Source of the DNA: Haladaptatus paucihalophilus DX253
GTDB lineage: Archaea > Halobacteriota > Halobacteria > Halobacteriales > Haladaptataceae
NCBI RefSeq assembly: GCF_000376445.1
Contig: NZ_AQXI01000001.1
Location: 962,962 to 1,026,961 of the forward strand
Length of the DNA stretch: 64,000 bases
Direction: 5' to 3'
A model generated the notes under the pieces. That model was given only the letters and a program-made list of their open reading frames with translations. It made no database searches and was not told the origin of the DNA. A program made the translations under genes and the position numbers. Positions 1 to 64,000 of the stretch are shown here, piece after piece. The stretch's first letter is position 1. Every line of letters begins with the position of its first letter.

Positions 1-8
1 TCCGCCAT

Positions 9-401
9 TTAGAACGCCCCCTGCATGAACGTCGGAACGCTCGCCAACACGATGACTGCCGTCACGATGAGCGAGGCGTAGAAGCTCTTGTCCTGCGATT
101 CCAATCCGACACCCAAATCGACGAAGAGGAGTCTGACGCCGTTGAGAATGTGGAAAACGGCCACGGCGAGTAGGCCCACTTCACCGATTCGGACGATGGT
201 CAGTTCTTCGAGACCTTGAATCGTTGCGGTGTAGGTACCCGGATTCGCCGTGGCGGTACTCAACACGGCGATGTGCGTGAACAGGTAGCCGATGAGTACC
301 CACCCAGTAAATTTGTGGAAAATCCAGGCCCACATCCCGGCCGAAAACTCGCGCCATCGGCCGAAGTCCTCGATGAGGCCCCGGTTGTACGATTGACTCA
401 T
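9..401 (-). CDS. sdhC: Succinate dehydrogenase cytochrome b subunit (SdhC)
   Basis: Membrane anchor of respiratory complex II, which passes electrons from succinate oxidation to quinone. The 130-residue protein has three hydrophobic segments (about 32-50, 70-90 and 108-125) and two features expected for haem b ligation in SdhC: WIFHKFTG around H29 and FHILNGVR around H84. Its length is usual for haloarchaeal SdhC. The stop codon is followed directly by an ATG at positions 8-6 on the same strand, which is probably the first codon of sdhD, so the rest of the sdh operon should lie just outside the window. The family assignment is confident; the haem ligands are inferred from motif position. Confidence 0.9.
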
Positions 402-651
402 TCCAATCGGATGGTCGGTACTGGGAGCAAATAGAAGTTACTACCTGTCCGCGTTCTTTCCGGGAAGTTGCGTCCGCGCTGATAGCTCTCGCGGAGGCGA
501 GCGGTGATTTCGCATCCCTGCGTGAGAGACTCTCTAACGTGCGAAATTTCGACCCGCATCGTGGTCGGCTCGCGTTCGGCGGCAAAAATAGCTGTCAACG
601 ATTCGCCGACTCACAGATTGCCGCTTTTTTCGAGCCGACGACACCACCTCG

Positions 652-1728
652 TCACTGCTCGCCGAGTTCGGGTGCCCCCACGTATCCCGGCGGTTGGACG
701 TCGCCCTCGGTTTCGGCGTGTGCCCGGTCGCGTTTCAGCGCCCGGCGGGTGTCCGCGTTCAGTTCGACGATGTGACAGAGCGGGTTCCCCGGATACACCA
801 CGGGGTTCTCCAGAACACCGACGAGGAGGCCGGTGAAGGGAGCCTCGACGATTTCGCGTTCCGTCTTGAACGGGTTCGTGATGGAACAGATGGGCGTCCC
901 CTCGTAGACGAGCGACCCGCGGTCGTAGTGCATTTCCACGAGGCCACCGGCGTCCGCGCGGAGCCACGTTTTTTCCTTCTCGTCGTCGATGACGGTCCGC
1001 CAGCCGGGCCACTTCACCGGGTCGTCCGGATGGAGGTTGTACTCCGCGAAGACGCTCATCACGCCTTCGAGCGCCTGGTCGATGAAGTTGCGCTGGAACC
1101 GGTGGGCCTCGCCCATCTCGATGGTTATCGTCGGCGCACCGCCCTCGGACGCCTCGCGTCGGAGCGCCCCGGACGGGCCGGAGGAGGAGATGATGACGTT
1201 CGACCCGAACGCTCGTGCGAGTCGAGCGACGTCGGGGTCTTGCATATCCGCCCGAACGTGGAGCATGTTGGTTCGACCGCGGGTTGACGTGTGGAAGTCG
1301 ATGCCGAGGTCGCACGGTTCGAGGAAGTTGCGATATATCTGGTCGGCCATCCGTTTCGCGCTCGTGGAATCCTCGCGGCCGGGGAACGAGCGGTTCAGGT
1401 CGCGGTCGTAGATGGGGAGGTATCGCTGTTGGGCGAGAAAGCCCGGAACGTTCAGCACGGGCATGCAGACGATGGTCCCGTGGAGTTCCTCGTGGTTCCA
1501 ATCGTAGGCGACTTCGCGCACGACCTCGATACCGTTGAGTTCGTCCCCATGGGCCGCCGCGGAAAGGAAGATGGTCGGCCCCGGATGCTCGCCGTTGATG
1601 ATAGTGACGGGTATCCGTACCGGATCACCGAGATACGTCTCGCTGATTCCGTACCGGATGTTCTGCGTCTCGCCCGGCTTCACGATACCGCCATTATACG
1701 TGAACGGCTCCGCCTCGTCCCCGGTCAT
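652..1728 (-). CDS. AstE/AspA-type zinc amidohydrolase (succinylglutamate desuccinylase/aspartoacylase family)
   Basis: An M14-like zinc hydrolase of 358 residues that should cleave an N-acyl amino acid or a gamma-glutamyl-like amide. Visible zinc-site motifs are HGDE at 60-63 and H146 in GIDFHTST, with DLNRSFPG at 110-117 in the substrate-binding part. An upstream ATG would add 21 residues, but MTGDEAEPF is chosen because the conserved fold starts right after it and a TATA-like stretch lies just upstream near 1750. It is divergent from the RimK fusion gene at 1863, with about 130 bp between them. ATP-grasp ligases of the RimK group are known to be neighbours of AstE-like and RimB-like hydrolases, which suggests opposed ligase and hydrolase activities on one substrate. 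The true substrate is unknown. Confidence 0.85.
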   Translation of the reverse strand: MTGDEAEPFTYNGGIVKPGETQNIRYGISETYLGDPVRIPVTIINGEHPGPTIFLSAAAHGDELNGIEVVREVAYDWNHEELHGTIVCMPVLNVPGFLAQQRYLPIYDRDLNRSFPGREDSTSAKRMADQIYRNFLEPCDLGIDFHTSTRGRTNMLHVRADMQDPDVARLARAFGSNVIISSSGPSGALRREASEGGAPTITIEMGEAHRFQRNFIDQALEGVMSVFAEYNLHPDDPVKWPGWRTVIDDEKEKTWLRADAGGLVEMHYDRGSLVYEGTPICSITNPFKTEREIVEAPFTGLLVGVLENPVVYPGNPLCHIVELNADTRRALKRDRAHAETEGDVQPPGYVGAPELGEQ

Positions 1729-1862
1729 GTACGTCACTCGGGGACCACTACATAAAAACATACTACTACACTTGTCTGATTCCGAAACCATTCTGTGAGA
1801 GCCGTTGACGCTTCAAAACGAGTGAGAACGATTTAAGGCCGAACGGACGAAATGTACCCTAC

Positions 1863-3221
1863 ATGGATTCTGACGGTTCGCCCGTTCGCGTAGGAGTACT
1901 CAGTCTACACAACAGCAAAGAAACGAAAGCGATCTGCAACGCCATCGAAGACCTCGGTCACGAACCGGAGTGGCTTCGCCACGAGAACACGGCGGTCGAA
2001 ATCGAGGACGGAGACGTCACGCTCGAACCCGACATCGACGTCGTTGCGAACCGGCTGTTGCTGTCCAATACGGAACAACCCTCCGAAGCCCTCGGACTTG
2101 CGAACATATACGACTCTCTCGTTCCGATTCTCAACCGACCACACGCGGTGATGACGGCGATTCACAAGTTCTCCACCGCGTCGAGTCTCGCGGACGCTGG
2201 CATCCAAGTCCCGGATGCACTGCTCGCGCTCGACACCGACCGCCTGAACGACGGGCGGGCGAAGTACGGCGAGGAAGCGGTCTACAAGACCGCCATCGGA
2301 ACCCACGGCGGCGGGACGTGGAAGGTCGGCGCGGAAGAGTTGGTCAATCCGCGCGTCGGCGAGCGGCAGGCGTTCCTCCAGGAACTCATCGAACGCGACG
2401 AGGGACGACACCGGGACCTCCGCGTCTACGTCGTCGGCGACCGAATCGTCGGCGCGATGAACCGCTACGCGCCGGAGAACGACTGGCGAACGAACGTCGC
2501 GCTCGGCGGCGACGTGGAGGACATGACCGACGCCCTCCCCGACGACGTGGTGGACATCGCTCGTCGAGCGACGGACGTCATCGGTCTCGACTACGCCGGT
2601 GTCGACCTCATCGAGGGACACGACGGCTGGTACGTCCTCGAAGTGAACCCGACGGCCGGGTTCAAAGGGCTGTACAAGGCGACCGGGCGGAGCGCGGCAC
2701 CGTACATCGCAAAGGCCGCTATCGAAGCGGGCGGCGGCGAAGTGGACGACACCCGCGTCGAGGAACTGACCGCCACGCTCGACGATTCGGTTCCATCGTG
2801 CAAACCCGTTAGCAGCAGCCCGGAGCCGACCGAACCCGTCGTCATCGGCTACACCGAGGAAGTGCTGGTGAGCGGAACGAGCGGGTCGGAGACTGTCGTC
2901 GCCAAATCCGACACGGGGGCCACCCGGTCGAGTATCGACACCAAACTCGCGGCGCAAATCGGTGCCGGTCCAATCAAGAGCATGACGCGCGTCAAATCCG
3001 GGAGCCGAAAGGCGAGCAAGTCGCGTCCCGTCGTCGACGTGGTTATCGGCGTCGGCGGCAACCGCCACACCGTCACCGCGAGCATCGAGGACCGAAGTCA
3101 CATGGACTACCCGGTCCTCCTCGGCCGCGACATCCTCGAACACTATCAGGTGGACGTTCGGCGGCGCGTCGACGGCGAGGAAGAAGCCGAGATGGAAGAA
3201 GAGGAGGAACAGGAAGGGTAA
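1863..3221 (+). CDS. RimK-type ATP-grasp ligase fused to RimB-like retropepsin-fold domain
   Basis: A two-domain protein of 452 residues. The N-terminal part (about 8-290) is a RimK/LysX-like ATP-grasp ligase, which would join an amino acid, often glutamate, to a carboxyl group. The ATP/Mg end of the fold is seen in GVDLIEGHDGWYVLEVNP with E260 and N262. The C-terminal part (about 322-435) resembles the RimK-associated aspartic-protease-fold family (PF05618, annotated as ATP-dependent zinc protease), with DTGA at 350-353 and LLGRDIL at 419-425. The tail is a run of Glu. In many bacteria these two domains are separate adjacent genes, so the fusion supports a joint function. It is divergent from an AstE-like hydrolase. 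The acceptor and the amino acid are not predictable. Confidence 0.85.
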   Translation: MDSDGSPVRVGVLSLHNSKETKAICNAIEDLGHEPEWLRHENTAVEIEDGDVTLEPDIDVVANRLLLSNTEQPSEALGLANIYDSLVPILNRPHAVMTAIHKFSTASSLADAGIQVPDALLALDTDRLNDGRAKYGEEAVYKTAIGTHGGGTWKVGAEELVNPRVGERQAFLQELIERDEGRHRDLRVYVVGDRIVGAMNRYAPENDWRTNVALGGDVEDMTDALPDDVVDIARRATDVIGLDYAGVDLIEGHDGWYVLEVNPTAGFKGLYKATGRSAAPYIAKAAIEAGGGEVDDTRVEELTATLDDSVPSCKPVSSSPEPTEPVVIGYTEEVLVSGTSGSETVVAKSDTGATRSSIDTKLAAQIGAGPIKSMTRVKSGSRKASKSRPVVDVVIGVGGNRHTVTASIEDRSHMDYPVLLGRDILEHYQVDVRRRVDGEEEAEMEEEEEQEG

Positions 3222-3313
3222 TCGACCGCGTTCGAGGACGATGTGAACGCGAGGTCGGCCCGACGCCGCCAAGCACGCCGTTTTTTACGCTCGGATTCGT
3301 ACCGCTGGGCAGT

Positions 3314-3931
3314 ATGGAACCTTCCCGTGACGGGGCAAAAGCGGATGCCGAGAGCGCCGAGCGCGTCCTCCGCGAGGACCCCGTGATGGCGGAACTGCTC
3401 GACAAGCACGACCCGTACACGGAATCGAACTGGACGGAGTACGAACGGCTCTGTATCTCCATCATCAACCAGCAGTTATCGACGGCGAGCGCCGCGGCGG
3501 TGAAAGAGCGCGTCTTCGCCCTGCTCGGCGAGGTGACGCCGGAGACGGTGCTGGACGCGGGCGAGGCAGACCTTCGGGACGCCGGGCTTTCGCGCACGAA
3601 AGTCGAGTACCTGAAGAACGCGGCGCGCGCGTTCCGGCGGAACGATTTTACCGCGGAAGGGCTGGCCGCGCACTCGAACGAGGAGGTCGTGGACGCGCTG
3701 ACCGAAATCAAAGGCGTCGGCGACTGGACCGCACGGATGTACCTGTTGTTCGTGCTGGAACGGGAGGACATCCTTCCGCTCGGAGACCTCGCGGTTCGGC
3801 GCGGAATTCAGCAGTTGTACGGCGACGGCGAGGAACTGACGCGCGAGGAGATGCGCGAAATCGGCGAGCGGTGGCGGCCCTACCGCTCGGTTGCGACCCG
3901 ATACATCTGGGCCGAGTACGAATCGGAGTGA
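3314..3931 (+). CDS. AlkA-type DNA-3-methyladenine glycosylase (HhH-GPD)
   Basis: A base-excision repair glycosylase that removes alkylated purines. The 205-residue protein has the helix-hairpin-helix motif EIKGVGDWTA at 131-140 and the catalytic aspartate D158 in LPLGDLAVRRG, the usual AlkA layout. INQQLSTASA at 51-60 matches the conserved NQQ/S segment at the domain start. It is shorter than E. coli AlkA because the N-terminal TBP-like domain is missing, as in many archaeal homologues. The start ATG lies about 15 nt after a TTTTTTA stretch. It stands alone, convergent with the subtilase pair. Confidence 0.88.
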   Translation: MEPSRDGAKADAESAERVLREDPVMAELLDKHDPYTESNWTEYERLCISIINQQLSTASAAAVKERVFALLGEVTPETVLDAGEADLRDAGLSRTKVEYLKNAARAFRRNDFTAEGLAAHSNEEVVDALTEIKGVGDWTARMYLLFVLEREDILPLGDLAVRRGIQQLYGDGEELTREEMREIGERWRPYRSVATRYIWAEYESE

Positions 3932-4053
3932 GCGGAGAACGCTTCGAGAGAGCGGAGAACGCTTCCGATGCGGCGGTCGCTTGTGCTCGTATCTGAAGCG
4001 GAGAGAAAACGTGGTTGCCGTCGTTCCGTCGCGTTCACCGCGAGTCCGAACTA

Positions 4054-5562
4054 TCAGTCGTCGTGGCCGTGTCCGTGGTCGCCGTCGTGGTCGTCATCAT
4101 CGTGACCGTGGCCGTGGTCATGTCCGTGGTCGTGACCGTGGCCGCCATGGCCGTGACCGTGATCGTGGTCACGGATTCGCCGCCACACGGCGTGTTTCGT
4201 ATCGAGGTGACCTTCGCCGTGGTAGGTCGGGTCGTCGAGGTCGCGGGTCGTGGCTTCGAGGTGTTCGCGCACTTCGCCGGGCGTCGCGTCCGGGTTGACG
4301 CTCTTGACGAGCGCGGCGACCGCCGCCACTTGCGGCGACGCCATGCTCGTTCCTCCCTTCCAACCGTACGCGGGGACCATGTCCGCGTCGTCGTCCTCGT
4401 CGCCCCACTCGAAGACCGTGCTCAGTACCAAGTCGTACTGAGCGTTGGCGTCCTCGGGTGCGTCCTGGTCGAAGTTTCCGCCCGGGGCGCTGATGTCGAT
4501 GGCTTCCGCGCCGTAGTTGGTGTAGTACGCCGGTTCCCACGTCGGCTTTCGCAAGTGATGCAGCGCCCGCTTGTAGTGGTGACGGTCGTGGTGCCAACCG
4601 CCGTGGCCGCGTTTCTCCTCGTGTTTCTCCTTCCGCTGTTCGTCGTCCCAGAGGAAGCCGATGGGACCGGTGGCGCTGATGCTCATCACGTTGTCGGCCT
4701 CGTTCGGGAGGCTGATCACGTCGCCGTCGGCGTCGAGGTTGGCCGAATCGTTCCCCGCCGCCGCGACGAGGAGCGTCCCGTTCTCGTTTGCGTATCCCGA
4801 CGCACGTTCGATAGTCTCCTGTAGCAGTGCCGTATCGGAATCGTTCGGGAGCGGGTACGCGCCGAGGCTCATGTTCGCCACGTCGGACTCGATGTCAGCA
4901 CTGTACACCATCGCGGCAACGATGTCGCCGAAGGTGGCGAACGGTCCCGTGAACACGCGAAGGGCAACGAGGTCGGTGTCCGGCGCGGTGCCGATAACGC
5001 CATCTTCGTTCGACCCGTCAGCGGCGATGATACCCGAGCAGTGCGTTCCGTGGTCGCTGAGTATCGGGTTGAAATCGCCGCCGTCGCCGGTAAAGTTCTT
5101 CGAGAGGTCGGTGTTGAGCGCGTGTTGGAGGTCCGGGTGGGTTTCGAGCGCACCCGAGTCGATAACCGAGACGCGCGTCCCTTCGCCGCGCGTCCTGCGG
5201 TGGACCTGTAGGACGTCCTGTGCCTGTTTGTCCCATTGAAGGTCGTAGCGCGTATCGTGGGGATGGTGATCCGGATGTTCGTGGTGTTCGGTCTCGGCTT
5301 GGTTGAGCTCCATCTCAACGTCTTTCGAGTAGCGCGTTCCGCTGACGTCGCTCTTCTCCGCCTTGACCACGGCGATGTCTATCTGGTCGAGATGATGGAC
5401 GACTTCGAGTCCGTCGAGGACGTCCGACGGGGCATCTCGCAAATCGACGACATATCTGTCTTCGCGCGATTCCGCCGAAACGGTCGGCATCGTCAGTGTC
5501 AGTCCGCCAAGTGCAGCCCCTGCGCCCTTCAGGAAAGAACGGCGCGTCGGTTTTCGTGACAT
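4054..5562 (-). CDS. Tat-exported subtilisin-like protease with His-rich tail (first of a tandem pair)
   Basis: A secreted serine protease of 502 residues. MSRKPTRRSFLKGAG is a twin-arginine signal with cleavage likely near VSA at 30. A propeptide of inhibitor-I9 type follows (about 35-85). The catalytic domain shows D135 (VIDSG), H171 (DHGTHCSG), oxyanion N271 (AAAGND) and S406 (GTSMASP), so it should be active. A His-rich insertion sits at 310-336, and the last 38 residues are almost only H, D and G, which could bind divalent metal. An upstream in-frame ATG adds four residues before the Tat signal and is less likely. An AT-rich promoter region lies at 5575-5640. It shares long identical DNA blocks with the next gene. 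Confidence 0.9.
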   Translation of the reverse strand: MSRKPTRRSFLKGAGAALGGLTLTMPTVSAESREDRYVVDLRDAPSDVLDGLEVVHHLDQIDIAVVKAEKSDVSGTRYSKDVEMELNQAETEHHEHPDHHPHDTRYDLQWDKQAQDVLQVHRRTRGEGTRVSVIDSGALETHPDLQHALNTDLSKNFTGDGGDFNPILSDHGTHCSGIIAADGSNEDGVIGTAPDTDLVALRVFTGPFATFGDIVAAMVYSADIESDVANMSLGAYPLPNDSDTALLQETIERASGYANENGTLLVAAAGNDSANLDADGDVISLPNEADNVMSISATGPIGFLWDDEQRKEKHEEKRGHGGWHHDRHHYKRALHHLRKPTWEPAYYTNYGAEAIDISAPGGNFDQDAPEDANAQYDLVLSTVFEWGDEDDDADMVPAYGWKGGTSMASPQVAAVAALVKSVNPDATPGEVREHLEATTRDLDDPTYHGEGHLDTKHAVWRRIRDHDHGHGHGGHGHDHGHDHGHGHDDDDHDGDHGHGHDD

Positions 5563-5679
5563 TCGGTTGCACATCCCATTACAAATATATTAATCTTAAT
5601 ACTCCATTATTGTTTAAAAATTTTAAAGATGTGTTTTTATTTAATGTCATTTAAACGAGTGAAGCCAGAGACAACGAGT

Positions 5680-7182
5680 TCAGTCGTCGTGGCCGTGACC
5701 GCGGGTGCCGTCGTGGTCGTCATCATCGTGACCATGGTCATCGTCGTGACCTCGGTGGCCGCCGTGACCTCGGTCGTGGTCATCATCGTGACCGTGACCG
5801 TGGCCACGACCGTGGTCGTGGTCGTCGTCCCCTATTTCCTCCCAAACCGCTCGGGCGGTATCGAGGTGTCCCTCGCCGTGGTAGGTCGGGTCGTCGAGGT
5901 CGCGGGCCGTGGCTTCGAGGTGTTCGCGCACTTCGCCGGGCGTCGCGTCCGGGTTGACGCTCTTGACGAGCGCGGCGACCGCCGCCACTTGCGGCGACGC
6001 CATGCTCGTCCCCGCCTTCCAACCGTAGTCGGCGACGCGCTCGCCGTCCGATTCGGTGAAGACGGTGCTCAGAACGAGGTCGTAGTACCATTTGGAATCG
6101 GTGCCGATGGCGTCCTGATCCGCGTTGCCGCCGGGAGCACTGATGTCCACCGCTTCCGCGCCGTAGTTGGTGTAGAAGGCGGGTTCGTACGTCGGTTTTC
6201 GAAGGTGGTGAAGCGCGGCGTGGTAGTTGCGCTTTTCCCTTCCGCTCCCCTCGTCGTCCCACCGATAGCCGATGGGACCGGTGGCGCTGATGCTCATCAC
6301 GTTGTCGGCCTCGTTCGGGAGGCTGATCACGTCGCCGTCGGCGTCGAGGTTGGCCGAATCGTTCCCCGCTGCCGCGACCACGAGCGTTCCCTGTTCGTTC
6401 GCGTACGAGGCCGCGCGCTCGATGGCATCGCGGACGACCGCGGTGTCGGAATCCTTCGGCATCGGATACGCGCCGAGACTCATGTTCGCCGCATCCGATC
6501 CGATATCCCCGCTGTACACCATCGCCGCGATGATATCGCCGAAGGTGGCGGTCGGCCCGGAGAACACGCGAAGGGCGACGAGGTCGGTGCCAGGCGCGGT
6601 TCCGGTGACACCCTTGCCGTTCCGGTCGTCGGCGGCGATGATACCCGAGCAGTGCGTTCCGTGGTCGCTCTCGACCGGATTGAAGTCACCGCCGTCATCG
6701 GTGAAGTTCTTCGAGAGGTCGGTGTTGAGCGCGGATTGCAGGTCCGGATGGTCTTCGAACGCACCCGAGTCGATGACCGAAACGCGCGTCCCTTCACCGC
6801 GCGTCCTGCGGTGAACGCGCGGAACGTCCTGCGCTTGTTTGTCCCACTGAAGTCGATACAACGGGTCGCTCATCCGCTTGTGTCGGTCGTGTTCGTCCCC
6901 GTGATGTTCCACCTCGGGGAACGTGACAGTCATCTCTACGTCCTTCGAATACCGAGTTCCGCTCATCTTCGCGTCGTCGGCCCTGACGACGGCGATGTCG
7001 ATTTGGTCGAGCCGGTGGACGACTTCGACATCGGCCAAATCGCTTTCGCTCACGGACCGGAGGTCGAGAATGTATCGGTCTTCCGACGAACTCGCGGAAA
7101 TCGTCGGCACCGTCATCGTCAGCCCTGCGAGGGCCACCCCTGCACCTTTCAAAAAGGAACGTCGAGTTGGTTTTTGTGACAT
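5680..7182 (-). CDS. Tat-exported subtilisin-like protease with His-rich tail (second of a tandem pair)
   Basis: A paralogue of the neighbouring subtilase, 500 residues. MSQKPTRRSFLKGAG is the Tat signal, followed by an I9-like propeptide. The catalytic residues are D138, H174 and S393, with N in AAAGND near 274. The His-rich insertion of the sister protein is mostly reduced here to a short EGSGREKRNYHAALHH segment, but the H/D/G/R tail (from about 452) is kept and slightly longer. The two genes are separated by about 117 bp of very AT-rich sequence, so each probably has its own promoter. Parts of the coding sequence are identical to the sister gene at the DNA level while other parts have diverged, as gene conversion would produce. 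Confidence 0.9.
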   Translation of the reverse strand: MSQKPTRRSFLKGAGVALAGLTMTVPTISASSSEDRYILDLRSVSESDLADVEVVHRLDQIDIAVVRADDAKMSGTRYSKDVEMTVTFPEVEHHGDEHDRHKRMSDPLYRLQWDKQAQDVPRVHRRTRGEGTRVSVIDSGAFEDHPDLQSALNTDLSKNFTDDGGDFNPVESDHGTHCSGIIAADDRNGKGVTGTAPGTDLVALRVFSGPTATFGDIIAAMVYSGDIGSDAANMSLGAYPMPKDSDTAVVRDAIERAASYANEQGTLVVAAAGNDSANLDADGDVISLPNEADNVMSISATGPIGYRWDDEGSGREKRNYHAALHHLRKPTYEPAFYTNYGAEAVDISAPGGNADQDAIGTDSKWYYDLVLSTVFTESDGERVADYGWKAGTSMASPQVAAVAALVKSVNPDATPGEVREHLEATARDLDDPTYHGEGHLDTARAVWEEIGDDDHDHGRGHGHGHDDDHDRGHGGHRGHDDDHGHDDDDHDGTRGHGHDD

Positions 7183-7437
7183 TCCGGTAGATATCAATTG
7201 TTCCTTGTTTTAACGTTATGTATTCCGGCAACAGATAACGCGTGTCTAGGCGACGGTGATAACGCGTGTCCAGACGGCGGGAACGAATACGACGGAAATG
7301 AATGCGACGGAAATGAACGCGACGGGACGACACTCGCGGACGGGGGTGGCTTCCGCGAAAACAGGTTCGAAGTCGGGTCCTCGTTCGCGGCGCCGTGGTG
7401 GCGCCGCGTTGAAGCGATACAGCCGTCTCGATGGTGA
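7183..7437. repeat. Intergenic region with short direct repeats
   Basis: There is no convincing gene between the second subtilase and the DUF7344 gene. A 13-mer GATAACGCGTGTC occurs at 7234-7246 and 7258-7270, a 24-nt period. A 15-nt unit CGACGGAAATGAAYG is then repeated at 7290-7304 and 7305-7319 with a degenerate partner on each side. The AT-rich part at 7190-7220 is probably the subtilase promoter. An ORF here on the plus strand is rich in D, G and N only because of the repeats and is not called. Confidence 0.6.
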
Positions 7438-7809
7438 CTAGAAACTCTCCGAGGGTTCCAACTCGACCGCGAGGTCGAGGTACGACTCTATCGGCATGTT
7501 CGGCTCGTCGAACCGGACTTTCTCACCCTCTCGGTCGAGAATACCGGCCGCTTCCATCTTCGGGAGATGTTTATGACGCAATTCCGTGAGAACGTCCTCC
7601 TCGTCGTGCTCCGTCGTGCGGTCGTCCCACTCGACGATTCGTTCGGCGAGTTCCTCGCATTCGGCGGAATTGTCGCTGTTTCGAAGGTGATAGAGAACGT
7701 ATCGGCGATGATGGTCGGAGAGGACCTCCATTATCGTATCGAGCTCGTCCGGCCTACCCCAGTCATCCTCCGAATTCGTACCTGTAACACTAGTCGAGTT
7801 GGAACTCAT
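7438..7809 (-). CDS. Small winged-helix regulator, DUF7344 type
   Basis: A 123-residue haloarchaeal protein that is mostly one winged-helix-like domain. The recognisable features are DHHRRYVLYHL at the first helix and LRHKHLPKMEAAGILDRE, the HLP motif followed by the wing. Two other proteins in this window carry the same domain (at 11936 and 41410). The family number is recalled, not searched. An ATG four codons upstream is possible; MSSNSTS is preferred because the region before the domain is a low-complexity, Ser/Thr-rich start. It probably acts as a transcription regulator, but neither target nor signal is known. The gene stands alone next to the subtilases. Confidence 0.75.
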   Translation of the reverse strand: MSSNSTSVTGTNSEDDWGRPDELDTIMEVLSDHHRRYVLYHLRNSDNSAECEELAERIVEWDDRTTEHDEEDVLTELRHKHLPKMEAAGILDREGEKVRFDEPNMPIESYLDLAVELEPSESF

Positions 7810-7881
7810 CGTTACTAGCATTGTTACGAGAGAAACGCAAAAGAACGATGCCTACACACCTAGGTATGGTTCGGTGGGTCG

Positions 7882-9036
7882 TCAGAACCCTTTGCCGAGC
7901 AGTTCGCGGGCGATGATGTTCTTCTGGATTTCAGTCGTGCCCTCGTAAATCTGGGTAATCTTCGCGTCGCGGTAGAGTCGTTCCACGTCGAAGTCGTTGA
8001 CGTAGCCCGAACCGCCGTGAATCTGGACCGCTTCGTCGGCGCATTCGACCGCGACGCGCGAGGAGAACTCCTTCGCCATCGAGGCGAGTTGGGTCAGTTG
8101 CCCGTCGCCGTTGGCGACGCTCCACGCGGATTTGTAGGTGAGATTACGCGCGGCCTCGGTCTTCGTGTGCATCTCGGCGAGTTTGTGCTGGATGGCTTGG
8201 AAGTCGCTGATTGAACGTCCGAACTGCTCGCGCTCTTGGGCGTAGTCGAGCGCGCGTTCACAGGCACCCTTGGCGATACCGACACCCTGCGCGGCGACGG
8301 CCGTCCGGGTTTCGTCGAAGAACTGCATGAGTTGGAGGAAGCCCATGCCGCGCGTGCCGACGAGGTTCTCCTCGGGAACGCGCACGTCGTCGAAGATGAG
8401 TTCGGCGGTGTCGGAGGCGCGGATACCGAGTTTGCCCGTTATCTTGTCGGCCTCGAATCCGTCGCGGTCGGACTCGACGATAATCTGTGAGAACCCGGCG
8501 TAGCGGTCGTCGGCGTCGGGGTCGGTCTTCGTCATGACGACGAAGTAGTCGCCGATGGACCCGTTCGTGATCCACATCTTGTTGCCGTTGATGACCCACT
8601 CGTCGCCGTCCTTCTCGGCGGTCGTGGAGACGGAGGAAACGTCCGAACCGGTGTCGGGTTCGCTGATGGCGGTCCCCATGACGGCATCGCCCGCCGCGAC
8701 CGGCGCGAGATACTTCTCTTTCTGCTCTTCGGTCCCGAACTCGCGGATGGCGTCCCCGCCGAAGGCCGTGCTCGTGATGCAGAGACCGATACCGGGGTCC
8801 ACGGCGAACAGTTCCTCGACGATGATGGCGACTTCGAGGGGTGAGTAACCCGCGCCACCGTACTCGATGGGGATGTTCGCGCCGGTCAGACCCATCTCGG
8901 CCGCCTTGTCGATAATCTCCCACGGATACTTCTCCTTCTGGTCGTACTCCTTCGCGATGGGTTCGACCTCGTTCTTTGCGAACCGCCGCACTTCGTCACG
9001 GATGGCTTGCTGCTCGTCTGTCAGCTCGAAGTCCAT
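7882..9036 (-). CDS. Acyl-CoA dehydrogenase
   Basis: An FAD enzyme that introduces the alpha-beta double bond in acyl-CoA, 384 residues, full length for the family. [20 protein letters not shown] is the typical N-terminus, [16 protein letters not shown] the first signature, and [20 protein letters not shown] the C-terminal signature. The catalytic glutamate is expected in the segment IYEGTTEIQ. It is divergent from the hydroxyacyl-CoA dehydrogenase/hydratase fusion, with about 115 bp between the starts, so the two could share a regulatory region and supply consecutive steps of fatty-acid or branched-chain acyl-CoA oxidation. Chain-length specificity cannot be told. Confidence 0.93.
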
Positions 9037-9151
9037 GTGCATGAGTTACGGGGCAACGAATAAATCGTTTTGTAACCGGATATAAACTGGGAGACTGTTT
9101 ATTAGCTCGGAGAGAGAAACGTTGAAACACCCCCGTAACGAGGTTTCTTAC

Positions 9152-11119
9152 ATGGAGCTCGAAGATATCAACACCATAGCGGTTCTCGGAGCTGGCAATA
9201 TGGGCCACGGAATCGCGGAAGTCGCCGCACTCGCGGGATTCGACGTGAACCTGCGCGACATCAAAGACGAGTTCGTCCAGAACGGCTACGAGAGTATCGA
9301 ATGGAGCCTCGACAAACTCGCCGAGAAAGAGCAGATCAGCGAGGCGGAGGCCGACGCCGCGCTCGACCGCGTGACGCCCCTCGTGGACTTCGAGGAAGCC
9401 GTCTCCGACGCCGACTTCGTTATCGAGGCCGTCCCAGAGAAGATGGCCATCAAGAAGGACGTGTACGGCGAGCTCGAGGAGTACGCACCCGACCGAGCCA
9501 TCTTCGCCACGAACACGTCCAGCCTCTCGATAACCGAACTGTCCGAGGTGACGAACCGCCCCGAGCGGTTCTGCGGGATGCACTTTTTCAACCCGCCGGT
9601 TCGGATGCAACTCGTCGAAGTCATCACGGGCGAACACACCGACGAGGACGTTCTCGACGTGACCGAGGAGTTGGCCGAGGAGATGGGCAAGACGCCGGTT
9701 CGCGTGCGCAAGGACAGCCCCGGATTCATCGTCAACCGCGTGCTCGTCCCCCTGATGAACGAGGCGGCGTGGATCGTCGAGTCCGGCGACGCCACCGTCG
9801 AGGAAGTCGACAGCGCGACGAAGTTCGACATAGGCCTGCCGATGGGTAGTTTCGAACTCGCGGATCAGGTCGGCATCGACGTCGGCTACCACGTCCTCGA
9901 ATACATGCACGAGGTGCTCGGCGACGCCTACGAGCCGTGTCCGCTCCTCGCCGAGAAGGTCGAGGAAGGCGACCTCGGCAAGAAGACCGGCGAGGGGTTT
10001 TACGACTACGAGAACGGCGGCGTCGATATCCCGACCGACGCCGGAAGCGAGGACATCGTACTCCGTCTGCAGGCCGTGATGGCGAACGAGGTGGCGAACC
10101 TCGTCGGCAACGACGTCGCGCCCGCGAGCGAGATAGACGAAGCGGTCATGCTCGGCGCTGGCTTCCCCGAAGGCCCGGCCCGGATGGCCGACGACGCCGG
10201 ACTGGACACCCTGCTCGAAACGCTCGAATCCCTCCACGAGGAAACCGGTGCGGCGCGGTACGAGCCCGCGGACTACCTCGAAGAGCGCGCCGACATCGGC
10301 GGTTTCGCCGACCAGACCGAGGACGAGGGCATCGAGTTCGAGGCCATCCGCATCGAGAAGCCGGGCGAGATGGTCGGGCAAATCGTCCTCGACCGACCGC
10401 ACCGCATGAACACCATCAGCGGGCAACTACTCGACGAACTGTCCGAAGCCATCGACCAGTTGGAGGCGGACGACGAGGTTCGCGCCGTCCTCATCACGGG
10501 CGAGGGTGACAAGGCGTTCTCCGCCGGTGCGGACGTCCAGAGCATGGCCGCGGGCGGTGCCGACCCGATTGGAGCCATCGAACTCTCGCGCAAGGGTCAG
10601 GAGACGTTCGGCAAACTCGAATCCTGTTCGATGCCGGTGGTCGCCGGAATCGACGGCTACTGTCTCGGCGGCGGGATGGAGCTGTCCATGTGCGCCGACC
10701 TCCGAATCGCCAGCGAGCGCTCCGAACTCGGACAGCCGGAACACGACCTCGGCCTCCTGCCGGGCTGGGGCGGCACCCAGCGCCTCCAGCACATCGTTGG
10801 CGAAGGTCGAGCCAAAGAGATCATCTTCACGGCCGACCGCTTCGAGCCCGAGACGATGGCCGACTACGGCTTCGTGAACGAGGTCGTTCCGACTGACGAG
10901 TTCGAGGACCGCGCGTTCGAGCTCGCCGCGAACCTCGCGGGCGGCCCGCCCATCGCCCAGAAGTTCACGAAGCGCGCGATGCTCAAGGGCTGGGAGAGCA
11001 CGGAAGCCGGACTCGAAATCGAAGCCCAAGCGTTCGGCCACCTGATGGCCACCGACGACCTGATGGAAGGCATCACCGCCTTCATGGGGAAGCAGGAACC
11101 CGAGTTCGAAGGGAAGTAA
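9152..11119 (+). CDS. 3-hydroxyacyl-CoA dehydrogenase / enoyl-CoA hydratase fusion
   Basis: A bifunctional beta-oxidation enzyme of 655 residues. The N-terminal half is the NAD-binding dehydrogenase, with AVLGAGNMGHGIAE at 10-23, FNPPVRMQLVE, and the C-terminal 3HCDH domain with FIVNRVLVPLMNEA. The second half (from about 400) is a crotonase domain with FSAGADVQSM and GYCLGGGMELSMCADLR, the oxyanion-hole region. The order is dehydrogenase then hydratase, opposite to bacterial FadB but common in archaea. An upstream TTG adds ten residues; the ATG at 9152 is chosen because the Rossmann fold follows at normal distance. It pairs functionally with the divergent acyl-CoA dehydrogenase. Confidence 0.93.
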   Translation: MELEDINTIAVLGAGNMGHGIAEVAALAGFDVNLRDIKDEFVQNGYESIEWSLDKLAEKEQISEAEADAALDRVTPLVDFEEAVSDADFVIEAVPEKMAIKKDVYGELEEYAPDRAIFATNTSSLSITELSEVTNRPERFCGMHFFNPPVRMQLVEVITGEHTDEDVLDVTEELAEEMGKTPVRVRKDSPGFIVNRVLVPLMNEAAWIVESGDATVEEVDSATKFDIGLPMGSFELADQVGIDVGYHVLEYMHEVLGDAYEPCPLLAEKVEEGDLGKKTGEGFYDYENGGVDIPTDAGSEDIVLRLQAVMANEVANLVGNDVAPASEIDEAVMLGAGFPEGPARMADDAGLDTLLETLESLHEETGAARYEPADYLEERADIGGFADQTEDEGIEFEAIRIEKPGEMVGQIVLDRPHRMNTISGQLLDELSEAIDQLEADDEVRAVLITGEGDKAFSAGADVQSMAAGGADPIGAIELSRKGQETFGKLESCSMPVVAGIDGYCLGGGMELSMCADLRIASERSELGQPEHDLGLLPGWGGTQRLQHIVGEGRAKEIIFTADRFEPETMADYGFVNEVVPTDEFEDRAFELAANLAGGPPIAQKFTKRAMLKGWESTEAGLEIEAQAFGHLMATDDLMEGITAFMGKQEPEFEGK

Positions 11120-11239
11120 ACTGCTATCCCTTCCCACAAGGGATGGCACCGATTGACGCGGAATCCGCCCGCTGTCGGTCGATAACGGAAGGTTTAAACT
11201 AGTCCACCAGAAAGCAATGAGTGCGAAGAAGCGTAGGAC

Positions 11240-11314
<75 letters not shown>

Positions 11315-11415
11315 TATTTCTGAACGAACGAAGTGAGTGAAGAAGACGCGGAGCGTCGGGGATTTGAAGTACGGAAGAAGCAGTCTCGCCGAAGGCGAGG
11401 AAGCGTCTTCAGGTG

Positions 11416-11436
11416 GTTCAAATCCCTGACCGAGCA
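11416..11436 (+). repeat. Extra copy of the tRNA-Glu 3' end (att-like)
   Basis: This 21-nt segment is identical to the last 21 nt of tRNA-Glu at 11294-11314, covering part of the T arm and the acceptor 3' strand. No other tRNA parts are present, so it is not a second tRNA gene. Duplicated tRNA 3' ends are the classic trace left by integrative elements. A segment at 11355-11368 is complementary to 11417-11430 over 14 positions with one G-T wobble. Confidence 0.8.
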
Positions 11437-11621
11437 CTTTTCGAGGAACAAAGTTCTCGTAAGCCGGGCGGGACCGAAGGTCCCGTTGGAAGCCGGCGCG
11501 AAGCGCCGGCGACGAAGCGAACGGGAGCAGGGAAGACGCGGTTTGTCTTCCCGTGTGATAAGAAGCGATGCGTAGGGAAGGATTTGAGCAGACGAGACGC
11601 ATGCCCGGACCGTCTCGGCAA

Positions 11622-11642
11622 GTTCAAATCCCTGACCGAGCA
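11622..11642 (+). repeat. Second extra copy of the tRNA-Glu 3' end (att-like)
   Basis: This is again identical to 11294-11314 over 21 nt. Together with the copy at 11416 it divides the downstream region into two short segments, each closed by a tRNA 3' end. A partial inverted match, GGATTTGA near 11579, faces this copy. Neither an integrase nor any gene lies between the copies, so any element that used them is gone. Confidence 0.8.
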
Positions 11643-11935
11643 TTTTCCCGATTTCAGTTCCGCAAGCGACCGCTGTGTGGTCGCTCCTCCCCACGTCGAG
11701 GCTCTGCTTTGAAGTGACATCTCACTCACCAACACTAAAATATCAGAGATAAAAACAGACAGCAAACAACAAAATGCGGAGAAAACGGCCGATAAACCGT
11801 GAAAACATATGACGTGTACTCGGCCGTTCAAATAGTCTAGCGGATATCTTTATTATTCCCGGATTCCTTTCTATGACACGTCAGACGATGCGTTCGCCAC
11901 CCGTGAGAAGGAAATAAGTCGCAGATACATACGAT

Positions 11936-13144
11936 ATGACCACAGCAGGCGATTCATCATTCGGCGTCGGAAGCGGTCTTCTCTTTACCGCCGCGATGGG
12001 GAGAGGGGACGATAGCGACTGCGTACGCCAACTCTCCGTCGGCGACGGGAGCGACCGAAACGTCCTCATCGTGACGTACAACCGAGCGCCGGAAGTCGTG
12101 TACAAACACTGGGAGTCGCGCATCGGCGACGAACCGACGGAGTTCGGCGTCGTCGCCGTCGGTGGCGGTGGTGCACGGACCGGAACGCACCGGTTGCAAC
12201 CCGGCGACGACAACGACGTCTCGCTTGCGAACCCCGCCAGTCTCGGCCGACTCGAAACCACGATTCACCTATATCTGGACGAGTGGGCCGCGAACGACTA
12301 TCCGACGATACTCTGTTTCGACTCGATTTCGGCGGTGCTTCGTCACGTGGACCGGACGACCGCGTTTCGATTCCTGCACTCGCTGACGGAGTTTCTCCGC
12401 CAACGCGATATCGTCGCGCACTTCCATCTCGACCCGGACCAGCACGACGAGACGACGGTAGCCATGCTACGCTCGCTGTTCGATGTCGCTGGCGAATGTC
12501 ACGAAAGCGGGTTCGAGAAACCCGTCCCCGCCGAAATTCTCTCGTCGCTTCTCGGCGCGCCGCGCCGCCGACTGGTCTGTCGTTACCTTTCCGAAGTCGT
12601 GGATTCCGCGCCCATCTCGGCTATCGCGGAGCAGGTCGCCGCGTGGGAGCGGTCGGGAACGCCGAGCGAAAACGAGATAGAACGTGTTCACATCACTCTT
12701 CATCACGTCCATCTCCCGGCGTTGGCCGCGGTCGGCGTTCTCGAACGCGACGAAGAGACCGTCTCCGCAAGGACCGAGGCGGAGACGTTGAAACAATACG
12801 TCCGGTTGACGGCGGACGACGCCGCGACGGGGACGACACCCGTCTTTCCGGGCCAAGAGCCGGTTCGAATCGACGACCGGGCGATGGACGAGTCGAGCGA
12901 AGCGTACTGGACGGTGTACGGGACGGCGCCCGATTCGGTCGTCGTGACGCTCGCACGGGCGCTCGGCGACGTTTCGGACAGCCACGCGACGGAACTACGG
13001 CCCGTCCTCGCCGAGGTCATCGACATCGACGCGTTGCAGCGACTCGCCGAACACACCGATATCTCGGTCTACGCGACGTTCGAGTACGAAGGATACGAAG
13101 TGGTGGTCGATAGCGGTGAGATCAAACTCTACGACTCACGCTAG
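11936..13144 (+). CDS. Signalling protein: DUF7504-like RecA fold, DUF7344 winged helix, HalOD1 output domain
   Basis: A 402-residue protein with three parts. Residues 1-185 resemble the haloarchaeal RecA/KaiC-like family called DUF7504 (LLFTAAMG, NVLIVTYNRAP, TILCFDSISAVLRHVD), without an evident Walker A lysine. Residues about 198-285 form a DUF7344-type winged helix (RRRLVCRYL, HHVHLPALAAVGVLERD). Residues about 322-400 look like HalOD1, the halobacterial output domain (DSVVVTLARALGDV, LAEVIDIDAL, VVVDSGEIKLY). Each family is known in haloarchaeal signal transduction, and their presence in one chain suggests an integrated regulator. It overlaps the convergent spoVR-like gene by 9 bp. Family numbers are from memory. 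Confidence 0.75.
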   Translation: MTTAGDSSFGVGSGLLFTAAMGRGDDSDCVRQLSVGDGSDRNVLIVTYNRAPEVVYKHWESRIGDEPTEFGVVAVGGGGARTGTHRLQPGDDNDVSLANPASLGRLETTIHLYLDEWAANDYPTILCFDSISAVLRHVDRTTAFRFLHSLTEFLRQRDIVAHFHLDPDQHDETTVAMLRSLFDVAGECHESGFEKPVPAEILSSLLGAPRRRLVCRYLSEVVDSAPISAIAEQVAAWERSGTPSENEIERVHITLHHVHLPALAAVGVLERDEETVSARTEAETLKQYVRLTADDAATGTTPVFPGQEPVRIDDRAMDESSEAYWTVYGTAPDSVVVTLARALGDVSDSHATELRPVLAEVIDIDALQRLAEHTDISVYATFEYEGYEVVVDSGEIKLYDSR

Positions 13145-15118
13145 CCACTCGTCCGGTTTCGTGTTGTAATCCACGTCCGTCGCCGCGATGTCCTCGACTT
13201 CGCTCCACGGCAAGTCGCGCATCTCGAACTCGTTGCCGTCGTAGCGGATGAGTTTTCCTTGCTCCTCGGGTTCCGGTTCGCGGTCGCGCCGCCGGGCGAT
13301 TTCGGCGTCGCGTTCGTCGATTTCCTTCACGATGGTCTTCAGGTTCACCGGGTGGCCCCAGAGGTCGTAGATGCGCTCCAGCGTACGCGTCGCTTGGTCG
13401 AGGTCGAGCATGACGCCGTTGTAGTGGTGGCCGAGCAGGAGTTCGCTCTTGTTGTCGTAGTTGCCGTCGTAGACGGCCATCGTCGGCTTCCCGAAGTTGG
13501 TGAACTGGAGCATCAACTTCTTCTTTACGTCCTCGTACTCCGTGCTCGTCACCCGGTAGTCGCCGGTCGTCCGACTGAACTCGTAGGTGAAGTAGTCGTT
13601 ATCGACCACGAACTCCTTCGTCAGGAAGCCGTCGAGGAACGTCACGTCGTTGTGACTGGACCGGACTTCGTACATCCGGTCCCACCCGGCGGTGTACGCC
13701 ACGTCCGCCATCGCTTCCTCGACGCTTTCGTACCGCTCGTCGTCCATCATGTAGCGGGCGTACTGCTCCAAATCCGCTTGCGGGATGGCTTCGAGGAAGC
13801 CCTGATTCTGGAGTTTGCAGAGCGAGAAGTGTCGCTCGGCGAGCCCCTCGTAGGTGAGCACTTTCCACGGATGGGAATCGACGTCGATTTCGCCCTCCTC
13901 GGCGCGCTCCAGCGCCTCCGCGTCGACCGTCTCGGACGGGAGCGATTCGAGGTCGGAAAGCGTCTCCGACGATATCGTTTCGAGCGCCGGGTCGGGTTCG
14001 ATGAGGTCCGCAACGCGGTCGAAATCCACCACGTCGTGGAAGTTACGCCACGTGATTCCCTTCACGCGGAGGAGCTTCCGAACGACCTCGCGCCGGTTTT
14101 CGGTGTTCTCGATGTACTCCCACAGCTGTTTGCCGAGTTTGTAGGGATTCAGCCCCGGCGACCCGAGGACGCGCGCTTGGTGGTCGGCGTACTCGATGAA
14201 CTCGTCCGCGCCCGCGAAGCACTCCTCGCCCATCATCATCGACTCCCAATAGGCGGCCCACCCTTCGTTCATCACCTTCGTCGTCTTCTGGGCCGCGAAG
14301 TAGTAGGACTCCGTGCGGAGCATCTCCAGAATCTCCGTCTGCCACTCCTCCATCTCGACCGCCTTGCCCTCCTCGGGGTCGTAGGCGTGCCCGTGGTCGC
14401 GGAGGTACGCGAGGATGTCCTTTTCCGGTTCTTCGAGCGTTCCGGCCTGTTTTTCCTGTTGAGCTTCCAGCCACTCGTCGTCGAACACCTCGTCACGAAC
14501 CTCGTCGCTGAGGTTCATGTCTTCCAGTTGGTCCGCGAGTTCGTCGGTCTCGTGCTCCTCGTCTTCGACCCGGTGCTGGTTTTTGAACGCCTGATGCTGG
14601 TCGATGTTGTCCTGCAGACAGAGCACGTTGTCGATCCACTTCTCGACCTCCTCGCGGTCGATTTCGGGGTCGGCCATGATACGACGCACGCGGTCGGCGT
14701 GGCGCGAGAGGAGCGCCGCCGCGTCGAGGTCGTCCGCGAACATCCGATACCAGCGGTTGTTGGCGAAGAAGTCCGAGTGGGCTTCGACGTGGGTGATGAC
14801 CGCCTTCTGGTCCGCGAGGCTGTTGGACTGCTGGAGGAAGGCGTGAGCCGGGTCGTCGTTGATGACGATTTCGAACGCCTTGCCCCCGCCGAACTGCCCC
14901 TGCTTTTGCTGGCGGTCGTACTTCATCCCCCAGCGCCAGTGCGGGTATCGCTCCTGAAACCCGTCGTAGGCGATGAGTTCGTTCATCTCGTCGTAATCGA
15001 CGATCCAGTACTTCACGGGGTAGGGGTCGAGCCCGAGTTTCCGCGCGAGTTTTCGCGCTTCCACGACCGGTTCGCGCACCTGTTCCGCCTCGCGCTGCGT
15101 TTCGATTCGCTCGTTCAT
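13136..15118 (-). CDS. SpoVR-family protein
   Basis: A 660-residue member of the SpoVR/YcgB family, whose biochemical role is unknown. Typical features are [36 protein letters not shown] and a His/Glu-rich core ([13 protein letters not shown]-like regions). It is the last gene of a four-gene operon with two PrkA-type kinases and a YeaH-type protein, the same association as yeaG-yeaH-ycgB in enterobacteria. Its ATG overlaps the stop of the upstream gene (15115-15118, ATGA), so translation is coupled. It is longer than bacterial SpoVR (about 500 residues) because of an acidic insertion around 190-270. Confidence 0.9.
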
Positions 15119-16422
15119 GATGCCTCCGTGCTCAGGATTTCGTAAATCGCACTCGTCACGTCCTCCGGGCCGTTGACGTAGCTGACGGCGACGTTATCCG
15201 TCTCGGCGAAGTGCCGTTCGACCTCCTCCGCGTGGGTCGCGTTGATGGCCTTGCCCTCCGGTTGCGTTTCGACGTAGGCGTGCAGGTTCGCCGGAATCTC
15301 CTCCATCCGGGGGATGACGTTCTCCTCCGTGTCGTTCCGGCTGTTCTCGCTGTCGCCCGCCGCGAACACGTAGCGGTTCCAGTCGGCCCACGGGTACTCC
15401 TCTTCGAGGATTTGGCCCGCGAGTTCGTAGGCCGACGATATTTTCGTCCCCCCGCCCGACCGGATACCGAAGAAATCGTCGCGTTCGACCCGCCACGCCT
15501 CCGCGTCGTGGGCGATGTAGACGAACTCCGCCGTGTCGTACTTTCCGGTGAGGTACCAGTCCAGCGGGGTGAACGTCCGCTCGACCAGTTCTCGTTTCTT
15601 CTCGCGCATCGACCCGGACACGTCGCGGATGTTGACGACGACGACGTTCTTCTCGCGCTCCTCGATGATTTCGGGGTAGCGGTAGCGTTCGTCCTCCCGC
15701 CGGAACGGGATGTTCTTGACGCCGTGTTCCCGAATCTTCTGCGCGGTGCTCGTCGGCTGGACGTTCGACTCCATCTCCTCGATGCTCTCCCACTTCGAGC
15801 GCTCGTCTTCGGGCAGGTCGTCGTAGTTCTCCTCGACCCACCGCTTCGAGACGGTGAGGTTGTTTTCCCGCGCCCAGCGGAACACCTCGTCCGGTCCCCA
15901 GCCCTCGACGCCCATCGCTTCGCGGATGTAGTCGGGGTCGAAGTCCATCGCGAGCTTGCGTTTCAGCCCCTCCTTGAACATGCGCTCGAAGTCGAGCGTG
16001 CTGTCGGGGCCGGTCTTCGTCATATCGGTGAAGTCGCCCTCTATCTCCTCGATGACTTCCTTGCCCTTCGGTTGGAGGTTCAACCCGAGTTCGTCGTCGA
16101 GTTCCTCGGCGAACTCCTCCGGGTCCATCTCGTAGTAGCCGTGTTCGTCCGACTCGTCGCCAGGGTCGCCCTCGTCCCCGTCGTCGCCGGGTTGTGGCTG
16201 TGGCTGGCCGACCGGGTCGCCCACGTCGGGTTCCCCTTGGCCGACGCCGCCCTTGTCGCGGCGGTCGTACTGGAACTCCGGGAGGTCCACGATTTTGATG
16301 GGGATGTGAATCTCGTCCGGGAGACTCTGACCGAGGTCACCGTACTGGATGAACTCGGCGAGGTCCTCGCGGCGGTCCTCGCCGACTTCGCTGTACCGTT
16401 CGAGGTCGTCTCTCAGTCCCAT
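15115..16422 (-). CDS. YeaH/DUF444-type VWA-domain protein
   Basis: A 435-residue protein of the UPF0229/DUF444 family. The C-terminal half is a von Willebrand A fold with the MIDAS motif DVSGSM in [17 protein letters not shown]. The middle is low-complexity Gly/Asp/Pro (about 75-115). The long reading frame extends upstream, but its extra 154 residues are basic, Arg-rich and unlike the acidic protein; [13 protein letters not shown] is the evident start. This start overlaps the end of the upstream prkA-like gene by 10 bp. In bacteria the family acts with the PrkA kinase in stress responses; here it sits between two PrkA proteins and SpoVR. Confidence 0.9.
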
Positions 16423-18698
16423 TTGTAGCTCACCTGATTCATGACGTGCTGACTCGTCAGTTCCGCCGAGGCGGGCGAGTAGCCGAACAGGTCCTGTAGG
16501 TTCTGGATGGTCTGTTCTTTCACCTCGGCCGTCTCGGTGTTCTTCGGCGGATTCTCCCACTGGCTCGGGTTGAAATCCTCGTAGACACGGTGCACGTCGT
16601 CCCAGTCGTTGTTTGCAAGCACTGTTTTGATGATCGGAACCTCCTTCGGGTCGATGTTGCCGACTTCGAACTCCTCGTTCCGGTTCTCCCACGCGTGGCG
16701 GTTCAGGGCGGTGATGACCTTGTTCCGGCGGAACTCGGCCACCGCGGGGCTCGCCTCGTGGTTCGCCTCGTAGGCGTCGGGGGTGAACCGGCCGAGGTGC
16801 TCCGTCTCGAACACCTTCATCTTCAGCGCGTCCGGTTCGATACGCTCGCCGCGTTCGTTTTCGACCTCCTCGCCGGTCGCCCACGCGTAGACGTGTTCGA
16901 TGTACTCGGCGACGGTCTCCTCGTCCACGCGCCGGTCGCGCATGATGGCGTCCAGCACGTCGCCCTCCTGCTGTTGGAAGATGTAGTTTTTCACGGGGAC
17001 GAGGCGGTTTTCGTACTCGGTGCGCTCCGCCGCGGAGAAGACGGGGGCGTCACCGATGCTCTCGGCCATCACGTTGAGAACGTCGCGGGGCATGATGACC
17101 TGCTCGACGTCGTAGTCGGAGTGGTGGCGGTCACGGATTTCGTTGAGCAGTCCGGCAATGATATCACGGGTGTACGTGACCGGGATGCCGCCCGACCCGT
17201 CCGTCGCGTCGTCGTCGAAGTCGAAGTCGTCCTTCTCGATGCGCTCGTCGCCGTCCAGCAGGTAGCCGCGGTCGAAGAGGACGGCCTTGTCCACGAGGTC
17301 GAGTCCGGCGGGCACGTCGCTCGCGTCGAGTCGGGACACCACGCTGTACAGCGCGGCGGCTTCGATGGCGTGGGGAGCGAGTTCGCGCTCGTTGATGGCG
17401 TCGCCGTCCCGAACCCGCACGCCGACCGGTTCCCGAATCCGGGCGTCGAGTTCGTCGTACACGTCCGCCTGCCACACCGCCGTCTCGTTCGTGAGTTCGC
17501 GCCTGATGAGTTCGGCCTCCAAACTGAGATTCGTGAGGTAGCGGAACTCCCGACGGTCGAGGCGGCGCTTCAGCGCGCGGAGGGGGTCCGCTCCCCCGGC
17601 GTCCGCGTGTTGGTTCAACTGCGCTTCGAGGTCGGGGTTCGAGATGATGACGAGTTGCGTGTCGATGTCCATCTGGATGCCCTTGTCCAGTTTCACCGCC
17701 TTCTCGTCCGGCACGTTGAGCAGTTTCTGGAGCAAGTCGGCGTGTTGGGCAGCGTCCTCCACGATGGTCAGCAGGCCGTTGCCCTGCGAGAGCACGCCGT
17801 CGTAGCTGAACGCCTGCGGGTTCTTGCGCCCCCGCGAGTCGAGTTCCTGCAACATCCCCTGCATCCAACTGCCGACCAGTCGCTGTTTCGGGCGGCCGCT
17901 GTCCTCCGAGTGGAGGACGCCGATGCCGTCGCCGACGTCAACGACGTAGTTCTTCACCCGGAGGTGCGCCGGGTCGGTGATGGCTGAGAACAGTTCTTCC
18001 TCACCGTCGCGTCGGTACTGCTCTTCCAGATAGTCGTAAGCCTCCCGGCTGAACGGGTCGAGTTTCCCCTCGACGAGGATGTCGAGGTGGTCGTCGATGG
18101 TGTCGTTCAGCCTGTCGAGCAGTCGCTCGCGCACCCGCGGCGGGAAGACGAGCAGCGGATGCGACTGAACGGGACTGGCGAACCAGTTCTCCTCGCTCGT
18201 CGCAACCGCGTCGTCGCCGTAGGTGAGTCCCGGCGCGTCCGTCGCGGTGGCGATGTTCCACTCGACGGTGTAGCGCCGTCCCTCGGGCGTCTTCGAGTAC
18301 TCGCGGAGTCCGTTGACGAGACAGCGTTTCAGCTCGGACTTCCCGGTCGCCGTCGGCCCGGCGAACCAGATTATCTTCTCCTCCTTGCCGCGCCGCGCCG
18401 CGATGGACCGCAGGTCGTCCACGAACGCGTTGAGCACCTCGGTGTTGCCGAGGATGGCGTGTTCCCCGTCGTTGTGGGGGTCGTCGAAGAAGCGGTAGCG
18501 CTCCTTCTCCTCGCCCTCTTCGACCACCGTTCGAGTCCCCATGGACTCGATGGCTTCGAGGAGGTACTTGCTCGCGTGCGAGGCGATGGTCGGGTTTTCG
18601 AACGCCGCGTCTACGTACTCCGCGAGGCTCATCGGCTCCTCGTACGTCTCGCGGAGTTCACGGTTCGCGTCGTCGATGTAGTCGCTCCCTTCGGTCAC
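16413..18698 (-). CDS. prkA: PrkA-type AAA+ serine protein kinase (second copy)
   Basis: A 761-residue PrkA/YeaG-like protein. The Walker A region is [17 protein letters not shown] near 110-126. The Walker-B-like and sensor parts are seen in [18 protein letters not shown] and [13 protein letters not shown], and the C-terminal kinase-like domain follows. It starts 3 nt after the stop of the other prkA copy and overlaps the yeaH-like gene, so all four genes form one transcript. Sequence similarity to its neighbour is low, so the duplication is old. Haloarchaea commonly carry such a pair. The kinase substrates are unknown. Confidence 0.88.
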
Positions 18699-18701
18699 TG
18701 G

Positions 18702-20774
18702 TCACTCCTCCATTTCGGCGCGGGCGACTTCCGCCCCGGCGAATTCGAGCACCTCCTTCGCGCCCTCGCGTGAGTAGCCCTGCTCCATGAGCGCGTCCAC
18801 CCACGCGTTCTGTTCGTCGTTGTCCATTTCATTCGCCGACACCAACGCCGAGAAGTTGATGTTGTGTTTCTTGTCCTCCCAGAGTTTGCGCTCCAAGGCG
18901 CGGCGCAGGCGGTCGTTGTCCTGCGGGTCGAACGCCTGCCCCTCGCGGGCGCGCCGCGACACCCAGTTCGACACTTCCTGCCGGAAGTCGTCCTTGCGGT
19001 CGCGGGGAACCTCCAACTTCTCCTCAACGGCGCGCAGGAAGCTCTCGTCGGGTTCCTGCTCGCGCCCCGTGAGTTCGTCCTCGACGGTGGCGTTGTCGAT
19101 GTAGGCCATCACGTGGTCCATGTACTTCTCACCCTGCCGCTGGATTTCGTCGATGTCGTAGGCGAGCGCGTGGCGCACGTCCTCGATGGCGCGTTCGCGG
19201 TACTCTCCGCGGACCGTTTCGAGGTAGCGGTAGTAGGTCTCGAAGTTCTCCTCGGGGATGGACCCGTGGTTCTCCAAGTTCTCCTCGAAGTGGTTGAACA
19301 CCGACAGCGGACTCAGGAAGCCGCGGCTCCGGTGCGTGGAGTTCATGATGGCCTCCGCGATTTCGTCGCCGATGAACCGCGCGGAGACGCCTTCCATCCC
19401 TTCGCCGATGTCGGCTTTCTCCTCGGCTTCCTCGCGGAGTTTCTTCACGTCGATGTCGTCGGTGTCCTCGATTTCGCCGTTGTAGGATTTGGCCTTCTGG
19501 AGGAGGTCCACCATCTCGGTGTCCGGCTCCTCGATGCGGGTCAACACGCCGAACAGCCCCGCCATCTCCAGGGTGTGCGGTTCGATGTGCACGTCGGGCA
19601 CGTCCGCGTTGCGGAGCATCTTCCGGTAGATGTCGGCCTCGGACTCGTATTCGAGGACGTACGGGAAGTCGATGCGCTTCGTCCGGTCGTTGAACGCCTC
19701 CATCTTCTCGTCGCCCTTCTTGTCCCGGTACTCGGGCATGTTCGTCCGGCCGACGATGACCTGGTCGATGTCGATGCGGGGGTTGTTCTTCGGCTTGATG
19801 GTCTGTTCCTGGGTGGCGTGCAGGAAGTCGTAGAGGAACTCCCGCTGGAGTTTGAGCAGTTCCTCACCGCTGAAGATACCCCGGTTCGCGTTACAGAACG
19901 CGCCGGAGTAGTCGAACGCGCGCGGGTCGGATTCGCCGTAGATGGCGATCTTCGAGTAGTTGACGTCGCCCGTCAACTCCGTCTCGTCCTGGTTCTTCTT
20001 GTCCTTCGGCTCGAACGTTTCGACGGACTGGCGCTTGTTCTCGTCGGCGACGAGGCGGAATATCTCGATGTGGTTCTCGAGCACCTGCTTGATGTCGTCG
20101 TCGTAGTAGGCCAGCAGCGAATCCATGTAGAACTCGCTCGCGGGGTCGAGCGCCTGCTCGTTTTTGATGGTGTACGGCGCGTCCAACTCCTCGTTGATGT
20201 CGTCGATGACGCGCTGGCGCTGTTCGAGCGGCAGCAGGACGAGCGGGTCCTGATTCATCGGCGACCGAATCTCGTCGTCGGACGGGTCCTGGTCCGGAAT
20301 GACGTCACAGAGGTTCGTCCACCGGAAGGTGTACAGTCGCCCCTCGTCGTGGAGGGTGTAGTCCTCGAAATACTTGCGGACCTGTCGGTCGAAGTCGGAT
20401 TTACCCGACCCGACCGGTCCGAGGAGGAGCTTGATGCGTTTTTCGGGACCGAGCCCGCGCGCACCGCTCTTCACCTTGTTCACGAACTCGTGAATCGCAC
20501 GGTGGATTTCACGCCCGTAGAACGTGTTCTCCCCGTCGAATATGGGGTCTTCGGACGCGAGTCGGTACTCGACGACGCCGGAGTCTTCGTCGTACTCCGT
20601 GCCGTAGTAGTCGAACATATCGGCGACTCGCTGGTGGGCGTTTCTAGCTACCTTCGGGTCTTCGTATACCTCTCGGAGGTACCAGTCGAAGGACTTCGTT
20701 TCACGGAGGTCTTCCGGCATCGATTCCTGGTAACTGCGGCTGAGGTCGTCCAGCGTTTCGATGTCACCTTTCAT
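18702..20774 (-). CDS. prkA: PrkA-type AAA+ serine protein kinase (first copy, operon leader)
   Basis: A 690-residue PrkA-family protein and first gene of the operon. It has the Walker A LLLGPVGSGKSDFDRQ, the PrkA segment GREIHRAIHEFVNKVKSG ahead of it, and FDYSGAFCNANRGIFSGEELLKLQREF after it. IDQVIVGRTNMPEYRD matches the sensor region. The reading frame can be extended to 20870, but MKGDIETLDDLSRSYQ is the likely start; MRDTMKGD, 12 nt earlier, is the alternative. A long leader lies upstream. The presence of two PrkA proteins suggests a heteromeric kinase or two specificities. Confidence 0.88.
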   Translation of the reverse strand: MKGDIETLDDLSRSYQESMPEDLRETKSFDWYLREVYEDPKVARNAHQRVADMFDYYGTEYDEDSGVVEYRLASEDPIFDGENTFYGREIHRAIHEFVNKVKSGARGLGPEKRIKLLLGPVGSGKSDFDRQVRKYFEDYTLHDEGRLYTFRWTNLCDVIPDQDPSDDEIRSPMNQDPLVLLPLEQRQRVIDDINEELDAPYTIKNEQALDPASEFYMDSLLAYYDDDIKQVLENHIEIFRLVADENKRQSVETFEPKDKKNQDETELTGDVNYSKIAIYGESDPRAFDYSGAFCNANRGIFSGEELLKLQREFLYDFLHATQEQTIKPKNNPRIDIDQVIVGRTNMPEYRDKKGDEKMEAFNDRTKRIDFPYVLEYESEADIYRKMLRNADVPDVHIEPHTLEMAGLFGVLTRIEEPDTEMVDLLQKAKSYNGEIEDTDDIDVKKLREEAEEKADIGEGMEGVSARFIGDEIAEAIMNSTHRSRGFLSPLSVFNHFEENLENHGSIPEENFETYYRYLETVRGEYRERAIEDVRHALAYDIDEIQRQGEKYMDHVMAYIDNATVEDELTGREQEPDESFLRAVEEKLEVPRDRKDDFRQEVSNWVSRRAREGQAFDPQDNDRLRRALERKLWEDKKHNINFSALVSANEMDNDEQNAWVDALMEQGYSREGAKEVLEFAGAEVARAEMEE

Positions 20775-20786
20775 TGTATCACGCAT

Positions 20787-21305
20787 TGTTTGGGACTTCG
20801 TATGGACCAAGGGAGAGAGAGACCGACCGGGCGGCCCGATACCGGCGGGAAGTACGTAGTCGACACGCATTCACAAAGTTGTGTCGGTCGGAACACCGCG
20901 ATTGCTCTCCGGCGGGGCTTGTCGGGCGACGGCGAGCGCGCCCGCAGTAACTCCTGCGTCAATCGCGGGATCATTGTGCGTGCCATCCACCGCTTCGGAA
21001 ACCAGTCGGCGTATTCCAGCGAAACCCATCCACCCGGAAGCGTATGGTTCGAGACCGTGTACCGTGCGGACTGCTACCACCCGATACTGTTTAATGGATA
21101 GGACGAGGCCATATATAACTGTTGCCCATGCACAAGATTCTTTTGATATAGATTAAGCATCCGAAAGACCCGAAGTTACGAACGAGTGGGCCTGTAGCGT
21201 TCAAATCGGCCATTGTGAAAAATCACACCGAACCCACCCTTTATATGCAAGGTCGATGCTCGTGGACTGACAACCCTTACACCCGTCCGCCGCCAACCGC
21301 CGTTC
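20787..21305. other. Long intergenic region between the prkA operon and a DUF5820-like gene
   Basis: These 519 bases separate two divergent genes. Two TATA-like boxes are visible: CCATATATAAC at 21109-21119, which in minus orientation would give the prkA operon a leader of about 300 nt, and TTTATATG at 21240-21247, which suits the gene starting at 21306. A 69-codon minus-strand frame at 20871-21080 has weak codon bias and is not called. No repeat or known riboswitch is recognised. Confidence 0.5.
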
Positions 21306-21692
21306 GTGTCCATCGAGAACCTCCCCGAGTCGTGGGTCGTCTGGAACGAGGAACCGAACGGTCGGTGCATCCTCGCCTACCGGCCGGACGTGTTCGACAC
21401 GCGGCAGTTCCCGCCGGAGTGTATGCCGACGCTGTATCTCACGCAAGGGACCCCGAATCGGCCACCGCAGGAGCGCCGGGCGACCGACTCGTGGTATTTC
21501 GAGTTCTTCCTCGAACCGGAGGTCGCTTTGCCGCGGACGCCGCGGTTCTCCTCGCGCGATGAAGCATTGGAGGCCGCCGTCGCGCTCGCGGACGAGTTCG
21601 ACCGCGGCGAAGTGGACTACCGGTCGTGGTATCTAGTTCCGCGCGAGGCGTACCTCGACAAACTGGACGAGTTGACCGGACGAACCGAGTAG
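21306..21692 (+). CDS. Conserved haloarchaeal protein, DUF5820 type
   Basis: A 128-residue soluble protein with GTG start. It contains conserved-looking aromatic segments (PESWVVWNEEPNGRCILAYR and DSWYFEFFLEP) and no known catalytic motif. It matches, from memory, the family DUF5820, found in haloarchaea. A TATA-like TTTATATG lies about 60 nt upstream. The codon use is normal for the window. Function is unknown; the Trp/Tyr-rich N-terminus suggests a ligand or protein-binding role, but this is only a guess. Confidence 0.75.
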   Translation: MSIENLPESWVVWNEEPNGRCILAYRPDVFDTRQFPPECMPTLYLTQGTPNRPPQERRATDSWYFEFFLEPEVALPRTPRFSSRDEALEAAVALADEFDRGEVDYRSWYLVPREAYLDKLDELTGRTE

Positions 21693-21745
21693 CGGGATTT
21701 CGTCGTGGCGAGAGGCTTAACCGGCGGCCACACCTACGCCCGCCT

Positions 21746-22195
21746 ATGTCCACCATCACGCTCGTCGGAACCCGCCTCGCGGACGTCGGTCAGGAGTTCG
21801 TCTATCAGGGCGAAGCCAGCGCCTGCGAGGGCTGTCCCTACAGAAACCAGTGTCTCAATCTCTCCGAGGGGGTGAAATATCGCGTCACGGACGTCAGGGA
21901 TGGCGCACAGACGCTCCCCTGTGGCGTCCACGACGACGGCGTGAGCGCCGTCGAAGTCGAACCGGCGACCGTCCGCGCCAACGTCTCCGCGCGGAACGCC
22001 TACGCTGGGAGCAACGCGAAACTCGAAGGGCCGTGCCCGCACGTCGAGTGCCCGAGCCACGAGTTCTGCGAACCCACCGGTGCCGACTTCGACGAGGAGT
22101 ACCGGATTTCGAAAATCGTCGGGGACCCTCCCCACGACTACTGCCACTTGGACCGCGACCTGACGCTCGTCGAGTTCGACGAGACGGACGAGTAA
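21746..22195 (+). CDS. UPF0179 family Cys-rich protein
   Basis: A 149-residue archaeal protein of the UPF0179 family. It has eight cysteines in paired form: CEGCPYRNQC near 28-37, C66 in LPCGVHDDG, CPHVECPSHEFC near 105-116, and C137 near the end (HDYCHLD). The spacing suggests a zinc or iron-sulfur site. The start ATG at 21746 gives MSTITLVGTRLADVGQEF, the usual N-terminus; the frame upstream is non-coding in character. It ends exactly where the convergent gene on the other strand ends. The cellular role is unknown. Confidence 0.85.
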   Translation: MSTITLVGTRLADVGQEFVYQGEASACEGCPYRNQCLNLSEGVKYRVTDVRDGAQTLPCGVHDDGVSAVEVEPATVRANVSARNAYAGSNAKLEGPCPHVECPSHEFCEPTGADFDEEYRISKIVGDPPHDYCHLDRDLTLVEFDETDE

Positions 22196-23002
22196 TCAGT
22201 TCCCCAGCACGCCGATGTACTCCGCCGTGTAGCCGAAGATGTCCTCGTAGCCGTACGCCGACATCAACACCGGAACGAACGGGTTTTCGGCGACCAGTTC
22301 GTCCCCGTCGGCGGTTGCGAACGGCTCTCCCCGCTCGACCCGCTGGAAGTTCTCAACCAACACTTCGAACTCCGTGCCGCCGTTTTTCCGCACCGGTTGG
22401 TCCATCCGGAACACTTCCACCTCGTCCTGTTCGCCCGCATCGACCGGATTTTTGCCCTCCGGCAACGGAAGGGCACCCGTTCCCGCGAGGAACCCGCGAA
22501 CAAGGTCGTAGGCGTTGTCGACCGCCTCGGGAGACCCTTGCAGGCCGCACTCGACCTCCAGCGTGTGCGGATGCGAGATGAGTTTTCCCTTCGTGAACTT
22601 GTCCGTCTCGACCAGTTGTGAGACCGGCAGGTACGGGCAGATGGACCGCGCGACCGCGTTCACCCGGTCCACGAGCGCGAACGGCCTCGCGTACGATTGC
22701 GTGGAGTGAAGCGAGAGGACCGTACAGTCCCGTAGCTCCGACACCAAGTCGTGCGCCAACCGCCGCTCGTACGTCTCCGCGTTCGGGTCGCCGGGGAAGA
22801 CGCGGTTCAAGTCCTCGTTGACGTACCGGACGCCGCGTTCGAGCGCGCGCTCGTTGACGACGACGACCTTCACCGCCCGCTCCACGTCCGGGTCCTCCAA
22901 CAGCAGTCTATCGACCGCCTTCGGACCGCACGGCTCGTCGCCGTGAATCCCGGCGACGACTGCCACTTCCGGCGTTCCTTCACCTAACTGCTCGATTCGC
23001 AT
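22196..23002 (-). CDS. Second AstE/AspA-type zinc amidohydrolase
   Basis: A 268-residue member of the succinylglutamate desuccinylase/aspartoacylase group. Zinc ligands are seen in GIHGDEPCG (H20 and E23 of the HxxE pair) and in LSLHSTQSYARPFALVD. DLNRVFPGDP at about 64-73 is the substrate-binding segment, and ECGLQGS carries a Glu typical of catalysis. It is shorter than the homologue at 652 and clearly distinct from it. The gene is convergent with UPF0179, with no spacer. The substrate may be an N-acyl amino acid or peptide tag; nothing in the neighbourhood decides it. Confidence 0.85.
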   Translation of the reverse strand: MRIEQLGEGTPEVAVVAGIHGDEPCGPKAVDRLLLEDPDVERAVKVVVVNERALERGVRYVNEDLNRVFPGDPNAETYERRLAHDLVSELRDCTVLSLHSTQSYARPFALVDRVNAVARSICPYLPVSQLVETDKFTKGKLISHPHTLEVECGLQGSPEAVDNAYDLVRGFLAGTGALPLPEGKNPVDAGEQDEVEVFRMDQPVRKNGGTEFEVLVENFQRVERGEPFATADGDELVAENPFVPVLMSAYGYEDIFGYTAEYIGVLGN

Positions 23003-23078
23003 TTACCGAAGTCAGGTGTCGAAGCTTGAAAGCGCTTTACACTCGCGATTTCGCGGCAAAAGGGTACCGTGTTGGCGA

Positions 23079-23567
23079 CTACTCCAGCCCGTCAGCGTAG
23101 TCGAAATCCATCTCTCTGACGGTCGGCCGTTCCCCGTCCAGTTCTATTTTCCACCCGTGGAGCACCGTCGGGTCGTCCAACGCGTTCGTCATTTTCGTTC
23201 GCACGTCGGTGACGTTCACGCCGTAGAAGTCGCTCGGAACGCCGTGGAGGTACTGAAGCGCGGTTTCGAAGAGCGAGCGCATGCCGCTGTCGTCCTCGAA
23301 GTCGAAGTGTTTGTACGCGCCCGCCGCGACCTGCACCATTCCGTGGAGGAACGCGCTCTCGACCGACCCGTTGCCGTAGTTGTACCACTCGTCCTCGAAG
23401 CAGTCGTGGCTCTCGTGGAACTCCCCGGCGTTGAACAGTCGCACGCCGTGAACCACCGCCGTTCGAAGCGTTCCGTGTTCCCAGCAGTCTCGCTCCGGGA
23501 GCCACCCCGACGGGATTCGGCCGGTCGGTGGCGGGTCGGCGGTCGGGTCGCGTGTGTGGTCGTCCAT
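23079..23567 (-). CDS. DUF309 domain protein
   Basis: A 162-residue protein with the DUF309 signature [19 protein letters not shown], in which His and Glu residues line one helix, and a second conserved helix [17 protein letters not shown]. The family is widespread in archaea and bacteria and its function is unknown. The reading frame runs on upstream to 23804, but that part is basic and unlike the protein; [11 protein letters not shown] is the start. Its promoter would lie in the 100-bp gap to the next gene. Confidence 0.85.
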
Positions 23568-23673
23568 TGCGGTCGCTTGGTCGTTGGTGGTCCAGTCGTT
23601 TGTGTGTTGGTACTGGTCGTCCTCGACGCGTCGAGAAAAATCGATACTCGTTTTCGCTCGATTCGTTCGGTCC

Positions 23674-23997
23674 CTACTGCGCAACCACCGCTTTGCTCGG
23701 CGGCGCTCGCGCGACTTCGTAGTCGCCACTTTCATCGACCGCGATGACTGCCCACTCGTAGTCCGGGTTCGAATCCCGAATCCGTTTTCGCAGTCGTGTC
23801 GCATTCTCCGTCCACGTCACGAAGCAACGTAGCGTCCCATATTTCGGAGCCTCCCCGGAATCCGCGAGGGCGGAAACGCGTACCTCGCGCCACTTTCGTC
23901 TGGCGCGAAATTCGTCTCCGTCGTCCAATACCTCGTATCCGAGGCTGTTGAAAATCGACCTGGCCTCCTTGGTCGGTGGTGTGCTAACAGGGGCCAT
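23674..23997 (-). CDS. Small haloarchaeal protein, DUF7116 type
   Basis: A 107-residue protein beginning [20 protein letters not shown]. The predicted fold alternates strands and helices ([24 protein letters not shown], then [18 protein letters not shown], then [20 protein letters not shown]). I recall such proteins as a haloarchaeal family labelled DUF7116, without known function. The ATG 20 codons upstream would add a hydrophobic, Lys/Tyr-rich stretch and is less likely, since TACGTAATAAATG-like promoter sequence overlaps it. Confidence 0.65.
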
Positions 23998-24099
23998 CCA
24001 TGTGAACGTAACACACAATACGTAATAAATGTTCTTGCGGATTCGAACAAATGTCACCCTCTATTCAAAATATCGAAACGGATGCCTACCGGACGGCGG

Positions 24100-24339
24100 T
24101 CACTCGTGTGCCGCGTCCCACTCCGTCGCTTTGCGGAGGTTTCCACACCGGTTGCACTCGATGCGGCCCATCGAATCCATCGCGTTGTCCAACGTCTCGC
24201 AGTTCGCACAGAAGTAGCCGTAGCGCCGTTCGTGCTCGGGCGAGCGATAGACGACGAAAAACGGACCTTTCGACCCGCGAGTTCCTTCCGACTCGTTGAT
24301 GTAGACGGTTTCGTCATCCGGCGTCGTCGCTGTGGTCAT
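24100..24339 (-). CDS. Small zinc-ribbon protein, DUF5816 type
   Basis: A 79-residue protein with a four-cysteine zinc ribbon: YFCANCETLDNAMD and IECNRCGNLRK, about 16 residues between the pairs. The N-terminus holds a short beta segment (VYINESEG, PFFVVYRSPEHERRYGYF). It matches, from memory, the haloarchaeal family DUF5816. The frame begins further upstream, but MTTATTPDDETV is preferred because the conserved part starts there. It is divergent from the 5'-nucleotidase gene, with about 80 bp between them. Function is unknown. Confidence 0.75.
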   Translation of the reverse strand: MTTATTPDDETVYINESEGTRGSKGPFFVVYRSPEHERRYGYFCANCETLDNAMDSMGRIECNRCGNLRKATEWDAAHE

Positions 24340-24421
24340 TATCCACCCCTTGTCGGCCCATCGATTTAGGGATGTTGAACGTATCGAAGGTATCTTGTCT
24401 CCTCCCTGAGACACGTCGGCA

Positions 24422-25783
24422 ATGACCCTCCGACTCCTCCACTATTCGGACATCGAGAACGTCTACGACGACCCGGACCGACTCGGCCGACTGGCGGGTT
24501 GTATCGACGCCAGACGCGACGACCGAACCGTCGTCGTCGGAACCGGGGACAACACCGCCCCCGGCGTCCTCTCGCTCGTCACCGAGGGGCGGCAAGCCCT
24601 CGATTTCTTCGACGCTATCTCCCCCGATTTCGGGACGTTCGGCAACCACGACTTCGATTACGGAATCGACCGCACCCGCGAACTCGTCCGGCGCTCCCCC
24701 CAGACGTGGCTCACCGTCAACGTCCGCGAAGGGGACGACCGGTTCGCGGCCGGTGCCGGAACCGCGCCGTACGCGACCCGAAATATCGGCGGTACCCGGG
24801 TCGGATTCTTCGGCGTCACCACGCCCGAAACGGCGTCGATAAATCCGAACGCGAGCGAACTAACGTTCACCGACCCGATAGCGGCGGCCGAACGAACCGT
24901 CTCCCGTCTCCGAGACGAGGGCGTCGATATCGTCGTCGCGCTCTCTCACCTCGGCCGCGGCGACGAAGCGCTCGCCGACGCGGTGGATATCGACGTCATC
25001 CTCGGCGGACACGTCCACTCCGAGCGGGTGGAACAGCTGAACGGGACGCTCGTTACCCGTCCGGGTGTCAACGGCCACGTCCTCCTCGAAGTGGCCTTCG
25101 ACGGCGGGTCCGAACCGACCGTGACCCGACACCGCGTCGCGGACGCACCGCGGAACGAGGACGTGGCCGGTCGGCTGTACGAACGAAAGGAGTCGGCCGG
25201 ACTCGGTTCGGTCGTCGCGAGCGTGGACGACCCCATCGAACGAACCAAAACCACGACCTTCCGCGGCGAGAGTCGAATCGGGAACTTCGTCGCCGACGCC
25301 TACCGCTGGGCGACCGACGCGGCCGTCGGCCTGCAAAACAGCGGCGGAATCCGCGAAGGCGACCCGCTTTCGGGCGAGGTGACCGTCGGTGACCTCGTGA
25401 GCGTCCTGCCGTTTCAGGAGCGCGTCGTCGTCGCGGAACTCTCGGGTGACGAACTCCTCGACGTGTTCCGGCAGGCTCACGACCCGACCATCGGGTTCGC
25501 CGAACACGACTGGTGGCACGGTCACCTGAGCGGGGTCGAACTCGTCTGGAACCGGGCGGAGAACGCGCTCGAATCCGCGACCATCGCCGGACGCGAGATT
25601 CGGGACGACGCGACCTACAGCCTCGCGACGACCGAGTACCTCCTGCACAGCGACCGGGAGTTCCCCGCGCTCGACATCGACCACCACGTCGAAACCGGAG
25701 ACGTACAGTACGAGGTGCTGGCCGACTACGCCCGTCGATTCGGCATCGACCCCCAGATAGAGGGTCGCATCGCGCAAAGATAG
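24422..25783 (+). CDS. 5'-nucleotidase/2',3'-cyclic phosphodiesterase family metallophosphatase
   Basis: A 453-residue two-domain nucleotidase. The N-terminal metallophosphatase domain shows LLHYSDIEN, VGTGDN, FGTFGNHDFDYG, ALSHLGRGDE and ILGGHVHSE. The C-terminal substrate domain shows GNFVADAYRWA, LQNSGGIREG and VLPFQERVVVAELSGDEL. The first motif normally reads D-x-H; here it is D-I-E, so one metal-ligand His is replaced by Glu. No signal peptide is seen, so it is probably cytoplasmic, unlike most UshA-type enzymes. It overlaps no neighbour and ends 35 bp before the Usp gene. Confidence 0.88.
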   Translation: MTLRLLHYSDIENVYDDPDRLGRLAGCIDARRDDRTVVVGTGDNTAPGVLSLVTEGRQALDFFDAISPDFGTFGNHDFDYGIDRTRELVRRSPQTWLTVNVREGDDRFAAGAGTAPYATRNIGGTRVGFFGVTTPETASINPNASELTFTDPIAAAERTVSRLRDEGVDIVVALSHLGRGDEALADAVDIDVILGGHVHSERVEQLNGTLVTRPGVNGHVLLEVAFDGGSEPTVTRHRVADAPRNEDVAGRLYERKESAGLGSVVASVDDPIERTKTTTFRGESRIGNFVADAYRWATDAAVGLQNSGGIREGDPLSGEVTVGDLVSVLPFQERVVVAELSGDELLDVFRQAHDPTIGFAEHDWWHGHLSGVELVWNRAENALESATIAGREIRDDATYSLATTEYLLHSDREFPALDIDHHVETGDVQYEVLADYARRFGIDPQIEGRIAQR

Positions 25784-25818
25784 TAAGGTTCTCCCGGGTG
25801 CACCACCTCCGACTCGAT

Positions 25819-26217
25819 ATGACTCGCGTCCTCGTTCCGGTTCGCTATCCGCTTTCGGAACACTCGCGTCGGACGCTCTCCGAGGCTCTTCGCGTGGCCG
25901 AAGAGCGAGACGCCGACCTCACCGTATTGCACGTGAATCTGTATCACCGCGGAAGCGAGATACGACGCACCGACCTGAAACGAACCGTCGAGAAGGCCTT
26001 CGGTCGGATCAGGAACGCCAGATACGTCGTCCGCGACGGCTTTCTCGTGGAGGAGACGATTTTGGAGGAAATCGCCGCGACGAGCGCCGACGTGGTGGTC
26101 ATCGGCCGTAAGCAGGTCGGTCGGTGGCGGCGTGCGATTCGCCGACTGGTGGACGACCCCGACATCGAGACCTTCCTCAGCGAGAAAGTGGATTGCGAAC
26201 TTATCACGGTGGGATAG
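25819..26217 (+). CDS. Universal stress protein family (UspA)
   Basis: A 132-residue single Usp domain: MTRVLVPVRYPLSEHSRRTL at the start, DLTVLHVNLY, then ADVVVIGRKQVGRWRRAIRRLV. The usual nucleotide-binding signature G-2x-G-9x-G(S/T) is incomplete after the second glycine, so this copy may not bind ATP. The upstream frame continues through the nucleotidase 3' end, but the ATG at 25819 fits the fold. The gene could be co-transcribed with the nucleotidase (35 bp gap). It ends 2 bp before the convergent mscS-like gene. Confidence 0.88.
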   Translation: MTRVLVPVRYPLSEHSRRTLSEALRVAEERDADLTVLHVNLYHRGSEIRRTDLKRTVEKAFGRIRNARYVVRDGFLVEETILEEIAATSADVVVIGRKQVGRWRRAIRRLVDDPDIETFLSEKVDCELITVG

Positions 26218-26219
26218 CG

Positions 26220-27209
26220 TCAGCGTTCGTCGAACTCGACCGGTCGGGAGGGGGGCGTTCGCTGCTGGGGTTCTCGTTCGACGGCGACCCGCGCGACGCC
26301 GCTCGTATCGTCGAAGACGAGGTGCGAGTGGGGGTACGCGATCTCCACGTCGGCATCCTGTATTTCCTCCCAGATTCGCTCCATGATGTGTGAGTGGACG
26401 CGGCGCATGTAGTACGGGTCTTTCACCCAGTAGCGGAGTTCGAGCAGAACGCCGTGGTCGGCGTAATCCCGTATCTGCGCCACGGGGTCGCTCGGATAAC
26501 GGGCGCTCCCGATACGGATGTCCGGCCCCGACGCGACGACCTCCGGCGTGTTGCGGGCCGCCCGCTCCATGATGGCTCGCGCCTCGTCGAGGTCGCCCTC
26601 GTAGGTGACTTGCATCTGGAGAGAAAGCCGCGAACGCGTGTCCTCGGCCGAATAATTCACCACGTCCCGCTCGCGCATCGTCGCGTTCGGGATGACGAGG
26701 AACGTGTTTTGCATCGTGAAAATCTTCGTGTACCGGAGCGTGATGTCCTCGACGTAGCCGCGGGTTCCACCTTCCGGGGTGCTGGTGTCCACCAACTCGA
26801 TGAGGTCGCCGATTTCGTAGGGTTGGTCGGCCAGCAGGAACAGTCCGTTGATGACGCTCCCGATGATGGGTGCGAGGATGAGACCGACCGTGGCGGAGAA
26901 CACCGTGACCGAGAGCAGGAGGTTGGACGCTCCTAAGCCGACCTGTGCGGCGGCGGTGGCGACCGCGATGAACAGGATGATGCCACGAATCCCGCGAAGA
27001 ACGGTCTTCGTGATGCTCGGCCTTCGGAATCGGCGCGCGACCTGCCGACCGACGAGGCTGACGACCAACTGCGAGACGTACCAGCCGAGGAGGACGAACA
27101 AGGCCGCGAGGAGGACGTTCGTGACGGTAACGTTCGTGGCGACTTCGAACGCTCCGATGGCGCCGAACCAACGGAGAATACCATCAATCGCTGTACCGGT
27201 CGTCGGCAT
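26220..27209 (-). CDS. MscS-family mechanosensitive channel
   Basis: A small-conductance mechanosensitive channel protein of 329 residues that would release solutes on hypo-osmotic shock. Three transmembrane segments are at about 22-45, 70-90 and 95-120. The pore helix region LGASNLLLSVTVFSATVGLILAPIIGSVINGLF and the beta domain IGDLIELVDTSTPEGGTRGYVEDITLRYTKIF, with VVIPNATM, are typical. The C-terminal 60 residues (IQDADVEIAYPHSHLVFDD and on) are the usual vestibule and a variable tail. It is convergent with the Usp gene. Confidence 0.92.
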   Translation of the reverse strand: MPTTGTAIDGILRWFGAIGAFEVATNVTVTNVLLAALFVLLGWYVSQLVVSLVGRQVARRFRRPSITKTVLRGIRGIILFIAVATAAAQVGLGASNLLLSVTVFSATVGLILAPIIGSVINGLFLLADQPYEIGDLIELVDTSTPEGGTRGYVEDITLRYTKIFTMQNTFLVIPNATMRERDVVNYSAEDTRSRLSLQMQVTYEGDLDEARAIMERAARNTPEVVASGPDIRIGSARYPSDPVAQIRDYADHGVLLELRYWVKDPYYMRRVHSHIMERIWEEIQDADVEIAYPHSHLVFDDTSGVARVAVEREPQQRTPPSRPVEFDER

Positions 27210-27320
27210 GAGTCTTCCGTCTCACCCGACCAAGTAAAACCCCCGCATTTCGACGCTTGACGTGTCGTTCCCGGGAAAAATAGTGGCGAAAACTAAGTCA
27301 CGCCGCGACAATTCGAACGT

Positions 27321-28067
27321 ATGACGTCCGAATCACATCGCCCCCGGGCCACGTTCGAAATCAGCCACCACGAGGAGCCGAGCGGCACCCTCCTCGCCGG
27401 GTTTTCCGAGTTCGGTCTCGCCGGACTGACCGCCGCGAATTACCTCGTCGAGCAACTCGACCTCGAAGAGATGGGCCACATCACGGCCGAGCAGTTGCCC
27501 GCGATTACGCCGTTCGAGAACGGGCGTCCGCGCCACCACACGCGACTGTTCTCGCGGTCGGACCTCGACCTGACCATCCTCGTCGGCGAACTGTTCGTTC
27601 CCGTCTGGGCCGCCGACCCCTTCGCCACCGCGATTCTCGACTGGACGGCGAAGCACGGGGTCGAGGAGATAGCCGTCCTCTCGGGGATTCCCGTCCCGCA
27701 CGGTCCCGACGAACACCGCGTCTTCTCCATCGCCACCGATGATTTCCACGAGAAGCGCCTCGACGGCACGGACATCCCCGGCATGGGTCGCGGATTCCTC
27801 GACGGCGTGAACGCGACCCTCATCGCTCGCGGCCTCGACACGCCGCTTGCGACCGGCGTGTTCGTCACCCCCGTCCACGCACAGACGCCGGACGTCGAGG
27901 CCGCGCTCCGCCTCATCGATGCCGTCCGTGACGTGTACGGACTGACCATCGACACGGACCCGCTCGAAGCATTCGCCGAGGAAGTCGGCGAGTACTACGC
28001 CGAACTCGCCCAGCGTGTCGAATCGGCCGGGGACAGAGAACGACCGGACGACCGGATGTACATGTAG
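27321..28067 (+). CDS. PAC2-family protein (proteasome assembly chaperone-like)
   Basis: A 248-residue member of the PAC2 family, which in eukaryotes contains proteasome assembly chaperones and in archaea is found next to proteasome genes. Conserved parts are LLAGFSEFGLAGLTAANYLVEQL, the segment LTILVGELFVPVW, VLSGIPVPHG and GVFVTPVHAQTPDVEAALRLIDAV. There is no proteasome gene next to it here. Two bases after its TAG stop a structured repeat begins, which could form the 3' end of its mRNA. It is probably a cytoplasmic protein. Confidence 0.85.
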   Translation: MTSESHRPRATFEISHHEEPSGTLLAGFSEFGLAGLTAANYLVEQLDLEEMGHITAEQLPAITPFENGRPRHHTRLFSRSDLDLTILVGELFVPVWAADPFATAILDWTAKHGVEEIAVLSGIPVPHGPDEHRVFSIATDDFHEKRLDGTDIPGMGRGFLDGVNATLIARGLDTPLATGVFVTPVHAQTPDVEAALRLIDAVRDVYGLTIDTDPLEAFAEEVGEYYAELAQRVESAGDRERPDDRMYM

Positions 28068-28069
28068 CA

Positions 28070-28252
28070 GAACGTTTTACGACGGTCGGTGTCGGGCGAG
28101 CGTGGTGAGTCACCACGCCCGCCCGACGCCTCCCTGTAAAACGTTCATCAAAAGCACTCCTTCCTCATTTCGACGAACGACTCGCGGCGCGAGTCGTTCG
28201 TCTCCATTCGGTCGTCGGCCCGGAAAATCTTCGATTTTCCGGAGAGCGTACT
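28070..28252 (+). repeat. Structured repeat, copy A (plus strand)
   Basis: A 180-nt element of nested inverted repeats starting 2 nt after the PAC2 stop. P1 is GAACGTTTTAC (28070-28080) with GTAAAACGTTC (28136-28146). Inside, P2 is GTCGGGC(28091)...GCCCGAC(28121) topped by CGTGGTG-AGT-CACCACG. A linker containing CAAAAGC follows. P3 is a perfect 14-bp hairpin (28172-28185 with 28189-28202). P5 is CCGGAAAATC-TTC-GATTTTCCGG (28220-28242), enclosed by CGGTCG/CGACTG. Copy B shares nearly all unpaired and P1/P3/P5 sequence, but its P2 differs completely and still pairs. No open reading frame is conserved. It may be an RNA structure at the mRNA 3' end or a mobile palindromic repeat. Confidence 0.75.
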
Positions 28253-28440
28253 AGCGACTGGCGGCTGTGTTACCAGTGGAAGTTTGGTGGTCGTCTCAAT
28301 CGCCGATTTTCGATGGTTGGTCGGTTGCTGACATTCTGGCGGTTGTGTCATCGGCTGGTTTTCGGCAGTTGTGTCGATTGCGGACTTCCGTCGGTTATGT
28401 GACTGGCCTACCGCTCCCTTCGGTCGCTCGCCGAAATCTA
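28253..28440. repeat. 26-bp period tandem repeat between structured repeats A and C
   Basis: Three degenerate units of 26 nt start at 28341, 28367 and 28393 with GGTTGTGTCATCGGC, AGTTGTGTCGATTGC and GGTTATGTGACTGGC. A related GGCTGTGTTACCAG is at 28263. The unit GGTTGTGTCGATTGC also follows copy B at 50461-50475, so one unit probably belongs to the element and was multiplied here. No gene is supported between 28068 and 28703. Confidence 0.55.
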
Positions 28441-28468
28441 GCGACCGGCGAAGCGATAGGCTACCTGT

Positions 28469-28656
28469 CCTTTCAGGGCGCTAACGACCTCTCCGCGAAC
28501 GGCTTCGCCGTTCGCGGGCCGAGGACCCCCGACGGAGCGACTGAAAGGAGCGACGGAAGTGGGGTGGCGTCGTGCTTTTGGTCCAGCTTTTACAGGGAAC
28601 CGACCAGGGCGATGGCACTCGCCATCGCTCTGGCCTGTGACCGTCGTAAAAGGTGG
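28469..28656 (-). repeat. Structured repeat, copy C (minus strand, diverged)
   Basis: This is the same architecture as copies A and B, on the opposite strand. P1 is 28583-28593 with 28646-28656 (10 of 11 pairs), with stem bases different from A and B outside the shared TTTTAC/GTAAAA. P2 is CCAGGGCGATGGC (28604-28616) with GCCATCGCTCTGG (28621-28633), 13 bp with one wobble. The unpaired GACGGTC and CCCT next to P1 and the CAAAAGCAC linker are kept. P5 is CCGCGAACGGC-TTC-GCCGTTCGCGG (28493-28517), enclosed by CCTTTCAG (28469-28476) and CTGAAAGG (28541-28548). The P3 position holds no clear hairpin. The element ends about 48 nt before the start of the TrmB-type gene. Confidence 0.7.
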
Positions 28657-28703
28657 AAGCGAAAGCTGGGGTTCTATAGTCCTCCGTGGATTCCCGTTTC
28701 ATA

Positions 28704-29765
28704 ATGAGCTCCGACGACCTCTATCTGACACTCGAACGAGTCGGAGAACGGTTCAGCTTAGGGGAGTACGAGATCGACGCGTATCTCACGGTACTCGAAC
28801 ACGGACGACTGACGGCGAGCGAAATCGCGGACCACACCGACATTCCGCAACCGCGGGTGTACGACACCGTTCGCAGTCTGAGCGACCGTGGACTGGTCGA
28901 ACTCCGCGAATCCCGACCGATGAAGGTCATCGCCATCGACCCCGAAGAAGCCTTCTCCGACGTGCAATCGTCGCTCGGCGAGATGATAACCGAACTCGAA
29001 GAGCGCTACACCGCCCCGGCGCGGGATACGGAAGCCGTCTCGCTGGTCAAATCCCGCTCGACCATCCTCCGTTACCTCGAAGACGTCATCGAGGCGGCCG
29101 AGTACGAACTCGCGCTGTCGCTGACGCCCGACCTCCTCGAACGGTTCGCCGACGACCTCGCGGCGGCCATCGACTCGGGCGTGAGCACCGAACTGCTCGT
29201 CACGCCCGCCTCGGAAGCACCCGACCCGACGGAGTTCGACTACGAGTCCGTGGCGACTACCGCCCGCGCGCGCCGCGGAATCACGACGCCCGTCATCGCG
29301 GTGGCGGACGGCGAATACTCGATGTACGCGACGCAGGACGCCCTCCGCGACGACCGCGACCGGTACGGCGTCATCTTCAACCGCTCCGCGCTGGGATTCC
29401 TCGTGTCCGGCTTCTTCGGCACGGTGCTCTGGACGACCGCCGAGCGAACCCTCTCGGAGGACGCCGAAAAGCGTTCGTTCCCGCGCCGATACGCCTCCAT
29501 TCGTCGGTGCGTCAAGGAGATTCAAGGGATGGAAGGCGAGTTCTACGCGACCATCAAGGGCCGCGACATCGAATCCGGAAACGACCGTATCGTTCGCGGA
29601 AAGGTCGTCGGCTTCTCCTTCGAGGGCGGCGAGCGCGTCGCGGGAATGTCGGTCGAAACCGAGACGGGAACGGTCACCGTTGGCGGGCAGGTCGCCGCGC
29701 TCGAAGACATCGAAGCGCACGAAATCCGAATCGGGACGGACGAACCACCGGCCTACGAGCGGTGA
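28704..29765 (+). CDS. TrmB-family transcriptional regulator
   Basis: A 353-residue sugar-type regulator. The N-terminal winged helix of the TrmB class is seen in [40 protein letters not shown] and the following wing. The middle (about 100-240) is the PLD-like/TrmBL2 effector domain ([20 protein letters not shown]), and the end (about 275-345) is a small beta domain ([17 protein letters not shown]). Its context, a sugar ABC operon about 4 kb downstream, suggests control of carbohydrate uptake, as for other haloarchaeal TrmB proteins. An ATG six codons upstream exists; MSSDDLYL is chosen because the HTH starts there. It is preceded by structured repeat copy C. Confidence 0.85.
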
Positions 29766-29778
29766 GCGGGAAGCGAGC

Positions 29779-30579
29779 TTAGAAGGTGAAAACGCGCTGG
29801 TCGCACTCCGGGCAGGCCAGCACGTCGTCGGGCGCATCGAGGGGGGTGGAACTCCCGCTGCCACAACAGCTGTCGGCGCTGGTTTCTTCGAGCGGGGTAT
29901 CGCACACCGGACAGTCGCGACAGAACGCGCGGAGCGCCGACGCCGATTGCACGCGGACGTCGCGGTCGATGTCGAACTCGGCCAGCGTCCGCACCGCCGC
30001 GACGTCCGCGATGGCGACCGGCCGCGAAAGCCAACGCTCGGTTTCCACGCCACCGGCGGAGACGACGATGTACGCCCCGCTATCGACGGATTGTACGCTG
30101 ACGGAGGACGACGACGCGGCACGAACCGCCGCCTCGAGGTCGCCCTCTCGAACGGATTCCATCTCCGCGCGCCAGTCGGTTCGAAACCGTTCGTCCAGTT
30201 GGAGGCTCTCGCCGACGGCGTGGACGACGCCCGCATCGAGGAGTTCTGAGAGCGCGCGCTCGCCGGTCTCCTCGTCGGATTCACCGGCCAACGACCCCGG
30301 CTCCGCGGGTGGCTGGAGTGGTTGCGGCGTCGGGGAGAGCGCCGAAACGAGTTTGGGTGCGAACTGAGGCGTTCCGGGAACGAGATAGCCCCGAAGCGCG
30401 ATTCCCGCTCCACCGACGACGCCGAGCACCGACGCGACGCCGAAGCGACGGGAGCGACTTCCGGACAGCAGTCGAGTTACGCCCGCGCACGCGAGAAGAA
30501 GAATGCTAGTGTTCAGTACGGTACACGGCCAGCAGCGGTTTTCACCCGTGTACTCCGACTTTCGAAGTCCGTCAATCAT
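29779..30579 (-). CDS. Membrane-anchored protein with zinc-ribbon C-terminus
   Basis: A 266-residue protein of no known function. The N-terminus has the motif ENRCWPCTVLN before a transmembrane segment, which recurs in haloarchaeal membrane proteins, and a second TM at about 45-65. The middle is Pro/Ser-rich and then a folded helix-strand region (ALSELLDAGVVHAVGESLQLDERFRTDW, and VSVQSVDSGAYIVVSAGG). The end is Cys-rich: CRDCPVCDTPLEET, CCGSG and CPECDQRVF, so two zinc or metal centres are likely. The frame begins upstream at 30696, but MIDGLRKSEYTGENRC is the sensible start. It is divergent from the DUF6498-type gene. Confidence 0.7.
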   Translation of the reverse strand: MIDGLRKSEYTGENRCWPCTVLNTSILLLACAGVTRLLSGSRSRRFGVASVLGVVGGAGIALRGYLVPGTPQFAPKLVSALSPTPQPLQPPAEPGSLAGESDEETGERALSELLDAGVVHAVGESLQLDERFRTDWRAEMESVREGDLEAAVRAASSSSVSVQSVDSGAYIVVSAGGVETERWLSRPVAIADVAAVRTLAEFDIDRDVRVQSASALRAFCRDCPVCDTPLEETSADSCCGSGSSTPLDAPDDVLACPECDQRVFTF

Positions 30580-30741
30580 TGGCAGGGGATTCGGACGCCG
30601 GGAGGTTGAAACTTCGGGAGACGGGCGATTCGACGACCGTTCGAACACAACCCATACGTCGGTCGATTGGTAAGTATCGGTCGAAATGCCCTCCATCCAT
30701 CACATCGGGTCGCGTCGGATACCCTTCGAACCGCCGAATAC

Positions 30742-32157
30742 ATGATCGACCGCGATGCGCTCCGACGAGTCGCCACCGTGATTCCCTTGCTGGGAGCGAA
30801 CCTGTTCCCGGTCGTCGGCGTCCTGTCGTTCGGTTGGACGCCTGTTGCCGTCCTCGTGCTGTACTGGGTCGAGATGGGAATCGTTACCTGCTGGTCCGTT
30901 CCGAAGGTGCTGTTCGCGCAACGACGGTCGCCCGAGGTTGGGGACCGGCACCTCCCGCTGTCCGAACTGCGGGAGAAACGCGGCGGCAAATCCCTCTGGC
31001 GGGATGGCCCACCGGCGTATGTTCGAAACGTTCCGTTCGCCGCCGCACAGGTGAACGTCCTGCTGTTGGTGTGGCTCGTTCTGGGTGCCTTCCTTTTCGC
31101 CCAACTCGGTCTCCAGAACCGGATGACGTCCGCACTGATACGGACGGTTGCGGTCGGCGGGGTCGGCATGGCGGTCGGACGGGGCGTCGAGTTCCATCGG
31201 GAGTACATCCGCGAGGAGAAATACGCCGAGACGTCCCCACGCGCGACACAACAAGCGACCGCGCGGCACATGGCGGTGTTCGTGCTCCTGATGGGTGTCG
31301 CGGGAGTAATCGAGAGTGCGCGGACGGCGAGCCTCGTCGGAGTCGGCGTCATCGTCGCGGCGAAACTCGCCCACGAGGTGCACAACTATCGAACGGAGTA
31401 CGCGGACGAGCGACCGGGCGGCATCGTCGGACGACTGCTCGACTCGGACGGCAACGAAGACCCGCCAGAGCGGGTGTCGATGCCCGACGGGACGCCGGAC
31501 GAGCGAATTCGGCCCGATTCCCGTGCCGTCGTCGCCGACGGAATCGTGCCGGGGGTGTCCGGCTTGGCGAGTCGGACGGGATACCTCGCCGTCCTCCTCA
31601 CCGCGTTCGGAGTGATAGTGCTCGAATGGGTCGTCGTGGCGGCCGGGGTGGCGCTGCTTTCGCCCATCGTCCTCGGGAAGATGGGAAGCCACTACCTCCG
31701 CCGTGGAACGGTCGAGTATCGGCGGTACGGCGACGAAATCGTCGAATACGACCGCTGGCTCGACGAACCACAGTGGCGGGTCGCCATCGACGACATCGAG
31801 GAATCCTCGGTACCGCGGCGGGTGGTGGACCGATTCCTCGGAACCGGAACCATCGCGTTCGATTGGCGGGACGCCGACGAAGAACGACACGTACCGTCGC
31901 TCGGGCCGTTCGAGGAGGTCACCGACGTCGCGGAGCGGTTGGGCCTGTCCGCGACGGACGCGGAGCAAAAGGACCCCGACAGAACCATGTTCGTAGCCGC
32001 GGCAGGTATCGCGCTCACGTTCCTCGCGGTGCCGGTCGGTGTGGTCGTCTCGGGCGAGATGGGTGCGGGCGGCGTCGTCCTCCTCACGCTCCTCTTCGGC
32101 GGGCCGTTCCTCGTGGTTCTCGGGGCGCTCCTCTGGGTCGCCGCGATGAACTGGTGA
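30742..32157 (+). CDS. Multi-pass membrane protein, DUF6498 type with PH-like domain
   Basis: A 471-residue membrane protein. The first half has about six hydrophobic segments (VIPLLGANLFPVVGVLSF, VLYWVEMGIVTCWSVPKVLFA, VNVLLLVWLVLGAFLFA and others) as in DUF6498 proteins. A soluble segment (about 325-400: YRRYGDEIVEYDRWLDEPQWRVAIDDIEESSVPRRVVDRFLGTG) resembles a bacterial PH-like fold, and two more TM segments end the protein. An earlier ATG at 30667 would add 25 basic residues; MIDRDALRRVATVIP is preferred. Function is unknown. Confidence 0.75.
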   Translation: MIDRDALRRVATVIPLLGANLFPVVGVLSFGWTPVAVLVLYWVEMGIVTCWSVPKVLFAQRRSPEVGDRHLPLSELREKRGGKSLWRDGPPAYVRNVPFAAAQVNVLLLVWLVLGAFLFAQLGLQNRMTSALIRTVAVGGVGMAVGRGVEFHREYIREEKYAETSPRATQQATARHMAVFVLLMGVAGVIESARTASLVGVGVIVAAKLAHEVHNYRTEYADERPGGIVGRLLDSDGNEDPPERVSMPDGTPDERIRPDSRAVVADGIVPGVSGLASRTGYLAVLLTAFGVIVLEWVVVAAGVALLSPIVLGKMGSHYLRRGTVEYRRYGDEIVEYDRWLDEPQWRVAIDDIEESSVPRRVVDRFLGTGTIAFDWRDADEERHVPSLGPFEEVTDVAERLGLSATDAEQKDPDRTMFVAAAGIALTFLAVPVGVVVSGEMGAGGVVLLTLLFGGPFLVVLGALLWVAAMNW

Positions 32158-32217
32158 GCTTCCTCGATAGTTCGCCCACAGCCCTTTATCTCCGCTCCGT
32201 GAACGTGTTCAACGAGC

Positions 32218-33204
32218 ATGACGGAAATGCAGTACACGAAACTCGGGAGCACCGGTCTGGAAGTGTCGCGGCTCTGTCTCGGCTGCATGAACTTCGGGAG
32301 CGAACAGCCGTGGATGATGAACGACGAGGCGGCCAGCCTCGACCTCCTCGACCGAGCGATGGACATGGGTATCAACTTCCTCGATACGGCGAACGTCTAC
32401 TCACACGGCGAGAGCGAGGAGATAGTCGGCAAGGCCATCGAGGGACGGAACCGCGACGAACTCGTGATTGCGACGAAGGTGTTCGGCGGGATGGGCGACT
32501 ATCCGAACGGGCAGGGGTTGTCCCGAAAACACATCCTGGACCAAGCCGAGGCGAGCCTCGACCGACTCGGCACCGACTACATCGACTTGTACCAGATACA
32601 CCGCTGGGACGAGACGACGCCCATCGAGGAGACGCTCTCCGCGCTCGATCACCTCGTCGAGACGGGACGGGTGCGCTACATCGGCGCGAGCACGATGGCG
32701 GGGTGGCAGTTCACGAAGGCGCTGTACGAAAGTGACGTCGAGGACTACGAGCGGTTTTCCTGCATGCAACCGGAGTACAACCTCGTGGACCGTCACGAGG
32801 AGGAAAACCTCCTGCCGGTCTGTGACGCGGAAGGCGTCGGCGTCATCCCGTGGTCGCCGCTGGCCGGGGGATTCCTGACCGGGAAATATCACCGCGACGA
32901 GGAGGTAACGGAGGGTCGGGCGGCCAGCGACGAGTACACGGAAGAGCGATTCACTGACGAGAACTGGGCCGTGCTGGACGAGGTTCGCGCCATCGCGGAG
33001 GAAAAAGACGTCTCGGCCGCACAGGTCAGTCTCGCGTGGTTGCTCCACAAACCCGTCGTCGATTCGCCGATCATCGGCCCGCGGACGGAGGACCACTTGG
33101 TCGAAAACGTCGCATCCCTCGACATCTCACTCTCGGACGAAGAACTGGAGCGCCTCGAATCGCCGAAAGCACCAGTCTGGTCCAGAGATATTGCGAACAT
33201 CTGA
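32218..33204 (+). CDS. Aldo/keto reductase
   Basis: A 328-residue NADPH-dependent oxidoreductase of the YdhF/AKR11-13 type. Visible motifs are FLDTANVYSHGESEEIVGKAI (catalytic D and Y), the lysine in LVIATKVFGGMG, and YIDLYQIHRWDE with the catalytic His. The C-terminal NADP binding part is SLAWLLHKPVVDSPIIGPRTEDHLVENV. The initiation ATG at 32218 has an alternative ATG three codons later. It precedes the sugar ABC operon on the same strand, at a distance of 330 bp, and may act on a sugar or a sugar-derived aldehyde. Confidence 0.92.
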   Translation: MTEMQYTKLGSTGLEVSRLCLGCMNFGSEQPWMMNDEAASLDLLDRAMDMGINFLDTANVYSHGESEEIVGKAIEGRNRDELVIATKVFGGMGDYPNGQGLSRKHILDQAEASLDRLGTDYIDLYQIHRWDETTPIEETLSALDHLVETGRVRYIGASTMAGWQFTKALYESDVEDYERFSCMQPEYNLVDRHEEENLLPVCDAEGVGVIPWSPLAGGFLTGKYHRDEEVTEGRAASDEYTEERFTDENWAVLDEVRAIAEEKDVSAAQVSLAWLLHKPVVDSPIIGPRTEDHLVENVASLDISLSDEELERLESPKAPVWSRDIANI

Positions 33205-33535
33205 TATGTGCGTCGTTTGTCGGAGAAACAAACCCGTTCGAGACCCCGGACGACGGCCAAAATTGCCGCGATAATGGCCGAAAGGCGGCACGAAACGGGA
33301 TTCCGAAGACCAACGGCGAAATAATTCATGTAGAAACACATTCATTTTTTGAAGTCAACCCTTGCTGCCGTTTTCAAACGACAATACCCATATATGATGG
33401 TTATCGTCCACAAATGATTTTACCTATCCGGGATACAAGCAACATGAACGTGATAATTCGTGTATATAAAATATAACAACGGCAGTAGTCAATCGCACCA
33501 AAGTTATAAATGCGGCAATTCCGTCTTAGAAAACC
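33205..33535. other. AT-rich intergenic region ahead of the ABC operon
   Basis: This 331-base region has no gene. It is markedly more AT-rich than its surroundings, especially at 33310-33500, with several A/T runs such as GTATATAAAATATAA near 33464. It probably contains the regulatory region of the ABC transporter operon. No palindromic TrmB-type operator is clearly visible. The core promoter near the end is listed separately. Confidence 0.6.
33491..33512 (+). promoter_or_regulatory. Core promoter of the sugar ABC operon, motif shared with the isomerase gene
   Basis: ATCGCACCAAA ends at 33502, followed by GTTATAAATG, a good BRE/TATA pair for an archaeal promoter. The TATA centre lies about 29 nt before the start ATG at 33536, so the transcript would be leaderless or nearly so. 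The same 11 bases, at the same 33-nt distance from the ATG, occur before the isomerase gene (39590-39600). Confidence 0.65.
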
Positions 33536-34993
33536 ATGGTGGGTGTTAGCGAACGTGATAGAGGCCGTCGGCGAGACGGCGTCTCACGACGGACCTTCGT
33601 AAAGGCCGTCGGAGCCTCCGGCACTGCCGCCGGTCTCGCCGGCTGTACGAGTCAAGGAAAGCCCGCGGACCCGAATACCATCAAATTCGCCGCCGACTCG
33701 GACGCGGCGGACGCACAAGGAGAAATAAACGACGCGCTTCACAACGCCGGGCTGTCGGAGGACATCCACGTCGAAGTTCTCGCCGGGTCGAGCAACACGG
33801 ACGTTCGCCAGTCCCAGTACCAGCGCTGGCTCTCGGCCAACTTGGAGGAGCCGGACATGTTGCTCATGGACAGCGGGTGGGCGCTGACGTTCATCGCTCG
33901 GAGGCAAGTGCTGAACCTCAGCGAAAACCTGCCGCAAGATTTGGTAAAGAAGGTCGAAAACGACTACTTCCAAGCCAGCGTTCAGACCGCGAAATCCACC
34001 AGCGGCGACCTCTACGGAGTTCCCCTCTTTCCCGACTTTCCGACGATGCAGTATCGGAAGGACCTCGTAAAGGAGGCCGGGTACAAACCCGACGAGGAAA
34101 ACTGGGGAACGGAATCCATCTCGTGGAAGAAGTTCTCCGAGGTGACGGATAAGGTCAAAAAGCAAAACGACATGCAGTACGGCTTCACCTTCCAAGCGGA
34201 CATCTACGAAGGACTCTCGTGCTGTGATTTCAACGAGTTCATGACCTCGTGGGGCGGCGCGTACTTTGGTTCGCACGATAACCTGTTCGGACCCATCGGC
34301 AAGCGTCCGGTGACGGTGGCGGAAGAGCCGGTCATCAAGTCCATCAAGATGATTCGGACGTTCATTCACGGCTCCTCCGCTCCCGGAACGTTGCAGGGAT
34401 ATAAGGGTGGCATTTCACCGACCGCCGTGCTCTCGTGGTCCGAGGAGACGTCGCGTGCCCCGTTCACTAACGGCCACGCGGTCATGCACCGGAACTGGCC
34501 GTACTCCATCGTCATCAACGGGGCCGACGACGTGTTCGGCAAGGACCTCGGCGTCATGCCGATTCCGTACGGCGTCAAACCCGGTCAAGCGAAGTACAAG
34601 GGAACGGGCGGTCCCGCCGCGGCCCTCGGCGGGTGGCACGTGACCGTGAACCCGAACTCGCCGAAGCGGGAAACCGTCTTCGAGGTGATTCGGGCGATGA
34701 TGCAACCGTCGTTCAAACTCAAGCTGTTCGAAGTCATCGGCTGGCTCCCGCCGGAGCCGGAACTCCTCAAATCGAAGAAGGCAAAGGAGGTGCCGGTTAT
34801 CGGCCGGTACGTCGACGAACTTCGAGTGGCCGGACAGAACGCGGTGCCGCGTCCCGTCACGGCGGTTTGGCCGCAGGAGTCGGGTAAAATCGCCCAGCAG
34901 GTGCACGCGGCGTACGCCAACGAGGCTTCGCCGGAATCGGCGATGTCCACCTTGAAAAGCCAGTTGACCGAAATCGAGAACTACAACAAATAA
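33536..34993 (+). CDS. Carbohydrate ABC transporter substrate-binding lipoprotein
   Basis: A 485-residue extracellular solute-binding protein of the SBP family 1 kind. The N-terminus GVSRRTFVKAVGASG is a Tat signal, and LAGC near 37-40 is a lipobox, so it should be anchored in the membrane outer face. The rest has the maltose/sugar-binding fold (MLLMDSGWALTFIARRQVLNLSE, LYGVPLFPDFPTMQYRKDL, the second lobe with GAAALGGW-like GGPAAALGGWHV). Its specificity cannot be told. It leads an operon with two permeases, an ATPase and a small membrane protein. Confidence 0.92.
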   Translation: MVGVSERDRGRRRDGVSRRTFVKAVGASGTAAGLAGCTSQGKPADPNTIKFAADSDAADAQGEINDALHNAGLSEDIHVEVLAGSSNTDVRQSQYQRWLSANLEEPDMLLMDSGWALTFIARRQVLNLSENLPQDLVKKVENDYFQASVQTAKSTSGDLYGVPLFPDFPTMQYRKDLVKEAGYKPDEENWGTESISWKKFSEVTDKVKKQNDMQYGFTFQADIYEGLSCCDFNEFMTSWGGAYFGSHDNLFGPIGKRPVTVAEEPVIKSIKMIRTFIHGSSAPGTLQGYKGGISPTAVLSWSEETSRAPFTNGHAVMHRNWPYSIVINGADDVFGKDLGVMPIPYGVKPGQAKYKGTGGPAAALGGWHVTVNPNSPKRETVFEVIRAMMQPSFKLKLFEVIGWLPPEPELLKSKKAKEVPVIGRYVDELRVAGQNAVPRPVTAVWPQESGKIAQQVHAAYANEASPESAMSTLKSQLTEIENYNK

Positions 34994-34995
34994 TC

Positions 34996-35988
34996 ATGGC
35001 AACTGAAGAACCATCGGAACACGGCTTGCGGGAGCAGCCGAAGTCGGGTGCCTACGCCGGTGCAGTTCGCTGGATCGAGAGCCTGAGCGAGACGCAATTC
35101 GCGTATCTGCTCTTGCTCCCCGCGTTGCTGTTGCTCGGCGTCATCGCCTTCTGGCCGCTCTTGCGGACGTTCGAGATGTCATTGCACGCGGACAGCATCA
35201 CCGGACCCGCTCAAATCGGCGGGTTCGTCGGATTCGAAAACTACGTGAACCTATTGACGGGGAAACTCGATACGGTCGCCTTACCGCAACCGTTCATCGA
35301 CCTCAGTAATCCGTTCAAAAGCGCGCTCATCGTCACGTTCATTTTCACCATCGCGAGCGTCCTGCTCGAAACCGTCATCGGCTTCGGACAGGCGCTCGTG
35401 CTGGACCAGGACTTCCGCGGTCGGCGGTGGGTGCGGGTGGCCATCATCCTCCCGTGGGCGGTTCCCATCGTCATTCAGGGGATGATCTTCTACCTGCTCT
35501 TCCAACCGGGTATCGGCTTCGGTGCCGACATCCTTCACAACGTGGTCGGGTTCTCGACGACGCCGCTGGTCAACAGCCCGGAGGCGTTGTCCATCATCAT
35601 CGTCGCCGACGTGTGGAAGACGACGGCGTTCATGGCGCTGCTCATCCTTGCCGGACTCCAGAGCGTCGACCGGAGCCTCTACGACGTGGCGAAGGTCGCG
35701 GGCGCGTCGAAGTGGCAGCAGTTCAAGATGATCACGCTGCCGCTCGTCTTCCCGACGGTCATGGTGGCCATGTTGTTCCGCACCATCGCGGCGATGCGGA
35801 TTTACGGCCTCATCCAAACCATGTCCGGGTGTTCGACCGTGCCGTCGCTGTCCTGCCTCGTCGTTTCGACGTTCAGCGTCCGGCGGTACGGAACGGCGTC
35901 CGCCATCGCGTTCGTGACGGCGGCCATCATCGGCATCGTGGTGACGGTGTACATCGTGAAGTTCCGCGAGAGCGCGGAGGGGATCTAG
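34996..35988 (+). CDS. Carbohydrate ABC transporter permease 1 (MalF/UgpA type)
   Basis: A 330-residue inner membrane permease with six transmembrane helices; the first is at about 33-55 (FAYLLLLPALLLLGVIAFWPLL). The EAA loop that docks the ATPase is seen in QSVDRSLYDVAKVAGASKWQQFKMITLPLVFPTVM. The gene starts 2 nt after the binding-protein stop and is followed directly by permease 2. The N-terminal 28 residues are cytoplasmic and acidic. Confidence 0.93.
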   Translation: MATEEPSEHGLREQPKSGAYAGAVRWIESLSETQFAYLLLLPALLLLGVIAFWPLLRTFEMSLHADSITGPAQIGGFVGFENYVNLLTGKLDTVALPQPFIDLSNPFKSALIVTFIFTIASVLLETVIGFGQALVLDQDFRGRRWVRVAIILPWAVPIVIQGMIFYLLFQPGIGFGADILHNVVGFSTTPLVNSPEALSIIIVADVWKTTAFMALLILAGLQSVDRSLYDVAKVAGASKWQQFKMITLPLVFPTVMVAMLFRTIAAMRIYGLIQTMSGCSTVPSLSCLVVSTFSVRRYGTASAIAFVTAAIIGIVVTVYIVKFRESAEGI

Positions 35989-36924
35989 ATGGCGCAAGCA
36001 GAACAAACCACGTCGGACTCGGACGAAAACCTCGGTCCGTTCCGACGGTGGGCGAAAGGGTCGATACAGGACCCGGAGAGCACCTACCGAGGGTTGTTCT
36101 ACCTCGTCATGGTGTTCTTCCTGTTCACCACGCTGTTCCCGCTGTACTGGTTGCTCGTCCTCGCGCTGACGCCGAGCAATCAAATCTCCCAGATGGGACT
36201 GCTCCCGAACGGGTTCAATCCCGGTGCGTTCGTGGAGATATTCCAGCGGTTACCGTTCCACGTCTACATGTTCAACAGCTTCGTGCTCGCGCTGCTCACC
36301 ACCGCCATCGTGCTGGTGCTCGCGAGCCTCGCGGGCTACGTGTTCGGGCGACTCGACTTCCCCGGCCGTGGGCCGCTCATGTTGCTCATCCTCGCCATCT
36401 CGTACTTCCCACCGGCGGCGTTCCTCATCCCGCTGTTCCGGCTGTTCACGGGGAACATCGAGATACTCGGGCTGAGCACGCCGATGCTGTACAACACGCC
36501 GGGAGCGCTGTTGCTCCCGTTCAGCGCCCTGTTCATGCCGCTCTCGATATTCATCCTGACGACGTTCTACAGCCAGATTCCGGACGGGCTGGAGGACGCC
36601 GCGCGAATCGAGGGCACCACGCGACTGGGCGCGCTGTTCCGCGTCATCATCCCGCTGTCGGCTCCCGGCGTCGCCACCGCGGGCGTGCTAACGTTTATCA
36701 ACGTGTACAACGAGTTCTTCTTCTCGTACCTGATGACGGACGGGGAGGCACAACACTGGGCCCCCATCCTGTGGGGCATCCTTGGCTACCAAGGCCAGTA
36801 CGCATCGTTCTACAACCTCATGGCGGCGGCGAGCATCGTTGGCATCCTGCCCATCGCCATCCTCGTCGTCATCGCGCAGGAGAAAATCGTCAGCGGGCTC
36901 ACCTCTGGCGCACTGAAGGAGTGA
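35989..36924 (+). CDS. Carbohydrate ABC transporter permease 2 (MalG/UgpE type)
   Basis: A 311-residue permease with six TM helices. The start ATG follows the stop of permease 1 with no spacer. The EAA loop is IPDGLEDAARIEGTTRLGALFRVIIPLSAPGVAT. It is followed after 6 nt by the ATPase gene. As in other CUT1 transporters it would form a heterodimer with permease 1. Confidence 0.93.
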   Translation: MAQAEQTTSDSDENLGPFRRWAKGSIQDPESTYRGLFYLVMVFFLFTTLFPLYWLLVLALTPSNQISQMGLLPNGFNPGAFVEIFQRLPFHVYMFNSFVLALLTTAIVLVLASLAGYVFGRLDFPGRGPLMLLILAISYFPPAAFLIPLFRLFTGNIEILGLSTPMLYNTPGALLLPFSALFMPLSIFILTTFYSQIPDGLEDAARIEGTTRLGALFRVIIPLSAPGVATAGVLTFINVYNEFFFSYLMTDGEAQHWAPILWGILGYQGQYASFYNLMAAASIVGILPIAILVVIAQEKIVSGLTSGALKE

Positions 36925-36930
36925 TACACA

Positions 36931-38118
36931 ATGGGTGAAGTTAACCTCGAACACGTTTCGAAACGGTACGACGATGTAACGGCAGTCGACGACATGAATC
37001 TGAACATCAAGGACGGCGAGTTCGTCACGCTCGTCGGTCCGTCGGGTTGTGGGAAGTCCACGACGCTCGAAACCATCGCGGGCCTCACGATTCCGACAGA
37101 TGGGACGATTTCCATCGCTGACCGGGAGGTGACGACGCTCCCCCCGAAAGACCGCGGCATCGCGATGGTGTTCCAGAACATCGCGTTGTTCCCGCACATG
37201 GACGTGTACGACAACATCAGCTTCGGCCTTCGGCTCAGGAGCTTCGAGAAGGAGGAAGTGGACCGCCGGGTCGATCAGGCGGCCGAAATCGTCCAACTCG
37301 AAGGCATGCTGGACCGGATGCCGGACGAGATGTCCGGCGGTCAACGCCAGCGCGTCGCCATCGCTCGCGCCATCGTCCGCCAACCCGAGGTGTTCCTGAT
37401 GGACGAGCCGCTGGCGAACCTCGACGCGAAACTCCGCGTCCACATGCGCACCGAACTCCAGCGGCTCCACAAGGAGCTCGACGCGACCATCATCTACGTC
37501 ACGCACGACCAGGCGGAGGCGATGACGATGTCCGACCGCGTCGCGGTCATCAATCAAGGCGAACTGCAGCAGTTCGCGCCGCCGCTCACCTGCTACAACG
37601 AACCGACTAACCTGTTCGTCGCCGGATTCATCGGTTCGCCGAGCATGAACTTCGTGGAGGGGACGATAGACTCGAACGGACTCCAAACGGATGACTATCA
37701 CGTCGATTTCGAACCGGGCCACTTGAACGGGGTTGCCTCGGACGACCGGTTGACGCTCGGCGTCCGTCCGGAGGACGTGTATCTCGTCGAGGACGCCGAC
37801 GACGTGGCGAACCCGACGGACCCCATCCCCGCCCGGACGGACGTGCTCGAACCGATGGGCGACGAGATATTCGTCTACCTGCTCACGGGCGGCGTGAGTC
37901 CGGAGGATATCGACGCGGAGGCCGACGACTCCCACCAACTGCTGATGAGCGTCGACCCCGATAAGGACATCAACACCGACGAGGAGGTCGAAGTGATTCT
38001 CGACCGGGAACACCTTCACCTGTTCGACACGGAAAGCGGCGACGCCATCGCTCACGGATTGGAGTTCTCCTCGGTCGGAACCGAACCGACGGGCACCGAA
38101 GCGGAGGGGGACGACTGA
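36931..38118 (+). CDS. Carbohydrate ABC transporter ATPase (UgpC/MsmK/MalK type)
   Basis: A 395-residue ATPase. Walker A is GPSGCGKST near 39-47, the signature MSGGQRQRVAIARAI near 134-148, and Walker B VFLMDEP. The C-terminal TOBE regulatory part (from about 240) is full length (LGVRPEDVYLVEDADD, then FVYLLTGG). The gene sits between permease 2 and the small membrane protein. The family drives uptake of sugars, sugar alcohols or glycerophosphodiesters. Confidence 0.94.
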   Translation: MGEVNLEHVSKRYDDVTAVDDMNLNIKDGEFVTLVGPSGCGKSTTLETIAGLTIPTDGTISIADREVTTLPPKDRGIAMVFQNIALFPHMDVYDNISFGLRLRSFEKEEVDRRVDQAAEIVQLEGMLDRMPDEMSGGQRQRVAIARAIVRQPEVFLMDEPLANLDAKLRVHMRTELQRLHKELDATIIYVTHDQAEAMTMSDRVAVINQGELQQFAPPLTCYNEPTNLFVAGFIGSPSMNFVEGTIDSNGLQTDDYHVDFEPGHLNGVASDDRLTLGVRPEDVYLVEDADDVANPTDPIPARTDVLEPMGDEIFVYLLTGGVSPEDIDAEADDSHQLLMSVDPDKDINTDEEVEVILDREHLHLFDTESGDAIAHGLEFSSVGTEPTGTEAEGDD

Positions 38119-38119
38119 G

Positions 38120-38323
38120 ATGGTGACCGAACTCGGTTGGTACTATCTGGGAGCCGGGACGCTCCTGTTTTTCTTCTGGGCGTACGGCGTCGTGTCGTTC
38201 GGGCTCGACCTGAAGAACAAGATCATCCCCGGAATTCGGGGAATGATCGCCGAGCGCGAGGCCCAGAAGGCGGAGGAAGAACGTGAGCGCGAACGCGACG
38301 AGAAGAAACAGCAGTTGTACTAA
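38120..38323 (+). CDS. Tiny single-pass membrane protein with charged coiled-coil tail
   Basis: A 67-residue protein, one transmembrane helix (about 8-28: WYYLGAGTLLFFFWAYGVVSFG) then a charged helix (about 38-66) with alternating E, R and K. The ATG is one base after the ATPase stop, so it belongs to the ABC operon. Such small proteins are easily missed. Its place suggests an accessory of the transporter, e.g. stabilising the permease-ATPase complex, but I recognise no family. Codon use is normal. Confidence 0.75.
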   Translation: MVTELGWYYLGAGTLLFFFWAYGVVSFGLDLKNKIIPGIRGMIAEREAQKAEEERERERDEKKQQLY

Positions 38324-38430
38324 CGTGTTCCCGTTCGACCACCCGAGTTCAGTCCGGCCGCGGCAAATACTGCCATCCGACTTATCAGTCACGGCCGAGA
38401 GAGACGACGAAAGGAAAAGAATAACACCGT

Positions 38431-38442
38431 CTCACCGGTGAG
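38431..38442. promoter_or_regulatory. 12-bp perfect palindrome just before the Gfo/Idh/MocA gene
   Basis: CTCACCGGTGAG is a perfect palindrome ending 8 nt before the ATG at 38451. Its core CACCGGTG is found again at 39573-39580, upstream of the isomerase gene. It is placed where a repressor would block transcription or translation. A weak TATA-like GAAAAGAATAACA lies just before it (38414-38426). Confidence 0.45.
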
Positions 38443-38450
38443 CGGTAACT

Positions 38451-39524
38451 ATGAGTGCCAGTGAGCCGGTTCGAGTTGGGTTCGTCGGTCTCGGAAATAT
38501 TGGACATTATCACGCCGATAGAATCACTGATCTGCGCCACGAGATAGTCGGCGGTGTCGATATCAACCCCGACGCGCGCGCCCGATTCGCCGAGAAGTAC
38601 GACACCCGCTCGTTCGAGAGCTACGAGGAACTGTACGAGTCGGACATCGACGCCGTGATCGTCACGACGCCGAACAAATTCCACGAGGAGTACGCCATCT
38701 CCGCGCTCGATGCGGGTCTCGATGTCCTTCTCGAAAAGCCGCTCGCGCACACGTTGGAGAGCGCAGAGCGCATCGCGGAGGCGGCGCGGAACGCCGAGGG
38801 CTTCTGTATGGTCGGCTTCCACAACCGCTTCCGGAACCCGGTCGAGGTCATCAAGGGCTATCAGGACGAAGGCCGCTTCGGGAAGACGCGCCACGTCGAG
38901 GCGAACTACATCCGTCGGCGCGGCATCCCCGGCCGCGGCTCGTGGTTCACGAACCGTGACGTGGCCGGTGGCGGTGCCCTCATCGACATCGGCGTCCACG
39001 CCATCGACCTCGCGTTGCACCTCCACGACTTCCCGGACGTGAAGGAAGTCAGCGGCGAGGTTCGCTCGCAGTTCGGCGACCGCGACGACTACACCTACCT
39101 CGAAATGTGGGGTGACGACACCGACTCGGGCGCGTTCACCGTGGACGACTCCGTGACCGCGTTCATCCGCTGTGAAGGTGGCAAAACCATCTCGCTCGAA
39201 GTCGCGTGGGCCGCGAACCGCTCGTCGAGCGAGGAGTATTTCGTGCGAGGAACGGACGCGGGTGCGAGCTTCGACAAGCACGACGACTCGCTCACCATCT
39301 ACGAGACGAGCATGGTCGGTGCGGACCACTTCTCGGACTCGCACGTCAAGACGCGACAGGAGGACGCGCACAAGGCGGAACAGCGCGTCTTCTTCGAGGC
39401 GGTACGGGATGGCGTCGCGCCGAAGATGAACACCATCGAGCAGGCACTGACCGTCCAGCGCGTCATCGACGCCATCTACCGTTCCTCGCAGGACGAACAG
39501 GCCGTGCAGTTGTCACAGGAGTAG
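38451..39524 (+). CDS. Gfo/Idh/MocA-family sugar or inositol oxidoreductase
   Basis: A 357-residue NAD(P)-dependent dehydrogenase of sugars or cyclitols. The Rossmann motif is RVGFVGLGNIGHYHADRI at about 7-24. EKPLAHTLESAERIA carries the catalytic-region EKP. The segment ARHVEANYIRRRGIPGRGSWFTNRDVAGGGALIDIGVHAID has the DIGxHxxD motif. It follows the ABC operon at 127 bp, and its downstream neighbour is a TIM-barrel isomerase; together they suggest oxidation and isomerisation of the imported sugar. Confidence 0.93.
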   Translation: MSASEPVRVGFVGLGNIGHYHADRITDLRHEIVGGVDINPDARARFAEKYDTRSFESYEELYESDIDAVIVTTPNKFHEEYAISALDAGLDVLLEKPLAHTLESAERIAEAARNAEGFCMVGFHNRFRNPVEVIKGYQDEGRFGKTRHVEANYIRRRGIPGRGSWFTNRDVAGGGALIDIGVHAIDLALHLHDFPDVKEVSGEVRSQFGDRDDYTYLEMWGDDTDSGAFTVDDSVTAFIRCEGGKTISLEVAWAANRSSSEEYFVRGTDAGASFDKHDDSLTIYETSMVGADHFSDSHVKTRQEDAHKAEQRVFFEAVRDGVAPKMNTIEQALTVQRVIDAIYRSSQDEQAVQLSQE

Positions 39525-39589
39525 CGCGGTCGGGGTTCGACGGGATTCGTGGGGGCGGACTCGAACCCGGTGCACCGGTGGTGTAATCC

Positions 39590-39612
39590 ATCGCACCAAA
39601 ATTTTATTCCCG
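39590..39612 (+). promoter_or_regulatory. Core promoter of the sugar isomerase gene, motif shared with the ABC operon
   Basis: ATCGCACCAAA at 39590-39600 is followed by ATTTTATTCC, a BRE and TATA-like box. The motif ends 33 nt before the ATG at 39634, as in the ABC promoter (33491-33502). The two promoters probably respond to the same regulator. Confidence 0.6.
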
Positions 39613-39633
39613 AACGGAGTAATCGGTTCTATC

Positions 39634-40605
39634 ATGGACATCGGCGTTCACACACCACCACTGTACGGCGAATCGCTCGAAGACGCCCTCGCGTATCTTA
39701 ACGACATCGGCGTGGACGCCATCGAACCCGGCGTGGGTGGCTACCCCGGCGACACCCACCTCCCGCGGGACGAGTATCTGGACGACGAGGAGGCACAGGA
39801 CGAACTCCACGACCTGCTCGCCGAGTACGACATGCGAATCAGCGCGCTGGCGACGCACAACAACCCGCTGCACCCGGACGACGAGGAGGCGGAGGAAGCC
39901 GACACCGAACTCCGCGAAGCGATTCGGCTCGCCGACCAGTTGGACGTCGGCACCGTCACCTGTTTCTCCGGCCTGCCCGCGGGCGGCCCGAACGACGAGT
40001 ACCCGAACTGGATAACCGCACCGTGGCCCTCGGAACACGAGGAAGCGCTCGAATACCAGTGGGAGGACGTGGCGATTCCGTACTGGCAGGAACTGGAGGC
40101 GTTCGCCGACGACCACGACGTTGACCTCGCCATCGAGATGCACCCGAACATGCTCGTCCACGAACCCGCCGGGATGCTCGAACTCCGCAACGCGACGGGC
40201 GAGCGTGTCGGCGCGAACTTCGACCCGAGCCACCTCTACTGGCAAGGTATCGACGTGCCGGAAGCCATCCGCTTCCTCGGCGAACACGACGCCATCCACC
40301 ACTTCCACGCCAAGGACACGAAGGTCTACGAATCCCAAGCCCGCTACAAGGGCGTCCTCGACACGACGCCGTACACGGAGGAGGCCAACCGTTCGTGGCT
40401 GTTCCGCTCGGTGGGTTACGGTCACGGCGAGGGGCACTGGAAGGACATCGTGAGCGCCCTCCGCCTCGTGGACTACGACGGCGCGCTCTCCATCGAACAC
40501 GAGGACTCGCTCACCAGTTCGCGCGAAGGGTTGGAGAAAGCCGTCGAACTGCTCCAGCGGGCCGTCTTCCGAACCACGCCCGGCGAGGCGTACTGGGCGG
40601 AATAG
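39634..40605 (+). CDS. Sugar phosphate isomerase/epimerase (xylose isomerase-like TIM barrel)
   Basis: A 323-residue TIM-barrel protein of the AP_endonuc_2 group. Metal-site residues are all present: E in LAIEMHPNM, D and H in GANFDPSHLYW, H-x-K/D in IHHFHAKDTK, and E in SIEHEDS. The beginning DIGVHTPPLYGESLEDALAYLNDIGVDAIE fits the first barrel strand. The closest functional types are inosose isomerases and ketose epimerases. It follows the oxidoreductase gene with 109 bp between and probably has its own promoter. Confidence 0.92.
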   Translation: MDIGVHTPPLYGESLEDALAYLNDIGVDAIEPGVGGYPGDTHLPRDEYLDDEEAQDELHDLLAEYDMRISALATHNNPLHPDDEEAEEADTELREAIRLADQLDVGTVTCFSGLPAGGPNDEYPNWITAPWPSEHEEALEYQWEDVAIPYWQELEAFADDHDVDLAIEMHPNMLVHEPAGMLELRNATGERVGANFDPSHLYWQGIDVPEAIRFLGEHDAIHHFHAKDTKVYESQARYKGVLDTTPYTEEANRSWLFRSVGYGHGEGHWKDIVSALRLVDYDGALSIEHEDSLTSSREGLEKAVELLQRAVFRTTPGEAYWAE

Positions 40606-40606
40606 C

Positions 40607-41038
40607 TCAGAGGTCCGGGACGAGCGCCTCGGGATACAGCGTCTCGTCGCCTTCACCGAACGCATCCGCGGACTTCCAGACGCACGCTATTTCTTCGTCG
40701 AACTCGACCTCGTACCCCGTGAATTCGTCTCGCTCGTACGGCCACGACTCCACGATGTCAGCCTCGTAGACGCGCCACACTTCGTGGTGGCGTCGGCCGC
40801 CGGACGCGAACACTCCCTCGTAGGTTTCGAAGTGGGAGACGTTCGAGAGCGAGACGCCCAACTCCTCGTCGAACTCGCGGTGCAAGGCGTCCTCACTGTG
40901 CTCGCCGAACTCGACGCCGCCGCCCAACGGATAGTAAAACGGTGTGTCTCCGTCGGGGGGCGTCTCCCGAGCAACGAGGAGGTCGTCGTCGCGCCGGACG
41001 AGGCCGCGAGCGGAAACGCGGATTCGGTTTTCGGGCAT
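40607..41038 (-). CDS. Nudix hydrolase
   Basis: A 143-residue nucleoside diphosphate-linked hydrolase. The Nudix box is GGGVEFGEHSEDALHREFDEELGV with all acidic residues. The short C-terminus has a WPYERDEFTGYEVEFDEEIACVWKSADAF beta region. The substrate (an oxidised nucleotide, ADP-ribose or similar) cannot be predicted. It ends convergently next to the isomerase stop, 1 bp apart. Confidence 0.88.
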   Translation of the reverse strand: MPENRIRVSARGLVRRDDDLLVARETPPDGDTPFYYPLGGGVEFGEHSEDALHREFDEELGVSLSNVSHFETYEGVFASGGRRHHEVWRVYEADIVESWPYERDEFTGYEVEFDEEIACVWKSADAFGEGDETLYPEALVPDL

Positions 41039-41098
41039 CGGGTTCGTGAAGAGCCGGGAAGTGTGTGATAAGCGTGTCGAATCGGCGACGGAAGCGGT

Positions 41099-41347
41099 TC
41101 AGCGAACGATCCAACTCAGGTACCACGTCAACAGCGCGCCGACGACCAATCCGCCGACGGTTGCGGCGACGAGACCGAGGACGCTCGCGCCGCCGTGGAA
41201 TGCGATGAGGCCCCCCGACGCGCCGACGAGCAGGACGACCGCTATCTTCAGGCGAAGCATCGCGGCCGACCGCTCCTCCCGTGACATCGGACCGACCATT
41301 ATCGTCCCCTGCTCGTCCGGACGGAACGCGTCTCGTCGCCTGCGCAT
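41099..41347 (-). CDS. Small two-TM membrane protein
   Basis: An 82-residue protein: an N-terminal basic, Arg-rich segment, then two hydrophobic helices (about 33-53 and 57-78). No family is recognised. The start could instead be internal (MVGPMSREER at 17). It lies between a Nudix hydrolase and a membrane regulator. The predicted topology puts both termini in the cytoplasm. Confidence 0.6.
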   Translation of the reverse strand: MRRRRDAFRPDEQGTIMVGPMSREERSAAMLRLKIAVVLLVGASGGLIAFHGGASVLGLVAATVGGLVVGALLTWYLSWIVR

Positions 41348-41409
41348 ACTCCCCGCATGAGAGAGGAAGCGTGAGGCAGGTGCTTAAATCCCGGCGGGAC
41401 ACCGCGGAA

Positions 41410-42243
41410 TCACTGGCGGTAGCGCTCGACGACCTCGAAAAGCGTCTCGAACGCGGGCGGGGCGTCGTAGCGAACAGTCCCTGTCCGGTCGTCGTAGTCG
41501 ATGAGGTGAACGTCCCACAACTTCGGGAGCGTGACGTGTCGAAGGTTCGCTTCGAGCGACATCGACCGGAGTTCGTCGCCGGACGTCAACTCCTCGACCG
41601 TGAGCACGCCGTCGGGGGCGTCCATCGCCATTCGAAGCACGTACCGGCATCGACGGTCCGCCAACACGTCGAGCCAATCGTCCATCACGCCGGACGGAAC
41701 GTCGATGTCGTCGACGTCGGCCGTCGGTAACCGCGTGAGCGCCGAATCGGTCGGCTCCGTGCTCGGCAACTCCTCCGGGTCGGCAGAGGACGCGTCGGAT
41801 TCGTCCCGCGAGTCACCCGGGTCAGGGCGAAGGGGACCGACCAACCCGGCGATGCCGACGACCAATCCCAACAGAGCGCCGCTCGTCACCAAGGTCTGTG
41901 CGAGAAAATAGGGGTTTGCGATGTGCCACCCGGAGACTTTCGCCGTGACGATGACGCCCGCGGCGAAGATACCGAGCGCCACCATTCCTTTGAGGCATGA
42001 AACGTCCACCCGTCGGAGCGTGGTCGCATCGAGGTCGCTTCTCGTGAGCCGGTAGCCGACGAAAACCAGCATCGCCGAGAGCGTCATCTCGATGATGAAC
42101 TCCGGGAACCACACCGACTCCGCACGGAGAAAGAGGTCGATGATAACGACCATCGACAGCAGAAGACCGATGAGCGCGATCACTCGTCCGCCGGTTCTCG
42201 ATTCACCGTCGGTGACCGTGAGGTCGGGATGGGTCACACGCAT
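41410..42243 (-). CDS. Membrane-anchored DUF7344-type winged-helix protein
   Basis: A 277-residue protein with about four transmembrane helices in the first 135 residues (for example IALIGLLLSMVVIIDLFL and ALLGLVVGIAGLVGPL), an acidic Ser/Asp-rich linker, and a C-terminal winged helix of the DUF7344 type (WLDVLADRRCRYVLRMA, LRHVTLPKLWDVHLIDYD). DNA-binding domains tethered to the membrane are common in haloarchaea and could sense membrane state. The signal is unknown. The gene stands alone on its strand. Confidence 0.75.
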   Translation of the reverse strand: MRVTHPDLTVTDGESRTGGRVIALIGLLLSMVVIIDLFLRAESVWFPEFIIEMTLSAMLVFVGYRLTRSDLDATTLRRVDVSCLKGMVALGIFAAGVIVTAKVSGWHIANPYFLAQTLVTSGALLGLVVGIAGLVGPLRPDPGDSRDESDASSADPEELPSTEPTDSALTRLPTADVDDIDVPSGVMDDWLDVLADRRCRYVLRMAMDAPDGVLTVEELTSGDELRSMSLEANLRHVTLPKLWDVHLIDYDDRTGTVRYDAPPAFETLFEVVERYRQ

Positions 42244-42343
42244 CAGAAGGTCACTATCTCCATTACTCGCTCAGCGCTACTATCGGTTTCGCCACCGGTG
42301 AGTCTCCTGACCGGTTCATCGTCGGAGAGTAAATCGAGAAACG

Positions 42344-42907
42344 TTACTGGAATCCACGGCCGACTTCATCCTCGTCGATGAGGTCGTCCAACTCCTCGTT
42401 CAGCAACTTTTCCGACTCCTCGAACGTCTCCGCGAGGTCGGAAACGGCGTCGGGACGGTCGTAGCCGTCGAACTCCATCGGCCCGAACGCCGGGCTTTCG
42501 AGCGCCTCCATCACGTCGTCGAAGAGGTCCGCCCCCGACGTCGGCGCGTCGGCGTGCGCCTTGATGGTTTCCTCGACGCGCTTCGCGCGCGCTTCCATCT
42601 CGTTTTCGTCTGGGCGCTTCTCCTCGGAGTTCCGCACGGCGAATCGTCCGTCCCGGAAGTCCTTCTCGGGGAGGTAGCTCCCGATTTCGTCGTCGAGTTT
42701 TCGGGCGACGTGCGTGCCGACGCCTCGCACCTGATACGGGTTTTTCGCGTAGGTCTTCAGGTGGTAGAGACCGGCGTTCGGATGGCCGAGATACAGGTCC
42801 TCGCCGACGCCACCGGCTCGTTGTCCGCCGGCGGCCCGCCACCCCTCGGGGTCGACGCTCCGGTCAACGACGTCCTGCAAGATGTCCTGCCACTCTCGAA
42901 TCCGCAT
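42344..42907 (-). CDS. Conserved acidic haloarchaeal protein of unknown function
   Basis: A 187-residue protein starting MRIREWQDILQDVVDRS. The N-terminal half has GQRAGGVGEDLYLGHPNAGLYHLKTYAKNPYQVRGVGTHVARKL, which looks like a folded domain, and the second half is helical and acidic. The frame reaches upstream to 43003, but the extra part is basic and unlike the rest. No catalytic motif is recognised. It is divergent from the acyl-CoA dehydrogenase gene, about 150 bp apart. Confidence 0.75.
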   Translation of the reverse strand: MRIREWQDILQDVVDRSVDPEGWRAAGGQRAGGVGEDLYLGHPNAGLYHLKTYAKNPYQVRGVGTHVARKLDDEIGSYLPEKDFRDGRFAVRNSEEKRPDENEMEARAKRVEETIKAHADAPTSGADLFDDVMEALESPAFGPMEFDGYDRPDAVSDLAETFEESEKLLNEELDDLIDEDEVGRGFQ

Positions 42908-43059
42908 AGGTACACCGTGACACGCAGGAAGGATTAACGTGTCGCTTTTTCGTATCTGTACCCGTCCTGACGGCGATGTGCGTCGTTGTCGCGGTGCGAA
43001 CACGGCACGCGGACGGCGTGGAACGGGTACCTTTTTCCTCCGGCACTCGAAGAACCATC

Positions 43060-44184
43060 ATGAACCTTTCAGCGGAACAGCGAGCCATTCGGGACGTGGT
43101 TCGGGAGTTCGCCGTCGAGGAGATTCGACCGGTCGCGGCCGAATGCGACGAGAAACAGGAGTTCCCGGAGGACGTGTGGGACGGTCTCGCCGACCTCGAC
43201 ATGATGGGAATGACGGTTCCCGAGGAGTACGGCGGACTCGACGTGGACAAATTGACGTACAGCGTCGTCAACGAGGAGGTCGCCTACGGCACCCTGTCGG
43301 TTGCGACGGCGCTGTCGGTCCACTGTCTCGCAACCTCCTGTCTCGCGGAGTTCGGCAACGAGGAACAGAAAGAACGCTGGCTCCCCGACATGGCGAAGGG
43401 TCGGCCGGTCGGCGCGTTCGCGCTGTCGGAACCCGAAGCGGGGTCGAACCCGGCCGAGATGTCCACGGAAGCGCGCCGCGAGGGCGACGAGTACGTCATC
43501 AACGGCAAGAAGCAGTGGATAACGAACGGCAAGCGGGCCGACGTCATCGTCCTGTTCGCCAAGACGGACCGCGACGACCCGCGGAGCGTCACGCAGTTCG
43601 TCGTCCCGAAGGACGCGGGCGTCGAAGTCGGCAAGAAAGAAGAGAAACTCGGCCTGCGGGCGAGCGATACGACCAGCCTCATCTTCGACGACGTTCGGAT
43701 TCCCGCCGAGTATCGGTTGACGGAGGAAGGCAAAGGGCTGTCCGCGGCGTTCCACATCTTGACCGGCGGGCGCATCGGCATCGCCAGTCAGGCGGTCGGT
43801 CTCTCGCAAGCGGCGCTCGACCAGGCCGTGGAGTACGCACAGGACCGCGAGCAGTTCGACCGGCCAATCGCAGACATCCAGACCATCCGGCACAAACTCG
43901 CCGACATGCAGACGAAGTTGCAGGCGGGGCGACTGTTGACCCGCGATGCGGCCCGCCGTGCGGATAACGGCGAGGACCACGCAGCGGCCGCGAGCATGGC
44001 GAAGTACTTCGCCAGCGAGTCCGCCGTCGAAATCACGAACGAGGCGGTCCAGATTCACGGCGGCTACGGCTACACGACCGATTTCGACGTGGAGCGGTTC
44101 TACCGCGATTCGAAGATTACGACCATCTACGAGGGCACCTCGGAGATTCAGAAGAAGGTCATCGCCCGCGACCTCCTCGACTGA
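43060..44184 (+). CDS. Acyl-CoA dehydrogenase (second)
   Basis: A 374-residue acyl-CoA dehydrogenase with MNLSAEQRAIRDVVREFAVEEI, AFALSEPEAGSNPAEM, and QIHGGYGYTTDFDVERFYRDSKITTIYEGTSEIQ at the end, where the catalytic Glu of the YEG segment is present. The frame extends upstream to 42976 but lacks conserved sequence there; the ATG at 43060 gives the standard N-terminus. It resembles the enzyme at 7882 but is not a recent duplicate. It is not in an operon with other beta-oxidation genes. Confidence 0.93.
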   Translation: MNLSAEQRAIRDVVREFAVEEIRPVAAECDEKQEFPEDVWDGLADLDMMGMTVPEEYGGLDVDKLTYSVVNEEVAYGTLSVATALSVHCLATSCLAEFGNEEQKERWLPDMAKGRPVGAFALSEPEAGSNPAEMSTEARREGDEYVINGKKQWITNGKRADVIVLFAKTDRDDPRSVTQFVVPKDAGVEVGKKEEKLGLRASDTTSLIFDDVRIPAEYRLTEEGKGLSAAFHILTGGRIGIASQAVGLSQAALDQAVEYAQDREQFDRPIADIQTIRHKLADMQTKLQAGRLLTRDAARRADNGEDHAAAASMAKYFASESAVEITNEAVQIHGGYGYTTDFDVERFYRDSKITTIYEGTSEIQKKVIARDLLD

Positions 44185-44256
44185 GGCGAGACCGCCGGGA
44201 AACCGGGACCGTCGCCGACCGAAGTCCCTTTGCTCTCCCCTTCCCTACCGACGACC

Positions 44257-44775
44257 GTGATAGACGACGTTTCGGCGGTCGTGTACGACTTGGACGGGAC
44301 GCTCGTGAACCTCGTCGTCAACTGGAAACAGGTCGCGCGGGACGTCGCCGACGTCCTCTCCGACCACGGCGTCGACGCGAGCGGTGCGGACCTCTGGGCG
44401 ATGTTGGACTTGGCAGACGAGGCGAACGCCCGTGGGGCGGTCGAGTCGGTCATCGGCGACCACGAGTGTCTCGGCGCGCGGCGCTCGAAGCGACTGCCGC
44501 ACGCCGACGAACTGCTTCGACGCGACGTTCCGGTCGGCGTGTGTTCGCTGAATTGCGAGGCCTCCTGTCACGTCAGCCTCGAAACGCACGGACTCGCCGA
44601 TGCCGTCGATGCGGTCGTCGGCCGCGATTCCGTTCCGACGCGAAAGCCCGACCCGGAACCGCTTCGGGCGACGCTCCGGACGCTGGGAATCGACGGCCCG
44701 GCACTGTTTATCGGCGACTCTCCGCGTGACGAACTGACGGCAGAACGAGCGGGCGTCGCGTTCGAGTACGTGTAG
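44257..44775 (+). CDS. HAD-superfamily phosphatase (phosphoglycolate phosphatase-like)
   Basis: A 172-residue HAD hydrolase. All four motifs are present: VVYDLDGTLV, the VCSLNC segment (motif II Ser), K in TRKPDPEP, and FIGDSPRDELTA. The cap is small. GTG at 44257 is chosen as start, because the domain begins at once after it; a TTG at 44230 is the alternative. The substrate could be phosphoglycolate or another small phosphate ester. It is 9 nt from the convergent HTH-10 gene. Confidence 0.85.
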   Translation: MIDDVSAVVYDLDGTLVNLVVNWKQVARDVADVLSDHGVDASGADLWAMLDLADEANARGAVESVIGDHECLGARRSKRLPHADELLRRDVPVGVCSLNCEASCHVSLETHGLADAVDAVVGRDSVPTRKPDPEPLRATLRTLGIDGPALFIGDSPRDELTAERAGVAFEYV

Positions 44776-44784
44776 CGCTATCGG

Positions 44785-45435
44785 CTACTGATTGAGCGCG
44801 AGCGTGTTCTTCAGGAGGTTCGCGTGTCCGCGCCGCAGTTTCTCCGAGATGGATTGATGGGTCACGCCGAGCGAATCGGCGAGGTCGGTGGCCGACGCGC
44901 TTCGCGGAATGGAATAGTACCCCGTCTCGTACGCGAGCATGAGCGTCTGCTGTTGACTCTGCGTGAGTCCGTACCGTCCCGTTCTCCCCTTCGAAAACTC
45001 GTGGATGTTCTGGAGTTCGAGGTCGATACCCCGGCGACGGCAGTACTCGTACGTGCGAGTCACGGCGTCGTGGTTGCTGAACAGCAACCGGAACTTCCAC
45101 GTGTCTTCTTTCCCCGTCGCGGCCAGCACCGTTCCGTTCTCCTCGACGAGTATCTGAATCAGTACGTCGATATCCTTCACCCACTCCAAACGATACAGAC
45201 ATTCCGTGTCGAACTCTCCAACGAGTTGGAAATCGCGTACGCTCTCGTCCGCGGTGAGCGCGGTTTCGATGCCCTGTCTGTTGTCCGTTCCTACCCAGAC
45301 GAAGGGCATGAGGTGGTTGTGATTGTATGCAACCACCTGCTCGATGTCGAACCGAACCGAATCGAGCGCATCGAGCGTGTGACCGAGGGCAAACCGTTCG
45401 GCGGGAAACGCCACTTCGGCTATGGTTCCCGTCAT
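44785..45435 (-). CDS. Bacterio-opsin activator-like HTH-10 regulator (first)
   Basis: A 216-residue transcription regulator of the haloarchaeal HTH-10 family. The N-terminal domain (about 1-150) is beta-rich and has no PAS or GAF motif. The C-terminal HTH is SQQQTLMLAYETGYYSIPRSASATDLADSLGVTHQSISEKLRRG. The family contains Bat-like regulators, but the inducer and the targets are unknown. An AT-rich promoter region lies upstream at 45440-45620. Confidence 0.85.
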   Translation of the reverse strand: MTGTIAEVAFPAERFALGHTLDALDSVRFDIEQVVAYNHNHLMPFVWVGTDNRQGIETALTADESVRDFQLVGEFDTECLYRLEWVKDIDVLIQILVEENGTVLAATGKEDTWKFRLLFSNHDAVTRTYEYCRRRGIDLELQNIHEFSKGRTGRYGLTQSQQQTLMLAYETGYYSIPRSASATDLADSLGVTHQSISEKLRRGHANLLKNTLALNQ

Positions 45436-45629
45436 AGCCCTTTCTCAGGAGTTGTGGTTAATACCCTTATTGGCCGTGCGATTATAGATACTCGAGGTGA
45501 CGAAATAGAAAATCGCGGACGGAAAGTGGGGAAGTCGAAAACACATCGAGTTTCGTATACATCCAAAATTTCCCAGAAAACGTGCGCTCTCGTTTGGAAA
45601 CGTGTAACATTGTACGTTTTTGATGAACG

Positions 45630-45878
45630 TCACTGTCCGACGGTTTGATGGGTGCGAGCGTAGAGAAAAACACCGATTGCGGTGATAAACCAGACAATCG
45701 CACCGACTCGAACCGCGAACGACACGCGCGATGCCCACGTCGGAAGCGAGACGCCGGAGAAGAGTGCGAGGAGTGCGACGAGTGGCGCACCGACGACGAT
45801 GGTGGTGACAAACGTCACCTGCATCACCCATCCGTAGTCGATGCCGTCGGGACTGTGGGTTTCGACTGGTTCAGGCAC
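45630..45878 (-). CDS. Small membrane protein, DUF5822 type
   Basis: An 82-residue protein with two TM helices (about 20-43 and 55-75) and the motif DGIDYGWVMQVTFVTTIVVGAP, as in the haloarchaeal DUF5822 family (from memory). A GTG start (VPEPVETHSPDG) is preferred; an ATG 63 nt upstream would add a Lys/Arg-rich stretch overlapping the promoter of panB. Function is unknown. Confidence 0.7.
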   Translation of the reverse strand: MPEPVETHSPDGIDYGWVMQVTFVTTIVVGAPLVALLALFSGVSLPTWASRVSFAVRVGAIVWFITAIGVFLYARTHQTVGQ

Positions 45879-45982
45879 GGGTGAACGCGGGAACCGCGTC
45901 GGCTTAAGAGTTGTCAGGTCGGATTTCGGCGAACGCATCACCGACCGGGCACGTTAAGCCGTCGGGCCGTAGAGTTCGATGT

Positions 45983-46792
45983 ATGCCAACGGTGAGGGAC
46001 ATCCGCGCCAAGGCGGGAAAAGAGCCGATCACGATGCTGACGGCCTACGATGCGCCGACCGCGGCCATCGTGGACGACGCCGGTGTCGATATGATACTCG
46101 TGGGCGACAGCATGGGAAACGCAGTCCTCGGGTACGATTCGACGCTGCCGGTGACGGTAGACGAAGTTGCCAGTCGAACCGGCGCGGTCGTCCGGGGGAC
46201 GGAGGATGCCCTCGTCGTCGCCGACCTGCCGTTCCTTAGCTTCGGCTACGACGAGAAGAGCGCCGTCGAAAACGCGGGTCGGATGCTGAAAGAGGAGGGC
46301 GCGAACGCCGTCAAAATCGAGAGCGGGCCACACACCGTCGAGCTCACGGAGACGCTCTCGAACCTCGGCGTCCCGGTGATGGCCCATCTCGGGCTGACAC
46401 CTCAAAGCGTCAATCAGGTGGGCCACGTTCGACAGGGAACGACGCGGGAAGACGCGGACGAAATCCTCACCCTCGCCAAGGAACACGAGGAGGCGGGGGC
46501 GTTTTCGCTCGTCCTCGAACACGTCCCGGCGAACCTCGCCGAAACGATTACGACAGAACTCGACATCCCGACCATCGGTATCGGGGCGGGACCGCACACC
46601 GACGGGCAGGTCCTCGTCATCAACGATGCCGTTGGCTTGGGCGACTGGAGTCCTCCCTTTTCGAAGCAGTTCGGTGACGTGAAAGGCGAGATGAAACGCG
46701 CGGTGTCGGCCTTCCGGGAGGAGGTCGAGTCGGGCGAGTTTCCCGCCGAGGAACACAGTCACGTCGAGGACGAGTTGGACGGCGTGTACTGA
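45983..46792 (+). CDS. panB: 3-methyl-2-oxobutanoate hydroxymethyltransferase (ketopantoate synthesis)
   Basis: The 269-residue enzyme makes ketopantoate from 2-oxoisovalerate and a methylene folate, the first step toward pantothenate and CoA. Family features are ITMLTAYDAPTAAIVDDAGVDMILVGDSMGNAVLGYDSTLPVT, the metal-binding GDSMG aspartate, the KIE segment NAVKIESG, and IPTIGIGAGPHTDGQVLVINDAVGL. The ATG at 45983 gives MPTVRDIRAKAGKEP, the usual N-terminus; an upstream ATG adds 24 residues. It stands alone rather than in a pan operon. Confidence 0.95.
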   Translation: MPTVRDIRAKAGKEPITMLTAYDAPTAAIVDDAGVDMILVGDSMGNAVLGYDSTLPVTVDEVASRTGAVVRGTEDALVVADLPFLSFGYDEKSAVENAGRMLKEEGANAVKIESGPHTVELTETLSNLGVPVMAHLGLTPQSVNQVGHVRQGTTREDADEILTLAKEHEEAGAFSLVLEHVPANLAETITTELDIPTIGIGAGPHTDGQVLVINDAVGLGDWSPPFSKQFGDVKGEMKRAVSAFREEVESGEFPAEEHSHVEDELDGVY

Positions 46793-46806
46793 CGCCGTTG
46801 TCGATT

Positions 46807-47583
46807 TTATCGAACGTCCTCTAGGAATTCCACGAGCGTTTCGTTGAACGCGTCCGGCGTTTCGAGCATGGCGAGATGCGCCGCGTCCTCGATTTCCGCG
46901 TAGCGGCCGTCCCGTACGTTGTCGGCCAAGAACTCGTGATACCACGGCGGCGTGAGCATATCGTGTTCGCCGACGACGGCGAGCGTGGGTGCGGTGATGT
47001 CGCCCAATCGGTCGCGGACATCGAAGGTGTGACACGAGTGGAAATCGCGGCTCGTGACCCGCTGTCCGACCTCGTACATCGACTCCTTCGACAGTTCGAC
47101 GTACCGGTCGTCCGGGTCGTAAAAGAGTCGGTCGTCGTCGTGGAGGAACTCGACGGCGCGGTCGAAATCGTCGTCCAACCACGTGAGCAGGTCGTCCAAC
47201 ACCGACAGCCGTGCGCCCGTTCCGGCGAGGACGAGCGCATCGGCGTCGAATCCCCGTTCGAGAACGAGGTGCATGACGACCGCCCCGCCGAGCGAATTGC
47301 CGACGAGGGTTCGCGCACCCGTCTCCTCCGCGACCGCCAGCACGTCGTCGGCGTACGCGGAGAAGGTGCTCCAGCCGGGGTCGGCGTCCACGTCGTCCGA
47401 TTCCCCGTGACCGCTCAAATCGACCGCGACGACAGGAAACTCGGACGCGAGGCGAGCGAGTTGCGCCTTCCAGATTTCGTGGCTACCGCCGCTGCCGTGA
47501 ACGAACAAGACGGGGGACCCCTCCCCACCGCGGTCCGCGACGCGATACACCGTCCTCCGGTCGTGATGTGTGACCGACTCCAT
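46807..47583 (-). CDS. Alpha/beta hydrolase
   Basis: A 258-residue hydrolase with full catalytic set: nucleophile Ser in LVGNSLGGAVV, acid Asp in VVGEHDMLTPP, and His in IEDAAHLAMLE; the oxyanion segment is LFVHGSGGSHEIWKAQL. The lid lies around 125-175. It resembles carboxylesterases, haloperoxidase-like and dienelactone-type hydrolases, and its substrate is not defined. It is convergent with panB, 14 bp apart. Confidence 0.88.
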   Translation of the reverse strand: MESVTHHDRRTVYRVADRGGEGSPVLFVHGSGGSHEIWKAQLARLASEFPVVAVDLSGHGESDDVDADPGWSTFSAYADDVLAVAEETGARTLVGNSLGGAVVMHLVLERGFDADALVLAGTGARLSVLDDLLTWLDDDFDRAVEFLHDDDRLFYDPDDRYVELSKESMYEVGQRVTSRDFHSCHTFDVRDRLGDITAPTLAVVGEHDMLTPPWYHEFLADNVRDGRYAEIEDAAHLAMLETPDAFNETLVEFLEDVR

Positions 47584-47730
47584 ATCATCTCGTTCTCACG
47601 CACGAAGCATAAAGTTCGACCTCGTACTGTCGGCTACGATTCGCATCAAATTAGGGTGAGCAGTGTGAACCGCATTTCAAGGGTAAATCATAGAATCGCC
47701 ATACAGCACCGCCCCAATATACGAAACATT

Positions 47731-47760
47731 TTTATAGAAGCGCAACTAACCCAAGGTTAG
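47731..47760 (+). promoter_or_regulatory. TATA box and inverted repeat before the alpha-crystallin-like/cdc48 genes
   Basis: TTTTTATAG near 47729-47737 is the TATA-like box. The inverted repeat CTAACC-CAA-GGTTAG (47746-47760) lies between it and the ATG at 47767, across the likely transcription start. This is the right place for an operator or a short 5' hairpin. I do not recognise the sequence as a known regulator site. Confidence 0.5.
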
Positions 47761-47766
47761 CTAAAG

Positions 47767-48009
47767 ATGACGCTCGAACGAATATCACAGCAAGAAGACA
47801 GTATTGCACGCCGCTACGAGTACGGCGACGAAGAGCTCATCGTCGCGGATTTCGGCACGGCAGAGGTGTCGGTCGACGTGCTGGATGACGCCGCAATCGT
47901 CGTCGTGGAGCGCGACGGCGAGAGTTTCCAAAGCGAAATCGAGCTACCGGACGGTGACGCGCAAGCGTTTATCAACAATGGTGTCCTCACTATCGAGGTG
48001 GGACAATGA
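47767..48009 (+). CDS. Small alpha-crystallin/CS-like protein (DUF7127 type) coupled to Cdc48
   Basis: An 80-residue beta-rich protein of the haloarchaeal family I recall as DUF7127. The C-terminal pattern A67-x-x-x-N71-G-V-L-T-I-E-V matches the end of the Hsp20/alpha-crystallin and CS fold, although the protein is shorter than a full alpha-crystallin domain. Its stop overlaps the cdc48 start by four bases (ATGA at 48006-48009), so the two are translationally coupled. Its acidic N-terminus and the coupling suggest a cofactor that delivers or holds substrates for the ATPase. This is inference from position and fold pattern. Confidence 0.8.
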
Positions 48010-50267
48010 AACTTACAGTCAAACCGCTCAAGCAGAAGGACGCGGGTCGCGGACTCGCGGCGGTTGATCGACGCTCCATGGAGGAGTTGGGTGTCGAAAA
48101 CGGCGACTATATTGTCATCGAGGGGCATGGGCAGGGTCGTGCTGTCGCGCGGGTTTGGCCCGGCTACCCCGAGGACGAGGGTCGCGGTATCATCCGTATC
48201 GACGGGAAGCTCCGGCAGGAGGCCGGGGTCGGCATCGACGACAAAGTGGGCATCGAGAAAGCCGACGTGAACCCGGCGAACCGGGTCACGATAGCGCTCC
48301 CGCAGAACCTCCAGATTCGCGGGAACATCGCCCCGCACATCCGCGATAAGCTGAGCGGGCAAGCCATCACCCAAGGGCAGGCGATTCCGTTCGGCTTCGG
48401 CCTGATGGGAATGGGCTCCGGCCAGTCGATTCCGCTCAAGGTCGCCGAAACCGACCCGGACGGAACCGTCGTCGTCACCGACGCCACCGAGATTCAGATC
48501 AGCGAACGCCCGGCCGAGGAGATTACGGCCGGTGGCGGTGCGGGCGGTCAAGCCCGACCGGACGTGACCTACGAGGACATCGGCGGTCTGGAGCGCGAAC
48601 TCGAACAGGTTCGTGAGATGATAGAGCTCCCGATGCGCCACCCGGAGCTGTTCAGCCGCCTCGGCATCGACCCGCCGAAGGGCGTCCTGCTCCACGGCCC
48701 GCCGGGAACCGGGAAGACCCTGATGGCGAAGGCCGTCGCCAACGAGATCGACGCCTACTTCCAGACCATCTCCGGCCCGGAGATTATGTCGAAGTACTAC
48801 GGCGAGTCGGAAGAGCAACTGCGGGAGGTGTTCGAGGAGGCCGAACAGAACTCCCCGGCCATCATCTTCATCGACGAACTCGACTCCATCGCACCCAAGC
48901 GCGAGGAAGCGGGCGGGGACGTGGAACGCCGCGTCGTCGCGCAACTGCTCTCGCTGATGGACGGTCTCGAAGAGCGCGGTGAGGTGACGGTCATCGCCGC
49001 GACGAACCGCGTCGATGCAGTGGACCCCGCGCTTCGTCGCGGTGGTCGCTTCGACCGCGAAATAGAGATCGGCGTGCCGGACCGCGAGGGGCGCCTCGAA
49101 ATCCTGCAGGTTCACACCCGCGGGATGCCGCTCGCCGACGGCGTGGACTTGGAGGCGTACGCCGACAACACCCACGGCTTCGTCGGTGCCGACCTCGAAT
49201 CGCTGGCCCGCGAATCCGCGATGAACGCGCTTCGGCGCGTCCGCCCCGAACTCGACCTCGATTCGGAAGAGATTCCGGCGGACGTACTGGAGTCGCTGAA
49301 GGTCACCGAAGCGGACTTCAAGGAGGCGCTGAAGGGTATCGAACCCTCCGCGCTCCGCGAGGTGTTCGTCGAAGTCCCCGACGTGACGTGGCAGGACGTC
49401 GGTGGCTTGGAGAACACCAAGGAACGCCTCCGCGAGACCATCCAGTGGCCGCTCGACTACCCCGAGGTGTTCCAAGCGCTCGACATGCAGGCCGCGAAAG
49501 GCGTCCTGATGTACGGGCCGCCGGGAACCGGGAAGACCCTGATGGCGAAGGCCGTCGCCAACGAGAGCGATAGCAACTTCATCTCGATCAAGGGCCCCGA
49601 ACTGCTGTCGAAGTGGGTCGGTGAGTCCGAGAAAGGCGTCCGCGAAGTGTTCAGCAAGGCCCGCGAGAACGCCCCGACCGTGGTGTTCTTCGACGAGATC
49701 GACTCCATCGCCACGGAACGCGGCCGCGACGGCGGCGGTGGCACGCAGGTCAGCGAGCGCGTCGTCTCGCAACTGCTGACCGAACTCGACGGCCTCGAAG
49801 AACTCGAAGACGTCGTGGTTATCGCCACCTCGAACCGCCCCGACCTCATCGACTCGGCGCTCTTGCGTCCGGGACGGTTGGACCGCCACGTCCACGTGCC
49901 CGTGCCGGACGAGGAGGCGCGCCACGCCATCTTCGAGGTCCACACCCGCCACAAGCCGCTGGCCGACGACGTTGACCTCGAAGAACTCGCGGAGCAAACC
50001 GACGGCTACGTCGGTGCCGACATCGAAGCCGTCTGCCGCGAGGCCGCGATGGCCGCCAGCCGCGAGTTCATCGAGAGCGTCTCGCCGGACGATATCGGCG
50101 AGAGCGTCGGCAACGTCCGCATCACCGCGGAGCACTTCGAGGACGCGCTCGGCGAGGTGACGCCCAGCGTCACCGAGGAGACCCGCGAACGCTACGCGGA
50201 AATCGAAGAGCGGTTCGACACCGCGGAACCCGAGACGAAAGAGCAGTTGGGTCGAACGTTCCAATAG
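48006..50267 (+). CDS. cdc48: Cdc48/VAT AAA+ ATPase
   Basis: A 753-residue ATP-driven unfoldase. The N-domain (about 3-85 and 100-165) is the double-psi barrel plus CDC48_2 fold. The two AAA modules carry Walker A GPPGTGKT at 231-238 and 504-511, Walker [10 protein letters not shown] and VVFFDEIDS, and R-finger regions near [13 protein letters not shown] and [13 protein letters not shown]. The second module starts at TWQDVGGLE. It acts on ubiquitin-like or misfolded substrates and feeds the proteasome in archaea. The last base of its stop codon is the first base of P1 of a structured repeat. Confidence 0.95.
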
Positions 50268-50455
50268 AACGTTTTACGACGGTCGGACATCAGCGGTCGC
50301 GCGCTACTGCACGCGACCGCTGACAGCCTCCCTGTAAAACGTTCATCAAAAGCGCTCCTCCTTCATTTTGACGAACGACTCGCTCTGCGAGTCGTTCGTC
50401 TCCATTCAGTCGTCGGCCCGGAAAATCTCCGATTTTCCGGAGATGACACTAGTGA
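50267..50455 (+). repeat. Structured repeat, copy B (plus strand)
   Basis: It is highly similar to copy A. P1 is GAACGTTTTAC (50267-50277, its G is the last base of the cdc48 TAG) with GTAAAACGTTC (50334-50344). P2 is TCAGCGGTCGCG (50290-50301) with CGCGACCGCTGA (50312-50323), a stem unrelated in sequence to copy A. P3 is a perfect 14-bp hairpin with loop TCT (50370-50400). P5 is CCGGAAAATC-TCC-GATTTTCCGG (50418-50440). GGTTGTGTCGATTGC follows at 50461-50475. Nothing further is seen up to the next gene at 50565. Confidence 0.75.
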
Positions 50456-50564
50456 CTTGCGGTTGTGTCGATTGCCTATCGCGGTGCTGTCGGCATTTCG
50501 TGCGAATTGTCGCATCGTTCAGTTCGGAATCGACGGACTGCTGGTACAGGGATAGCGAAACGCG

Positions 50565-51572
50565 CTACTCTCCATCGGGAACCAACACGACCTTCCCGGT
50601 TACCTTGCCGGAGTCCAGTTTTTCGAGCGCTTCGCTCGCCCGGGAGAGCGGAAACTGCTCGTCGATGGTGGCGTCGAGTTCACCTCGAGCGAGAAGGTCG
50701 AACAGTTTCGTCACGTCCTCCCGGAAGTACTTCGGCCAGCGGTCGACGTAGTAGAACGTCGCGTCGCGGCCGTTCGGGAGGAGCTTCCAGAACAGCAATC
50801 GGGCCACGATCGGGACGAACGGACGAAGCCGATGTCCCTTCGCGTCGAGCGTTCCGGCCACGCCGTAGGAAACCAGCGTTCCGCCCGACCCGAGCATCCG
50901 CCACGAGTCCGTCAATCCCGGGCCACCGACGTGGTCGAAGACGGCGTCCACCCCGTCCAGCGCGAGTTCCCGGACGCGAGCGGGAACGTCGTCGTTTCGA
51001 TACTCCAGCGGAATCGCGCCCAACTCCCGCACCGCATCCTGCTTCTCCGCCGAGGCGGTGCCGATGACGCGAACGTCCGCGAGTCGAGCGAGACGGGTAA
51101 GTAGCGTCCCGACGCCGCCGGACGCACCGTGAACGAACACGGTCTCCCCCGCTTTCACCTCGGCGACCCGGTGCAACATCTGCCACGCCGTCACGCCGTT
51201 GGTTACGACTGCGACGGCCGCGGTCGGGTCCAGTTCGTCGGGGACCGGAGCCAGTTTCCCGGCCGGGAGCACGACGTGATCGGACCACGCGCCGGTTTCG
51301 GTGAGCGCCGCGACCCGCTGTCCGGGCTCGATGACAGTGACGTCCGCGCCGACTTCGGTCACCCTCCCGACGAGGTCGTAGCCGGGGACGAACGGGAATT
51401 TCGGCTGGTTGAAGTACCGTCCGCGGAGCATCTGCACTTCGGCGAACGAAACCCCCGCAGCTTCGACGCGGACGACTGCTTCGTCGTCGCTCGGCGACGA
51501 GAGGGGCCGTCGTCGCTGGGTGAGCACGTCGGGAGTGCCCATCCGCGGCATCACGATTTCGGTGACGGCCAT
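50565..51572 (-). CDS. Medium-chain dehydrogenase/reductase (quinone oxidoreductase-like)
   Basis: A 335-residue NADPH-dependent reductase of the zinc-free MDR type. Nucleotide binding is seen in TVFVHGASGGVGTLLTRLARL. Its N-terminal GroES-like part reads MAVTEIVMPRMGTPDVL. An earlier ATG at 51638 adds 22 Lys/Thr-rich residues; the internal start is preferred and is preceded by the purine-rich GAAGGA. It could reduce a quinone or an activated alkene. It is next to, and divergent from, the second HTH-10 regulator. Confidence 0.87.
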   Translation of the reverse strand: MAVTEIVMPRMGTPDVLTQRRRPLSSPSDDEAVVRVEAAGVSFAEVQMLRGRYFNQPKFPFVPGYDLVGRVTEVGADVTVIEPGQRVAALTETGAWSDHVVLPAGKLAPVPDELDPTAAVAVVTNGVTAWQMLHRVAEVKAGETVFVHGASGGVGTLLTRLARLADVRVIGTASAEKQDAVRELGAIPLEYRNDDVPARVRELALDGVDAVFDHVGGPGLTDSWRMLGSGGTLVSYGVAGTLDAKGHRLRPFVPIVARLLFWKLLPNGRDATFYYVDRWPKYFREDVTKLFDLLARGELDATIDEQFPLSRASEALEKLDSGKVTGKVVLVPDGE

Positions 51573-51736
51573 GTTTCCTTCGCCGGTTCGCTCGGCGGTC
51601 GGTCCGGTTTTCGTTTTCTTCCGCGTTTCCGTCGTCATACGGTACTCACTACCGCCCCGACGCGATTCAACTCGCGTCTCAACATGTTAACACCGGTATG
51701 AATCGGTTGATTAGCGTCGGTGACCGAACGATAGTC

Positions 51737-52372
51737 ATGGCTAGCGTTCGTCTGAAGATAGTTCCACCCCCGGAGGAGTGGTTCGTCAAGCTCTCCACGG
51801 AACGCCCCGACGACGAGTTCACGCTCCTGACGGTGACGAACGCGCGCGACGGCCTGTTCGGCGTGTTCGAAGTCGAAACCGACGACGTCGAGACCGTCAC
51901 CGCGACGCTCGACGACATCGACGAAATTCGGTCCTACGACCTCTCACACGCCGAGAATCGAACCGCCGTGATCCAGTACACCGCCACCGAGTCCATCGTG
52001 CACGCCGCCACCGTCGATGCGGGTGTCGTCCCCGTCTGCCCCGTTACCGTCACGGACGGGGAGATGGTCGCCTCGGCGACCGTTTCACACGAACACCTCT
52101 CCCGCCTCGGGGACCGACTCCGGGAAATCGGTGCGACGTTCGAAGTGCTTTCGCTCTCCCAAACCGCCGACGGCCGCGGGAACCTTCTCACCGACGCCCA
52201 GCGCGAGTTCGTGGCCGAAGCCGTCGAGCGGGGATACTACGATACGCCGCGTCGATGTACGCTGACCGAACTGGCGGCGGAACTCGATATCACGACCGGC
52301 GCAGCCAGCGGCATGGCACACCGCGCGGAGGAGCGGATACTCAAGGCGTTCGTGAACGAAACGCCGCTGTAA
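51737..52372 (+). CDS. Bacterio-opsin activator-like HTH-10 regulator (second)
   Basis: A 211-residue regulator. The N-terminal 150 residues are a beta-rich sensory domain (EFTLLTVTNARDGLFGVFEVE), and the C-terminus is the HTH-10 (LLTDAQREFVAEAVERGYYDTPRRCTLTELAAELDITTGAASGMAHRAE). It is of the same class as the protein at 44785 but only distantly similar. An ATG at 51698 would add 13 residues. It is divergent from an MDR reductase gene, which may be its target. Confidence 0.85.
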   Translation: MASVRLKIVPPPEEWFVKLSTERPDDEFTLLTVTNARDGLFGVFEVETDDVETVTATLDDIDEIRSYDLSHAENRTAVIQYTATESIVHAATVDAGVVPVCPVTVTDGEMVASATVSHEHLSRLGDRLREIGATFEVLSLSQTADGRGNLLTDAQREFVAEAVERGYYDTPRRCTLTELAAELDITTGAASGMAHRAEERILKAFVNETPL

Positions 52373-52381
52373 CGTCCCGAG

Positions 52382-53398
52382 TCACGCACCCGGAACGACG
52401 TGCGTCACGCCGACCGTCTCCAACAGCATCCACACGAGAAACAGGCAGTACACGGCGAGCAACCCCCACGATTCGTTTTTCGAGAGCGAGAGTTCGGTGC
52501 GAAGGAAGGCGAATACGATGACGGTAGCGAGCGTGAGAAAACCCATCAGCGGGACGGCGACGGAGAAATCTATCTCGGCCGTCCCGGCCACCATCACGCC
52601 CGCTGGAACCGCGATGAGCAGGTCGAAGACGTTACTCCCGAGGACGTTCGCAATGCTGGTCACGCCCTCGTTGTCCGTCGCGGCGCGGACGCTCACGAGC
52701 GTATCGGGAAGGCTGGTTCCCGCGGCGACCACCGTCAGCCCCCAGATGAAGTCCGGCGTTCCGAACAGGTCGCCGAACCCGAGCGCGGCCGTAACCAGCC
52801 CCTCCACTGCAACCGCGATGAGGGCGAGGCTGGCGAGGAGCATTACGACCTCGCGGAGGGGCGAGATGCCGTTCGGCGGGGCCGCCGCGTCGTAGTCCTG
52901 CGTATCCTGATACTGGGTAAAGAGGTAGACGCCGTAGAACGCGATGGGGATGAGCGCGAGTTGCCACGTCACCGTTCCGTGAAGGCGCGTGTTCGCCACC
53001 GGGTGGTAAATAACCGCCAGCGCGAAGGTGATGAGGAGCACCGCGACGGCGACCATGTAGAACTGCGCTTCCTTGTAGACTATCGACCGGTCCGCCTCGA
53101 CGCCATCGGCGAAGATACCCGAGAGCGCCGGGATGACGAGCAGGTTGAAGATGGCCGACCCGACGATGGCGCTCACGCCCAAATCGAACGCGCCGTGTAC
53201 GTACGTCGAGACGACCGTACTCGACAGTTCGGGAAAACTCGACCCGACGGCGACGACGATGGCCCCCTGAACGACGGGCGGCAGGCCGAAGTACAGCGAC
53301 AGCCGTTTGCTCGACCGTTCGAGCATGTCGCTGCCCTTCCAGACGACCGCCGTCCCGACCAGCGCGAAGAGGACGTACCACCAGAATCCGGAGACCAT
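52382..53398 (-). CDS. Sodium/calcium exchanger family antiporter
   Basis: A 338-residue CaCA-family membrane protein, with ten predicted helices. The two alpha-repeat signatures are present: VVAVGSSFPELSSTVVS in the first half and VVAAGTSLPDTLVSV in the second, each with the acidic residue that binds the cation. It should export Ca2+ or another cation for Na+ or H+. Its stop lies 9 nt from the convergent HTH-10 gene. Confidence 0.93.
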   Translation of the reverse strand: MVSGFWWYVLFALVGTAVVWKGSDMLERSSKRLSLYFGLPPVVQGAIVVAVGSSFPELSSTVVSTYVHGAFDLGVSAIVGSAIFNLLVIPALSGIFADGVEADRSIVYKEAQFYMVAVAVLLITFALAVIYHPVANTRLHGTVTWQLALIPIAFYGVYLFTQYQDTQDYDAAAPPNGISPLREVVMLLASLALIAVAVEGLVTAALGFGDLFGTPDFIWGLTVVAAGTSLPDTLVSVRAATDNEGVTSIANVLGSNVFDLLIAVPAGVMVAGTAEIDFSVAVPLMGFLTLATVIVFAFLRTELSLSKNESWGLLAVYCLFLVWMLLETVGVTHVVPGA

Positions 53399-53458
53399 GC
53401 GCGCTCGTTCGAATCGAGATGTCTTAAAACGAATCAGTCGCCGCTCGAACGAAGCGAA

Positions 53459-54427
53459 TCAGTCGAGTTTTTCCGCCGCGTCGCGTTCGATGAGCGGTCC
53501 CGCGTTTTCGGACGGGAGCGCAACCACGTCCTCGGTTTCGAGGTCGTACTCGCGCTCGTCCACGCCGAGAATCGACCCGACATCGCGGGTGATTCTGACC
53601 GTCGTCCGGTCGTCCGCGGGGTCCGAGTCCGACGATTCGGCGGACTGCCCAGTATCCGAAGCCGAAGCGGATGGGGCGGACGATTCGGATAGTGCGGAGG
53701 ACTCCGGTCCGTCCGGTGCGTCCGCGTCCGGCGCGGACGCCTCTCCCGGTTCCCGAGCGGTCGCCTCGCTGGGTGGCGACGGTTCGGGAGGCGTAGACTC
53801 GTCCATCTGGGACGAGGCGGCCGCGTCGTGCTCCCCCGCAATCGCGGCCGCCTCGTCCGACGGACGGTCGCCCGCGGGGTCCGGTTCGGATTCGGCGGCG
53901 GTCGCGTCGGAGGCGGTCGTATCGGTACCCATCGTATCGGAGACGGGTGCGTCCGAGGCGGTCGAGGGACGTGCGCTCGGGTCGGCGGCCGCCGTGTCGG
54001 GGGCGGTCGAGGCGCTCGCCGTCGATTCGGCGCTCCCCTCGTTGCCAGCCAACACGTCGAGAACGGTCGCCTTGTTCGACTCGATACGGTCTACGAGGTC
54101 CGCAAACAGCTGTTGTTCCTCGCTGGTCAGTCCGTCCTCGTCGGCCGGAATTCCGGCGGCGGAGAGGCTCGCACGCTTGACGACCTTGCCGACGCGGCGT
54201 TCGTACACCGCCTCGACGACCTCCTCCGCGGTCTTGATTTCGTCGGTGAGTTGGTTGACTTCAGCGGAATCGAACGGGTCGTCCGCCCGTTCGGCGGCCC
54301 GCTCGCGCTCCTCGCGGAGGCCGCGGATGTAGGCCCCGACGTCCGCGTAAAACGACTCGCGCAGATGCTGTAAGCTGTCCTTCGAGCGCTCCTTGCTCTG
54401 CACACTGCGGAGTTCGTCGAGATTCAT
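53459..54427 (-). CDS. GINS replication complex subunit (Gins51/Gins15 type)
   Basis: A 322-residue protein of the archaeal GINS family, part of the replicative helicase complex with MCM and GAN. The N-terminal alpha domain (1-125) shows MNLDELRSVQSKERSKDSLQHLRESFYADVGAYI, and the C-terminal beta domain (about 272-318) shows VRITRDVGSILGVDEREYDLETEDVVALPSENA. Between them lies about 145 residues of Ser, Ala, Asp, Pro and Thr repeats (SASTAPDTAAADPSARPS and on), an exceptionally long, probably disordered linker. It is co-transcribed with priS: the priS stop overlaps its ATG by four bases. Confidence 0.88.
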   Translation of the reverse strand: MNLDELRSVQSKERSKDSLQHLRESFYADVGAYIRGLREERERAAERADDPFDSAEVNQLTDEIKTAEEVVEAVYERRVGKVVKRASLSAAGIPADEDGLTSEEQQLFADLVDRIESNKATVLDVLAGNEGSAESTASASTAPDTAAADPSARPSTASDAPVSDTMGTDTTASDATAAESEPDPAGDRPSDEAAAIAGEHDAAASSQMDESTPPEPSPPSEATAREPGEASAPDADAPDGPESSALSESSAPSASASDTGQSAESSDSDPADDRTTVRITRDVGSILGVDEREYDLETEDVVALPSENAGPLIERDAAEKLD

Positions 54428-55596
54428 TCTTTCCCCTTTTCTGCCCGGTCGCGCACCATAAGAAAGATGGCGACGTATTCGGGAATCGATACATCACCCG
54501 CCGGGAGCCTAAAGCTTTCGCCACCGAGCGAAACGTGCGCCTCGGACGATAGTTCGACCGTCACTTCGTGCGACCGGAACGTCTCAGGAACCGCGTCGCG
54601 GAGCGGGTCGAAATCGTCGAGTCCGTCGCGCGGAATCCGCGTCACTTCCAACCCGCTCCCGCCGTGGAGGCTGCCGGGAAGTCGTATCAAGCGGTGCGTG
54701 TCGGTCGTGACGGGTTCGTCCACCGCCGCGCTTTCGGCCGCGAACACGTCGTCGGCCAGAATCCGCGCGAGTTGGTAGAAAGCCGGGTGAACGTCCACGT
54801 TCCCGCGGTCTATCTCCCGGCGGTTGTTCGTCGCGGCGTTGTACGCTCCCTTCGCCTTGCCGGAGCCGATGCCGTCGAACTCCTGCAATCGTTCGAGGGC
54901 GTCGGCTTCGTCCATCGACAGGAGGTCGTCCACGAACGAGTTGACGTACGCGTGGACGCGACCGCCCCAGCCGCCGCTGGTCGGCAGGGTCCGTTTCTGC
55001 GTCGGGTTCTTGAGTCCGATTCCGGCGACCGTCTCCGACTGCACCAGCGATTCGAAGTCCACGTCGCCCGCCCGGACGTAATCGACGATTTCGCGCCGTC
55101 CCTCGCGGTCCAACCCCTTGACGTCCTCGTCCCGAACGTGGACGTGGTAACCGCGGCCGCCCGAGAAGACTATCGTCATGTCTTCGAAGCCGAAATCCCG
55201 TTCGAGGATGTCGAGGAGGTCGAGCAGTTCCTCCTTACACCGAGCCAGCATGTCGGCGTAGGGGGTTTCGGGCGTGACGCCCGGCAGGTGGTCCGCGTCC
55301 AAGTCGAACACGAGGTCGGCGCTCTGCCAGCCCTTCGCGTCCATCGTCCCCGCACCGGGGTCGCGGTAGCGACCGGCGGAGAAGTAGACGTGTCGCGGAC
55401 GCTCGCGTTCGAGAAAGCCGCCGAGGGTGCCGAGGTCGAGGAGGGAGTTGTGCCGAACCATCGTCGTGCCCGGTCCGGTGGTCCACGGGATGTACCCCCA
55501 CTCGCGCTCGTCGGCGTCCGGCGGGAGTTCCGGCGCTACCGTTCGGTAGTGGTCACGGAACCGGCCTCGGAGATACGCACGCGTCCGCTCTTCCAT
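54424..55596 (-). CDS. priS: DNA primase small (catalytic) subunit PriS
   Basis: A 390-residue primase that starts Okazaki and leading strands. The catalytic motif is LVFDLDADH, with the metal-binding Asp pair, and SGGRGYHVHVRDED is the conserved His/Ser motif. LPTSGGWGGRVHAYVNS and the C-terminal LIRLPGSLHGGSGLEVTRI are typical. An ATG six codons upstream is possible; MEERTRAYLRG is chosen as the family start. Its partner GINS gene follows with an overlap of four bases, the standard haloarchaeal priS-gins pair. Confidence 0.93.
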   Translation of the reverse strand: MEERTRAYLRGRFRDHYRTVAPELPPDADEREWGYIPWTTGPGTTMVRHNSLLDLGTLGGFLERERPRHVYFSAGRYRDPGAGTMDAKGWQSADLVFDLDADHLPGVTPETPYADMLARCKEELLDLLDILERDFGFEDMTIVFSGGRGYHVHVRDEDVKGLDREGRREIVDYVRAGDVDFESLVQSETVAGIGLKNPTQKRTLPTSGGWGGRVHAYVNSFVDDLLSMDEADALERLQEFDGIGSGKAKGAYNAATNNRREIDRGNVDVHPAFYQLARILADDVFAAESAAVDEPVTTDTHRLIRLPGSLHGGSGLEVTRIPRDGLDDFDPLRDAVPETFRSHEVTVELSSEAHVSLGGESFRLPAGDVSIPEYVAIFLMVRDRAEKGKE

Positions 55597-55704
55597 CGTA
55601 CGTTCATGAAACACCCGATTGATTAAAGCGTTGTTTCTTCGGATTACGCGGTCGCTGCTCGGGACGATATCACCGGTCCGCCGTGCGAGGTCGGAACCGA
55701 ACGG

Positions 55705-56193
55705 TTAGCTACGCATGAAATCCGAGAGCCGTTTGGCGATGCTTTCCTCTTCGCCCAGTCGGAGGTAGAAGGCGTCGCCGCTGTCTTCGTAGTAGTTATC
55801 GATGCGACGCTCGACGGCGAAGCCGAGGTGTCGATAGAAGTCGAGTGCGTTCTCGTTCGTCGTTCGGGCGTGACAGGTGACGGAGGCGTGATTGTCCGCG
55901 ACCTTCGCGACGAGCCGTTGACCGAACCCTTCGCCCCGGAACTCGGGTGCGACCGCGAGAAAGAGGATGTATCCGTCGCGTCGGACCGCCGCGAACCCGA
56001 CGAGTCGTTCGCCGTCGTCGTCCTCGGTGACGTAGCAGTAGACGGTCGACCGGCGGTACGCGTCCGTGAAAAATCCCCGTCGTTGTTTCAGCACGCCCTC
56101 GCGCTGCCGGATGCGCTCTTTTAGCTGCCACGCCTCCTCGACGTAGCGATTGTCGCCCGGCCCGACGACGCGCGTGTCGATATTTACGCTCAC
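55705..56193 (-). CDS. GNAT-family N-acetyltransferase
   Basis: A 162-residue acetyltransferase. The acetyl-CoA-binding motif is LAVAPEFRGEGFGQRLVAKV, and ENALDFYRHLGFAVERR is the C-terminal GNAT strand. The reading frame runs far upstream, but the extra part is basic; GTG at 56193 begins SVNIDTRVVGPGDN. A TATA-like ATATTT lies about 25 nt upstream, as for a leaderless transcript. The acceptor may be a protein N-terminus or a small molecule. Confidence 0.85.
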   Translation of the reverse strand: MSVNIDTRVVGPGDNRYVEEAWQLKERIRQREGVLKQRRGFFTDAYRRSTVYCYVTEDDDGERLVGFAAVRRDGYILFLAVAPEFRGEGFGQRLVAKVADNHASVTCHARTTNENALDFYRHLGFAVERRIDNYYEDSGDAFYLRLGEEESIAKRLSDFMRS

Positions 56194-56295
56194 TGCGAGG
56201 GAGTAGCAGGCAGACAAATATAATTCCACCGGCATACGAATCATCGAGATGTCGGAGTGGCAAGCCTCAAACCGGTAGCGAGCGAGGAATAGACG

Positions 56296-56706
56296 ATGAG
56301 CTACGCGCTCCGAGAACACACCGCCGATATCGGGGTCGAAGCGACCGGAGAGACGATTTCCGACGCGTTCGCCGCCGTTGCGGACGGCATGGCGGCGGCC
56401 ATGTGCGACGACATCCCAGCGGGCGGAACGCGCTTCGCCCTCGACGTGCGCGCCGAGAGCCGGGAGGCGCTCCTGTTCGACTACCTGGACGAACTCATCT
56501 ACCAGCGCGACGTCCGAGCCGTGCTCCCTGTCGAAAACGAGGCGAGCGTCCGCGAGGACGGCGACGGCTGGCATCTCAACGGAAGCGCACGCGGCGTCCC
56601 GCTCGCCGACCTCTCGGCGCGGGAGGTCAAGGCCGTCACCTACTCCGAGATGGTCGTCGAGGAGGCCGACGACGGCTGGCGCGCCCACGTCGTGTTCGAC
56701 GTGTGA
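56296..56706 (+). CDS. Archease (RtcB cofactor)
   Basis: A 136-residue archease, which activates the RtcB RNA ligase. The family motifs are LREHTADIGVEATG, where Asp and His bind metal, DYLDELIYQRDV in the middle, and KAVTYSEMVVEEADDGWRAHVVFDV at the end. It lies 68 bp before rtcB on the same strand, the usual pairing. The two are probably co-transcribed. The gene is divergent from the GNAT gene. Confidence 0.93.
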   Translation: MSYALREHTADIGVEATGETISDAFAAVADGMAAAMCDDIPAGGTRFALDVRAESREALLFDYLDELIYQRDVRAVLPVENEASVREDGDGWHLNGSARGVPLADLSAREVKAVTYSEMVVEEADDGWRAHVVFDV

Positions 56707-56774
56707 ACGGCGAACGGGGCGGAATCGTCGTCGCCTCCGAAACGCCTTCCCACGTGTGCCTCGAAGTAGCACGC

Positions 56775-58277
56775 ATGAAGACGTACACGGCGGGGGACGT
56801 CACGCTCGAACGGGTTCGGGAGTACGTGTGGGAGATTCCACGGGAGGGGAAAATGGGAACGCCCGCTCGCGTCCTCGCCAGCGAGCGACTGCTCTCCCAG
56901 ATTTCCGAGGACAAGACGCTCCAGCAGTTGCGGAACGCGACCCAGTTGCCGGGGGTGACGAAGTACGCCGTCTGCATGCCGGACGGTCATCAGGGATACG
57001 GCTTCCCGGTCGGCGGCGTCGCCGGAATCGACGCCGAAAACGGCTGTATCTCGCCGGGAGCTGTCGGCTACGACATCAACTGCGGCGTCAGGATGATGCG
57101 GACGAATCTGACGATGGACGACGTGCGGGGCCACGAGGAGGAACTCGTGGACGCGCTGTTCGACGCCATCCCGTCCGGGTTGGGCGGCGGCGGCGTCGTC
57201 GAGTCGGGCATCGACACCGTGAACGAGGTGCTGGAGCGCGGCATGGCGTGGGCGCTGGACGAGGGCTACGCGACCGACGCCGACCTCGCGCACTGTGAGG
57301 ACGAGGGGGTCCGGGAGGAGAGCGACCCGTCGGCCGTTTCGACGAAGGCGAAGAATCGAGGAAAGAACCAACTCGGGAGCCTCGGGAGCGGCAACCACTT
57401 CCTCGAAGTCCAGCGCGTGACGGACGTGTTCCGGGAGGAGGTCGCCGACGCGTACGGACTCTCGGAGGGGCAAGTCGTCGTGCTCATCCACTGTGGCAGT
57501 CGCGGACTGGGCCATCAGGTCTGCACCGACTACCTCCGGAAGATAGAGAAACGGCACTCGGGGCTGCTGTCGAAACTCCCGGACAGGGAACTCGCGGCCG
57601 CGCCCGCCGGAAGCCGACTCGCCGAGGAGTACTACGCGGCGATGGGGGCGGCAATCAACTTCGCGTGGGTGAACCGACAGCTCGTCATGCACCGCACGCG
57701 CGAGGTGTTCGAGGACGTGTTCGACCGGCCGTGGCGGACGATGGGGATGGAACTGCTGTACGACGTGGCGCACAACATCGCCAAGAAGGAGACGCACGTC
57801 GTGAGGGTTGGGCCGGAGGGCCGACCAGTGGGAGACGGAGAAGCCGTCGAGCGCGAGGAGCGAGAGCTGTTCGTCCATCGAAAGGGAGCGACGCGCGCCT
57901 TTCCGGCGGGCCACCCCGAGGTGCCCGGCGCGTACCTCGACGTGGGCCAACCCGTCATCATCCCCGGCAGCATGGGGACGGGGAGCTACGTCCTCCGCGG
58001 CGGCGAGGCGTCGATGGAGCTTGGGTTCGGCTCGACCGCACACGGCGCGGGCCGAGTGATGAGCCGAACGCAAGCGAAGAAGGACTACTGGGGCGGGGAC
58101 GTGCGGGAGGAACTGGAACGCGAGCACATCTACGTCAAAGCCCAGAGCGGCGCGACGGTCGCGGAGGAAGCGCCGGGCGTCTACAAGGACGTGGATGAAG
58201 TCGTGCGCGTATCGGACGCGCTGGGAATCGGAGATACGGTCGCTCGAACGTTCCCCGTCTGCAATATCAAAGGCTAA
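56775..58277 (+). CDS. rtcB: RNA-splicing ligase RtcB
   Basis: A 500-residue RNA ligase that seals tRNA halves and repairs broken RNA with GTP. Metal ligands are in DINCGVRMM, SGNHFLEV and HCGSRGLGHQV, and SMELGFGSTAHGAGRVMSR carries the guanylated-His region. No intein is seen. The ATG at 56775 begins MKTYTAGDVTLERVREYVW, as in archaeal RtcB; the upstream frame is not part of it. It follows archease and should act in splicing of tRNAs with introns. Confidence 0.95.
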   Translation: MKTYTAGDVTLERVREYVWEIPREGKMGTPARVLASERLLSQISEDKTLQQLRNATQLPGVTKYAVCMPDGHQGYGFPVGGVAGIDAENGCISPGAVGYDINCGVRMMRTNLTMDDVRGHEEELVDALFDAIPSGLGGGGVVESGIDTVNEVLERGMAWALDEGYATDADLAHCEDEGVREESDPSAVSTKAKNRGKNQLGSLGSGNHFLEVQRVTDVFREEVADAYGLSEGQVVVLIHCGSRGLGHQVCTDYLRKIEKRHSGLLSKLPDRELAAAPAGSRLAEEYYAAMGAAINFAWVNRQLVMHRTREVFEDVFDRPWRTMGMELLYDVAHNIAKKETHVVRVGPEGRPVGDGEAVEREERELFVHRKGATRAFPAGHPEVPGAYLDVGQPVIIPGSMGTGSYVLRGGEASMELGFGSTAHGAGRVMSRTQAKKDYWGGDVREELEREHIYVKAQSGATVAEEAPGVYKDVDEVVRVSDALGIGDTVARTFPVCNIKG

Positions 58278-58371
58278 CGCGCCGTCCCGACGAAATCCTA
58301 CGCGAACGGATAGGAACAACGTTTCTTTTACTAATCCAAAGATTTTGATACCTATGGAGTGAAACTACCCC

Positions 58372-58911
58372 ATGCGACGACGAGCGTTGCTCGGCGCGGT
58401 CGGAACGAGCGTGACTGCTGGCTGTCTCGGGGACGTCCTCCATCTCTCCCGTGGTGAGTCCCGCTTTTCCATCGAAAACGACCCCGTTCCGGCCGACTTT
58501 CCGGCGACGCTCTCGGCGAGGCTCCTCTCCGACGAGACGGCGGCGCATCCGCCGCGAATTCGAATCGACTTCGAGTACACGGGGGACGAACCTCGCACCG
58601 TTCGGTTCAACTACCCCGGCCCGTTCGCGGACACGCTCGCCGCCGGACCCGACGGCTCGAAACTCGTTCTCGAATACGAAGCCGAGACGAGCAGTCGCCA
58701 CGACGGTTGTTGGTGGGCAACGCCGTCAACCGGACGCGGTGCGGCCGAACATCGCCGATTCAGTTCCGGCGACGAAGCGCACGTCGAGTGGGAAGTATTG
58801 ACACACGAGGAGTCGGACACCTGTTATCCATCGGGACGCTATCACTTCGTCGATAGGTACTACGTGGACGGCGGCACGTACGAGTGGGGATTTCAGCTAC
58901 GGATACGCTAA
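58372..58911 (+). CDS. Haloarchaeal lipoprotein of unknown function
   Basis: A 179-residue exported protein: MRRRALLGAVGTSVTAGCLG is a signal with an Arg-rich start and a lipobox ending in Cys18. The rest is a beta-rich domain of immunoglobulin-like appearance (RIRIDFEYTGDEPRTVRFNYPGPF, HVEWEVLTHEESDTCYPSGRYHFVDRYY), with cysteines in SRHDGCWWA and DTCYPSG that may form a disulfide. It overlaps the convergent zinc-ribbon gene by 4 bp. A TATA-like TTTCTTTTAC lies near 58321. Confidence 0.75.
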   Translation: MRRRALLGAVGTSVTAGCLGDVLHLSRGESRFSIENDPVPADFPATLSARLLSDETAAHPPRIRIDFEYTGDEPRTVRFNYPGPFADTLAAGPDGSKLVLEYEAETSSRHDGCWWATPSTGRGAAEHRRFSSGDEAHVEWEVLTHEESDTCYPSGRYHFVDRYYVDGGTYEWGFQLRIR

Positions 58912-59213
58912 GTTCTGAAATCGAAGTTCGGCGCGTCCTCGGGTCGGAGCGGCACGTCCGGGTCGAGTTCTTCTCCCCTCTCGTAGCGGACGAAGTTGAG
59001 GTAGTACAGTTCGCCACAGCCGTCGCCGTCGGTTTCGCTCGCGCCGCAGACGAGTTCCACGCCGTCCGCGTCCTCGAACTCGTCGTAGGCGTTGGCGTAC
59101 TCCCACCCGTCCAAGGGGTCGGCCGTGACCGATTTGTCGGCCAGGCGGGCATCGCGTTGGAGCGTTGCGATGGCACCGCAGTGTGGACAGTAGTAGCGAA
59201 CGGGGACGGTCAT
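58908..59213 (-). CDS. Small zinc-ribbon protein
   Basis: A 101-residue acidic haloarchaeal protein. Two Cys pairs are visible: YYCPHCGAIAT near 8-13 and ELVCGASETDGDGCGELYY near 54-68, suggesting a zinc knuckle. The remainder has a conserved-looking LNFVRYERGEELDPDVP segment. I do not recognise the family. Its end overlaps the convergent lipoprotein gene by 4 bp. Confidence 0.75.
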   Translation of the reverse strand: MTVPVRYYCPHCGAIATLQRDARLADKSVTADPLDGWEYANAYDEFEDADGVELVCGASETDGDGCGELYYLNFVRYERGEELDPDVPLRPEDAPNFDFRT

Positions 59214-59334
59214 GATGACCGATTAGCGTCGGGAGAAGGTAAACCGTTCGTCACCCGTGGTGAGGAGGGACGGTAACGCGGAGTGAAACCGGAAACCCAG
59301 AACAATCTTGTAGCCCGGTGAACTTCGTTAGCGC

Positions 59335-60186
59335 ATGATAGACGAGACAGTCGAGGAGATACAGGAGATGCAAACGCACAGCTCCTCGACCGTCGCGGTC
59401 AAGGCGGCGAGAGCGCTCTCCGACCTCGTGGACCGCGATTTCGAGACCGTCGAGGAGTTCGAGCGCGCGCTCGACCACAACAGCAGTGTCCTTCGTCGGG
59501 CGAACCCGTCTCACGCCTCGCTCGTCACGACCCAGCGGGCCATCGTGGCGATGGTGACGGAAGCGGATAACGAAACCGTCGAGCAGGCGAAAGAGAACAC
59601 GCAGGAGGCCATCGATAGCGTCGTCGAGCAGGTCATGACCGCCAAGCGACGCGCCGCCGAGAACGCCGCGCCGCTGTTCGAGGACGGCATGACGCTCATG
59701 ACCCACGATTACTCCTCGACCGTGCTGGAAGCCGTCGAAACCGCCGTGGCGGACGGCGCGTACCTCGACGTGTACGTCATGGAGGCCCGGCCGCGCTACC
59801 TCGGCCGCAAGACCGCGCGCGTGCTCGGCGAAATCGACCAGGTGGACGCGACGCTCATCGTCGACAGCGCCGCGGGCCACTACCTGCCCGAGTGTGACCG
59901 CGTGTTCACCGGAATGGACTGCATCGTGGACGAAACCCTCTACAACCGCGTCGGCACCTTCCCGCTGACCGTCACCGCGAACGAAGTCGATGTCCCCGTC
60001 ACGGCCGTCGGTTCCAGCGCGAAAATCGTCGGCGAGGCATTCCGGTTCGAGAACGACTTTCGCTCGCCCAGCGAAGTCATCCGTGAACCGGCGGAGGGCT
60101 TTGCGGTGTGCAACCCGGCCTACGACGCCACGCCGACCGAACTCCTCGATTCCGTCGTGACGGACGAAGGAACGTGGGAGTACTGA
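59335..60186 (+). CDS. eIF-2B alpha/ribose-1,5-bisphosphate isomerase-like protein
   Basis: A 283-residue protein of the IF-2B family. The helical N-terminal part (1-100) and the Rossmann-like C-terminal part are both present; key segments are TLMTHDYSSTVLEAVE, VYVMEARPRYLGRKTARVL, and RVFTGMDCIVDETLYNRVGTFPLTV with the conserved Asp and the R-x-G-T motif. Archaeal members include R15P isomerases of the AMP pathway and translation-related forms; it is not possible to say which this is. No RuBisCO-type neighbours are in the window. Confidence 0.85.
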   Translation: MIDETVEEIQEMQTHSSSTVAVKAARALSDLVDRDFETVEEFERALDHNSSVLRRANPSHASLVTTQRAIVAMVTEADNETVEQAKENTQEAIDSVVEQVMTAKRRAAENAAPLFEDGMTLMTHDYSSTVLEAVETAVADGAYLDVYVMEARPRYLGRKTARVLGEIDQVDATLIVDSAAGHYLPECDRVFTGMDCIVDETLYNRVGTFPLTVTANEVDVPVTAVGSSAKIVGEAFRFENDFRSPSEVIREPAEGFAVCNPAYDATPTELLDSVVTDEGTWEY

Positions 60187-60196
60187 CGCCAATCCC

Positions 60197-61324
60197 TTAT
60201 TCGACCTGCAGCCACTCGCCGCTCTCGTCGCTTCGCTCGATAGCGTCCAGTACCTTCTGCACCGCCACGCCGTCCGCGAAGTTCGGGTGGTATTCCGTCC
60301 CACTCTCCACAGCCGACAAGAACTCGTAGTTCTCGTGGACGAACGTGTGTTCCCAGCCGATGACGTGGCCCGGCGGCCACCAGTGCTCGACGTACGGGTC
60401 GGACTCGTCGGTGACGAGCACCGTCTCGTAGCCGCGATTCTCGCCGCGTAGGACTTCGAGTTCGTTGAGGCGTTCGAGCGAGAACTTCAGGCTTCCCTCG
60501 GAGCCGTGAATCTCGATGGTGTGGTCGTTCTTGTGACCGTTCGCGAACCGCGAAGCCTCGAACGTCGCCATCACGTCGCCCTCCAGTTCGGCCTGTGCGG
60601 AGTAGGCGTCGTCCACGGTGACCGGTCGCGTTTCGTCTGCGGCGGTTTCACCGTCTCCCGTAGACTCCCCCTCTACCGGACGCTCGTCCACGAACGTCTG
60701 TAGGTGGCCCGAAACGCGCTCCACGTCGCCGACGAGGAACCGCGCGAGGTCGATGGTGTGCGCGCCGAGGTCGCCGAGCGCGCCGCTTCCCGCCAACTCC
60801 TCGTCGTTGCGCCACGACCACGGCGCGTCGGGGTCGACCAACCAGTCCTGGAGGTAGCGACCGCGGAACTGGTGAATCTCGCCGAGCACGCCGTCCTCGA
60901 TGAGTCCCTTCGCGTACTGGATGGCCGGGATGAACCGGTAGTTGAACGCCGTCGCGGTCGGGACGTCCGCCGACCGTGCGGCCTCGGCCATCCGTTCCGC
61001 GTCGGAGAGATTCGCCGCGAGGGGTTTCTCACAGAGGACCGGGACGCCCGCCTCCAGCGCGGCGATGGAGGGTTCGGCGTGGACGAAATTCGGTCCGAGG
61101 TTGTAGAACGCGTCCACCTCGTCGATGACTTCCTCCCAGTCCGTGCTCGTGTGGGCAAAGCCGAGTCGGTCCGCGGCCTCCGAAAGCGCTTCCTCGTCCC
61201 GCCCGATGAGCGTGTGCCGTTCGACGTCCGGTGCGTCGGGGAAGAACATCGGCAACCGCGCCAGCGCGTTCGCGTGGGCTTTTCCCATGAACCGGTAGCC
61301 TAACACACCGACTTTCAGCGTCAT
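60197..61324 (-). CDS. Gfo/Idh/MocA-family oxidoreductase (second)
   Basis: A 375-residue NAD(P)-dependent sugar oxidoreductase. The Rossmann motif is KVGVLGYRFMGKAHANAL at 4-21, CEKPLAANLSDAERM carries the EKP motif, and SGALGDLGAHTIDLARFLVGDV has the DLGxHxxD motif. Its closest functional types oxidise myo-inositol, glucose or related sugars. An ATG four codons upstream is possible. It is divergent from a PfkB-family kinase, so the two may form a second sugar catabolic pair. Confidence 0.92.
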   Translation of the reverse strand: MTLKVGVLGYRFMGKAHANALARLPMFFPDAPDVERHTLIGRDEEALSEAADRLGFAHTSTDWEEVIDEVDAFYNLGPNFVHAEPSIAALEAGVPVLCEKPLAANLSDAERMAEAARSADVPTATAFNYRFIPAIQYAKGLIEDGVLGEIHQFRGRYLQDWLVDPDAPWSWRNDEELAGSGALGDLGAHTIDLARFLVGDVERVSGHLQTFVDERPVEGESTGDGETAADETRPVTVDDAYSAQAELEGDVMATFEASRFANGHKNDHTIEIHGSEGSLKFSLERLNELEVLRGENRGYETVLVTDESDPYVEHWWPPGHVIGWEHTFVHENYEFLSAVESGTEYHPNFADGVAVQKVLDAIERSDESGEWLQVE

Positions 61325-61455
61325 GATTGCGTTCACGTTGTTCGGGAAGGGATTTAGTGTTTAGTGGCCCGCCGGGAGACGGGGATCGGAAATTCAGCGA
61401 CATATCGCCCCAACGCGACCGACTCCTTATCATCGCGGCGGCCGAACATCGTCGC

Positions 61456-62472
61456 GTGGCGTACGCCGAACTCCGTGCCGAACTCTCGGGTAATCCTTCT
61501 CCCCGCGTCGTCGCGTTCCCCGACGGGAGCATCGATACGTTTTCGAGGATTCGCTCACCCGCCGGACGACTCGACTCGTTGACCGCGTTCTCCGACGAAC
61601 TCGCGGACGGCAAGCGGTCGTTCCACCTCGAACCGGAAACGCGGGAGGCGGGCGGACAGGCCGTCAATATGGCGAAACAGGTGCACGCGCTGGGCGGCGA
61701 CACGGAACTGTACGGCCATCTGGACGACCCGCTGCTCGCCGACCTCCCGTTTCCGTGCGTCTCGATGGGCGAACCGGCGGCCGTATCCGTGCTGGAACTC
61801 GGGGACGACGGCGTTCTCTTCGCCGCGGAGTCGGACGCGATACGGGACTGGACTGCGGCCGACGTACGAACCGCGATGGGCGGCGATTTCGCGCCGATAC
61901 GCGACGCCGACGGGGCGTGCTGTGGAAACATCGCGTCGTTCCCGGCCCTCCTCGACGTGTTTCGTTCGCTCGCCTCGACGGACGGGGACGGCGACGGTGG
62001 CGCGTTCGTCCTCGACCCCGGCGACCTGACCGACGTGGCAGCCGAGACGATAGCGGACTACTTCTCGGTGCTCTCCGACCTCGACGACCGTTTCGAAGTC
62101 GTCCTGAGCGTGAACGACCTCGAAACCGACCGCCTCGCGGAGGTGGTCGGCGGTCGGGGGAAGTCGAAATCCGACTCGCTCGAACGAATCCGAGACGAGG
62201 CGGCCGTCTCGGCAATCGTGTATCACGGCACGGAGCGAGCGGTCGCCGCGACCCGCGACGGGACCCTCACCGTTCCCAACTACACCGTTTCGACCGTCGA
62301 GCGAACCACGGGGGCGGGCGACCGGTTCTCCGGCGGACTGACGTTCGGCCGCGCGAGCGGGTGGGACTGGGAACCGACGCTGGCGCTGGCGAACGTCTGT
62401 ACGTCGCGGTACGTCGAAACGGCGACGACCGTCGATGTCGAGGCGGTACTGAGCGAAGAGTGGACGAAATAG
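61456..62472 (+). CDS. PfkB-family carbohydrate kinase
   Basis: A ribokinase-type sugar kinase of about 338 residues. The C-terminal PfkB signature is TTGAGDRFSGGLTFGRASGW with the catalytic Asp in GAGDRF, and REAGGQAVNMAKQVHALGGD is the N-terminal substrate-binding region (about 57-76). The start is uncertain: no ATG precedes the domain. GTG at 61456 (VAYAELRAEL) has a CTTATC-like box 25 nt before it and is preferred; GTG at 61357 and a TTG at 61327 are alternatives. The divergent neighbour is a Gfo/Idh/MocA oxidoreductase. Confidence 0.85.
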   Translation: MAYAELRAELSGNPSPRVVAFPDGSIDTFSRIRSPAGRLDSLTAFSDELADGKRSFHLEPETREAGGQAVNMAKQVHALGGDTELYGHLDDPLLADLPFPCVSMGEPAAVSVLELGDDGVLFAAESDAIRDWTAADVRTAMGGDFAPIRDADGACCGNIASFPALLDVFRSLASTDGDGDGGAFVLDPGDLTDVAAETIADYFSVLSDLDDRFEVVLSVNDLETDRLAEVVGGRGKSKSDSLERIRDEAAVSAIVYHGTERAVAATRDGTLTVPNYTVSTVERTTGAGDRFSGGLTFGRASGWDWEPTLALANVCTSRYVETATTVDVEAVLSEEWTK

Positions 62473-62482
62473 CGTCGGGCGA

Positions 62483-63430
62483 CTACACGCGGGCCAACCA
62501 CCGCTCGGGGTGGTCGAGTTCGTCGTCGGTCGGCAGGTTCTCCGGTTTCTCCCACACGCGGGTCGCCATCTCGACGTCACTGGCGGAGACGACGTGCTCG
62601 AAGAAGTCCTTCCCGCGTTCGTACTGTCGCCGTTTCATGCCCAGTCCGAGCATGCGCCGGACGAGTTTCGACAGCGGGTTCATCCCTTTCCGTCGTGCAT
62701 CTATCTTCGCGCGGAGGTCCTCGTACTCGTCGTCGAACGCCTCGTCCATCAGGAGTTCGGCGTATCCCTCGACGGCGGTCATGGCGGTGTCCAGTTCCTT
62801 GAACGCCTCGCGGTCCACCTCGCCGTGGGCGAGCGCCTCGATGCCGGACTCCATCTCGCGTTCGAGGTAGTCCGACAGCCACGGGGCGGCCCCGAACTCC
62901 GCGGCGTGGGTCACTTCGTGGAACGCGATCCAGCGGCGGAAGCGGTCGGGGTCCACGTTCAGTTCCTCGGTGATGCGGGTGATGTTCGGGTGGACGAAGT
63001 AGAGCGCGTGGTCGTCGCCCTCGGCGAGCAAGAGCGGGTCGTACTGCCCGAGGACGTTGTTGCCGAGGAGGGCGAGCATGAACGACATCGTTCCCGTGTT
63101 GAGGACGCGGGCGACGCCCGGGAGCACGTCCGGGCCGTACTCCTCGATGGGTTCCATCACGCGCTCGAAGGTCGCGATGTTCGCGTCCATCCAGTGGTGT
63201 CGGTTCTGGATTTCCACGGTCTTCGGGACGTCGAAAGAGACGCCCGAGACCTCCCGGACGCGGGCGCGAGCGTCGCGCACGTCGGTCGCATAGCCGGACT
63301 GTTCCGCCGGAGAGAGGTCTATCGACCCGGGGTCCGTCGCCGCCTTCGCTGCGTCGGCCACCGCGGTCCAGTCGATGGGGCCGCTGCCGGACGCGCCGGT
63401 GACGGCACGGACGCTACGGTAGAGATTCAC
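62483..63430 (-). CDS. Zinc-dependent metalloprotease of the DUF2342 (F420-associated) family
   Basis: A 315-residue protein of the family first noted near coenzyme F420 genes. The zinc motif is FHEVTHAAEF (HEVTH, near 168-175), with VHPNITRITEELN before it and GIEALAHGEVDREAF after it. It is a predicted single-domain metalloprotease with unknown substrate. No F420 gene is nearby. It ends convergently with the PfkB kinase gene, 10 bp apart. Confidence 0.9.
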   Translation of the reverse strand: MNLYRSVRAVTGASGSGPIDWTAVADAAKAATDPGSIDLSPAEQSGYATDVRDARARVREVSGVSFDVPKTVEIQNRHHWMDANIATFERVMEPIEEYGPDVLPGVARVLNTGTMSFMLALLGNNVLGQYDPLLLAEGDDHALYFVHPNITRITEELNVDPDRFRRWIAFHEVTHAAEFGAAPWLSDYLEREMESGIEALAHGEVDREAFKELDTAMTAVEGYAELLMDEAFDDEYEDLRAKIDARRKGMNPLSKLVRRMLGLGMKRRQYERGKDFFEHVVSASDVEMATRVWEKPENLPTDDELDHPERWLARV

Positions 63431-63472
63431 AGCACTACGTTGGAGTCACGCCGACAAAATCCTTCTGTCCGG

Positions 63473-63700
63473 TCACTCCCGTCGCCGCTTCACCCGTTTC
63501 GCCAGCGCGATGATGACCGCGAGAACGATGAGCGGTCCGAGTTTCCCGGCGATGGACGGCGGTTCCGTCTCCCGTTCACCGGGTTCGCCTTCCGGTTCCG
63601 ATTCCGGTTCCGACTTCGAACCGAATCCGGTCGACGATTTCGTTTCGCCCGTGTTGAGCGTGAAGTTCGGTTCGTGGAGATGCAGTTCGAAAACACCCAT
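63473..63700 (-). CDS. Small membrane-anchored protein
   Basis: A 75-residue protein with a beta-like N-terminus (MGVFELHLHEPNFTLNTGE), a Glu/Pro/Ser-rich linker and one C-terminal TM helix (about 52-67) followed by KRVKRRRE. The predicted topology is an external acidic segment and a cytoplasmic basic tail. Frames upstream extend to 63832 but overlap the next promoter. No family is recognised. Short, but codon bias and composition are normal for the window. Confidence 0.65.
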   Translation of the reverse strand: MGVFELHLHEPNFTLNTGETKSSTGFGSKSEPESEPEGEPGERETEPPSIAGKLGPLIVLAVIIALAKRVKRRRE

Positions 63701-63812
63701 GCAACAGCAATCGACGGTCGTCCCCTTATCGATTCTGGGGGACGTGTCTGTTAGTTTATTATTTTTCGTCATCTTCGGGAGTTTGAAGGCGCACTGTCGC
63801 TCCTTTCCGACT

Positions 63813-64000
63813 ATGGACGAGAAACGACGCACGTTTCTGGAGACGCTGTTGACGACGCCCAGTCCGTCCGGATTCGAGGTTCCGGGCCAGCGCGTCTGGG
63901 TCGAGTACGTCTCGGAGTTCGCGGACGAAGTGCGAACCGACGAGTACGGGAACGCGGTCGCGGTCGTCGAGGGCGACGGTCCCGAACTCGCGTTCGCGGG
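63813..64000 (+). CDS. M42-family aminopeptidase/endoglucanase-like peptidase (partial, runs off the window)
   Basis: Only the first 62 codons are inside the window. The start MDEKRRTFLETLLTTPSPSGFE, with the TPSPSG motif, and DEYGNAVAVVEG match the N-terminus of the M42 (FrvX, glutamyl aminopeptidase) family, whose zinc site lies further on. The ATG at 63813 is divergent from the small membrane protein, with an AT-rich gap of about 110 bp that includes GTTTATTATTTTT. Confidence 0.8.
   Translation, partial: MDEKRRTFLETLLTTPSPSGFEVPGQRVWVEYVSEFADEVRTDEYGNAVAVVEGDGPELAFA

Follow-up and report, generated by a model that had tools for sequence, protein, structure and literature searches.

Archaeal T-tract terminators, which are assisted by aCPSF1 (FttA), lie on the coding strand beyond the 3′ end of the gene. 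In Haloferax volcanii the intergenic terminators are T stretches, T5C gave 95% termination in vivo, and the median 3′ UTR is 97 nt (PMC7237163). Bacterial bidirectional intrinsic terminators lie between convergent genes as a palindrome flanked by T and A runs. The REP and BIME sequences of bacteria are short extragenic palindromes found in hundreds of copies near gene 3′ ends or stop codons, and some GTAG REPs supply a TAG stop codon (PMC3733652). The SMRs and PATEs of Haloquadratum are short, non-coding haloarchaeal repeats that have palindromic or inverted ends and make no target duplication (PMC3119063).

A palindromic element with three copies (A, B and C) in a 64,000-nt stretch of the Haladaptatus paucihalophilus DX253 genome, hereafter the window, was compared with these systems. 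Like archaeal T-tract terminators, it has a T stretch on the coding strand behind the gene (T4 at 3–25 nt past the stop codon in 60/63 copies), and it takes the site of plain T-tracts in orthologs that lack it. Unlike them, it is a long palindrome that covaries and has a conserved internal loop, lies flush with the stop codon and forms a multicopy family. It resembles REPs and BIMEs in being a short extragenic palindrome near gene ends, but it has about 24 copies, no constant stem sequence, a T4 that faces the gene and a location restricted to the main chromosome. The GTAG tag is missing; CGTC occurs only as the reverse complement of the Haladaptatus P1 motif and is lost in related genera (TTTTGCTGCGGTC). 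Haloquadratum SMRs and PATEs are similar in size, ends and lack of coding capacity, and no target duplication was seen for the present element either, whereas it is locked to the stop codon, replaces its stem with compensatory change and occupies orthologous positions across families. With bidirectional intrinsic terminators it shares a palindrome between T and A runs and convergent neighbors, but its gene-proximal T run starts at the stop codon and precedes the hairpin. A bacterial intrinsic terminator was rejected because that requires a GC hairpin followed by a T run, while the order along the gene strand is stop codon, T4, hairpin, A4. At the Rfam gathering score the window matched only a tRNA, which rules out a known Rfam family, and no description of the element was found in the open-licence literature searched.

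Table 1. Copies of the element in the window and the features that surround them.
Feature	Position	Strand	Description
PAC2-family gene, host of copy A	27321..28067	+	ORF; Pfam PF09754, E=5e-34; stop codon TAG at 28065-28067
Copy A hairpin	28070..28146	+	Left arm GAACGTTTTACGACGGTC (28070-28087), variable upper stem, right arm TCCCTGTAAAACGTTC (28131-28146); covariance model score 80 bits; RNA fold with first pair 28070-28146, -56.6 kcal/mol, z -9.6
Mosaic A-C spacer	28147..28581		Extra hairpins at 28172-28202 and 28220-28242; degenerate repeats
Copy C hairpin, inverted	28582..28657	-	Gene-facing T4 52 nt upstream of trmB start; RNA fold; covariance model score 83.6 bits
trmB, downstream of copy C	28704..29765	+	Pfam PF11495, PF01978
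cdc48 (AAA ATPase), host of copy B	47961..50267	+	Pfam PF00004; start approximate; stop codon TAG at 50265-50267
Copy B hairpin	50267..50344	+	Pairing begins at the G of the cdc48 stop codon; covariance model score 77 bits; RNA fold with first pair 50267-50344, -48.2 kcal/mol, z -7.4
Modules 3′ of copy B, common to copy A	50345..50468		Hairpins at 50370-50400 and 50418-50440; 89% identity over 143 nt

Re-reading the sequence confirmed that the PAC2 stop codon is followed by CA and then by GAACGTTTTACGACGGTC from 28070, where the first base pair also falls, and that in copy B the G of the cdc48 TAG doubles as the first base of GAACGTTTTACGACGGTC. The initial annotation placed both copies at exactly the same point relative to the stop codon; they are in fact offset by 3 nt, with T4 gaps of 7 and 4 nt. 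The interiors that follow copies A and B (28147-28581 and 50345-50468) are mosaics of hairpins with constant borders and variable stems, for example GACGAACGACTCGC..GCGAGTCGTTCGTC and CCGGAAAATC..GATTTTCCGG. Degenerate repeats of about 26 nt (TTGTGTC..TTCGGCGG) were recognized there by eye and were unreported by TRF, and the A-C spacer contains a short tandem duplication, GGAGCGACGGAAA, at 28534-28558. Elsewhere in the window, two adjoining subtilase (Peptidase_S8) genes on the minus strand (4054-5574 and 5680-7197) are up to 87% alike in places and have repetitive, His/Asp-rich 3′ ends.

The P1 motif (TTTTACGACGGTC) was found in 16 exact copies in the DX253 genome, whose nearest named PAC2 relatives are Haladaptatus species, and in 6–13 copies per genome in eight congeners. 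The remaining genera of the family gave a single match, and the reversed-pattern control gave none. A covariance model built from 20 copies identified about 24 distinct places in DX253, including variants without an exact P1, all on the largest contig (C1). Five genomes have one clear main chromosome, and there every listed copy was on it (log10 P ∼ -20).

The distance to the upstream stop codon was tabulated for the 63 copies, from nine species, that have a same-strand gene upstream. Stop-linked placement proved to be the rule, and beyond chance as the initial annotation had supposed. The gap between the stop codon and T4 is bimodal, 3–11 nt in 42/63 copies and 16–25 nt in 18/63, the longer gap often with an extra CACCTTT(T) immediately 3′ of the stop codon. 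Of 101 ordinary DX253 genes whose spacer is 60 nt or longer, only 4 had a T4 at 3–11 nt, and copies A and B were two of the four. The first T4 of ordinary genes, if there is one, mostly lies 12–60 nt past the stop codon. The difference at 3–11 nt gives a Fisher p of ∼1e-20, a value to be read knowing that orthologous copies are not independent. The genus counts, made with a codon-bias gene caller, include orthologs and so do not represent independent events; the 3′ class corresponds to about 21 separate host gene families.

The spacers of 79 copies comprised 46 codirectional, 32 convergent and 1 divergent, against a background of 30–32% divergent. They hold at least one gene 3′ end and almost never lie between two promoters. 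This orientation and spacer type (1/79 divergent) ruled out a random intergenic repeat. The scarcity of T4..A4 hairpins also led us to reject a general terminator of all genes: the window had 3 intergenic examples, a further 200 kb had 4, and 200 kb of another genome (G024) had none.

A second, 5′-boundary class has 15 copies that point away from a start codon 36–76 nt downstream, which would put them just upstream of the expected BRE/TATA of a leaderless gene. Copy C, which had seemed a possible exception to the placement rule, belongs to this class; it recurs at trmB in G002 and G004 (H. litoreus), and strain DYF46 has a variant hairpin at the same trmB position. Some copies follow the 3′ end of a tRNA-Ala or tRNA-Arg gene, or a duplicated 3′ fragment of a tRNA. 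At six loci (L026, L071, L113, L361, L370 and L375) the hairpins lie beside such duplicated fragments, which are of the kind that integrase attachment sites leave, and the gene upstream at L113 appears by eye to be tyrosine-recombinase-like.

The host stop codons are TAA (29), TAG (20) and TGA (11). This mixture, and the copies at tRNA 3′ ends that have no stop codon, argue against the proposal that TAG is part of an insertion target. A link of the hosts to protein quality control had also been proposed. Cdc48, two PAC2 genes and a thermosome do look over-represented, but most of the ∼21 host families are metabolic or informational, which rules out a proteostasis-only regulon. The last 12 coding nucleotides of host genes are T-richer, and F, Y or W occurs in the last three residues of 13/21 host proteins and of 50/225 background proteins (p 3e-4). 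We do not attribute the aromatic C-termini to the element: PAC2 orthologs that lack it have an unchanged C-terminus, and a difference from the background may be a property of core genes. The C-terminal residues of Cdc48 and PAC2 are FQ or YM, reminiscent of the HbYX tails that dock to the proteasome.

The hairpin has a base of 3–5 bp (CCA/TGG, CGA/TCG or GAA/TTC), of which the GAA/TTC type may take in bases of the stop codon. Above the base there is often a C.C mismatch, followed by CTTTTAC/GTAAAAG and by a conserved internal loop of CGGTC facing TCCCT. Two covarying pairs come next, and then a long, near-perfect upper stem with a loop of 3–5 nt. Some copies have one or two additional hairpins ahead of the right arm. 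The constant letters are GAACC, CGACC or CCACC plus T4; the GAACC type overlaps the stop codon differently, with TGA at a gap of 3 and TAG at a gap of 4. The stem covaries strongly: both partners change in 21/31 pairs, and the covariation score was 0.63, compared with 0.16 for shuffled and 0.06–0.13 for slid controls. The two outermost base pairs, next to the stop codon, covary fully. T4 stays constant while its neighbors covary (TTTTAC/GTAAAA, TTTTGC/GCAAAA, TTTTGT/ACAAAA and TTTTCT/AGAAAA). In DX253, the TTTTAC copies are mostly behind stop codons. The TTTTGC, TTTTGT and TTTTCT variants (L420–L424) are mostly upstream of promoters, and several have a common stem family, CCGAATCCGGCGC. The two groups are possibly specialized subfamilies.

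In 18 genomes (g3) from the same family as Haladaptatus, cdc48 and PAC2-2 mostly have a related hairpin in the corresponding position, TGA|AACTTTTGCTGCGGTC..TCCCTGGCAAAACTTTCATGAAAAAC. The PAC2-2 hairpin was also found in families f3, f4, f8 and f10 and is absent in others. A wider search used a pattern from the far arm only (AAAACNTTCATGAAAA), which makes no reference to stop codons. It identified 83 sites in 30/145 haloarchaeal genomes and 0 in the reversed control. Seventy sites were read. The partner T4 was 3–9 nt past a same-strand stop codon in 65/70, mostly TGA +3 or TAG +4, with GTTT replacing T4 at one of the 65. Four lie at intact or duplicated tRNA-Arg 3′ ends, and direct reading placed the last behind a short ORF with a TGA stop codon. 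Cdc48, PAC2, PhoU, eIF1A, a PAPS-reductase-like gene and a 201-aa gene carry it in more than one genus, and the first five of these recur as hosts in several families. Other hosts, identified by eye, are PolD DP2, Orc1/Cdc6, RadA, PstB and SRP54.

Presence of the element varies between species. H. halobius and H. pallidirubidus lack the A-C mosaic and have one compact hairpin that fills the PAC2-trmB spacer. DX253 and strain DYF46 have two outward-facing hairpins with a mosaic of about 400 nt between them, so that copies A and C bound one spacer. At aconitase, related genomes without the element have a plain T-tract roughly 15–35 nt past the stop codon. Independent insertion is too simple a description of the copies, whose sites are orthologous across species and genera. 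Upper stems had a mean likeness of 0.61 at orthologous loci and 0.58 at random loci, and a small number of stem families appear at more than one locus (L011 and L022 are 99% alike). Stems turn over at orthologous sites, with base pairing kept. The scatter of the copies and their uneven presence make it likely that copying spread the element at some point.

Could the placement reflect mobility alone? A non-autonomous mobile palindrome (REP-, SMR- or MITE-like) might insert in or beside the terminator T-tract behind genes, with target choice plus purifying selection producing the observed positions and no function involved. The dispersed family, the near-identical stems at separate loci, the stem likeness at orthologous loci barely above random and the differences in presence between species all agree with this, and Haloquadratum SMRs have ITRs, no target duplication and an unknown mobilizer (PMC3119063). 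We felt that it was nonetheless unlikely. Confinement to the main chromosome in the five genomes is unlike typical mobile elements, the same core genes keep the element across families, divergent spacers are nearly devoid of it, compensatory change preserves pairing, and neither a clean empty site nor a target duplication was seen in orthologous flanks.

An mRNA 3′-end hairpin acting on RNA, as an exonuclease block or by slowing translation termination through a stop codon at its base, is less likely still. The hairpin does begin at or a few nucleotides past the stop codon and can pair the stop itself (TGA with TCA), and E. coli REPs less than 16 nt from a stop codon lower translation (PMC12306157). 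The inner-stem mismatches, read on the sense strand, were A.C in 23 cases and G.T in 5 (17 and 5 under a stricter stem definition), which is the reverse of a sense-RNA constraint, so that action by a sense hairpin is not supported and a sense-strand structured RNA was rejected. The corresponding count in the wider set was 5 to 3, too few cases to tell. Opposite-strand RNA folds better in 97/112 units, and tRNA genes carry the element too. About equally doubtful is a boundary at the DNA level, where a cruciform or protein-bound palindrome would absorb supercoils or insulate neighbors, as proposed for some BIMEs. Occupation of gene boundaries on both sides of spacers, near-perfect palindromes with no sense-RNA signature and the conserved internal-loop letters, which suggest recognition, would fit such a boundary, but it leaves unexplained both the fixed T4 facing the gene and the tie of a few nucleotides to the stop codon.

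We consider a T-tract-based bidirectional 3′-end signal the best reading, and hold it with roughly even confidence. It is favored by the T-tract replacement at aconitase, the gene-facing T4, the spacers with at least one gene 3′ end and the more distant first T4 of ordinary genes. The stop-codon gap rule, the far-arm search, the covariation around a constant T4 and the T-stretch terminators of H. volcanii also speak for it. The suggestion that the element functions as a 3′ UTR signal is partly supported: its placement is linked to the stop codon, and a terminator-like role fits best. Action through the sense RNA is not supported. As a T4-5 tract faces the gene on both outer edges, polymerase would meet CTTTT before the hairpin on either strand. 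Because the tract is flush with a stop codon or tRNA 3′ end, the archaeal T-tract/aCPSF1 (FttA) pathway would end transcription no more than ∼10 nt past the stop, and mRNAs would be almost UTR-less. The palindrome may also halt polymerase arriving from the far side, from a convergent neighbor or by read-through, and copies like C would stop divergent transcription just upstream of a promoter. The hairpin and its CGGTC/TCCCT loop probably have a part in this, and the hairpin may act as DNA or as antisense RNA, or may merely accompany bidirectionality and copying. Several points count against a 3′-end signal. T4 is short compared with the T5C tested as a terminator in Haloferax, where the median 3′ UTR of 97 nt is also long, and the element occurs at only about 24 of several thousand genes. 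A long stem and conserved internal loop are superfluous for a T-tract terminator, the T-tract lies within the stem so that U4 would be paired if transcribed through, and copies of the 5′ class require an extra assumption.

To our knowledge, the placement of haloarchaeal mRNA 3′ ends is poorly known. More tentatively, the element may be an undescribed punctuation element spanning haloarchaeal families, in which a stop codon inside a covarying palindrome would fix the transcript end and leave core-gene mRNAs (Cdc48, PAC2, PolD, RadA, Cdc6, SRP54, eIF1A and PhoU) almost without a UTR. If this is true, a DNA signature would locate 3′ ends at most a few bases from the stop codon, for the same genes, in several families. 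The set of elements would provide transcripts to test and a ready-made natural set of compensatory mutants. The palindromes also hold their position while the stem sequence is replaced, for which concerted copying, template switching and selection are candidate explanations.
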